Origin: a virus
DNA length: 41,891 nucleotides
IMG/VR virus record: IMGVR_UViG_3300014325_000007
Coordinates: 1 to 41,891 of that record
Direction: 5' to 3' (one strand)
The notes under the pieces are model-generated. The model worked only from the letters and a program-made list of their open reading frames with translations. It was not told where the DNA came from and made no database searches. The stretch's first letter is position 1, and the number at the start of each line of letters is the position of its first letter. Of the stretch, positions 1 to 41,891 are shown piece by piece. A program made the translations under genes and the position numbers.

Positions 1-123
1 AACCGATTGATTTTCAGTTGTAGCTGAACCGTCTTTCTTGTCGCCTATGCTACTGACTTTGCTGTTATTCCCATGTGTTGACATGGTGGGGGTCACAGGT
101 TCGATCCCTGTACTGCCCACCAC
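1..123. repeat. Terminal direct repeat, copy 1
   Basis: These 123 bases are identical to the last 123 bases of the window (41769-41891). The repeat contains 77 bases of phage-type sequence coding for the integrase tail, plus the 3' half of a tRNA gene. An integrated prophage would share only the tRNA part with host DNA at each end. A repeat that also holds phage coding sequence fits the overlap of a circular (or concatemeric) phage genome. Joining the copies closes the integrase frame cleanly, which supports this. Confidence 0.95.
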
Positions 124-1329
124 TCGCAACCCAATAACAGCGCGGTTTTCAAGGCCAACGGCCCCCGCTGATTCTGGTACGAGTGACCCCGCACTGACCC
201 CGATAAGCTCCCGCAGCCTTGGCACGTCGAGCGCCAATTCGGCCAGCCATGCGTCCAGCGTTTTCCTCGCATCGCCCAGGTAGTTAGGGTCGTACTTGGC
301 ATAGACTGCCGTCGTCGACGCGGCATCGCCTTTCGAGTGCCCGAGCAGGCCAGACACTTCCCAGCCAGGAACGCCACGCCGGCGCAACTCCGATGCCGCC
401 GTATGGCGGCAGATCTTCGGAACAAAATGGGGCGGCAGCTTTGCGGCGATTCGAACAGCACGCCACGCCTTGCGAATCGATCCCAGACGCGTTTCGCCGC
501 GCTTCGACGCGACATAATACGGGTCGGCCTTGGCGCCTTTCAGAACCGCGCGCAGCGTCGCAGTCAGCGGCACCACCGGGCGATACTTCTTCGTCTGCGC
601 TCGGCCGGGCGGATTAAGGCGCACGAGGTTCAGGTCAAAATCCACTTGGAAAGGCTGCAGGTCCAGAACGGCATCACCGCGGCATGCAGTGCATAGACGA
701 ATCATCGTATAGGTCCAGACGTTCGAATCCGTTGGAATGCAGTTAAGGAATCGCACGAGCTCGTCGCGCTTGGCCACATGCGGGTACGCTTCGCCACCCT
801 GCGGCAACGGAACGAATGGCACGCTGGTGATTTCCTGTCGGCGCCAAGCTCGGTTCAATGCGGCCTTGCCGAGCATCATCACGCGGCGGATGTAGCTCGC
901 GCTGTAACGCTTGATCGTTGGCTGAACATCCGGGCTCGGATTGCGCTCAAGGATCCACGTGCGTTCGCGCAGCCACGCGAGAAAATCATCGAAGCGGTCA
1001 GGCCGTAAGTCTGCAACCGTATCGTGCGCGAAAAATTCATTCCACAACTTCGCGGCCGAGCGCGCCGAACTGGCGCTGGCGATCTTGCTGCCATGCTTGG
1101 CAAGGTAGCGATCAATTACGACGGATACCGGCATCGCGGCCGGCTGCGCGTCGATGATGCGCGCAGTCTCAAGAATGATTTCGCGCGCCCTTACTTTGGC
1201 GGCGTCAACGCTTGTAGTGCCGCAACTGCGGCGCTGCTTTTCGCCGCGCTCGCGCCATTCAAGGTACCAGTTCTCCGAGCCTGTCCGCTTGACGAGTGCG
1301 TACTGATCGGTGATTGCGATGCGGGGCAT
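1..1329 (-). CDS. int: Tyrosine integrase (runs across attP)
   Basis: Site-specific recombinase for phage integration and excision. The frame opens at ATG 1329 and stays open to position 1. On the circular molecule it continues at 41768-41721 and ends TAG, giving about 458 residues. The N-terminal 60 residues look like an integrase arm-binding/SAM-like region. The catalytic domain shows Arg217 (in TACRGD), a beta-strand lysine near AQTKKYRP, an R308-H pair (KICRHT), LLGH, and Tyr343 in VYAKYDP. The usual His of HxxR is Lys305, a tolerated variant in some members. The last 45 or so residues, beginning GSTGIEPVTPTMST, are antisense tRNA plus attP arm, so they should change on integration. The start overlaps the xis-like gene by 139 bases. 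Confidence 0.9.
   Translation of the reverse strand, partial: MPRIAITDQYALVKRTGSENWYLEWRERGEKQRRSCGTTSVDAAKVRAREIILETARIIDAQPAAMPVSVVIDRYLAKHGSKIASASSARSAAKLWNEFFAHDTVADLRPDRFDDFLAWLRERTWILERNPSPDVQPTIKRYSASYIRRVMMLGKAALNRAWRRQEITSVPFVPLPQGGEAYPHVAKRDELVRFLNCIPTDSNVWTYTMIRLCTACRGDAVLDLQPFQVDFDLNLVRLNPPGRAQTKKYRPVVPLTATLRAVLKGAKADPYYVASKRGETRLGSIRKAWRAVRIAAKLPPHFVPKICRHTAASELRRRGVPGWEVSGLLGHSKGDAASTTAVYAKYDPNYLGDARKTLDAWLAELALDVPRLRELIGVSAGSLVPESAGAVGLENRAVIGLRVVGSTGIEPVTPTMSTHGNNSKVSSIGDKKDGSATTENQSV
78..122 (+). other. attP: attP core: 3' half of tRNA-Val(GAC)
   Basis: The block starts with an anticodon loop TTGACAT (78-84, anticodon GAC at 80-82). It continues with the 3' anticodon strand GGTGG (85-89), variable loop GGGTC, T stem ACAGG / CCTGT around loop TTCGATC (95-111), acceptor strand ACTGCCC, discriminator A and CCA (120-122). 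The upstream sequence cannot pair as the 5' anticodon, D or acceptor strands, so only half a tRNA is present. Many tyrosine integrases cross over in the anticodon loop and restore the tRNA 3' end from the phage; this block is the expected phage-borne core. The core is also translated, in antisense, as part of the integrase C-terminus. Confidence 0.88.
184..202. repeat. 19-bp repeat flanking attP core, right copy
   Basis: The sequence is two tandem TGACCCCG units separated by CAC. A copy with one mismatch lies at 41740-41758, on the other side of the core in the circular molecule, in the same orientation. Paired short repeats on both sides of a core are what arm-type integrase sites look like. 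The repeat also lies inside the integrase coding sequence (GVSAGS), so a coding duplication is an alternative. Confidence 0.55.
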
Positions 1330-1511
1330 TGTTGCGATTCCAGGTATTCGAGTAGGTGGGATTCTTTGTAGCGGGCTTTGCGGCCTATCTTGCAGAATGC
1401 GATCTGCCGCAGCTTGCGCATTCGTCGAAGTGTAAAAATGGATTTTTGTAAATACTCTGCCGCCTCGGCTTCGGAGTATAGCTTCGGCAGTTGCGTGACG
1501 GCTGCGTTCAT
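1191..1511 (-). CDS. xis: Excisionase-like HTH protein
   Basis: The first 60 residues form a MerR/HTH_17-type DNA-binding domain: a helix-turn-helix around YSEAEAAEYL..TLRRMRK (residues 12-33) and a wing KIGRKARYKESHLLEYLE (41-58). Such proteins next to an integrase usually act as recombination directionality factors. The start overlaps the MazG-like stop as ATGA, so translation is probably coupled. The 45-residue C-terminal tail is rich in Ala, Ser and Pro and lies entirely over the integrase N-terminus in another frame; this is an unusually long overlap, and the tail may be dispensable. The excisionase role is inferred from position. Confidence 0.72.
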   Translation of the reverse strand: MNAAVTQLPKLYSEAEAAEYLQKSIFTLRRMRKLRQIAFCKIGRKARYKESHLLEYLESQQCPASQSPISTHSSSGQARRTGTLNGASAAKSSAAVAALQALTPPK

Positions 1512-1888
1512 TTCGTCAATCCCACGCCAGGCAATGGAGAACGAATCGCGGCATTCTTGCTTGCTTGCTTCGCGCGAATCTGATCTATCTTTAGCCAGAT
1601 CCTCGCAAGCTCATCCTCGCCTGCTTGCTGCATGCTCAGACCGTTAGCAACGCATAGCGCTGCGAGCGTGATCATAACGCCACCAACTTCCTGGTGTGGT
1701 TCGCCGACAGGCCGCGAATAAACGTAGTCGACCAGCGTATGAGCTTCAGCGGCCGTCGCACCGCATGACTGAACTAGCTCCAGGGCCTCTTCCAAAAAAC
1801 GAAAGTTGCGCTCAGTCCTGTCGCCTGCAACTTGCCAGCCGAAGCATTGAAGTAGCCAGGGGACAACGCTTGCTTGAAAGTCGTTCAC
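1508..1888 (-). CDS. MazG-like NTP pyrophosphohydrolase
   Basis: 126 residues, GTG start overlapping the upstream stop as GTGA. It has the MazG-type first metal motif E33-E34-x-x-E37 in FLEEALELVQ and a second helix QEVGGVMITLAALC (about 66-79). The usual aspartate of the EVGDV form is glycine here, as in many short phage relatives I know. The family hydrolyses nucleoside triphosphates to monophosphates. Phage versions are thought to tune the nucleotide pool or alarmone levels during infection. It lies between the helicase-methyltransferase and the xis-like gene in the early operon. Confidence 0.78.
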   Translation of the reverse strand: MNDFQASVVPWLLQCFGWQVAGDRTERNFRFLEEALELVQSCGATAAEAHTLVDYVYSRPVGEPHQEVGGVMITLAALCVANGLSMQQAGEDELARIWLKIDQIRAKQASKNAAIRSPLPGVGLTK

Positions 1889-4605
1889 GCTGCGGCCTCC
1901 AGCTCCAGCGCCGTAAAAAAGTCCGGCATCGATTGCCCCTCTTCAGCGCCTTTGCAATACGTCGCCGCGTCGAGGAAATAGCGGCCGTTCAATTCCACGC
2001 CGATGCCGCGGCGCTCCAGCTTCACCGCGCAATACGGCACCGTGCCGAGTCCGGCGAACGGATCAAGCACCGTTTCGCCTTTCATCGTGTATTGCTCGAT
2101 GCAGCGGTCGACGATGTCGAACTGCAGCGGGCACAGGTGCATCTCGGCACCGCGCTGCGCCTGCGAACTGTTCAGCGTGCGCATGCGCGTAATATCGGTC
2201 CATACATCTGGATGCCAGCTTTGCGGCTGCAACAACATGAACGTGCTCGGCAGCCAGCCGGTCGCGTCGACCGATTCGGCAATTCTCACGTCATGCCTGA
2301 AGTTGTATACATTTTCCAGACTGTGCTTTTTGAACAGCTGGAAAATAGCGTCCTGCGGCAAGCCTTCCAACTCTTCTGGCGTCAGCTGCCGATTGCCGCT
2401 GCTGCGCATGAAACCGTGCGCATCGAATTGCCAATGCGCACGGCTATAGCCGTCCGGATTGATCCATTGCGGATTGTCAATACTCTCGACGAAGCCATCA
2501 GCGTCGGTCAAAACGTTGCCAGCCAATTCCTTTTTCGCCTTCACCACCGGCACATCGGCGTAGCCGTTGCTGCGGTCGGTCGGCGGCTTGCGGAATACGA
2601 GCAGATATTCCGGCATGCCGGCACCCATGCGCGAACCGTCCTTGCATTGCTCGGTCCAGCCCAGGCGATAGGTCTGATTGTTCTCGCGCACCACGTCGGT
2701 GACGATCGTTTTGCGCGCGAGGAACGCGAACCCGTGTTTCTGGAAATGCGCCACGCACTCGTCGGAAAACGGCTGCACGGTTTGGAACCCGAAACCGGAT
2801 ACGCCGCCGGGGCAGATGCGATCCTTCACGTGGATGGCCGCAACGCGACCTGGCCGCAGCACGCGCAGCAGGTTCGGCGTCAGAAAATCCATCTGCCGCC
2901 AGAAATGCGCGTTCGTGTCGGTGTGCCCGAAGTCATTGTAGCTCGGCGAGTATTCGTACTGCGTCGCAAAAGGAATCGACGTGAGAATCAGGTCGACGCT
3001 GTTGTCAGCGTGCGTGCGCAATTCCTCCACGCAATCGTTGTTGATGATGCTATACGCCTTGCCGGATACCTTCACGCGCTGCACGCCGATCGAGCGTGCC
3101 AGCACCGCGGCCGAGGCCGCGTGCGCGAGCCCATACTCGCGGATAATCTGCGTCATTTTCCCCACCATGATGTTGTGCTGTTCCCACTTGCGTTCCAGGC
3201 TCTTGCGCACCTCGCGCTCGGCCTCGGTATAGATCAGGTCGATACGCACCTGGCGCGTCTGCAGGAAGCGATAGAGGCGATGTATCGCCTGAATGAAATC
3301 GGCGAACTTGAAACCGATGCCGAGAAAGATGGCCCACGAGCAATGACGCTGGAAATTGCAGCCGCTGCCGAGCATCACCGGCTTGCCCGCAAGCTCCTGA
3401 ATCTTGCCATCTGAAAATTCGATCACGCGCGCTTCGCGGTCTTCCAGATCTTGCGACCCGTACACCGTTGCCGCGCTCGGGATGGCCGCTTCGATCGCGC
3501 GCCGCTCGTCTTCCAAGTCGTGCCACAGCAGCCGATGCGCGTCAGGATCTTCGCGGCGCAGTTCCAGCATCTTGGCAACGCGCGCGTCCAGGCTGTCGCG
3601 CTTCTCGCGCGCGGCGTCCTGCACGCCGATCGACGCGCTGCGGAACAGCCGGTTCTGGCCGTCTTTTTCCGCGCCGGCCGCCGCGTGATTCGTCGGCACC
3701 TCGTGCCAGCGCACGTCAAGCGATGGCAGATCGTAGCCTTTGTCGCTGAAACTCGGATCGATATCCGATGGCTTTTGCACGAACAGCGCCCAGCTCGCGA
3801 CCCATAACCAGAACTCCGCTTCCTTGTGCGGGTGTAACGTGAGCTTGTCGGCCTTCTCGCTGTTGCGCTTGAAAAACCGCGTCTTCGCCTGGCCAACGTC
3901 CATCACGTCGAGGAACGCAGCGTACGCAAGCAGCTCGATGTATTCGTTCGGGCTCGGGCAGGCCGTGGCCACGAACCGAAAGCGGCTGCCGTCGCTGCGG
4001 ATGCGGTTGCTCACGTCGCGCCGGTCGTCGCCGGCCATCGTCGCCATGAACTCGCGGAAGGTCTTCGTTCCGCCGAACCCGCGCAGAATCGCCGCTTCGT
4101 CGAGATCGACAGCCCCGAACAGCTGAGGATCAATCTTGCCTTCGCGCACCGATTCGTAATTCGTCAGATAAAGCACGTCGCCGTGCTCTATCTGGCGCGA
4201 CTCGCGGATGAATTTCACCGGCACGTTCACCATTTCCGCATCGCGCATGAATTCCTGCCGGACGCCCAGCGGATGCACGATGCAGCCGGGGCGCTGCGCG
4301 CGCGCTGCAGCCACGCGCACCGCTTCGATGCCGATCAGTGTCTTGCCCAGGCCGAACGCCGCGAAACACGCGCGGCGCTCGCCCTGCACCATCCAGCGCA
4401 CGATGGCGCGCTGGTGCGGCTTTAGGATTGGGTTCACGTCGGTGTCGTCTAAGGGCGATCCGCGCTCTACCGACAGGCATACCTTAGCCTCAAGAAACGC
4501 GCGATAGTCATCTCCATTGGAGGGCGCGCACGCAGCGGCCAACGCTCCGAGCTGGTCCACTCCGCTGCATGCGCGCACTGCAATGGAGGCAGTCTCGAGA
4601 TTCAT
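1885..4605 (-). CDS. SF2 helicase-DNA methyltransferase fusion
   Basis: 906 residues from the ATG at 4605, preferred over an ATG 18 codons upstream because it overlaps the upstream stop as ATGA. The N-terminal half is an SF2/SNF2-type ATPase: Walker A FGLGKT (K88), Walker B DLDEAA (168-172), and a motif VI QAIHRLYR (439-446). The C-terminal part is an amino-methyltransferase: a motif IV-like TSIPF (542-546, where S/N/D-P-P-Y/F is usual) and, near residue 848, the SAM-binding LDPFAGLGT. The order IV then I suggests a beta-class N4-cytosine or N6-adenine enzyme. Likely role: phage DNA modification or protection from restriction while moving on DNA. The odd motif IV makes catalysis uncertain. 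Confidence 0.85.
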   Translation of the reverse strand: MNLETASIAVRACSGVDQLGALAAACAPSNGDDYRAFLEAKVCLSVERGSPLDDTDVNPILKPHQRAIVRWMVQGERRACFAAFGLGKTLIGIEAVRVAAARAQRPGCIVHPLGVRQEFMRDAEMVNVPVKFIRESRQIEHGDVLYLTNYESVREGKIDPQLFGAVDLDEAAILRGFGGTKTFREFMATMAGDDRRDVSNRIRSDGSRFRFVATACPSPNEYIELLAYAAFLDVMDVGQAKTRFFKRNSEKADKLTLHPHKEAEFWLWVASWALFVQKPSDIDPSFSDKGYDLPSLDVRWHEVPTNHAAAGAEKDGQNRLFRSASIGVQDAAREKRDSLDARVAKMLELRREDPDAHRLLWHDLEDERRAIEAAIPSAATVYGSQDLEDREARVIEFSDGKIQELAGKPVMLGSGCNFQRHCSWAIFLGIGFKFADFIQAIHRLYRFLQTRQVRIDLIYTEAEREVRKSLERKWEQHNIMVGKMTQIIREYGLAHAASAAVLARSIGVQRVKVSGKAYSIINNDCVEELRTHADNSVDLILTSIPFATQYEYSPSYNDFGHTDTNAHFWRQMDFLTPNLLRVLRPGRVAAIHVKDRICPGGVSGFGFQTVQPFSDECVAHFQKHGFAFLARKTIVTDVVRENNQTYRLGWTEQCKDGSRMGAGMPEYLLVFRKPPTDRSNGYADVPVVKAKKELAGNVLTDADGFVESIDNPQWINPDGYSRAHWQFDAHGFMRSSGNRQLTPEELEGLPQDAIFQLFKKHSLENVYNFRHDVRIAESVDATGWLPSTFMLLQPQSWHPDVWTDITRMRTLNSSQAQRGAEMHLCPLQFDIVDRCIEQYTMKGETVLDPFAGLGTVPYCAVKLERRGIGVELNGRYFLDAATYCKGAEEGQSMPDFFTALELEAAA

Positions 4606-4802
4606 GCCACCAACTCCCACACATCCGCCGGCCGCCCAATCGGCACCCAGCGCTTGCACAGCTTGCGCACAAAGCCATCCTCGCTCAGCCGCCGCAATGC
4701 GCGACTGACCGTCGCCCGACTGATGTGCACCTGGCGAGCAAGCTTTTCCGCCTCTGCCGGAGCCCTGCGCAGTTCATCCATGATGCGAATATCCGTGCGC
4801 AT
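4602..4802 (-). CDS. Small winged-helix DNA-binding protein
   Basis: 66 residues, almost entirely one winged HTH: helices around IMDELRRAPAEAEKLARQVHI, a recognition helix SRATVSRALRRL (about 30-41), and a wing up to the C-terminus. The pattern resembles MarR/IclR-type HTH modules. The start follows the stop of the upstream secreted protein by three bases, and the stop overlaps the helicase-methyltransferase start. A role in regulating the early operon is possible but not shown. Confidence 0.7.
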   Translation of the reverse strand: MRTDIRIMDELRRAPAEAEKLARQVHISRATVSRALRRLSEDGFVRKLCKRWVPIGRPADVWELVA

Positions 4803-4805
4803 GGG

Positions 4806-5042
4806 TTATTGCTCGAACCCGCTGCAAAGAAATTGATCGCTGTTGTAATCCAGCGTCACCATGCTGCCGTTGTAGCTCAGCGAGTTGTACTGGCCAACGG
4901 CCTGCCAGTTGCGGTGCCCGGCATCGTGCACCGTGAGCACCAGCGCGCGCTGCGCCGGCAGCGGCGTGGCGCCGGACACGGCAAACGCGACGATCAAACC
5001 GGCCGCGAAGGCCAACGCGAACATAAATATACTTTTGCGCAT
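4806..5042 (-). CDS. Small exported protein
   Basis: 78 residues with a clear export signal: MRKS, then a hydrophobic stretch FMFALAFAAGLIVAFAVSG, then a short mature part with one cysteine near the end. A strong ribosome site (GGAGGTGA) sits 7-14 bases upstream, inside the end of the preceding gene. Because the hydrophobic segment could also stay as an anchor, the product may be an inner-membrane or periplasmic protein. I do not recognise the mature domain. Early phage proteins of this kind sometimes alter the envelope or exclude other phages; that is only a suggestion. Confidence 0.7.
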   Translation of the reverse strand: MRKSIFMFALAFAAGLIVAFAVSGATPLPAQRALVLTVHDAGHRNWQAVGQYNSLSYNGSMVTLDYNSDQFLCSGFEQ

Positions 5043-5043
5043 A

Positions 5044-5286
5044 CTATTTCACCTCCATAAAAGGATGACGCATGCCACCCGCATCAAGCATTGCGAGAAA
5101 ATCGCGCACGATAATCCGCGTACCTTGGCGCTCTGCGTTGGCCGCGTAGTAGCACTCGCCATCTTCCGAATCGAACGGAAATACCAATAGGACGGCACCC
5201 ATTGACTTGCCATGCGATTTCTTTAATGCGTCGCAAACCACATCGAAAGCGGCCTTCACGCATGCTTCTTGATCTTGTTCGTTCAC
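5044..5286 (-). CDS. Hypothetical protein, 80 residues
   Basis: GTG start overlapping the stop of the GemA-like gene as GTGA; a longer upstream reading is out of frame with that gene and unlikely. The sequence begins VNEQDQEACVKAAFDVV and has an alpha/beta look, with a hydrophobic strand AVLLVFPF in the middle and acidic DSEDGE next to it. I do not recognise the family. Its end carries the ribosome site of the next gene. It is part of the tightly packed early operon. Confidence 0.65.
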   Translation of the reverse strand: MNEQDQEACVKAAFDVVCDALKKSHGKSMGAVLLVFPFDSEDGECYYAANAERQGTRIIVRDFLAMLDAGGMRHPFMEVK

Positions 5287-5573
5287 GCCACCTTCCTCTT
5301 CTTTGGCGCGTCCGGCAGCTTCGCCAATGCGCGCATGAAAACCGTGTATTGCATCCGCGTGAAGTCCTTGCACGTCTCGGCTCCGACCGCCTGCAGCCGC
5401 AATCGGTAGTTCTCTTCGCTCAAGCCTTTCTGACCACGCGCCACAGCGTGCACGCGCTGAATCAGTAACTTCGTCATGCGCCAGCGCGGCCGATAGCCGA
5501 AGATGATTCCGCAGCAGCTGCCGGCAGTCGTCTGGAAACCGCAGCGCGGACAGGTGTGCGGCTTCTTTCTCAT
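5283..5573 (-). CDS. GemA-like regulatory protein (DUF1018)
   Basis: 96 residues. The C-terminal two thirds match the GemA/Gp16 pattern: MTKLLIQRVHAVARG, then GLSEENYRLRLQAVG (about 50-64), then a helix TRMQYTVFMRALAKL. In Mu, GemA is an early protein that changes host gene expression and DNA topology. The N-terminal 25 residues carry a zinc-ribbon-like CPRCGFQ...SCCG, which the Mu protein lacks. The start overlaps the upstream stop as ATGA. Family assignment is from memory of the pattern. Confidence 0.75.
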   Translation of the reverse strand: MRKKPHTCPRCGFQTTAGSCCGIIFGYRPRWRMTKLLIQRVHAVARGQKGLSEENYRLRLQAVGAETCKDFTRMQYTVFMRALAKLPDAPKKRKVA

Positions 5574-5791
5574 GCCGCAAACTCCTCGCCATGCAGTGCG
5601 CGCAGTGCGCTATATGCGCGGATCCATCGATACGCTGTCGCACGCGAAACAAGGAACTGGCTGCGAATCAGATCACGCTTATCGAAGCCAGGAGCGTTGT
5701 GCTGCGCATTGGCCCATGCGATGAATCGCAGCCAGTTGTCATCGCGCAGACAGCCGCAATGCGGGCACTGATCCTTAATGTCGGCGTTCAT
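5570..5791 (-). CDS. Zinc-finger/HTH small protein
   Basis: 73 residues from ATG 5791. A GTG three codons upstream (5800) overlaps the previous stop as GTGA and is an equally good start. It begins with a CPHCGC knuckle (about 9-14), and the second half reads as a helix-turn-helix: KRDLIRSQFLVSRATAYRWI. This suggests a small DNA-binding protein of the early region. The specific family is not recognised. Confidence 0.65.
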   Translation of the reverse strand: MNADIKDQCPHCGCLRDDNWLRFIAWANAQHNAPGFDKRDLIRSQFLVSRATAYRWIRAYSALRALHGEEFAA

Positions 5792-5796
5792 GCGCT

Positions 5797-6072
5797 TCAC
5801 GCCGGTTTCTTTTTGCGCTTTGCGGCAGCGCGGCGCTTGCGCTGCGTCAATGTGTAGCGCGCCACGAATGCCGGCTTGTCCTTGTACCTTGTCGGAACGC
5901 GGATAATCTCGGTGCCGATCCGGAAGCCAGCCAGGCGCAACGTGTGCACCACGGCGCCGACGCGTATAGCGCCTGTCGCATTCATTAGCTGCAGCGTTGT
6001 GCGACGGCCGCGCTTGAGTTCGCCGAGCACGGCCAGGCATTGCGGATGCAGATCGATCGTCGACTTGGCCAT
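5797..6072 (-). CDS. Winged-helix protein with basic tail
   Basis: 91 residues. The body has the layout of the phage winged-helix domain: a first helix around QCLAVLGELKRGR, a middle TTLQLMNATGAIRVGAVVHTL, and a wing GFRIGTEIIRVPTRYKD. The last 16 residues are almost all Arg, Lys and Ala, which fits nonspecific DNA binding. It is probably a regulator or DNA-associated protein; the target is unknown. Confidence 0.7.
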   Translation of the reverse strand: MAKSTIDLHPQCLAVLGELKRGRRTTLQLMNATGAIRVGAVVHTLRLAGFRIGTEIIRVPTRYKDKPAFVARYTLTQRKRRAAAKRKKKPA

Positions 6073-6075
6073 GGC

Positions 6076-6339
6076 TCAATCCTCCCAATCCAGGCAGCCG
6101 GCTGTCGTGCACTTGCCGCGCGTGCGCACGACGGTGATACGGCCAGCCTGCTCGATGCGTTCCACCAGCACACGCCCCGCGTGGCATACGTGGCAGCTCC
6201 AGAACGCGCTATCTCGGCCGGCGCGATGCAGGCGCGTGGCAAGCTGCGTTTCGGCGCGAATCAAGCGCGCGCGCTCCTGCGTCGTCTTGTCGGCATAGCG
6301 TTGCGGCGTATCCGCGCGCGGGGCGAGTACGGCGCTCAC
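6076..6339 (-). CDS. Zinc-ribbon small protein
   Basis: 87 residues, GTG start overlapping the sliding clamp stop as GTGA. It has an N-terminal helical part with many Arg and Glu, then a cysteine/histidine cluster (CHVCHAGR, about 49-56) and a second pair CTTAGC near the end. These four positions could hold one zinc. No known family is evident. It lies directly after the clamp gene, so a role in replication or transcription of the early region is possible. Confidence 0.65.
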   Translation of the reverse strand: MSAVLAPRADTPQRYADKTTQERARLIRAETQLATRLHRAGRDSAFWSCHVCHAGRVLVERIEQAGRITVVRTRGKCTTAGCLDWED

Positions 6340-7424
6340 AGATTCACCCCGGCGATGACATGAAAATCCGGCTCGCCTTCCTTCACCACCGGCTGCAGCA
6401 CAAGGCGCGGCGGCCCCGGCAGAACGAATGCGCGCACCTTTTCCTCGTCGATCGAGCCGAGCGCTGTCGCCAGATAATCAAGACGCACGGGGAAATTCAG
6501 CGGCTGCACGAGTTCGCCCAACGCCCAAGAACAATTTTCCTCGCTGCCATCCGTTGCGTCGGCAATCTGCGCTGCACCATCAGCGGCGCGCAAAATCGCG
6601 GCATCATCCTTGCGCGAGCAAAACGGCAGAAATTGCTTGATCGCCGTGAGCAGCTTGGCGCGGTCGAACGTGGCGCAGTACGCGTCATCGCCGAAGCCGC
6701 GCAACAGCACGCCACGGCAATCCAGCGGCGTGCCTTCGATCAAGCGCACCGTGCAGGTGCGGTCCGGCGTCACCGCCCGCACCATGTTTATGCGCCCGCC
6801 GAAGCCGCCCAGTTCAACCGTGGCGTTCGCGGCGGCCAATAACGGCAGCAGCGTGTGAACCTGCGAACTGGGGATGATGAAGCCGGGACCTGAATAGTCC
6901 ACTGCCGCAATCGCACCGCGATGCCCGTTCGTCGCGGCAACAGTGCCAGCGGATACGCCAACCGAGAAATAGTTCGGCGAGAACTTGCCACCCGTTGCGG
7001 CGGCGTAACTCACCGCGCGCACGGCACGCGCGAAATCCGGCCCGGCAACCTCGATGCGTTGCCAATCTATCTTTTCATCCGGTACCGGAAAATCTTCTGC
7101 CGGCAGTGTTGGGATGCGCAGCTTTGATCCAGATTGCGGAACGGCAAGCAGTACGCCTCTCGCCGCGTCGAGGGTCAGTTTCAGCGATCCTTCGCGCGCG
7201 GCGGCCTTGAGCAGATCGGCTGTTGCGCAAATGCGGCCTGGCGTAGTCACTTTCGCCTTGATCGTCGCGCTGCAAAACGCTTCAGTGTCGGTAGTGAGCA
7301 ACCGCACTTGACCGTCCATCGCTTCGATCAGCGCGCAGCCGATTACCGGCAGCGTGGACTTGCTTTCGTAGGCGCCATTGGCCAAGGCGTCGGCCAGCGC
7401 AGCACCGTCGATATCTATGCGCAT
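6336..7424 (-). CDS. dnaN: Beta sliding clamp (DnaN-like)
   Basis: 362 residues, the usual clamp length of about 366. It aligns by eye with bacterial DNA polymerase III beta: STLPVIGCALIEA near residue 23, RIPTLPAEDFP near 103, AATNGHRGAI near 163, FIIPSSQVHTLLPLL near 178, and the characteristic end HVIAGVNL (compare YVVMPMRL in E. coli). Clamps encircle DNA and tether polymerase. The start has a very strong ribosome site (AGGAGG, 5 bases before ATG), so high expression is likely. The phage has no visible polymerase, so this clamp probably works with, or competes for, host Pol III and other clamp-binding proteins. Phage-encoded clamps of the bacterial type are uncommon. Confidence 0.9.
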   Translation of the reverse strand: MRIDIDGAALADALANGAYESKSTLPVIGCALIEAMDGQVRLLTTDTEAFCSATIKAKVTTPGRICATADLLKAAAREGSLKLTLDAARGVLLAVPQSGSKLRIPTLPAEDFPVPDEKIDWQRIEVAGPDFARAVRAVSYAAATGGKFSPNYFSVGVSAGTVAATNGHRGAIAAVDYSGPGFIIPSSQVHTLLPLLAAANATVELGGFGGRINMVRAVTPDRTCTVRLIEGTPLDCRGVLLRGFGDDAYCATFDRAKLLTAIKQFLPFCSRKDDAAILRAADGAAQIADATDGSEENCSWALGELVQPLNFPVRLDYLATALGSIDEEKVRAFVLPGPPRLVLQPVVKEGEPDFHVIAGVNL

Positions 7425-7714
7425 GACGCCTCCTTTGCCGGCGCGAAAAGTTCGCCAGTCGCGGCAGCGCGTTTGCGCTGCGTGATTGGAGAGACTTTCT
7501 TCGCGTCTTGCGCGATGAATCGGCCAGCGATCCGCGGGGAAATTTTTACCTCAATTCCGCCGGGCGGCTTCGTATATAAGCAGCGGCCGCCACGCTTTTT
7601 GTATACTTCAACAACGCAACCCCAGTGATCCCAGAAATACATCCCTGGTTCCGTAGGCAACGGCTTCAGACTGGCGATCAGCAGCGCGCGGAGCGATTGA
7701 CGTTGACGTGTCAT
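7415..7714 (-). CDS. Hypothetical protein, 99 residues
   Basis: Basic protein (many Arg and Lys), ATG start overlapping the upstream stop as ATGA and ending 10 bases inside the clamp gene. The central part PTEPGMYFWDHWGCVVEVYKK looks like a small beta-strand module, as in short phage proteins that begin with a turn followed by W-x-x-G. The last 40 residues are probably disordered. No family is recognised. It is co-translated with the clamp. Confidence 0.6.
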   Translation of the reverse strand: MTRQRQSLRALLIASLKPLPTEPGMYFWDHWGCVVEVYKKRGGRCLYTKPPGGIEVKISPRIAGRFIAQDAKKVSPITQRKRAAATGELFAPAKEASCA

Positions 7715-8025
7715 GGCGTTCCCCCGAGCACCGTAGCGATCGACGGCGGCAGCGCGCGCAGCAGATAAGAGCCGCTATCGCCGTCCGGAGTGAACGCATA
7801 GCCGTTCAGCGTGAACGCAGCTGGATCAACTCCCGTCGCGCGCATCTGCGCATAGAGCTGCCGCGCAAGCTCAGCTTGCTGTTTCCAGGAAGATCGCGCG
7901 GTAGAGAGGGCCGCGTCTGCCGTGACATCAGCGGCAACGCACGCATCGTTCGCCGCGCCGAGCTTGGCAGCCAGATCCTGTAGTTCCGCCATTACATCGG
8001 GCGGCGTGGTCACAACGGCGTTCAT
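7711..8025 (-). CDS. Hypothetical helical protein, 104 residues
   Basis: The start at ATG 8025 is chosen because it overlaps the stop of the 52-residue gene upstream as ATGA and has GGTGAG before it; a longer reading would run through that gene. Residues 10-70 form an Ala-rich amphipathic helix (ELQDLAAKLGAANDACV), and the end (FTLNGYAFTPDGDSGSYLL) looks like a beta hairpin. No family is recognised. Confidence 0.62.
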   Translation of the reverse strand: MNAVVTTPPDVMAELQDLAAKLGAANDACVAADVTADAALSTARSSWKQQAELARQLYAQMRATGVDPAAFTLNGYAFTPDGDSGSYLLRALPPSIATVLGGTP

Positions 8026-8180
8026 GCGCTCACCGCCTTCGCTGCGCCGCCGATGATCAGCGGATAGCTCGAATGGAATCGGCGCACCTGTTCGACCATC
8101 GCCAGCGTGGCTTGCGGCCACCAGCGCAGCAGCGCGCGCAGGCTTGCCCTGCGATAATGTATGTGTATACTTGTGTGCAC
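8022..8180 (-). CDS. Small GTG-start gene with strong ribosome site
   Basis: 52 residues, starting VHTSIHIHYRR. The support is local: a perfect AGGAGG lies 10 bases upstream of GTG, the frame stays open, and the TGA overlaps the next ATG as ATGA. The product is basic with a hydrophobic C-terminal part (SYPLIIGGAAKA). It fills an otherwise empty stretch in a packed operon. The function is unknown. Confidence 0.62.
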   Translation of the reverse strand: MHTSIHIHYRRASLRALLRWWPQATLAMVEQVRRFHSSYPLIIGGAAKAVSA

Positions 8181-8207
8181 GGTCGTTCGCCTCCTAACGT
8201 GATTGGC

Positions 8208-8669
8208 CTAATTGACGCCCGCGGCTGCAACCGCGGGCGTCAGTGTTTGTGCAACCGCCGCGAACACAGTTGCTTCATTACTCACGAATGAAACGCCGGT
8301 GTTGTGCACGGCAAAATCGACGACGATCGTCTCGGATGGCGGGCCTACCTCGCCGGCGAATACGATCCAGTTCGATACCTCAAGCGTGCCGCTCTGCACT
8401 GTCGCCATTACGGCAACGCGAGCCATGTCCAAGCCGGCTGGCGATGCCAGCGCGCAACGCATCTGCTTTGTCTGCCCGGCCGCCAGCCGGTACGGCACCA
8501 CGCAATCCCCGAGCGGCATATACGGTGCGACGTACGGCGCCGGCGGCGCGCCAAAAATGGATGTGGCATGCGCATGCTGATCGCTGCAGCTGGCCATCAT
8601 CGCGACCGCAGCTACGATGATGGCCGCTGAATGAATCAAGTTTCGTTGTACACGTGTATACATTGTCAA
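8208..8669 (-). CDS. Predicted lipoprotein or exported protein
   Basis: 153 residues. It begins MTMYTRVQRN, then a hydrophobic segment SAAIIVAAVAMMASC with Cys28 in a weak lipobox position, so export with lipid attachment or signal-peptidase cleavage is likely. The mature part is rich in Ala, Val and Thr and resembles an immunoglobulin-like beta sandwich (TVQSGTLEVSNWIVFAGEV). The start overlaps the upstream stop as ATGA. No family is recognised. An envelope role such as superinfection exclusion can be imagined but is not shown. Confidence 0.62.
   Translation of the reverse strand: MTMYTRVQRNLIHSAAIIVAAVAMMASCSDQHAHATSIFGAPPAPYVAPYMPLGDCVVPYRLAAGQTKQMRCALASPAGLDMARVAVMATVQSGTLEVSNWIVFAGEVGPPSETIVVDFAVHNTGVSFVSNEATVFAAVAQTLTPAVAAAGVN
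8214..8241. other. Perfect 11-bp stem-loop at a gene end
   Basis: GACGCCCGCGG, a six-base loop, then CCGCGGGCGTC, a perfect 11-bp GC-rich hairpin. It codes for the last residues of the upstream lipoprotein and sits just before the AGGAGG of the next gene. On the minus strand it is followed by AATTAGG with no T tract, so it is not a typical intrinsic terminator. It may protect a processed mRNA end or modulate read-through. Confidence 0.6.
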
Positions 8670-9235
8670 GCTCTCTTCTGCAGGGGTTGAACAACGGATG
8701 TTTCCAGCGCAGCTGCGAGCCGCGTCTTGATCGTTTCCACAACAGCTTCCACATCGGCCAGGTTGCCAAGCGCGCGCTGCGCCACCGGCCGCTTGTGCGG
8801 CAGCACGCTGTTACCATCGAAACTCTGCGCCAGCTCGGTGAGCACTTCGCCGGTTTCGCGCATCAGCGCCGCCGCATCGGCCACGGCCGCGCCATGCTCG
8901 CCGGCCGGAATAGCCGCCGCGAGCTGGCCCATCCGTTGAGCCAGCTCGCGCCTGCACTCGCCCTGAAAAGGTTCCGGCAGCGCCAACACGAGCGCTTCCT
9001 CGATGGCGCTCGGCAGATCGTCCAGGTCATCAAGCAAACGCCGCAAGATTTGCGCATTCAGCTTTTCATCGCTGTATATGTCGCGCGTTTCGTGAAAACG
9101 GATCGCGCGCTGCGGTGCCGGCGTACGCAAGTTGTATACATTGCGCACTTGCATTGCATAGACCCGGAACGTGATGCCGGCATGCGTGGCAAGATTGATG
9201 TGGTGCGCGAGCACCATCGGGCGCGTCTCACGCAT
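8666..9235 (-). CDS. Hypothetical helical protein, 189 residues
   Basis: The N-terminal 45 residues contain strands (INLATHAGITFRVYAMQV) and YNLRTPAPQRAIRF. The remainder is strongly helical and acidic, with runs such as LRRLLDDLDDLPSAIEEAL and VEAVVETIKTRLAAALET. This could be a DNA-mimic or oligomerising early protein, but I do not recognise it. It overlaps the genes on both sides by a few bases. Confidence 0.65.
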   Translation of the reverse strand: MRETRPMVLAHHINLATHAGITFRVYAMQVRNVYNLRTPAPQRAIRFHETRDIYSDEKLNAQILRRLLDDLDDLPSAIEEALVLALPEPFQGECRRELAQRMGQLAAAIPAGEHGAAVADAAALMRETGEVLTELAQSFDGNSVLPHKRPVAQRALGNLADVEAVVETIKTRLAAALETSVVQPLQKRA

Positions 9236-9494
9236 TAGGCGCTCTCCCTTGTTCCGTTTGCGGCAGCAGCATGTTCAGCCGTTCCTGTAACTGATCCATG
9301 CGAGACGCGGTATATCCAATGCGCCAGCTCAGCTCGTGCATGTATTGCTCCGAGGTCATGCCAGCGAGATTCTTCACGCCATGCAGAACCGGAAGGACAC
9401 GCAACAGCGCCAGGCGCGTTTCGGCTATCGCCATATCAGCGGCTGGCCTATTGCCCGTTGTCGGCGGTGTTTTGGCATCGCGAACAATCTCCAT
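9228..9494 (-). CDS. Hypothetical helical protein, 88 residues
   Basis: ATG 9494 overlaps the upstream stop as TGATG, so this start is preferred over an out-of-frame extension. The product is helical: ETRLALLRVLPVLHGVKNL and a second helix SRMDQLQERLNMLLPQ, possibly a coiled coil. No domain is recognised. It is part of the early operon downstream of the serine recombinase. Confidence 0.6.
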   Translation of the reverse strand: MEIVRDAKTPPTTGNRPAADMAIAETRLALLRVLPVLHGVKNLAGMTSEQYMHELSWRIGYTASRMDQLQERLNMLLPQTEQGRAPNA

Positions 9495-9787
9495 CACTCT
9501 TCCCCTTCGATCATGCTGCGCATCTTCGCCAGCGTTGCGCGCAGCCATCTGTCCGCAGTGCGGACTGCGCCGGCCGTGTCGCCGAGTAGCGCGTCAAAGT
9601 CCTTGTCTTCGCATGTGATCCACGATGCCTTTACCGCAATCAGATCCTTGATGCGCTCGCGAATCGCGGCCGGCGTATCTGCATCCGTGATAGATCCAGA
9701 CACCGCGCGCAATGCCACAATGGCGACGGCCTCGGCGTGCACTTGCGAAGCCACGCGCAGCTTCTCCCTTTGCTCAATTGGCGCCAT
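9494..9787 (-). CDS. Hypothetical helical protein, 97 residues
   Basis: Started at ATG 9787 because a GGAG lies about 10-13 bases upstream and this leaves only a short overlap with the serine recombinase; an in-frame ATG 15 codons earlier would overlap by 59 bases. The sequence is Ala-, Arg- and Glu-rich and helical (REKLRVASQVHAEAVAIVAL). The family is unknown. Confidence 0.6.
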   Translation of the reverse strand: MAPIEQREKLRVASQVHAEAVAIVALRAVSGSITDADTPAAIRERIKDLIAVKASWITCEDKDFDALLGDTAGAVRTADRWLRATLAKMRSMIEGEE

Positions 9788-10586
9788 GCGCTGAAACTCC
9801 GATTTCTGGATTCGTGACCACCTGCAAGGCAACCTGCGCTAACGGCAGATGCAGGAGGCTGGAATGCGTATCAACGATGCTCTTGAGCGTGCTCTTCGAC
9901 CATGTACGGCAACCGTTCGGATTCAGAATCCCGAGCTTCCGGAATGTCTCGGCGATTTGGCCATAGCTAAAACCTTCCACGCGCATACGCACGATCGTTT
10001 CGCGATGCGGCCAGGTCTGTGGATCGCGCAGCAACTGCGCACCACGCACGCGATGCTTGTCCTGCGCATCGTCGAAATAACGCTCGCCACCGACGGCGAT
10101 GCAGCCGTAAGGCACCTGTCCGTATACCTTTCCACTTTGCCGCAACGCGGCCGAGGTTTCGCGCGCGCGTTGCGCATCGAGACGACGCGCATAGTCAGCA
10201 GTTGCGAGCTGCATCACGAGCGCAAGCCAGCCGGAAGGCGAACTCGCATCGATCGACTCGGCCAGCGAATGCACGCTGGCGCCCGTATCGGCCAATTCCT
10301 CTTCGAAGAATCGAACACCATCGAGCAGATTGCGGAACAGCCGATCGATGCGGATCACCGCAACGCCATCGGCTGTGCTAGCGCGCAGCGCGGCGATCAA
10401 CTGTGCCCCACCCTTGCGCTTGGCCAGGGGGATGGATGCGCTCACGCCTTCATCGGCGATCACGTCGACCAGCTCGTGCTCGGCGAGCGCGCAGAACGCG
10501 CGCAGGCGTTCGAGTTGATGCCCGAGCGAATGGCCGCGGTCGGCTTGCTCTTCGGTGGAAACGCGGATGTAGGCGATCAGGCGCAT
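9774..10586 (-). CDS. Serine recombinase (resolvase/invertase family)
   Basis: 270 residues. The N-terminal catalytic domain has YIRVSTEEQ with nucleophile Ser10, then the conserved DEGVSA near 45 and VAVIRIDRLFRN near 76-87. A long helix follows (about 115-150), then a DNA-binding region with YGQVPYGC and a recombinase-type HTH GFSYGQIAETFRKLG. The size lies between small resolvases (about 190) and large phage integrases (450 or more). Because a tyrosine integrase and attP are present, this enzyme is probably not the integrase; a resolvase or DNA-inversion role is possible, but I see no inversion site. It is the second gene of the early operon. Confidence 0.85.
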   Translation of the reverse strand: MRLIAYIRVSTEEQADRGHSLGHQLERLRAFCALAEHELVDVIADEGVSASIPLAKRKGGAQLIAALRASTADGVAVIRIDRLFRNLLDGVRFFEEELADTGASVHSLAESIDASSPSGWLALVMQLATADYARRLDAQRARETSAALRQSGKVYGQVPYGCIAVGGERYFDDAQDKHRVRGAQLLRDPQTWPHRETIVRMRVEGFSYGQIAETFRKLGILNPNGCRTWSKSTLKSIVDTHSSLLHLPLAQVALQVVTNPEIGVSAHGAN

Positions 10587-10589
10587 GGG

Positions 10590-10826
10590 TCAAGCAGCCT
10601 TTCGCACCGGTTCGCGATAAATGACTTCGAAAGTCAGCGACGGGAAAAGCTCGCAGAGCTTGGATACCTGCTCTGGACGCGGCCGATAGGCGCGCAACTC
10701 CCAGCTGGAAATTGCAGCCCTGGTGACACCAACAGCGTCAGCAACTTGCTGCAACGTCATGCCGCGTTCGTCGCGCGCAATGCGGAGCGGGTGCGGCCTA
10801 CGAGTAGCGGATCGTTTATTTCCCAT
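10590..10826 (-). CDS. cro: Cro-like XRE repressor
   Basis: 78 residues with an XRE/Cro helix-turn-helix: LRIARDERGMTLQQVADAVG then VTRAAISSWELRAYRP (about 14-48). It is the first gene of the minus-strand early unit, divergent from the CI-like repressor with the shared operator in between. In this position Cro-type proteins turn down the repressor and later the early promoter. The predicted 5' leader is about 34 bases and shows no strong ribosome site, so translation may be modest. Confidence 0.82.
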   Translation of the reverse strand: MGNKRSATRRPHPLRIARDERGMTLQQVADAVGVTRAAISSWELRAYRPRPEQVSKLCELFPSLTFEVIYREPVRKAA

Positions 10827-10860
10827 TTGTGCGGCCTGGTGCCGTATAGAAAGCCTTGAT

Positions 10861-10879
10861 GTGGGAATAATATGCCCAC
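10861..10879. promoter_or_regulatory. Operator-like palindrome over the -10 box
   Basis: GTGGG, nine bases (AATAATATG), then CCCAC; the inner bases are also largely self-complementary. Its centre coincides with the -10 box of the early promoter and with the first candidate start codon of the repressor. This is the expected place for a CI/Cro binding site. Only one copy is evident. Confidence 0.65.
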
Positions 10880-10896
10880 TTCTGAATTCTTGTCAA
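10867..10896 (-). promoter_or_regulatory. Early promoter (PR-like)
   Basis: On the minus strand, TTGACA (10896-10891) is a perfect -35 box and TATTAT (10872-10867) a near-perfect -10 box, with an 18-base spacer (17 if ATATTA is used). It drives the cro-like gene and the whole minus-strand programme. The -10 box lies inside a palindrome, so a bound repressor would block polymerase. Confidence 0.82.
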
Positions 10897-11471
10897 GCAC
10901 ATCTGAATATGAGCGCCCGCGCGGCTATTTGCAGCGCGTAAAATCGCCGCGCATGGGAAAGGTCGGGGAAAAGCCTGCTATTTATTCCGCGCGACCGCAG
11001 ATCGCAGCTGGGCTGGGTGAGCGCATTGGTAAGGTCGCGGATGTTCTCGGCGCGCGGAAAACCGTGGCCGCGTGGATTGGCGTTTCCGTCTCCGCGCTGC
11101 AAAGGTATATCGGCGGTGAGAATATGCCGCCCTTCGATTTTTGCGCGCAATTGTGTGGGATGGCAAAGGTGCGCTTGGAATGGCTCGCCTTTGCTGAAGG
11201 GCCAATGTATCTACCCGAAGCGTACGCAATACCTCCGCGCGAATCTCAAACCGCGCGACGCAACGATGCGAAGGTAGACTCGGGGCTGTTACACAGCGCC
11301 GTTCGCATCACGGAAGAGACGCTGAAGAAATTCGGGTTGCGCGACCAACTCGACTCTGTTCAGAAAGCCGATCTCGTGCAAATCGTGTTCAACGATCTCG
11401 CGCGAGGCGCTGCCGACGACGCTGCATTGGCATCCCTTGGCCGCATTCTTGCGATCAACCGGAAACCTTGA
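10872..11471 (+). CDS. cI: CI-like phage repressor
   Basis: 199 residues from ATG 10872, but this codon lies in the operator; ATG 10953 (M28) is an alternative that removes a poorly structured N-terminus. The HTH lies around GERIGKVADVLGARKTVAAWI, with recognition helix SVSALQRYIGG (about 53-85). It continues with FCAQLCGMAKVRLEWLAFAEG, typical of CI-like repressors that recognise operators through an XRE fold. The C-terminal half is helical (TEETLKKFGLRDQLDSVQKA) and lacks an S24 peptidase, so RecA-driven self-cleavage is not expected and induction may use another signal. It is the first gene of the plus-strand immunity operon. Confidence 0.82.
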   Translation: MPTSEFLSSTSEYERPRGYLQRVKSPRMGKVGEKPAIYSARPQIAAGLGERIGKVADVLGARKTVAAWIGVSVSALQRYIGGENMPPFDFCAQLCGMAKVRLEWLAFAEGPMYLPEAYAIPPRESQTARRNDAKVDSGLLHSAVRITEETLKKFGLRDQLDSVQKADLVQIVFNDLARGAADDAALASLGRILAINRKP

Positions 11472-11493
11472 GCGAATCGGAGCGATCGAACCC

Positions 11494-11817
11494 ATGAACT
11501 ACGAACAACGCACGCAAGCCCGCCTCGAAAAAGCAGTCCGCGACATTCTCAATTGCCTGGCCGACGATCTTTCGGCGATCCGGTTCACAGGTATCAGCGG
11601 CACCGTGCGACGGCGTGCGATGGTGAAGCAGATTGATCTGGCAGCGAAGCACTACGACCTGCGCCAGGAAGTCGACGCCTACCTAGCGCAGTGCGACTGC
11701 GCCAGCGTGGCAGGGCTCGATGATTCGAAGCTCAAGGCATTGTCGCACTGGATGGATGGTGTGATGGGGCGTTTGGCGACAGCGTGCGATCACCCGGATT
11801 CCCCACCTGCGAGGTGA
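11494..11817 (+). CDS. Hypothetical protein in lysogen operon, 107 residues
   Basis: Begins MNYEQRTQARLEKAVRD, with GGAG about 13 bases upstream; it starts 23 bases after the repressor stop. All-helical, with two cysteines close together (CDC) near residue 70. It reads in the same direction as the repressor and is probably expressed in the lysogen. Not recognised. Genes in this place often give the lysogen a trait or affect immunity; nothing in the sequence proves that here. Confidence 0.65.
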   Translation: MNYEQRTQARLEKAVRDILNCLADDLSAIRFTGISGTVRRRAMVKQIDLAAKHYDLRQEVDAYLAQCDCASVAGLDDSKLKALSHWMDGVMGRLATACDHPDSPPAR

Positions 11818-11819
11818 GA

Positions 11820-12239
11820 ATGAAAACACGTATACTTTGCGCAATTATGCTTTTTGTCGCATCGCATGCGGCAATCGGCGCGCTTGAGAAAGACTGGACT
11901 CCCAAAAAATTCGCAGCCTTTGGCCAGGGTTGGTATGCGATTTGTTCCTTGGAGGGCATGAACTCGGCGTACGGCTATGATCCAGCTCTCATAGATCAGT
12001 TCAAGCAATGCGTGAAAGACGCACAGGACAATATTAAGCTGGCGCTCGCCCAGGTGAAAACAAAGATGGCAAACGGTGGCGCAGTTGCCGCCGCCAAGAA
12101 CTATTACGCCGCTTTCACCGTCGCCTGCGATGAACTGATGCAGGTGCCGCTGTTGCCGCCAGAAGTTGGTCAAGCCCGCGTCGCGATTACTACCACAAAG
12201 CTCAAAGAACTAGCCGCGAAATTTGAGGCCGAGCTATGA
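11820..12239 (+). CDS. Exported helical protein in lysogen operon
   Basis: 139 residues from ATG 11820, which has GAGGTGAG just upstream. A classical signal peptide, MKTRILCAIMLFVASHAAIGA, is followed by a mature helical protein with three cysteines (in YAICS, FKQCV and TVACD). This points to the periplasm. It is co-directional with the repressor, so it is a candidate for a lysogenic-conversion or superinfection-exclusion protein. No family is recognised. Confidence 0.72.
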   Translation: MKTRILCAIMLFVASHAAIGALEKDWTPKKFAAFGQGWYAICSLEGMNSAYGYDPALIDQFKQCVKDAQDNIKLALAQVKTKMANGGAVAAAKNYYAAFTVACDELMQVPLLPPEVGQARVAITTTKLKELAAKFEAEL

Positions 12240-12439
12240 ATGTGAATACAAAAGCAAGCGTAAAAGCATTATTTGCTGCGGCCGAGAAGACTCTCAGTCA
12301 GTTCGCCAACAGCCCCGGTGTTCAAGAGCAGGATGTTGCAAACGGAATTTTGAAACTGACGCTGGCGCAACAGGCATCGTTCGAATACATCTGCGCGAAG
12401 CTGGCAGATATAGAAGTCGCCATAGCTATGAAAAAGTAA
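12236..12439 (+). CDS. Small helical protein, end of lysogen operon
   Basis: 67 residues, ATG overlapping the stop of the exported protein as ATGA. Entirely helical (VKALFAAAEKTLSQFA ... ASFEYICAKLADIEVAIA), cytoplasmic by appearance. The stop codon lies in the stem of the hairpin that ends the opposing late operon. The tight coupling suggests it works with the exported protein, perhaps as a pair across the membrane; this is inference. Confidence 0.62.
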   Translation: MNVNTKASVKALFAAAEKTLSQFANSPGVQEQDVANGILKLTLAQQASFEYICAKLADIEVAIAMKK

Positions 12440-12459
12440 GGCGCCTCACGGCGCCTTAC
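12431..12459 (-). terminator. Intrinsic terminator of the late operon
   Basis: GTAAGGCGCC, loop, GGCGCCTTAC gives a perfect 10-bp stem (12436-12445 with 12450-12459). Read on the minus strand it is followed by TTTTTC, the T tract of an intrinsic terminator. It sits between the last lysis gene and the end of the convergent repressor operon, and its stem may also slow plus-strand transcription. Confidence 0.85.
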
Positions 12460-12474
12460 CCTGTCGGTCCCGGC

Positions 12475-12831
12475 TCACAGTGCGGACTGGGGCGGTCCGC
12501 GCGATCGAGCAGCCAGCGGTAGGGGATCCGCTGCGGGGTTGTTCCGACAGACAAACTGGGAGTTGGCGCGGCATTGCGCCAGGCTTTCTTCTGCGCGCTT
12601 CGCCTCGTCGGCGAGCTGCTGCGCGAACTGACCAATTTCGATCACAGCGCGCTCGCCATTGCGTTCGGCGGCTATGGTGGCCTCGTCTGCATTGGCCAGC
12701 GCCTGATTGCAGTGCGCGAAGTCCAGGCGCACTTCGGCACGGCCGGCGCGTTGGCCTTGCTCGTAGATGCCATCGCGCGCCCACGAGGCGAGCGATACGA
12801 GCGCGCATAGCCCAATGACAGCGGCGAGCAT
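12475..12831 (-). CDS. Rz-like inner-membrane spanin (i-spanin)
   Basis: 118 residues from ATG 12831. It has an N-terminal membrane anchor MLAAVIGLCALVSLASWA, followed by a periplasmic coiled-coil region (EVRLDFAHCNQALANADEA, then ERNGERAVIEIGQFAQQLADEA). This is the layout of Rz-type spanins, which help disrupt the outer membrane at the end of lysis. It is the last gene before the late terminator, the usual place. I could not find an embedded Rz1 lipoprotein in the other frames. Confidence 0.68.
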   Translation of the reverse strand: MLAAVIGLCALVSLASWARDGIYEQGQRAGRAEVRLDFAHCNQALANADEATIAAERNGERAVIEIGQFAQQLADEAKRAEESLAQCRANSQFVCRNNPAADPLPLAARSRGPPQSAL

Positions 12832-12836
12832 CCGGA

Positions 12837-13037
12837 TCACGCCTGCGGCTCCGTGGCGGACGTACGCGGTGCCGGCGGCGGAATCGCCAGCCAGTCGACG
12901 CACTGCCCGTTCGTTACGTAAGGCTCCAGCCAGCTTGTCTGATTGCGCCGCTGTACCTCAGGGTGCTGTTCCGCGAGGCGCCGGCAACTGAAGCACGCGC
13001 GCAGATCGCGGCCTTTGCAGAGCGCGTACCACATCAT
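12837..13037 (-). CDS. Small cysteine-containing protein in lysis cassette
   Basis: 66 residues, ATG overlapping the endolysin stop as ATGA. It has MMWYALCKGRDLRACFSCRR with three cysteines in the first 20 residues, then WLEPYVTNGQCVDWL and a Pro-rich end. Similar short proteins occur among phage lysis genes, as I remember, without known function. The CxxC-like spacing suggests a metal or disulfide. Translation is coupled to the endolysin. Confidence 0.62.
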   Translation of the reverse strand: MMWYALCKGRDLRACFSCRRLAEQHPEVQRRNQTSWLEPYVTNGQCVDWLAIPPPAPRTSATEPQA

Positions 13038-13399
13038 GCGATCACCTGCAGTTCGCGATCACCGCTATCCCAGATGCAGCGCCGCGCATCCGGCGGGAGA
13101 ATGATGCAGCCGTGGCTGGCGTTGTTCGCCGCATTGTTGCCGTGGATTCGGAACGCATCGCGGCCGAAGGTATTCGTGCCGGGCTCAGGATCCAGGTTCA
13201 TGGTGTACGGCCCGGTGTGCGGGCTGCTGTGTGGCTCACCGATCTTGTACAGGCCTGGGGGAATCGGGCCACGCCCAACCTCGGCCACCATATCGGGATT
13301 GTTGCGGCCATCGGCGCGGGTAAATCCCGCGCCGGAGTATCCGCGTAGCAGCACATCGTCCAGCTGCATCACGCCGGTCGATATGCTGTACGTCCACAT
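13034..13399 (-). CDS. L,D-transpeptidase-fold endolysin (DUF2778/Tlde1-like)
   Basis: 121 residues. The catalytic signature is RIHGNN...ASHGCI (about 83-98), the H-x(n)-S-H-G-C motif of YkuD/DUF2778 enzymes, with Cys97 as the likely nucleophile. Family members cut or exchange peptide bonds in peptidoglycan; Tlde1 type VI effectors use the same fold to weaken the wall. Position between holin-type genes and the spanin makes this the endolysin candidate; no lysozyme or amidase gene is visible. There is no signal peptide, so it needs a holin for export. Confidence 0.78.
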   Translation of the reverse strand: MWTYSISTGVMQLDDVLLRGYSGAGFTRADGRNNPDMVAEVGRGPIPPGLYKIGEPHSSPHTGPYTMNLDPEPGTNTFGRDAFRIHGNNAANNASHGCIILPPDARRCIWDSGDRELQVIA

Positions 13400-13402
13400 G
13401 CT

Positions 13403-13615
13403 TCAGGTCGACGCCTGGGCTTGCGCGTGCTCGCCTTGAGCGAACGCCAGTGCCGCGGTTTCTTCCTCGGCCGTGGGGTCGCGCTTCTCGTCGATGATGG
13501 TCTTGCAGAACTGCGCCCATTGCTTGATGAGGACTTGATCCTCTTCGACCTTCGGCACGAAATTGACGATCGCGCCGAGAATGACGGAAATCAGGTTCAG
13601 GGTTGCGGGATTCAC
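13403..13615 (-). CDS. Small protein with N-terminal hydrophobic segment
   Basis: 70 residues, GTG start overlapping the upstream stop as GTGA. The first 20 residues (LNLISVILGAIVNFV) could span the membrane; the remainder is charged and helical (EEETAALAFAQGE). Possibly an antiholin or holin accessory because of the neighbours, but the hydrophobic segment is short. Not recognised as a family. Confidence 0.58.
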   Translation of the reverse strand: MNPATLNLISVILGAIVNFVPKVEEDQVLIKQWAQFCKTIIDEKRDPTAEEETAALAFAQGEHAQAQAST

Positions 13616-14016
13616 GGGGATGCTCCTTTCAGGGTGGATTGCACGGCCTGCGATGCGATATAGGCATTCAACAGTTTCAACGCCTCGCCTGCCGACACCG
13701 ACAAGGCATCGAGTTTCGACTTGTCGAAGTTGGGATTGTTGACGGCCTCGTGCACGGCCATTGCCGAAGCGTACGCAGCGTTATCGTAGGCCTTCAGTTT
13801 CGTCGCGATGTCGGGGAACTTGCAGGGCAATACCGTGACGGGCGACGTACACACCGGCGCGCTCAGGTACTGATTCGCGATATGCGATGTGAGCCCGTAG
13901 GCCACGACCGCTTCGATGCCGGCCTGCTTGGCCGTATCCGGCTTCGGCAAAACCGAACCGCAGCCGGCGATGACTGCGCACGCGAGCGCGAGGAAAAGTG
14001 CAATTGCGAATTTCAT
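13612..14016 (-). CDS. Predicted lipoprotein in lysis cassette
   Basis: 134 residues from ATG 14016 (overlaps the holin stop as ATGA). It begins MKFAIALFLALACAVIAGC, a good signal with lipobox VIAGC; the mature protein starts CGSVLPKPDT. The rest is helical with two more cysteines. Lipoproteins in lysis cassettes can be outer-membrane spanins, but this one is longer than usual and not Pro-rich, so that role is uncertain. Confidence 0.68.
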   Translation of the reverse strand: MKFAIALFLALACAVIAGCGSVLPKPDTAKQAGIEAVVAYGLTSHIANQYLSAPVCTSPVTVLPCKFPDIATKLKAYDNAAYASAMAVHEAVNNPNFDKSKLDALSVSAGEALKLLNAYIASQAVQSTLKGASP

Positions 14017-14249
14017 GACTTGTCTCCGGTAGTGGATGGATTGGCGGAAGGCTGCAAGATCAGCCGGCCCAGGCCGCCGATAAAGCTGATGGCGACAGTG
14101 ACGATTTGCACCATCACTGGTGTGATATGCAGCGCTGCTGCGGCTTCTGGCGAGAGCGCGGCGTACGTGACGTTGATCAGCGCGATCAACGCGAGCGATT
14201 GCATGGAAAACCACTTCCACGCGTTGGTCCAGTTCTGCACGAGGTTCAT
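14013..14249 (-). CDS. Holin
   Basis: 78 residues with two hydrophobic segments, SLALIALINVTYAALS (about 18-33) and MVQIVTVAISFIGGLG (46-61), a short loop and a polar C-terminus. The N-terminus NLVQNWTNAWKWFSMQ is typical of a phage holin family from proteobacterial phages. It would form the membrane lesion that releases the endolysin. Coupled to both neighbours by ATGA overlaps. Confidence 0.8.
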   Translation of the reverse strand: MNLVQNWTNAWKWFSMQSLALIALINVTYAALSPEAAAALHITPVMVQIVTVAISFIGGLGRLILQPSANPSTTGDKS

Positions 14250-14665
14250 CGCATGTGCTCCGGTAAGTTAGGGTCGACCAGCCGGCTGCCGGTGTAGATC
14301 ATGCGTTCGACATGCTTCACGTCCTGGCGCATGCGCGCAATGTCGTCGCGCAGTGGTGTGAGCATTGCTTCGATCGTGCGCGCGAATTCCAGTTGTGGCC
14401 GGTAATGCGTGAGCAGCGTGCGTTCGAGCTGTTCGAAGGCCGCCAGCGCATCGTCCGCCGTCTTCTGCGCTCGATCGATGGACTTGTCCTGACTGCGCGA
14501 CCACAACCCGAGCAGCGCGGCGATAACCATCGAAAGGCATCCGATGATTGCCGATGCCGAAAGCACTTGCTGCTCGTCTGTTGCCGCATAGGCGATGCCT
14601 ACGATCGGCAGCGACAGGACTTGCGCCTGCACCAACCAGCGCGCCCACAACGAGAGCGGTCGCAT
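14246..14665 (-). CDS. Membrane protein with coiled coil, lysis cassette
   Basis: 139 residues. Two hydrophobic segments (about 9-28, QAQVLSLPIVGIAYAA; and 38-55, ASAIIGCLSMVIAALLGL), then a long charged helix DRAQKTADDALAAFEQLER and a second near the end. GGGGA lies about 13 bases upstream of ATG. It could be an antiholin or second holin. Its stop overlaps the holin start, so the two are co-translated. Confidence 0.65.
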   Translation of the reverse strand: MRPLSLWARWLVQAQVLSLPIVGIAYAATDEQQVLSASAIIGCLSMVIAALLGLWSRSQDKSIDRAQKTADDALAAFEQLERTLLTHYRPQLEFARTIEAMLTPLRDDIARMRQDVKHVERMIYTGSRLVDPNLPEHMR

Positions 14666-14751
14666 TCACGGATTCCCCAGGCAATGGCATGCACGCGAAG
14701 TCATCGCGCGCTTGATATCCGAAAATCCCGTGTAGCCGCGTCCCGCGCGGG

Positions 14752-15504
14752 TTACACCTCTTCCTTTAGCGAGATGGACACGAGCTCGCGATTGAAACCG
14801 GCCAGTTTGCGCGTGATCTTGGGGTCTATGTGACGAACCGGCCACTGCTCCCATGGGGCGGAAGGATTGCTCAAATTGAGCCAGCAAATTCCCGCCCGCG
14901 TGTACTGCTGAATCTGCTCGTGATCGTCGCCGGCCCCGCCCGTGAAATCGAGGTTGATCGTTTGAAACGATGGGCCTGTCGTATCGCGCACAACGCTGCC
15001 GTTGTCGAGATCGATGCGGGATTGCGGGGTACTAAGATCAAGTGAAGAGCTGCCGAACAATGGGTCGCGTGGCGTTGTGTAAGGCGCAGTTGTATACACA
15101 TATACAGCGCCAATTGTCCAATTATTGCCATCCACTGGCGTATCCAGTGAACTGGGACACTTGAAGTTGATATAACGTGCCGTCGCGCTGGCGACCAATG
15201 AGCCCTTATACCGCCCCTGCGCGTCCTGTGCGGTATTAAGTGTTCCTAAAACCGTAGTGGGAAATGTTGTGTTGTCAGCATAGACGCCGAACCTTGAGAA
15301 ATTTGTCTGCGTAACAGCGACAGCTGTTATTGCTAGCGGCGTGCCGAGATCGACGATTAAAGCATCCGCGTTGGCGGCATTTGACGACGATTTCCAAGGC
15401 CTCAAGATTTGTGAGTTAAGCGCGTTGGTGGCGGGATAACCTGCCGCTGCAGTCAAAAAACTTGCCGCAGTGACGGGCGCTATTGGGTTGATGAGCAGAA
15501 TCAT
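14752..15504 (-). CDS. Tail protein with discoidin-like domain
   Basis: 250 residues. The first 130 residues have the run of strands and Trp/Asn pattern of a galactose-binding (F5/8 type C-like) domain: NPIAPVTAASFLTAA, RPWKSSSNAANADALIVDLG, TARYINFKCPSSLD. The C-terminal part (about 165-250) looks like a phage baseplate or tail-attached module. Placed after the tail tip protein, it probably binds carbohydrate on the host surface or decorates the tail tip. Assignment is structural pattern only. Confidence 0.62.
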   Translation of the reverse strand: MILLINPIAPVTAASFLTAAAGYPATNALNSQILRPWKSSSNAANADALIVDLGTPLAITAVAVTQTNFSRFGVYADNTTFPTTVLGTLNTAQDAQGRYKGSLVASATARYINFKCPSSLDTPVDGNNWTIGAVYVYTTAPYTTPRDPLFGSSSLDLSTPQSRIDLDNGSVVRDTTGPSFQTINLDFTGGAGDDHEQIQQYTRAGICWLNLSNPSAPWEQWPVRHIDPKITRKLAGFNRELVSISLKEEV

Positions 15505-15899
15505 TTCTCGTCCTCACGGATAACCCTATGTGTCTTCGATATAAGCAGCGGTATCTTTGCTGCTTGGCGCTTGCTAAGCAGCGGATGCAGCGGATGTGGT
15601 CCGCTGGTGTCGTCGGCATCCTTGTCCGGGTAATGGTAGATTCCTCGGACGTCTATACTGCCGTCGGAGTTGCGCGTGTGATCCACATGCAAACGATGCA
15701 CGGAACGGATGATTTCGTCGCCATGATCTTCTCCGTGCGCGGGCTCGAAGTGCAGCACGATCGGCTCGATCATGCGGCCAGCCGCGATGGCATTCGCCGG
15801 AGCTTCTTTTTCCCAGCGCCTCGCCAATTCAGCATCGGGCGTGCGAAGGCCGCAAAAGTGCGTTCCAGAAGCATCAAAGATCAGGCGATGGGTGTGCAT
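15501..15899 (-). CDS. Hypothetical tail-associated protein, 132 residues
   Basis: Rich in His and Asp (EPAHGEDHGDEIIRSVHRLH), ATG start, its stop overlapping the next start as ATGA. The mix of acidic and histidine residues could bind metal. It sits between the tail tip protein and the discoidin-like protein, so it is likely a minor tail or tail-assembly component. Family not recognised. Confidence 0.6.
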   Translation of the reverse strand: MHTHRLIFDASGTHFCGLRTPDAELARRWEKEAPANAIAAGRMIEPIVLHFEPAHGEDHGDEIIRSVHRLHVDHTRNSDGSIDVRGIYHYPDKDADDTSGPHPLHPLLSKRQAAKIPLLISKTHRVIREDEK

Positions 15900-15905
15900 T
15901 TTCTG

Positions 15906-18900
15906 TTACCAGTAATCGACTGCGAAGGTTGAACTCACGGCCACCGACTGCAGGTTATGGCTATGGGTGTTCGGCACGGTATTGATAGTTACGCTCGTGG
16001 TCGCGTTTGATGGCATCGGCAACAGCGATACGCCGATAGTGCTGGTGCTCACCTGGTACACGGTCGACCAGCAATTCATGCTGCCGGAATTGACGGCACC
16101 CAGGATAGGTTTGACGCCGAGTGAATGGGTCAGCGTCTGCGTGACATTCGCGCCGATATTGTTGATGGCGATGCTGTAAGAGGCCGAGACGGTAGAAACG
16201 CCCGTCCGGTTCGACGTATCGACCGTTGTCGACCCTATGTCGCCAGCGGTTCCGCCGCTCACGTTTCCGCTGGAACTCACCGTGCTCGATGTTGCGTAGG
16301 CTGCGCTGAAGTTGCCGTACGTGTCCTGCGCACGCACGCGATAGGCATAGGTGTGCGTGTAAAGAATGGTGCTATCGATGTAGGTCGTATTGAGCCCGGC
16401 ATGCACCTGTGCGTAGGCGCCGCCGTTGTCGGAGCGCTCCAGCACGTATTGCTCGACGTTCGTAGCGCTCACGGTCGGCCAGGTGACGCGGATGTTCTTG
16501 CCCATCGCTTGCGCGGCCGTGCAACTGGCGACAGTTGGCGGAACGGCCGTCTGGCCGGCCGTGGTGAACGTCGTAACGCTGGCACCGCCGCCGATAGCCG
16601 TTGCGTTGAATGTGCTCTGCACCACACCCTGCACGCTGTTGCTGTTCACGGCGTAACATTGCAGCCGGTACACCTCGCCAGGCCGCAGCGGCCCCAGCGT
16701 GATGCCATAGTTGCCGCCGCCGATGCTGGCACCGAGCCCGAGCGTTATCTCGCCGGTCACGTTGTGCACGGCGGCGAACCATAGCTGCTGCCAGTTAACA
16801 GCCGGCGGCGTTGCCTGCACCGTTGCATAGCTGGTGGTGGTGCCATCGTTCGCCACCCGCGCAGACGTGGCCGTAACCGCAAGCGCGGTCGGCGCATTCG
16901 GCGGCGTAAAGCTGTAATCCGGCTGGTAACCGGTCGGCGCGTTCGGCGGGAGGGCGCCGGCAGTATACGTGTATACCGCCGAATCGTATTCGAGCAGCGT
17001 GAGCTTGTTGCCAGATTTGATCCGGTCGATATTCCACACCGTGAACAGCTTTTGACCTGGCCAAAAGCGCGGGCTGGTCAGTGCGATCTGATCACCCGCG
17101 TTAACTTGTTGGCGATATACCGTTGCCGTGCATTGGCGACCACGCCAGCGCCGCAACGCGCGATAGCAGATTGCCTGATCCGATGTCGTCGCATCACGCA
17201 AATATCGTATTTCGCGGGGCTGATCCGGCCCAAGTATTCCGCCCGTTACAGCCCGCGACAGCGACACCTGCATCTGATTTGCGTCAGCGCTGCTCGGCGC
17301 ATAGCTCAGCGTGACCGAGTTCGGCCGTGCGGGATCCTCGTAGTCCTGCACAATGATCGGATCGCCGAGGGATTCATCGTAGGTGTACGATGTAGAAGTC
17401 GCTACGTCCTGAAAAATCCCGTAATCGCCAGCACTGGTGCGGTAGAGGCCCGCTCGGGCGATGAATAACAAGTCATTGAGAATCGCGTCGATGCTGCGCG
17501 CACCCGCGCGGCCATAGTCGCAATCCACCAGCTGTGAGAAGCTGGCGCCGATCGCGGCGGTGAATGACGAACTGTCGGTCGTCGCGCCAGCATTTAGCAA
17601 CAGGCGCTTGATTTCTGTGCTGGCATTGCGCGACTCGACGCCATTGCAATCCGCCTCGATCGCGTAATTGGTACCGTTGAAATCGACCTGTTGCTGCACG
17701 AACTTCAATAGCGTGAGCCAAAGCGGGAAAGACGTAACGCTCTTGATGTTTGCAGTACCGGTGTTGTTCCACACTCCCAGTGTTGTCCCGGTAAACGGTG
17801 CACCGGCACCCGCAGCGGCCAGGAAAATTGTCGTTGTTTTGCCGGCCGGCAAGCGGTACGTCATCACTGGCGGCGCCGCATTGCTGATTACTGCATCGGC
17901 GCCCGCACCGACCGTCACTGACAGCGCTAGAAAAACGCCAGTCGTGCTGGTGAGGTTCTGCCGGATATATGCATAGTTCGAACCGTTGACGGAGGTGATC
18001 GCGCAATTGCCGGTCGTGAACGTCGCCGATGCGCCGGCGCCAACGGTGGTCGTAGTCCAACCCGTGCCGCCGCTGGTGAACGCGCCGTTTGTGATCGCAG
18101 CGGGGAACGCTGTCTGCACTGAGTATTCGCTGGCCGCAACGATGCGGCGATTGCGATAGACGGTCAACGGCACCGGCATGACGTATAGCGATGCGATGCC
18201 AGAACCCAAGTTGGCAGCGACGGTTTCGTTGACAACAACCGTCGTGCCGGCCTGAGATGCTATGGTGTAACGCGCCGCATCAGTGCCGGATGTTGATGTC
18301 AGAATGACGACCTGGCCTACCGTCATCGGCATCAACGGAGCGTTGACCAAGACAATCGTTTTGGTGGACGCCGTAACGCTCGTCACCGCGAGTGTGGAAT
18401 GTGTCGCGGTGCATACGCCATACCAATATTCGCTATTCGCCACATCCTGCCGAATCAGCGGACACGGAAACTTGAGCGCCGTTCCAACTGGCTCGCATAT
18501 CGGCTTGCCCGCGTCGTCGCTTGAAATATCCGGCCAGTCGCCCGATTGCCACGTGTTGAACGGATAGGTCTGCTGCAACCGGGTTTGCTCGATATCCTGC
18601 AGGTGCAGGATGATCTGCCCGGATTGGATCGAATGGCCGACAATGGTCAGTATTTGCGTGTAGACCTGCTCCGTGGTCGAGTTGTCCGACCAGTGCTGGC
18701 GCATCACAAGCGTGATTGTGATTTGCGTGCCGGCGAGAATGTTGTTCACCGCCAGCGCGCGATAGGCGCTGCTCGCATCGCCGCCGATCGCAAGGTCGAC
18801 ATTCGCCCCCTGTGTGATGGATAGTTCGTCGCCGAAGCTCATGCCGAGCTGCGGCGCTGTGACGATGACGCCGTCGTACCAATTGCCGCCGCGCAGTTCG

Positions 18901-18986
18901 GTTTGCGTGCCGATGTAGTACGTCGTCGCGCTGAACGTGAACGATGCGAACGCGTGATATTCGCTGCTATTGATGTTGCCGGCCAC
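15906..18986 (-). CDS. Tail tip/host-specificity protein (J-like)
   Basis: 1,026 residues, GTG start just after the tape measure stop. The N-terminal 560 residues are beta-rich baseplate-hub type (for example GMSFGDELSITQGANVDLAI and the later FWPGQKLFTVWNIDRI). From about 690 there are fibronectin type III-like domains (RVTWPTVSATNVEQYVLERS, TYAYRVRAQDTYGNFSAAY). This build, hub plus FN3 modules, is that of central tail fibre/J-type proteins which end the tail and contact the receptor. It follows the tape measure as expected in siphoviruses. Confidence 0.78.
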   Translation of the reverse strand: MAGNINSSEYHAFASFTFSATTYYIGTQTELRGGNWYDGVIVTAPQLGMSFGDELSITQGANVDLAIGGDASSAYRALAVNNILAGTQITITLVMRQHWSDNSTTEQVYTQILTIVGHSIQSGQIILHLQDIEQTRLQQTYPFNTWQSGDWPDISSDDAGKPICEPVGTALKFPCPLIRQDVANSEYWYGVCTATHSTLAVTSVTASTKTIVLVNAPLMPMTVGQVVILTSTSGTDAARYTIASQAGTTVVVNETVAANLGSGIASLYVMPVPLTVYRNRRIVAASEYSVQTAFPAAITNGAFTSGGTGWTTTTVGAGASATFTTGNCAITSVNGSNYAYIRQNLTSTTGVFLALSVTVGAGADAVISNAAPPVMTYRLPAGKTTTIFLAAAGAGAPFTGTTLGVWNNTGTANIKSVTSFPLWLTLLKFVQQQVDFNGTNYAIEADCNGVESRNASTEIKRLLLNAGATTDSSSFTAAIGASFSQLVDCDYGRAGARSIDAILNDLLFIARAGLYRTSAGDYGIFQDVATSTSYTYDESLGDPIIVQDYEDPARPNSVTLSYAPSSADANQMQVSLSRAVTGGILGPDQPREIRYLRDATTSDQAICYRALRRWRGRQCTATVYRQQVNAGDQIALTSPRFWPGQKLFTVWNIDRIKSGNKLTLLEYDSAVYTYTAGALPPNAPTGYQPDYSFTPPNAPTALAVTATSARVANDGTTTSYATVQATPPAVNWQQLWFAAVHNVTGEITLGLGASIGGGNYGITLGPLRPGEVYRLQCYAVNSNSVQGVVQSTFNATAIGGGASVTTFTTAGQTAVPPTVASCTAAQAMGKNIRVTWPTVSATNVEQYVLERSDNGGAYAQVHAGLNTTYIDSTILYTHTYAYRVRAQDTYGNFSAAYATSSTVSSSGNVSGGTAGDIGSTTVDTSNRTGVSTVSASYSIAINNIGANVTQTLTHSLGVKPILGAVNSGSMNCWSTVYQVSTSTIGVSLLPMPSNATTSVTINTVPNTHSHNLQSVAVSSTFAVDYW

Positions 18987-18987
18987 G

Positions 18988-21900
18988 TCAGGCCGCCTTC
19001 AGCGCGCGCTTGATCGCTGGAATCGCTGTCGGCAGTACGTCTGTGAGCCCCGAGCGCACGGCCGCTGCAATTTCATGCGAGCCCATGCCGGTGCCGTGCA
19101 CCGTCGTCGTGAGGTTGACGGTAATCGGCTGCGTGCCGCTGTCGCCTGGCTTCGGATGCGCCGGCTGATTGCCACCGCCACCGCCGCCACCACCGCCGCC
19201 GTGATTGCCAGAACCGCCGCCCGTGCCGGTGCCAATATTGCTGGAAATGGAGCTTAGAAAATCCTGCAGCTCCGACTCGATCGAGTCCAGCAGCGAGACC
19301 TCCTTGGCGGTTTCCTGCGCGATAAAGCTCTGCGGATCAAGCCCGCCCGTGATCGCCTTCAATTGCGCCATGAGTTCGTCGTGGCGCTTCTGTTCGGCCG
19401 CCTGCGCTTCGCCCTGCGCCCACTGGTAATACGCCAGTGCCTGCGCATTGAGCTTGTCGATCTGATCCTTTTCCTGCGCCTTGAGGTCTTCCTCTTTCTT
19501 GTTGAGCGCATCAAGCTTGTCCTGTTCGGACTTGCTGATCGTCACCGTCTGGCTTACGCCGACGCTGATATGCCCGAGGTGATCGAGCTGCTTTTGCAGA
19601 ATGTCGACCTGCGATGCTTCCGGCTGCGCCAGCTTCTCGATCGCGTTGAGTTGCGCCAGCGTGGCATTGTATTGCTGCAGGTACTGCGGGCTGCTGCGGT
19701 CGTATAGGTTGCCGCTTTGTATCAATTGTAGCCTTTGCTGCAAGTCGCCAATCAGCGTATTGGCATCGGCAGCCTGTTGCTTGCCATGCTCTGAGTTCAC
19801 GCGTGCAGTGAGGTCGCGAATGATGGCTTCGAGGTTGTCAGCCTGGCTGTAGCCGCCGAGCGGATTGGCCGTGCCGGTCATCAGCGCTTGAACGGTCTTC
19901 TCGGCGTTGCTGAGTACATCGGCCCAGGCCTTGGCCAGTTCGAGTTGCCGCTGCAAGGCCTTGCGGTGCGCCTCGTCATTGATGCGCGCGATGTCCGCGC
20001 TGATCTGCATCTGGCGCTGCGCTGCCGCTTGCTCGGCCGCAATCTCCGACTGGATTGCGGACTTTTCCTTCTCGATCGCGTCGATCTGCGCCTGCGTTGC
20101 CGCATCGACCTGAGCGATGGCCGCGCTGAGCCACGTGTCGACCTGGCCGATGAACTGCTGCAACAAGTCGAGCGTTTGCTGTGCGTTATCCGACGTATTG
20201 ATTTCGCCCTGCGTCTGCTGCAGGCCACCCAGCGCCGTGGAAACGACGCCGGATTGATCGCCGTTCAGCGCCGCGATCTTTTGCGCGATCGTCAGGTTCA
20301 GGCTATACGATGCCTGTTCGAGCGCGTGCAGCGTGGCCTGCAGCTGCTGCACCATCTGTATTTCGGTCTGGTAGCGCGCGAGGATCTGCTGCTTGAGGTT
20401 CTGCTCCGCAGCAATGATCGCCGTCGGGTCTTGCGCCTTGATCGCCGTATCCAGCTTGCCCTGTGCTTGAACAATCCCATCATCGAGCTGTTTTAGCTGA
20501 TCGGTGATTCTTTCCACCGGCGTGCCGGACAACTGCACGATCACGGAGCCGAAGTTTTTCAGCTCGTCTTGAATTTTCAGCAATCCTTGGAATGCGGCCA
20601 GCCGCTGTTGCACTCCGGACAATCCGTCGACGAACTGCTGCAGATCCGGCATGACAACAGACATGACGGCATCAAGGCGATCGGCCTCGATGTCTTCCAC
20701 CGATGCGCCCTTGTAGGTCTTGTTGATAGCCTCGACGCGCGAGCGCACCTCGTCGATCAAGTCCGCCGGGATAAGGTTGGCCAGCGCGTCGTCGAATGAC
20801 GCGATCTGTTGCTTGATCTGTTGATCCGCGCCCAGGTTCGAATGCTTGCTGAAAAAGCGCGTGGTGCCGAGCTCATCAGTGAAACTCGTATCCTGGCCGA
20901 CGCTTTGCTGGCCAATATGCACTTCCGGTGTTTTCTGGCTGGCGCTGGATAGCGCGCCCATGATGCCGCCAAGAACAGCGCCAATTGCAGCGCCCCATGC
21001 GGTTCCAATGACAGGAATGATCGAGCCTATTTCAGCGCCGGTTACTGCGCCACTCGCTGCGCCTGAGATGATTCCGCCTGTCTGACCGCCTACAGCGCCA
21101 CCAACAAGCTGGCCTCCAAGCCCGATAGCGCCCATTGCCACATCACTTCCCGCCGGGCCACTGCCCTCGCCCTTCATCTGCTTTTCAAAGGGAATGATGA
21201 TCTTCTGCTTGATCCAGAACTCCGCGAGTTGCTTGGCGAGGTTCTGTTCTTCCTGCATCAGTTTCTTGCCGGCATCCTGCGCGCCGTGCACGAACATGTC
21301 GGCAAAGAATCCGGCGGCGTCGCTGGCCATGCCTTCGAAGAGGGAATGCAGTGCCTGCTCGTATTCCTTGTTCTTGTTGATGCTCTCGTCGCGCGCATCG
21401 GCGAGTTTCTTTTCTACCTCTGTCGCCTGCTGTTGCGTGATGATGCCGGCTTTGACTGCGGCATCCACAGCGATGACGCTCTTCTGGTATTGCAGGTTCG
21501 CGGCAGCAACCCGGTCGACCGATGCCAGCACTTGATCGTACGCCGACTGCACTTGCGCTTCGGCCTTGACTTCATCCTGCACCGCCTTCGTGTCCGCGGT
21601 GCGGCGCTGCAAATCGGCGAGCGCGGCGGCCTTGGCCAGTATCGTATCGGCATGGTGCTTGTCGACCGCGTCGGCCGCTTCGACAGCGGCCTTGTAGAGC
21701 GTGACCGCATCGGAACTCAGGCCATATATTTCCAGTTGCTGCGTCAGGCTCTGAATATAGCGATCGTCGGCAGCAAGATGCGCCTGATATTCGGCGGCGG
21801 CCTTGAGCGCGGCCGTGCGCTGATCAAGTGCGCGCGCCGCAGCGAGTAGCGCACGCGCATGCTCGTCATCCGCATGCGCACCACTCTGCGATGCAATGGC

Positions 21901-23058
21901 TTCTTGCGCGAGCGCGACATTCGAAGCGCCGAGCGCTGTCGTGCGCTGGCGCAGACTGTCCGTCATCTTGCCGAGGGCTTCGTTATTGCGCAGCGTTTCC
22001 TCGGCATGTTGTTCCACCTCGGCTCGCGCCTGGCGGAACCCGGTTGCGAAGCCGCCGAGGAAAGACTCGACGCGCTGGATCGTATCGGCAATGCCGGTCA
22101 GTGATTCGATATCCCTGTCGATTTCCCCGCGAAAATCTGCGGCGGCCTGTTGCGATTCCTTGAGCTTGCTAGCGTCAGGCGCGGCAACGGCCATGCCAAT
22201 GGATGCGGCCAGTGCTGCCGGGCTGCTTATTGCTAATCCGCCAAGATTTGGATGCGCCTGCTGCAGCTCCTTGAACTTGTCCACAAGCAGCGTAGCCACA
22301 TGAAGTGCAGTATTCAGCCTGCTCGTGTCTCCAACTGACTCGAAATAGTCGTTGACGTGTTTCTTGAGCTGATCCCACGCACCGCCCAGCGATTTTACTT
22401 GCGCGTCTTGCGCGGCCACAGCGCTCGGTGCCTCGCCGAGCTTTTGAATGTATTCCGTGAGACCCTGCTTGCTGTTTTCGATGATCTGCGACGAGCCCTG
22501 AAAGCTCACGATCATCTTGTCGCCGACGATCTCGGCCTGTATGCCGAGCTGCTGCAAGCCACGCGTATGGCCTTCCACGGCCGATGCCACCGCGTTCGCC
22601 ACGGTGTCGACGCTCTGATTCGTTTCCGCGGCAACGTTCGCGAGCGATTGCAGCATGTCGCGCGTCGGCGCGATGCCGACATTCGCCAACCGCACCCAGC
22701 TCGCGGTCAACTGCTCAGATGTCGCGAGACTGTTTTCCGCAACCTGCGTGATTTCCTCATACGCTTGACGGGCGGCCTGCGCGCTGCCGGCGACGCCGAT
22801 CAGCGTCGCCTGCAATCGCTGCGCTTCCGCATTCGCTTCGAGGAAGGCCTCGACGGCCTTTTTCACGATCTCGAAAACGCCCCAGGCTTCCATGAAGCCC
22901 TTGATCGTTTCGAGCGTGCCCTTGATCTTCTCGAGTGCGCCGTTCGCTTCTTCGGCGGCCGGCTTCACCGCTTTGATCTTGCCTTCGACGCTATCCAGCG
23001 CGGCCGTGACGTTGCCCTGGCCGTCCGTTGTCAACTTGATTTTCAGGACTGTGCTCAC
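18988..23058 (-). CDS. Tail tape measure protein
   Basis: 1,356 residues, GTG start overlapping the chaperone GT stop as GTGA. Long helical/coiled-coil regions, a hydrophobic Gly/Ala-rich middle (GAIGLGGQLVGGAVGG and following, about 660-730), and a glycine run near residue 1,290 that links to a C-terminal domain. The N-terminal 300 residues have the usual TMP look (VAGSAQAARQAYEEITQVAE). At about 1.5 angstrom per residue, a tail near 200 nm is expected (inference). The protein sets tail length and passes into the host envelope at infection. Confidence 0.92.
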   Translation of the reverse strand: MSTVLKIKLTTDGQGNVTAALDSVEGKIKAVKPAAEEANGALEKIKGTLETIKGFMEAWGVFEIVKKAVEAFLEANAEAQRLQATLIGVAGSAQAARQAYEEITQVAENSLATSEQLTASWVRLANVGIAPTRDMLQSLANVAAETNQSVDTVANAVASAVEGHTRGLQQLGIQAEIVGDKMIVSFQGSSQIIENSKQGLTEYIQKLGEAPSAVAAQDAQVKSLGGAWDQLKKHVNDYFESVGDTSRLNTALHVATLLVDKFKELQQAHPNLGGLAISSPAALAASIGMAVAAPDASKLKESQQAAADFRGEIDRDIESLTGIADTIQRVESFLGGFATGFRQARAEVEQHAEETLRNNEALGKMTDSLRQRTTALGASNVALAQEAIASQSGAHADDEHARALLAAARALDQRTAALKAAAEYQAHLAADDRYIQSLTQQLEIYGLSSDAVTLYKAAVEAADAVDKHHADTILAKAAALADLQRRTADTKAVQDEVKAEAQVQSAYDQVLASVDRVAAANLQYQKSVIAVDAAVKAGIITQQQATEVEKKLADARDESINKNKEYEQALHSLFEGMASDAAGFFADMFVHGAQDAGKKLMQEEQNLAKQLAEFWIKQKIIIPFEKQMKGEGSGPAGSDVAMGAIGLGGQLVGGAVGGQTGGIISGAASGAVTGAEIGSIIPVIGTAWGAAIGAVLGGIMGALSSASQKTPEVHIGQQSVGQDTSFTDELGTTRFFSKHSNLGADQQIKQQIASFDDALANLIPADLIDEVRSRVEAINKTYKGASVEDIEADRLDAVMSVVMPDLQQFVDGLSGVQQRLAAFQGLLKIQDELKNFGSVIVQLSGTPVERITDQLKQLDDGIVQAQGKLDTAIKAQDPTAIIAAEQNLKQQILARYQTEIQMVQQLQATLHALEQASYSLNLTIAQKIAALNGDQSGVVSTALGGLQQTQGEINTSDNAQQTLDLLQQFIGQVDTWLSAAIAQVDAATQAQIDAIEKEKSAIQSEIAAEQAAAQRQMQISADIARINDEAHRKALQRQLELAKAWADVLSNAEKTVQALMTGTANPLGGYSQADNLEAIIRDLTARVNSEHGKQQAADANTLIGDLQQRLQLIQSGNLYDRSSPQYLQQYNATLAQLNAIEKLAQPEASQVDILQKQLDHLGHISVGVSQTVTISKSEQDKLDALNKKEEDLKAQEKDQIDKLNAQALAYYQWAQGEAQAAEQKRHDELMAQLKAITGGLDPQSFIAQETAKEVSLLDSIESELQDFLSSISSNIGTGTGGGSGNHGGGGGGGGGGNQPAHPKPGDSGTQPITVNLTTTVHGTGMGSHEIAAAVRSGLTDVLPTAIPAIKRALKAA

Positions 23059-23902
23059 GTTACCGGATTCCTCTCCCGTTCCGCCTCTTCGTGCTCACGC
23101 CGCTCCGCATCGGCGGTCAACATGGCCGACTCGATCGTTTGCACGTCCTGCATCAGATCCGCGATGCGCAACCCTTCGAACGCCCCGCGCGACTCGCGCC
23201 GCCAGCGCGGCAGATGCAGCCGCAGTGTCGAGATGCATGCGACATAGTCCAGCCCCGTGCGTCCGCCGAACCCTTGCCGCCATTGCGTGGCCACCGTCAT
23301 GAACGATGCAACGCCTGGCTGCGCATCCGGCAATAGCTTCGGCGCAGGACACTGCGGGCAGCGAGTGCCGCCGCAGGCTTTGCGGCAGTACTCGTTGGTC
23401 GAATTCGGGTACGCGGCAGATAAATCCCATAGCCGCTCCCCGTTCAGTTCGGCCCGGGCGCCTGCGATCCAGCGGCCCCAGGCGACGAGTTTTTTGCGCG
23501 TGCACCCTTGCTTGCTTCCACCAGCCCGGCAGCGATGCGCGGGTATTGCGCTTCATCGTTCAGAAGCGCATCGAGCGCTTCTTGCGTGAACGGCAATTGA
23601 TCACCGCTCGCCGTGACGATGTCGCGCCAGCCCACAACACGCTCGCGCAGTTCGGCATCGTTTCCCGCCTCCAGCGTTTCGTATTCCTGCACGGCCGCTT
23701 GAACAGCGGCGGCATCCTTGGCCGCGCGCAGATTCGCCAAAGGCATCTCCAGCAATTTGCGCTCCCGCGCCTTGAGTTCCTTGCGCGTGTAGATGCGATA
23801 CAGGATCGATACCGGCGCTTCGGTCGGATCGCCGCCACTGGCATCGCGCGCCACGAGATTGACGCGCCACCAGACCTTCCCCTCGTTTGCAAACGAAAAC
23901 AT
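23055..23902 (-). CDS. Tail assembly chaperone GT (by -1 frameshift)
   Basis: Predicted fusion of about 282 residues: 136 codons of G, a -1 slip at A_AAA_AAC (23495-23489), then 146 codons to the TGA at 23055. The downstream frame has no ATG near its start yet is clearly coding: KKLVAWGRWIAGARAEL, then a four-cysteine group, then QWRQGFGGRTGLDY, which matches DUF1799, the T part of such chaperones. The frame ends on the tape measure start. In lambda the equivalent product binds the tape measure and recruits tail tube protein. Confidence 0.88.
23444..23902 (-). CDS. Tail assembly chaperone G
   Basis: 152 residues, the unshifted product. Helical and acidic with a phage G-like look: YRIYTRKELKARERKLLEM, then LLNDEAQYPRIAAGLVEAS, and a flexible Pro/Gly end after the slip site. 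G and GT in a set ratio assist tail tube assembly on the tape measure. It lies between tail tube and tape measure genes, the canonical place. Confidence 0.85.
   Translation of the reverse strand: MFSFANEGKVWWRVNLVARDASGGDPTEAPVSILYRIYTRKELKARERKLLEMPLANLRAAKDAAAVQAAVQEYETLEAGNDAELRERVVGWRDIVTASGDQLPFTQEALDALLNDEAQYPRIAAGLVEASKGARAKNSSPGAAGSQAPGPN
23489..23495 (-). promoter_or_regulatory. Slippery heptamer A_AAA_AAC
   Basis: On the minus strand the G frame reads GCA AAA AAC TCG; the heptamer A AAA AAC is a canonical -1 slip site. Slipping gives AAA AAA CTC and enters the open downstream frame. The unshifted frame ends 43 bases later. Confidence 0.88.
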
Positions 23903-23911
23903 GCGTACTCC

Positions 23912-25117
23912 TTACGCGGTTGCGCGCGGCGTTTTCAGCGTGAATGCGGTGGCCTGCTCGGCGCCGGCCAGGCGATAGCCCGTGAATGCCAGCTTCTGCA
24001 TCAGCCCCTTCGGCCCGTCGATCGTCGGCCCCGCCAGCTTGTAGACGAGGTTCGGGATGTTCATCACGAGATTGTCGTTGCCGGCCGAGCCATCGCCGGT
24101 GCCGTTCGTGAATGCAAGGTTCAGGCTGCTGCCGGTATTCGCCAGCGCCTTGTTGAGCAGCGCCATCGAATCGAACAGCGCAGTGGCCGTGCCCGTGATT
24201 TTCACCATGCCTTCCGGCAACTGGCCACGCACACCGCCGGCATTGATCGTGTACAGCGAGTTGTCCAGATCGTTGTCGACCGTCAGCTGCAGCTGCTGCA
24301 TCGATCCATATGCACTGCCGCCTTCCTGCAGCGTGCAGACGAACATCGAGAATCCGGTGTGACCGAAATCGCTCGGCGTGGCATTGATCGTAGCGGCCTG
24401 AGTCCAATCCCAGTTGCTGCCGATCAAGTCGTAACTGGCGTCGATGAAGCCGCTCGGGTTGAACGTGAACGTGCCCTTCGAATGACGCAGACCGGCCAGG
24501 CGCAGGAAGCGGCCCGGGGCCGTCAACACCGACGTGTAGTCGATTTCCATGCCCAGGCCGACCGGAATCGCATTCGCGCCGGAGCCCGGCGCGAAAACGA
24601 ACTGATTACGACCAGCGGCGAGGTTCGTGATCGTCGGCGCGCCGAGCAGCATCGCCAGATGCTTCACGCAGCTTTGCGGCGCGAGCACGGTCTTCATCGT
24701 GCCGCCGATATCCTTCTTGCCGAGGATCGGCTGCAGCTGGCCGCGCAATCCGCCGGCCATGGTCATGTCGATGATCTGCTCCAGCTCGGGATTCGGCTGG
24801 AAGCTGACAAAGTACATGTTCTCCGTGGCGAGCTGGCCGCTGATCACCGTCGACGCCACCGTCTGCGGCGGGCTGATCGTGTAGGTGCCCAAACCGCCCA
24901 CCGGGCCTGTCAGCTGATTGACGATGACAGTTCCCGCGGTCACACCGGTGCCGGTCAGCACCTGACCTGGCGCAAACAATCCGGTCAGGCCGGACGCGGC
25001 CGTGAACGTTGTCGTCGTGATCGAGCCAGTGGCCGATCCTGACGCGGATGGCTGCGTGGCGTAGGTATTTTCGTACCACGACTGGATTTTGGTGCTAATA
25101 CCCTTGACGATAGGCAT
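23912..25117 (-). CDS. Major tail tube protein with inserted domain
   Basis: 401 residues, larger than simple tail tube proteins. Residues about 25-95 (SGSITTTTFTAASGL, LTGTGVTAGTVIVNQ, GLGTYTISPPQTVAS) form a short repeat-type beta module found in many phage structural proteins, set into the N-terminus. The rest (PELEQIIDMTMAGGLRG to the end) is tail-tube-like with paired strands and FTGYRLAGAEQATAF at the C-terminus. Its position before the chaperones and tape measure supports the call. The extra module could decorate the tail. Confidence 0.8.
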   Translation of the reverse strand: MPIVKGISTKIQSWYENTYATQPSASGSATGSITTTTFTAASGLTGLFAPGQVLTGTGVTAGTVIVNQLTGPVGGLGTYTISPPQTVASTVISGQLATENMYFVSFQPNPELEQIIDMTMAGGLRGQLQPILGKKDIGGTMKTVLAPQSCVKHLAMLLGAPTITNLAAGRNQFVFAPGSGANAIPVGLGMEIDYTSVLTAPGRFLRLAGLRHSKGTFTFNPSGFIDASYDLIGSNWDWTQAATINATPSDFGHTGFSMFVCTLQEGGSAYGSMQQLQLTVDNDLDNSLYTINAGGVRGQLPEGMVKITGTATALFDSMALLNKALANTGSSLNLAFTNGTGDGSAGNDNLVMNIPNLVYKLAGPTIDGPKGLMQKLAFTGYRLAGAEQATAFTLKTPRATA

Positions 25118-25132
25118 GGCTGAATTCTCCGG

Positions 25133-25420
25133 TTATGCCGTGGTAGCGGGTTTTGGCGCATCGGCTTTCGCCGACGCTGGTTCGGGTTTCTTCGCGGTCG
25201 CGGACAGCGCGCTCAGGCTGTCGAAGCAATCCATGTGGCGCGCATCGATCTGCAGCGCGACTTCATCCTTCGCGAGTGTGGTGCGCTCGAAACGCTTGTC
25301 GAGCAGCGCGGCGTAATCGGCCGGCACTTCGTAGGCCTTGCCCACCAGGAACGGACCGAACGCCATCTCGCCGGCACAGTTTTCTGCCTTGATGCGCACC
25401 AAAACTTTTTCGTTTGCCAT
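25133..25420 (-). CDS. Small structural-region protein, 95 residues
   Basis: ATG with GGAGAGG upstream. The first 55 residues (VLVRIKAENCAGEMAFGPFL, then KAYEVPADYAALLDKRF) are beta/alpha; the end is a Lys/Ala/Pro tail. Short proteins of this pattern occur beside head-tail joining genes of phages. A minor tail or head-tail role is likely from position only. Confidence 0.6.
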   Translation of the reverse strand: MANEKVLVRIKAENCAGEMAFGPFLVGKAYEVPADYAALLDKRFERTTLAKDEVALQIDARHMDCFDSLSALSATAKKPEPASAKADAPKPATTA

Positions 25421-25440
25421 GATGTATACCTCTCCAAAAT

Positions 25441-25881
25441 TCAGTGTTGTATAACTTGCTGAATTAGTTGCGATTCCACGCGTGTTCCACGTGCCACCAA
25501 CAAATCACAGTTGCGGTGTAGTGCAAGATGGCAGTCGCGGCACAGCCAACGTATCGCCAAGGGCTTGCGGTAATCATCGTGATGCATTTCGCTATCCGCG
25601 CTCCCGCAGTGTTCGCACGAACGCTGCGCTATCTTGCCGCGGCGCTTCGCAACACTGGCTTGGCTGCGAGCGTTATCTCTGAAACGCTGATCCGAGTTGA
25701 GCGGATGTGATTTGCGCCAGTCGCGCATATAGGCGGCATGACACGCGAAGCAATAGCGACTTGAGCGCTCATGTAGAACACCGCACCGACTGCAAAGCCC
25801 ATCCTTGCGACCATTCGGGAGAAGATTGCGACGGCGATACCGCCGTTTTGGCCGCGTCAAATTGTTGGCCGCGTAGTCCAT
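25441..25881 (-). CDS. HNH-type endonuclease, zinc-ribbon class
   Basis: 146 residues from ATG 25881, overlapping the upstream stop as TGATG. Two zinc knuckles in the first half (CSRCGVLH; YCFACHAAYM), then CEHCG...MHHDDYRKPLAIRWLC and CHLALHR (about 100-135). The HHDDY and C-x-x-CH pattern is that of small phage HNH nucleases, many of which act as free-standing homing enzymes. It interrupts the tail gene order between the terminator-type protein and the tail tube, which fits an inserted selfish gene, though it is now translationally coupled. Confidence 0.75.
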   Translation of the reverse strand: MDYAANNLTRPKRRYRRRNLLPNGRKDGLCSRCGVLHERSSRYCFACHAAYMRDWRKSHPLNSDQRFRDNARSQASVAKRRGKIAQRSCEHCGSADSEMHHDDYRKPLAIRWLCRDCHLALHRNCDLLVARGTRVESQLIQQVIQH

Positions 25882-26366
25882 CACCCGGCCCTTGGGAACG
25901 TGTGCAGGCTTTCGACCGTGGCGCGCCAGATCTGCGTCGGATGATTCACCGCGCGATCCGGCTGCCAGTCGGTGAGCACGGCCAACTCGCACGCATTGCC
26001 AGGCATCGGATTGCGCAGTAGCAGTTGCGTGAGCAGGTACGGCAGATCCGCGCGCGCGTTCGCTGCGGCATCGCGGTTGTTGTCCATCCACACCAGCGCG
26101 AGATGCGTTTCGTGCGTGAATGATTGCGACGACAGACCGATGGTCTGCGACTCGCGCGAATTGTTCGCTTCCGGAGCGGCCTTGCCGTCGCCGATTTCCA
26201 GCACCCAGCACGGATATATGCCGGCCGCAATCTCGCCGAGCGGCCGGTTCGAATTCACAAAGTTGGTGACGGCCTGCCCGAGCGCGGTCTGCACGGCCGC
26301 GATGAACGTCGCGTCCGTCGTGAGCAGGCTCGCCAGTGCATCGCGGTAGTCGCGCAGCTGCGTCAT
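25881..26366 (-). CDS. Tail terminator-like protein
   Basis: 161 residues. It begins MTQLRDYRDALASLLTT, with a beta-rich middle (GIYPCWVLEIGDGKA; THETHLALVWMDNN) and helices. The order after the HK97 gp10-like protein and before the tail tube matches gpU-type tail terminators, which cap the tail tube. Family call is mainly positional. Confidence 0.65.
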   Translation of the reverse strand: MTQLRDYRDALASLLTTDATFIAAVQTALGQAVTNFVNSNRPLGEIAAGIYPCWVLEIGDGKAAPEANNSRESQTIGLSSQSFTHETHLALVWMDNNRDAAANARADLPYLLTQLLLRNPMPGNACELAVLTDWQPDRAVNHPTQIWRATVESLHTFPRAG

Positions 26367-26776
26367 GCGGCCAGCACCTCTGAAACTGGGCCGATGATGT
26401 AGCTGGCACCATCCGTGCTATCCACCGCATCCTGCGCAAATGGACGCGCCTTGCGCTGTACCTTTCGCGTTTTGCCGCGGCCGGCGAATTCGGTGACGAT
26501 GCCGCTATGCACGGCCATGGCGTAGTCCGCCGTAAACGAAATGACGCCGATGCCTGGCGATGGCTGTTGCACGGTGCGGCCGCCGCGCAGATTGCCGCTG
26601 CGCACCGGCACTGGATACGAATACGGCGCACCGCCGCCGGACAAGTTCTTGACGGCTTTGGCCTCCACGGCGAGCAGCCACGAGCGCATACCGCGCTCCA
26701 CTGCCCCAGGAAGCGCATCGCGCTTCGCGCGCACGCTGGCCGCGGCTTCGTCGGAGTTTTCGCCGATGCGGATCAC
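26363..26776 (-). CDS. HK97 gp10-like minor tail/connector protein
   Basis: 137 residues from GTG 26776, overlapping the upstream stop as GTGA; a longer reading is excluded because it runs through the adaptor in another frame. Helical start (AAASVRAKRDALPGAVERGM), then PYSYPVPVRSGNLRGG with a conserved TG/RSGNLR turn, and FTADYAMAVHSG. These are marks of HK97 gp10/lambda Z-like tail completion proteins. Confidence 0.75.
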   Translation of the reverse strand: MIRIGENSDEAAASVRAKRDALPGAVERGMRSWLLAVEAKAVKNLSGGGAPYSYPVPVRSGNLRGGRTVQQPSPGIGVISFTADYAMAVHSGIVTEFAGRGKTRKVQRKARPFAQDAVDSTDGASYIIGPVSEVLAA

Positions 26777-27267
26777 TGCGCGCCTCCGTAATTGCGCGCG
26801 GCTGTGATCGTCTGCGGCATCATGCCGGTTTCGATTATGCCAGTGCTCGCGCCGGTGCCAGGGATATCGGCCTGCACATCGAGTCCGAGCGCGCGCTGCG
26901 CTTCGCCGATCCAGAACGTTTGATCGCACTGCGCATCGTCAGCCAGGTCGCGGGCTTTCTGCAGCAGCGTGGCCTTCTTGTCGGATTCGAGTCCGACCGT
27001 GGCCGAGCCGTCGAGAAATGCAACGCGGCGCAGCCATAGCACCTGCGATACATATGCCACTTCGGCGCGTAGCAGGCAATCGAAAACATACCCCGTTGTC
27101 GTTGCGGCGTAATTGGCCGCGGTGACCTTCGTCGACGCCCAATTGCTCGCGCGCGTAAGCAGCGTATCGATGATTCCGCCGGCCGTGGCGAACGTCGAAG
27201 GGCTGCCGAAATTGACGGCTTGAAACCCTTCGTTCGTTACGTCAGCGATTGTCGCCTTTGCGGCCAT
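26773..27267 (-). CDS. Head-tail adaptor protein
   Basis: 164 residues, all-helical with conserved-looking Asp/Arg positions (TLLQKARDLADDAQCDQTFW). Lies directly after the capsid gene in the transcription direction and before the gp10-like protein, the place of gp6/FII-type connectors. Starts at ATG 27267, downstream of the MCP terminator, so expression needs read-through or another promoter. Confidence 0.65.
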   Translation of the reverse strand: MAAKATIADVTNEGFQAVNFGSPSTFATAGGIIDTLLTRASNWASTKVTAANYAATTTGYVFDCLLRAEVAYVSQVLWLRRVAFLDGSATVGLESDKKATLLQKARDLADDAQCDQTFWIGEAQRALGLDVQADIPGTGASTGIIETGMMPQTITAARNYGGAQ

Positions 27268-27283
27268 CTAAACGTCCATCCTT

Positions 27284-27320
27284 AAACAAAACGCCGGGCG
27301 GCGTTGCCGCCAACCCGGCG
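27284..27320 (-). terminator. Intrinsic terminator after major capsid gene
   Basis: On the minus strand a long GC-rich hairpin (CGCCGGG outer arm, GGCGGC/GCCGCC inner arm, 27320-27292) is followed by TTTTGTTT (27291-27284). It lies 31 bases after the capsid stop. Partial termination here would give capsid mRNA in excess over the connector and tail genes. Confidence 0.78.
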
Positions 27321-27350
27321 AAACCCACTACCCTCTGCCCTGCAGCGGAG

Positions 27351-28418
27351 TTACACGTACTTGACGCGCACCACCTGATTCGTGTCGCCGATCGCGCCGT
27401 TGAACTGGCCGCTGGCGAACCAGTCGGTTGCGCGCGCGGATGCATCGCGCTGCTGTTCGACGGACAAGTCCTGCCACAAACCACGCTTGATCTTCTTGCC
27501 CGGCACGAGCAGGTAGTAGCCCAGGTCGTTCGCCGGAATCCAGACCGACGTGATCAAAGCGTCGACGGTGTAGGCGATCGGTTCCTTGAACGTACCGAAC
27601 TGCACCAGGTTGGCGCTCTGCTGCGCCACGAGCAGGCGCTGCAGGCGGCCGGCCTTTTCCGGCGCGCATACGATCTTGAGCCCGGTGTTCTGGCCCACGC
27701 CGTAACCCATCGTGCGCAAGTTGCGCAGCAGCACGGCGGCGGAGGCGTTGAACGTGGTCGCGTCGTCGGTCGCGAAGTTCTGATTGATACCGGTGCCGAT
27801 CGCGGTGAACAGCCCGTAATGCTGCTGCGCCATGGTGTCGTACCAGTTCGCGCGGAACTCGCCGATCACCTCGTCGATCTTCCAGTACATCTGCTTGGTG
27901 ATCCAGTCATCTTGGATACCCAACCCAGCACCGAAGGTCAGATAGCCGACCGACAGTTTCGACTCGCTGATGTTCGTGCGCTTGTTGATCTGCGCACCCG
28001 GCTTGATCTGCGTGTAGGTGATACCGGCGTTCGTGTCGTCGATGTCGAAGTGATCATGCGGCGAGTTGCGCAGGTCGACCAGGTCGAATAGCTGCATCCA
28101 GCCCGTGTCAACGTCCGGCATGTTCGAATGGAAGAACGCAGCGAACTGCGCATCGAGCGCGGTGAGGATTGGGTTGTTGCTGGCGGTCGCGTACTTGGTC
28201 GCGAGGAACGTCTTGCGCTGCTCGCTGTTCGGCAGATAGGACATATCGCCGCTGCGGGCCGCCTTGATCGCTCGATAGAGTTGCGATGGATTGCGCTGGA
28301 ACATTTCCATGGCCAGCGCCGGCATTTTCAGCTCCAGGTCGATCGATCGCTTGAGCGCGACCTTCGCCTGCTCCAGCGGCATGCCCTTGAGCGCTTCGAA
28401 ATTGATGGAGGTATGCAT
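27351..28418 (-). CDS. Major capsid protein (HK97-fold)
   Basis: 355 residues. A helical N-arm (residues 1-60, LEQAKVALKRSIDLELKMPA) and a body with DDTNAGITYTQIKPGA, a P-domain-type helix EVIGEFRANWYDTMAQ and a C-terminal DGVDALI-like VDALITSVWIP region. The size and place between decoration protein and connectors identify it. A scaffold-protease is encoded upstream, so the N-terminus may be processed or not. Confidence 0.85.
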   Translation of the reverse strand: MHTSINFEALKGMPLEQAKVALKRSIDLELKMPALAMEMFQRNPSQLYRAIKAARSGDMSYLPNSEQRKTFLATKYATASNNPILTALDAQFAAFFHSNMPDVDTGWMQLFDLVDLRNSPHDHFDIDDTNAGITYTQIKPGAQINKRTNISESKLSVGYLTFGAGLGIQDDWITKQMYWKIDEVIGEFRANWYDTMAQQHYGLFTAIGTGINQNFATDDATTFNASAAVLLRNLRTMGYGVGQNTGLKIVCAPEKAGRLQRLLVAQQSANLVQFGTFKEPIAYTVDALITSVWIPANDLGYYLLVPGKKIKRGLWQDLSVEQQRDASARATDWFASGQFNGAIGDTNQVVRVKYV

Positions 28419-28443
28419 TTTTGGCAGTCCTGTAGTCTGCGGA

Positions 28444-28788
28444 TCAGGCCGCGAAAGTGTCGAAGCGGAAGCGGCCGGTCGGGCCGTTGGATGCCGAAGC
28501 CTCCAGCGCGTAGCCGCAGAGCGTGTTGCTCGTGCTCACGTTGGTGAACTTGCCGGCGGCGTTGTCCCAGTAAATCTTGTCGCCCACAGCGATCGCCACG
28601 GCGGCCTGCGGGCCGTCACTGAGAACCGCGTACGTGTAATACGCGTTCAGCGCACCGGACAAAACCGTGTTGGCCGGGATGAACACGCGGGCGTTGATCA
28701 ACACCGGCGTCCACGCGGTGTTGTTGGCCGGCGCGGCAAGCTGGCAGGTTTCTTCCTGGCCGGTCGGGGAACGATTCTGCAGACCCAT
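28444..28788 (-). CDS. Capsid decoration protein (DUF2190-like)
   Basis: 114 residues. The pattern AVAIAVGDKIYWDNAAGKF near residue 65-85, then NTLCGYALEASASNG, is typical of DUF2190 proteins, beta-tulip decoration proteins that bind capsid three-fold axes. It precedes the capsid gene, as lambda gpD does. Confidence 0.82.
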   Translation of the reverse strand: MGLQNRSPTGQEETCQLAAPANNTAWTPVLINARVFIPANTVLSGALNAYYTYAVLSDGPQAAVAIAVGDKIYWDNAAGKFTNVSTSNTLCGYALEASASNGPTGRFRFDTFAA

Positions 28789-28813
28789 GATTTAACTCCT
28801 CGTGTGTTCGGAA

Positions 28814-29938
28814 TCAGGCCGCGGCGGAAGCCGGCGCGAACTGCAGCAGGCCTTTCAGCGGATGGTCGTCCGCGAATGCCTTGTCGCCGGCAACTTCCGG
28901 TGATGCGTTCGGATCGCTGCCGCGAATCGCGGCGGGCTTCTGCGTTGTCTTGCTGGCGATGCCGTGCAGCGTTTTGAGCTGCGCGATCGGGAATGACGCG
29001 TACGCCGCCTTGGCGGCTTCGACTTCCTCGGGCTTGTCGCCCACGGCGCCTTTCTGGCGGTCGGCAGCCACGAGATCGTCGATCATGGAAGCGCGCGCGG
29101 CCTTGCCGGCGATGGCAAGCGCGGCCAGCGCGGTCGGATCGTCGGCGAGCACCTCGTTATCCTTGCCGAGCGCCGTCTTGAGCGCGGTGAACTTGTCGGC
29201 CTGCGGCTGCAAAGCCTTCGTCTTCGCCTGTTCGGCGGCGATCTGCGTATCGAATTCTTTCTGGTCCACGTTGGACTCCTCGTCATCATCTTGGGAAGTT
29301 GTGCGCTTGTTCGCTTTCGCGCCCTTGATGGCGCGTGCGCCCGGCTGCGCGCCGAGCCACACGAGCGAACCTTCGAGCGCTTCGCCGGGGCCGACGATGC
29401 GGCACGCCTGCAGTTCGCGGCCCTGCGCATCCTTGATCGGCGTGCGCGCGGTTGCCTTGAACCCGATCGAGACATCGCCGGCAATGCCGGCATCCATCTT
29501 CGTCAGCAGCGTGGCGTTGTCGGCGGTCTTGGCGAAATAGCCGTCCGCCATCAGCAGCGTGACTGTGCTGCGATCCGGCGGAAGATTTAGGTCTGGCTCC
29601 TTGAGCATCGCGCGGGCTTCGTCGAGCGAGCACGTTTGCAGCTGCGCGCCGTACCACTTGCCCTCGGCCGGACCGGTGTCGCCGTCCCAGCCATTCGGAT
29701 GCTTGATGTAGATGCCCTTGCCCGGCAGTGACTTCGCGAAGTCCGCTAGCAGACCTTCGTCGAAGGCTTCCGCATCGCGATCGATGCAGTTGTGAGCGAG
29801 CACAAAGCTGCGGGTGTACAGCGACTCGGCCGCCATGTCGTTGAGGCAATACTGGCGAATCTGCGCCAGCTGTCCATCCGACGGCGTGCCGGCGCTCTTA
29901 CCCCGCGCCGGCAGCGACTTGGCAGCCTTGAAACTCAC
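28814..29938 (-). CDS. Prohead protease fused to scaffold
   Basis: 374 residues, GTG start overlapping the upstream stop as GTGA. The first 200 residues are the protease: FVLAHNCIDRDAEAF, catalytic-looking His80 in YIKHPNGW and Ser157 in GDVSIGF, then LEGSLVWLGAQPGA. From about 215 an acidic linker (DDDEES) leads to a helical scaffold part rich in Ala, Lys and Glu, ending FAPASAAA. Fused protease-scaffold proteins build the procapsid and then cleave themselves out. The dyad assignment is by pattern. Confidence 0.8.
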   Translation of the reverse strand: MSFKAAKSLPARGKSAGTPSDGQLAQIRQYCLNDMAAESLYTRSFVLAHNCIDRDAEAFDEGLLADFAKSLPGKGIYIKHPNGWDGDTGPAEGKWYGAQLQTCSLDEARAMLKEPDLNLPPDRSTVTLLMADGYFAKTADNATLLTKMDAGIAGDVSIGFKATARTPIKDAQGRELQACRIVGPGEALEGSLVWLGAQPGARAIKGAKANKRTTSQDDDEESNVDQKEFDTQIAAEQAKTKALQPQADKFTALKTALGKDNEVLADDPTALAALAIAGKAARASMIDDLVAADRQKGAVGDKPEEVEAAKAAYASFPIAQLKTLHGIASKTTQKPAAIRGSDPNASPEVAGDKAFADDHPLKGLLQFAPASAAA

Positions 29939-30159
29939 TTGCCGCCCTTGGCGTTCGCGACGGTGGCCGGCTTCGTCTCGTAAGCCTTCAGGTCGCCGAC
30001 GTTCTGGCGGCCGTGCAGCTTCAGGTGTTCGATGCGCGCGGCGGCCTGGTCACACGTGAGCGGACCGGAATAATCCTCTTCCAGCCATTCCGGGAGTTTT
30101 GCCGGTGCAGCCTCTTCGGCTTTCGCTTCGGCGGTTTTCGTGTCGTCTTTCGGATCCAT
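29935..30159 (-). CDS. Small acidic head-region protein, 74 residues
   Basis: ATG start; charged N-terminus (DDTKTAEAKAEEAAPAK) followed by PEWLEEDYSGPLTCDQAAAR. The second half reads as a compact helical domain. Position between portal and protease suggests a head assembly accessory. No family recognised. Confidence 0.6.
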   Translation of the reverse strand: MDPKDDTKTAEAKAEEAAPAKLPEWLEEDYSGPLTCDQAAARIEHLKLHGRQNVGDLKAYETKPATVANAKGGK

Positions 30160-30196
30160 GGCGCCCTCGATTCGGTTGATCGAATGAGCGCTATGT

Positions 30197-30221
30197 GCGC
30201 CCGTTCACAATCGTCGGGCGC
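30197..30221. other. Stem-loop and direct repeat upstream of a head gene
   Basis: GCGCCCG (30197-30203) and CGGGCGC (30215-30221) form a 7-bp stem with an 11-base loop. GCGCTATGT also occurs twice as a direct repeat (30188-30196 and 30219-30227). The 102 bases between the portal stop and the next start hold nothing else visible. There is no T tract on the minus strand, so this may be a binding or processing site. Confidence 0.5.
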
Positions 30222-30261
30222 TATGTACTCCGCGCGTGCGTGTAGTGTCGTCCTCTACGGG

Positions 30262-32508
30262 TTACACGTTTTCCGTATCGCCCGCTTCTGCGGGATCAAC
30301 GGCGATGATTGTGCACCGGCAATTCGGATGGCTGTCATCCATCGGCTTCGGCGCGCTGGCGATATCGTACGGGCCGTTGTCGGCCAGTTCGTTGCAGATT
30401 TGACACGCGCCGCCGCCGGTGACCCAGTTCACCTGTTTGACGCCCATGTTTTCATACTCACGCAACTTGCCAGCGCCCTGCGCGCGCGCAATCTCGCTAC
30501 GCGCAAGGCGCGTCCAATCGTATTCGCCGAGGTCGAATGCCGCGGCCAGGCGATCGGCGACGGTGTTCGGATTGATGCCGTCGAATGCACCATCGGCGAG
30601 CTGCTGCACGATGCCATCGTGATAGGTACGAACGGCGGCGTTGCGCACCAGCTCCAGCCCGCGCGTGGCAATTTCCAGGCGGATCGATTCGCGATAGGCG
30701 TCGACAGCGGCTTGCGCGTCAAACTCGCTCGCGGCATTCTCGAGACCGCGCACGAATGCATCGAACGCCTGCGCGATCAGCGGGCCATCCGTTGCGCCAG
30801 CCGCGGCAATGAACCGGTCTTGATCCGCCATCAGCTTGCGCAGCATCGTGCTCGCGTCGAATGTCCATACGGCCGAGCCATCGGCTGACATCAGTCCGAG
30901 CGTGTCGGCGGTATCCGCTTCCAGCTGTTGCCACAGTTCCATCAGCCCGTTTGCCGCTGCCGCTTCGATCAGCGGCAGTTGCGGATCGCTTTCCGCCCAC
31001 GGTTCGCCATCGTCTTCGCCGGCCGCCTTGTGCTGCGTGCAGTCGTGAAACGTCAGTTCGGTGACGATGCTACCGTTTTTTTTTAAGTGCGTTTGAACAC
31101 TTTTGACGCGCGCGCCCTTGCCCTGATTCGGATCGCCGCCGAGCCCCGGCGGCATGCCGTCGACGACGCCGGTCGGCGTATCGTTCGCGCCGGTGCGCCC
31201 CTGCGTCATCATGTCGGCTTGTGCATTGAGGAAGCGCGCCTGCGCCTGTTTCATCACGTCGCGCAGGTTCGGCAGCTCTTGCACAATTTCCCAATCGCCC
31301 GGTTTCCACGTGTAGCCTTCGCCGCGCAGGTGCGTCGAGACGATCGTATTCAGCGCTGGCAGGCGGCGCACGAAACGCACCTTGGATTCCATCAGCACCA
31401 TCTCCGACTGCTGATCGGCCATGCGGCCGGCCTGCGCTTCGGTGATGCCCACCATCCAGCCAGGAATGCGCAGCTTGGCGAGGATCTGCTCAACCATGTG
31501 CCGGCTCGGCATCTCGATATCCATCACCTCGCCCTTGCCGCCGATCACCTGAATCTGGATTTCGTCGTCAGCGCCGATCGCCTGCACAAAGTCCGCACTG
31601 TTGCCCATGCGCTTCGCCGACAACACGTTCGCAAGATCGTTCGCGAGTGTGGCCGTGCGTTTGTCCAGGTCGGTTTGCTTGAGTGAACGGTTTTTCGTTT
31701 TGTACGTGAGTTGGAACGGCGGATCGCCGAACCGATCCCACGCGCGGCCGGTCGCGTTTTGGATACGCAGCAGGTTCTGCGAGACGAACTCGATCGAGCG
31801 CAGCAGACTCACGCCATACGGGTTGTTTGATTCCGGCCGGAACGCGTTGTATACAAGTGTACTAGGATCAAGGTCCATGTAATTGAGCTGATTAAGATAG
31901 CCAGGCGTCACGTTCACAATGTTGTTGCGCACGACCACTTCCGTGTAGTCGGTGCCATTGCGCCTGGTTGCGAGTTCGTACGCCGGCGGCCGGTAGTACC
32001 ATTCGATCGTGCCGTTTTCGTCGCGGCGCGCGAGCAGGCCCTTAGCATCGGCCGTGCGCAATCCGATCAAGCGCCGGCCGCGCGCATCCATGACGCGCTC
32101 GGCCATACCGAAGCCCTGTTCGTACATCTCGTTGCCTATGATTTCGTAATAGCTCTGCAGACCGAACTCGCCATCGTCGACCGGCAACTCGCGCATCGCA
32201 GCGTCCAGCTCGTCGCACAGCGCCTGGTCCTTGCCTTCGAAGCGCACGAGGCCGTCGAGCAGCACCATGCAGTTGATGCCGCCCTCCAGTAGCGGAATCG
32301 CACGGCGCAATGCTTCGTAAAAATACGGGTTCACCAGCTGCGGCACGAACGTGTGCAGCATCGCATCCCACGGGCCGAGTGTCATGCCTGCGCGTACGAT
32401 CTGACTGCCGCCGAAGGCTTGTTCCTTGCGGCCGCGGAGACCGCGTGCCATGACGCTGGTGTTCTTGATAGCGCGCGAGCGCGATGTTTTTGCCTTGGAA
32501 GTTTTCAT
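30262..32508 (-). CDS. Portal-MuF head morphogenesis fusion
   Basis: 748 residues, ATG overlapping the terminase stop as ATGA. Residues 40-470 are the portal: LGPWDAMLHTFVPQLVNPYF, NNPYGVSLLRSIEF, and IPGWMVGITEAQAGRMADQQSE-type segments. From about 640 is a MuF/SPP1 gp7-like domain: RLARSEIARAQGAGKL, then ACQICNEL and HPNCRC with paired cysteines. Such fusions place the minor head protein on the portal. Between the domains, codons 475-478 lie on a run of nine A; a -1 slip there gives AAA CGG TAG and a 479-residue portal without MuF. Confidence 0.9.
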   Translation of the reverse strand: MKTSKAKTSRSRAIKNTSVMARGLRGRKEQAFGGSQIVRAGMTLGPWDAMLHTFVPQLVNPYFYEALRRAIPLLEGGINCMVLLDGLVRFEGKDQALCDELDAAMRELPVDDGEFGLQSYYEIIGNEMYEQGFGMAERVMDARGRRLIGLRTADAKGLLARRDENGTIEWYYRPPAYELATRRNGTDYTEVVVRNNIVNVTPGYLNQLNYMDLDPSTLVYNAFRPESNNPYGVSLLRSIEFVSQNLLRIQNATGRAWDRFGDPPFQLTYKTKNRSLKQTDLDKRTATLANDLANVLSAKRMGNSADFVQAIGADDEIQIQVIGGKGEVMDIEMPSRHMVEQILAKLRIPGWMVGITEAQAGRMADQQSEMVLMESKVRFVRRLPALNTIVSTHLRGEGYTWKPGDWEIVQELPNLRDVMKQAQARFLNAQADMMTQGRTGANDTPTGVVDGMPPGLGGDPNQGKGARVKSVQTHLKKNGSIVTELTFHDCTQHKAAGEDDGEPWAESDPQLPLIEAAAANGLMELWQQLEADTADTLGLMSADGSAVWTFDASTMLRKLMADQDRFIAAAGATDGPLIAQAFDAFVRGLENAASEFDAQAAVDAYRESIRLEIATRGLELVRNAAVRTYHDGIVQQLADGAFDGINPNTVADRLAAAFDLGEYDWTRLARSEIARAQGAGKLREYENMGVKQVNWVTGGGACQICNELADNGPYDIASAPKPMDDSHPNCRCTIIAVDPAEAGDTENV
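31070..31086 (-). promoter_or_regulatory. A9 slippery run at portal/MuF boundary
   Basis: On the minus strand TTA AAA AAA AAC GGT AGC (L475 to S480) contains nine consecutive A (31084-31076), followed by C. In the -1 frame it reads AAA CGG TAG with TAG at 31072-31070. Long A runs promote both ribosomal and RNA polymerase slippage. The run is striking in a GC-rich gene and lies between two domains. Confidence 0.65.
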
Positions 32509-40107: not shown

Positions 40108-40174
40108 TGTATACTCCGTCGTGATTGATCGCGGAATCAGCCGCGAACTGGATGCTTGCCGGAAGTTGTTTGAT

Positions 40175-40369
40175 TCATGGCTTTGCCTTCAGCGACGCTT
40201 GCGCGGCAAGCGCATTGCGCGTCGTCACCATCGGCCCTCGCGACCATGGCGACCTCGCCTTGGCCTTCAGGCCGGCTTTGCGCGAGTGTTCAGTGTTCGC
40301 GCGCCACGGATGCAGCGGATCGCCGAACGGCACACCTGGCACGGCAGGATTCGTTTTGCGCGCGGTCAT
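40175..40369 (-). CDS. Small basic protein, 64 residues
   Basis: ATG 40369 overlaps the upstream stop as ATGA. Begins MTARKTNPAVPGVPFGDPLH; rich in Lys, Arg and Pro and probably unstructured, which would suit binding to DNA or RNA. The 67 bases to the next gene hold only that gene's ribosome site. Not recognised; small size keeps confidence moderate. Confidence 0.5.
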   Translation of the reverse strand: MTARKTNPAVPGVPFGDPLHPWRANTEHSRKAGLKAKARSPWSRGPMVTTRNALAAQASLKAKP

Positions 40370-40728
40370 GGCGCGCCCCTCCCCCGAACCCCCTCCAATT
40401 TTTCGACCGACCACCAGGTAAGGCCTGAGGCCTTTCGACCATTAGCGTTCGATAGGGGGGTGGCACCAGCTCGTACACCACCGCCCCGAGCCATCAGCCG
40501 AACGCCAAGCGCATCAACGCCTTGCGATTTCGGCACACACCAGCTTTCGGCGTTGGGTTCAGTTATCCACAGCACTAAGCCTTTTCGACGGCGGCCAGCG
40601 GCTCGAACAAGCTGCAGGCCGCGCTGCGCTTGTCGTGCGCCTGTTGTTAGGCTTTCGTTACAGTTCCGTACCGGAACTGCTTTAGCGCCCGCAGGTAGGT
40701 GCGACAAAAGCGAGCTAGAGCGGATCAT
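40366..40728 (-). CDS. Hypothetical protein, 120 residues
   Basis: ATG 40728, 14 bases inside the end of the DUF1376 gene. Reads MIRSSSLLSHLPAGAKAV, then GLVLWITEPNAESWCVPKSQ and ASGLTWWSVEKLEGV. It keeps a Trp-rich, basic composition unlike the shadows of neighbouring frames, and its stop overlaps the next ATG. No family recognised. Confidence 0.5.
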   Translation of the reverse strand: MIRSSSLLSHLPAGAKAVPVRNCNESLTTGARQAQRGLQLVRAAGRRRKGLVLWITEPNAESWCVPKSQGVDALGVRLMARGGGVRAGATPLSNANGRKASGLTWWSVEKLEGVRGRGAP

Positions 40729-41719
40729 GTGTAACCTCCGGCTCTGCCGCTGGCGGCAACTTCGCTCCGAAAAACTCTTTGATCCCTTGGAGGAATGCGC
40801 CGACCTTCTCGGGACTTGCCGGCTGCCGAATCTCTCGCGGCTTTGGCGCTGATGGCGTTGCTGCCTCGGTCGACGCGCGCTTGCCGTTGATTGGCTTCGG
40901 CCCTTCGGCATGGCGACGCCTGGCCGCCGTGATAGCCCAAGCGAACGGGTTCGTCTTATCCGCCTTGATCGCCTCGCGCACTGTGTCGGCTAATACCTCG
41001 GCACTGATGCCTTCGGCAATCGCAGCCGCCAGATCTGGGCTGCTCGGATTCGTCTTCTTTGCTCCCGCATCCTCCATGAGCGCGCACGCACGCGCTGCTA
41101 TGTTGACGCTTGCATGCTTGCTATGAGGTACAGAAGAAGAACAAAGCTCTTCTTCCCTTCTATTCCCTTCCCTTCCCTTCTCTTCTCTTAAGAGCGGATT
41201 TCCTAGGGACGTCCCAGGAATGTCCTCAGGACGTCCATCAGACATCCTTGGGACAAACTTATCCGAGCCAGTCAACGCAACATATTGTTTCCATTCGTCA
41301 AACGATGGAATAACCGCATCAGCCTTCGCGCGGTAAGCAGCCTTTTTAAGGCGATCACACTCGCGGCCATAGCGCGAGCGCATTTTCGAATCCCACGCCT
41401 CGATCGCGCAGACCGCGAGCACGGAGTGATATAGCCTGCCGTCGCTGCACAACTGGAAACCGCGCAGAGCGCCTTCTCGGACTTTCGCCCAACCGTCTGG
41501 ATCGCGCGCATAACCGACGTATGCGGCCAGGACTCGATCATCGTCGGGAAGGCTTGCTGCCGGAGCCTGGTGCCAGGCAACGCACCATAGGATTACGGCA
41601 GCGCGGAATTCATCGCCGCTGGCGCTGATGGCGAGCGAACTGTCACGCAACCGCCCAACATGGAGCGGCATGTATGGAAAGTCACGGAGAAGTACGTCGT
41701 GAGGTACGAGCGGATCCAT
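40715..41719 (-). CDS. DUF1376 replication protein
   Basis: 334 residues, ATG one base after the integrase stop on the circular genome. DUF1376 pattern at the N-terminus: FPYMPLHVGRLRDSSLAI, GDEFRAAVILWCVAWHQ, ASLPDDDRVLAAYVGYARD, FQLCSDGRLYHSVLA (residues 15-105). A charged linker (GREGNRREEE) leads to a helical C-terminal part DKTNPFAWAITAARRRHAEG, as in phage replication initiators/helicase loaders. It probably opens the origin or loads host DnaB; the origin may lie in its own gene, though I see no clear iterons. Confidence 0.8.
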   Translation of the reverse strand: MDPLVPHDVLLRDFPYMPLHVGRLRDSSLAISASGDEFRAAVILWCVAWHQAPAASLPDDDRVLAAYVGYARDPDGWAKVREGALRGFQLCSDGRLYHSVLAVCAIEAWDSKMRSRYGRECDRLKKAAYRAKADAVIPSFDEWKQYVALTGSDKFVPRMSDGRPEDIPGTSLGNPLLREEKGREGNRREEELCSSSVPHSKHASVNIAARACALMEDAGAKKTNPSSPDLAAAIAEGISAEVLADTVREAIKADKTNPFAWAITAARRRHAEGPKPINGKRASTEAATPSAPKPREIRQPASPEKVGAFLQGIKEFFGAKLPPAAEPEVTHDPL

Positions 41720-41720
41720 C

Positions 41721-41768
41721 CTATGTCCGCTCCTTGGACTGGCCCCGCACTGACCCCGCTATTGCGCT
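41721..41768 (-). CDS. int: 3' end of the integrase gene (after circularisation)
   Basis: The integrase frame leaving position 1 (equal to 41769) continues here as SAIAGSVRGQSKERT and stops TAG at 41723-41721, one base before the DUF1376 ATG at 41719. In a lysogen this piece would be separated from int and replaced by antisense tRNA-Val 5' sequence. Confidence 0.82.
   Translation of the reverse strand, partial: SAIAGSVRGQSKERT
41740..41758. repeat. 19-bp repeat flanking attP core, left copy
   Basis: TGGCCCCGCACTGACCCCG, 18 of 19 identical to 184-202 and in the same orientation. In the circle it lies 87 bases before the tRNA half, while the other copy lies 61 bases after it. Candidate integrase arm site; also codes the integrase tail. 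Confidence 0.55.
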
Positions 41769-41891
41769 AACCGATTGATTTTCAGTTGTAGCTGAACCGT
41801 CTTTCTTGTCGCCTATGCTACTGACTTTGCTGTTATTCCCATGTGTTGACATGGTGGGGGTCACAGGTTCGATCCCTGTACTGCCCACCAC
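41769..41891. repeat. Terminal direct repeat, copy 2
   Basis: Identical to 1-123. Only one copy should exist in the circular genome. Confidence 0.95.
41846..41890 (+). other. attP: attP core, second copy
   Basis: Same tRNA-Val(GAC) 3' half as 78-122, from anticodon loop to CCA, present because the window repeats the junction. Confidence 0.88.

Follow-up and report, generated by a model that had tools for sequence, protein, structure and literature searches.

The integrase of this phage belongs to a family in which the C-terminus of the protein changes when the element integrates. In six relatives with both att junctions present, the int gene ends differently in the prophage and in the reconstructed circle. 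The original prediction was that the C-terminus of the phage's own integrase changes in this way. The change is seen in these six relatives and fits 15 prophages set against about 14 circular forms; no lysogen of the phage itself was found. We put at roughly 80% the probability that the phage integrates at a tRNA-Val gene, carries attP within int and swaps the integrase C-terminus on integration, with the tail of the circular form being a by-product of att DNA.

The int gene and attP on the circular genome

The window, i.e., the whole stretch of DNA analysed, is the record IMGVR_UViG_3300014325_000007 of 41,891 bases. Positions 1–123 are identical to positions 41769–41891, and through this exact 123-bp terminal repeat the record can be circularised to 41,768 bp. 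The features are collected in Table 1. When the frame of int is read across the junction, it stops at TAG 41721–41723 and encodes 458 aa with the C-terminus ...VGSTGIEPVTPTMSTHGNNSKVSSIGDKKDGSATTENQSVSAIAGSVRGQSKERT. Joining the repeat ends thus bears out the predicted end SKERT at 41721. The prediction that the frame passes through the tRNA half-core, reading GIEPVTPTMST, was also correct in coordinates and residues; the half-core corresponds to residues of about 403–418. Residues 189–345 match the Phage_integrase family of Pfam (PF00589, E 8e-8, above the curated cut-off). The core at residues 403–418 lies beyond this match, and integration would not break the catalytic coding part.

The attP core is identical to a tRNA 3′ end and adjoins int, as is typical of a tRNA-targeting tyrosine integrase with a linked attP. 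In relatives, an intact tRNA-Val(GAC) is present at attL. The core is open in the int frame in 18 of 18 attP sequences compared, most of which are also open in one neighbouring frame. Beyond the core, the circular form adds a tail of 40 codons from the phage arm. By our own estimate, an open tail of this length is expected in about 15% of random sequences and is unremarkable. The overlap of int and attP is real, but the openness of the frame is by itself no surprise.

The record terminates precisely where the att core ends (window positions 123 and 41891). The repeat length resembles an assembler overlap, 123 being a k-mer size of older JGI MEGAHIT runs. A break at this point may mark a branch of the assembly graph between attP and attR, as expected if the sample also held integrated copies.

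Table 1. Features of int, attP and the adjoining genes in the window (positions on the 41,891-base record).
Feature	Position	Strand	Basis
int, tyrosine integrase	1..1329	-	ATG at 1329; open to position 1 (443 aa within the record)
Last part of int on the circle: final phage-encoded tail codons, SAIAGSVRGQSKERT + stop	41721..41768	-	frame read across the junction
att core, 3′ half (46 bp) of tRNA-Val(GAC) from the anticodon loop through CCA and one further base; antisense to int	78..123	+	sequence; in relatives the matching stretch is a direct repeat at both prophage ends
Second core copy in the terminal repeat (same locus on the circle)	41846..41891	+	end repeat
Putative int-side arm-type sites, tandem GGGGTCAGT/GGGGTCACT (182–190, 193–201), inside int codons	182..201	-	16-bp exact repeat with far arm; same position in L043, L047 and L141
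Putative far-arm arm-type sites GGGGTCAGT/GGGGCCAGT, +88 and +99 from core, inside int tail codons	41738..41757	-	repeat with int-side arm
Putative IHF site AATCAATCGGTTA, +65 from core, inside int tail codons	41768..41780	-	match to IHF consensus
Excisionase-like HTH protein upstream of int, overlapping the int start	1191..1511	-	PF12728, E 2e-10; phrog_66, E 6e-7
DUF1376 protein, ATG one base past the int stop	40715..41719	-	PF07120, E 4e-10

The integrase C-terminus in prophages and circles

The clearest pair comes from a Parvularcula MAG (G001, 36% identity), in which a 45-bp core is present at both ends of a 10-kb element. Its integrated int encodes 393 aa ending in TMSR; with the core joined to the attR arm, the product has 401 aa and ends in TMSTHEKPSEDK. 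The 61-kb element G558 ends in TMST when integrated and in TMSRKWTTR on the circle. The element G029 sits at a tRNA-Gly gene, and its integrase ends in NLGKVVLYP (last residues VVLYP) in the prophage and in NLGKTVEVKQKQRLK (last residues TVEVKQKQRLK) on the circle. Three prophage records among the viral contigs (L141, L143 and L147) gave the same kind of pair, with the record of L147 stopping ahead of the integrated int stop. The proposed comparison of int between prophage and circle therefore showed different lengths and ends in relatives.

The integrases of 15 prophages at tRNA-Val(GAC) end in TMSR or TMST, and the swap fits these against the circular forms; in about half of the 15, the record is cut at or just past the int stop, so the tRNA is not seen whole. 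The host anticodon stem reads CTACC or CTACG, and its antisense supplies an in-frame TAG after one codon, hence the uniform ends. The tails of the circular relatives run to 6–53 codons, mostly about 10, compared with 40 in the window. Since the host TAG comes at once, integration usually truncates int and adds no antisense-tRNA tail. The original prediction had the antisense of the tRNA-Val 5′ half forming a new tail in the lysogen, and in relatives there is usually no such tail: they gain almost nothing, owing to the TAG in the anticodon stem.

Searches for the exact core among the viral contigs gave no match, nor did a search of 398 genomes with up to one mismatch. The core resembles Methylobacterium, Shinella and an Acetobacter phage, which is no more than a hint of an alphaproteobacterial host. 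Among Acetobacter phages, phiAX1 and phiAP1 have comparable tRNA halves, and in neither was an int frame seen to cross it. The window core carries GGTGG. When the window int was spliced onto four tRNA-Val(GAC) 5′ halves with a stem of the CTACC/CTACG type, the protein had 418 aa; with a Sulfitobacter tRNA that has a different stem, it had 461 aa. The predicted lysogen end at 418 aa is thus conditional on a host stem of CTACC or CTACG.

How far the overlap is kept was examined in a tail-blind scan, with the search pattern placed in the catalytic part of int. In all of the nine closest relatives (49–54% identity), the frame stays open across the core. A later scan that used the core peptide as its pattern was biased toward the overlap, and was used only for the sequence after the core; it added one relative without the overlap (L142, 47% identity). 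The frame runs through the core in L043–L051, L136–L141, G001 and G558, which share the integrase family of the window and target tRNA-Val(GAC). Identity to the window integrase is about 47–54% for the viral loci and about 35% for G001 and G558, and the closest members carry tandem GGGGTCAGT sites. The same type of core is found in L053, L055, L153, L177 and Citromicrobium phage RXM, where int stops before it. In L005 and L006, located at tRNA-Val(TAC), int also stops before the core.

Predicted arm and IHF sites

Arm-type repeats flank the core of the window. None of 500 shuffles equalled the 16-bp exact repeat across the core. The tandem GGGGTCAGT sites have an 11-nt period and occur on both sides of the core, in the upstream codons of int as well as in the far arm. 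The far-arm copies lie at exactly +88/+99 in the window, L043, L046, L047 and L049, and L141 agrees. The int-side copies lie at −123/−112 or −77/−66 and are read in different frames, indicating that the DNA rather than the peptide has been kept. IHF-consensus sites are present at +65 (and near +19), with six exact far-arm matches, all on one strand, against 0.04 expected. We infer the repeats to be Int arm sites and IHF sites. Other elements use different repeat words, with the far repeat starting 84–87 nt out; the words of G001 and G558 taken alone are within chance. A 9-bp inverted repeat flanking the core was set aside as within chance (27% of shuffles).

In the far arm of L043, L046, L048, L049 and L141, the first IHF-like site (about +30) reads TAR where the consensus has TTR. 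This change creates the in-frame int stop about 10 codons past the core in that clade. Other relatives keep TTR, and int often reads on.

Taken together, a temperate phage would use its tyrosine integrase to insert into the 3′ half of the host tRNA-Val(GAC) gene. On the circle, attP is embedded in the 3′ end of int, with putative int-side arm sites, core, IHF-like site and putative far-arm sites all within the open frame. Integration would cut this frame inside the core, the phage-encoded tail would be lost, and host DNA would end int. In the relatives, the stop is the TAG that the host anticodon stem supplies in antisense, hence the uniform TMSR or TMST, and the window phage probably behaves in the same way.

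The tail of the circular form

Across five related circular tails, the differences at codon positions 1/2/3 are 0.16/0.34/0.32, a small sample of short tails. The corresponding values are 0.08/0.06/0.50 for the int body and about 0.6 throughout for non-coding bases further out. Within the limits of this small sample, the tail appears as conserved DNA with no amino-acid signal. The median tail length in the int frame is 10 codons, against 15 and 8 in the other two frames, which is no difference. The charge of the tail is close to that expected from composition and no higher than in another frame; its lysine-rich look does not exceed what these two give. Per codon, the window tail scores −0.07, and 40-codon stretches of the phage's genes have a median of 0.6. 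AlphaFold predicts residues 394–443 to be unfolded, in a weak model with a mean pLDDT of 64. No sigma-70-like promoter and no terminator were seen in the tail region. The likeliest explanation is that read-through of att DNA is tolerated, the integrase being active with and without the tail.

The original prediction went further and proposed that the two forms could differ in activity or stability and so give the phage a sense of its state. On this reading the long-tailed circular form and the short prophage form would differ in activity, stability or directionality, as reported for Mx8. The two forms do differ in the relatives, and PMC4701971 reports the integrated form of Mx8 to be less active. 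The retention of the overlap in all nine closest relatives of the tail-blind scan could also hint at a use. Yet the tail lacks amino-acid constraint, varies in length, has a charge within composition and is predicted to be disordered (in the weak model), and it is dispensable in other relatives, where int stops before the core. With its bases accounted for by attP DNA sites, and with neither a third-position signal nor a favoured length nor a predicted fold, the sense of state is unsupported, and we consider it unlikely. The same doubt applies to a broader version, in which phages and small phage-like elements of a whole family take the int stop codon from the anticodon stem of the host tRNA-Val, the circle-only tail tunes the enzyme for integration, and the integrase reports the state of the element.

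Another reading is translational coupling: on the circle, translation of int might continue up to the DUF1376 start, a link that would exist in the circular genome alone. A single base separates the int stop from the DUF1376 ATG, and AAGGAG (41730–41735) lies inside the last int codons ahead of it, but int stops about 10 codons past the core in close relatives. Such coupling would be peculiar to the window phage, and we regard it as highly improbable. That the junction does not exist and the read-through was produced by the record ends is barely credible: the claim does depend on joined ends, and the 123-bp repeat may be assembler overlap, but the joined attP has the same +65/+88/+99 layout as independent relatives with int inside the contig.

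Neighbouring genes and related elements

The excisionase-like ORF overlaps the int start out of frame, by 139 nt in the window and by 163 nt in the Parvularcula element (L014 9643–9984, 9822), so that this module contains two overlaps. This 10-kb element (L014, G001:C36:11000-23000) has HNH, terminase-like, portal-like and capsid-like ORFs, an excisionase-like HTH protein and int, with no evident tail genes. Judged from its ORF translations, it looks like a capsid-forming satellite that carries the integrase family of the window. Two others are of comparable size, the G029 element at 11.7 kb and the L143 record at 12.8 kb.

Elsewhere in the window, the probable terminase at 32505–34385 shows 66% identity over 99% to a protein of Microcystis phage MACPNOA1 and 67–83% to thirteen viral contigs; the window integrase has no relative as close as these. 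A 924-aa protein at 1885–4659 matches DNA helicase and DNA methyltransferase families and is apparently a fusion.

Comparison with known systems

Integration of SSV splits the integrase gene near its 5′ part and breaks it. No such split is seen in the window, where the core falls at residues 403–418 and the catalytic part of int stays whole. The intP and attP of the Myxococcus phage Mx8 were reportedly studied by Tojo in 1996 and Magrini in 1999. PMC4383910 lists Mx8 and SSV as having integrases that extend across attP, and the SSV-type archaeal integrases named there resemble the window's in that the gene spans attP. In Mx8, attP also lies inside a tyrosine integrase gene and integration replaces the C-terminus of the enzyme; the sources describe a new int 3′ end (PMC6070905) and 112 residues replaced by 13, with altered activity (PMC4701971). 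The window phage differs in that at most the last 40 residues, beyond the catalytic domain, would be affected, and its relatives differ in ending at a host TAG within one codon. Exchange of the integrase C-terminus is already known from Mx8, and the window is probably a further case. The streptococcal ICEs in rumA likewise have att within the integrase gene, and the excised element encodes an integrase of another length and C-terminus (PMC4701971); those elements combine a serine integrase with a protein-gene target, whereas the window combines a tyrosine integrase with a tRNA target.

Att sites inside integrase genes were described for very few elements (PMC4701971), whereas here the arrangement is found in dozens of records of one family. 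The recurring integrase ending GIEPVTPTMS is antisense tRNA and not a protein motif, and the length of int in a prophage annotation depends on host DNA. The family offers naturally occurring integrases whose C-terminus differs between the free and the integrated state, with prophage and circle sequences available as pairs.
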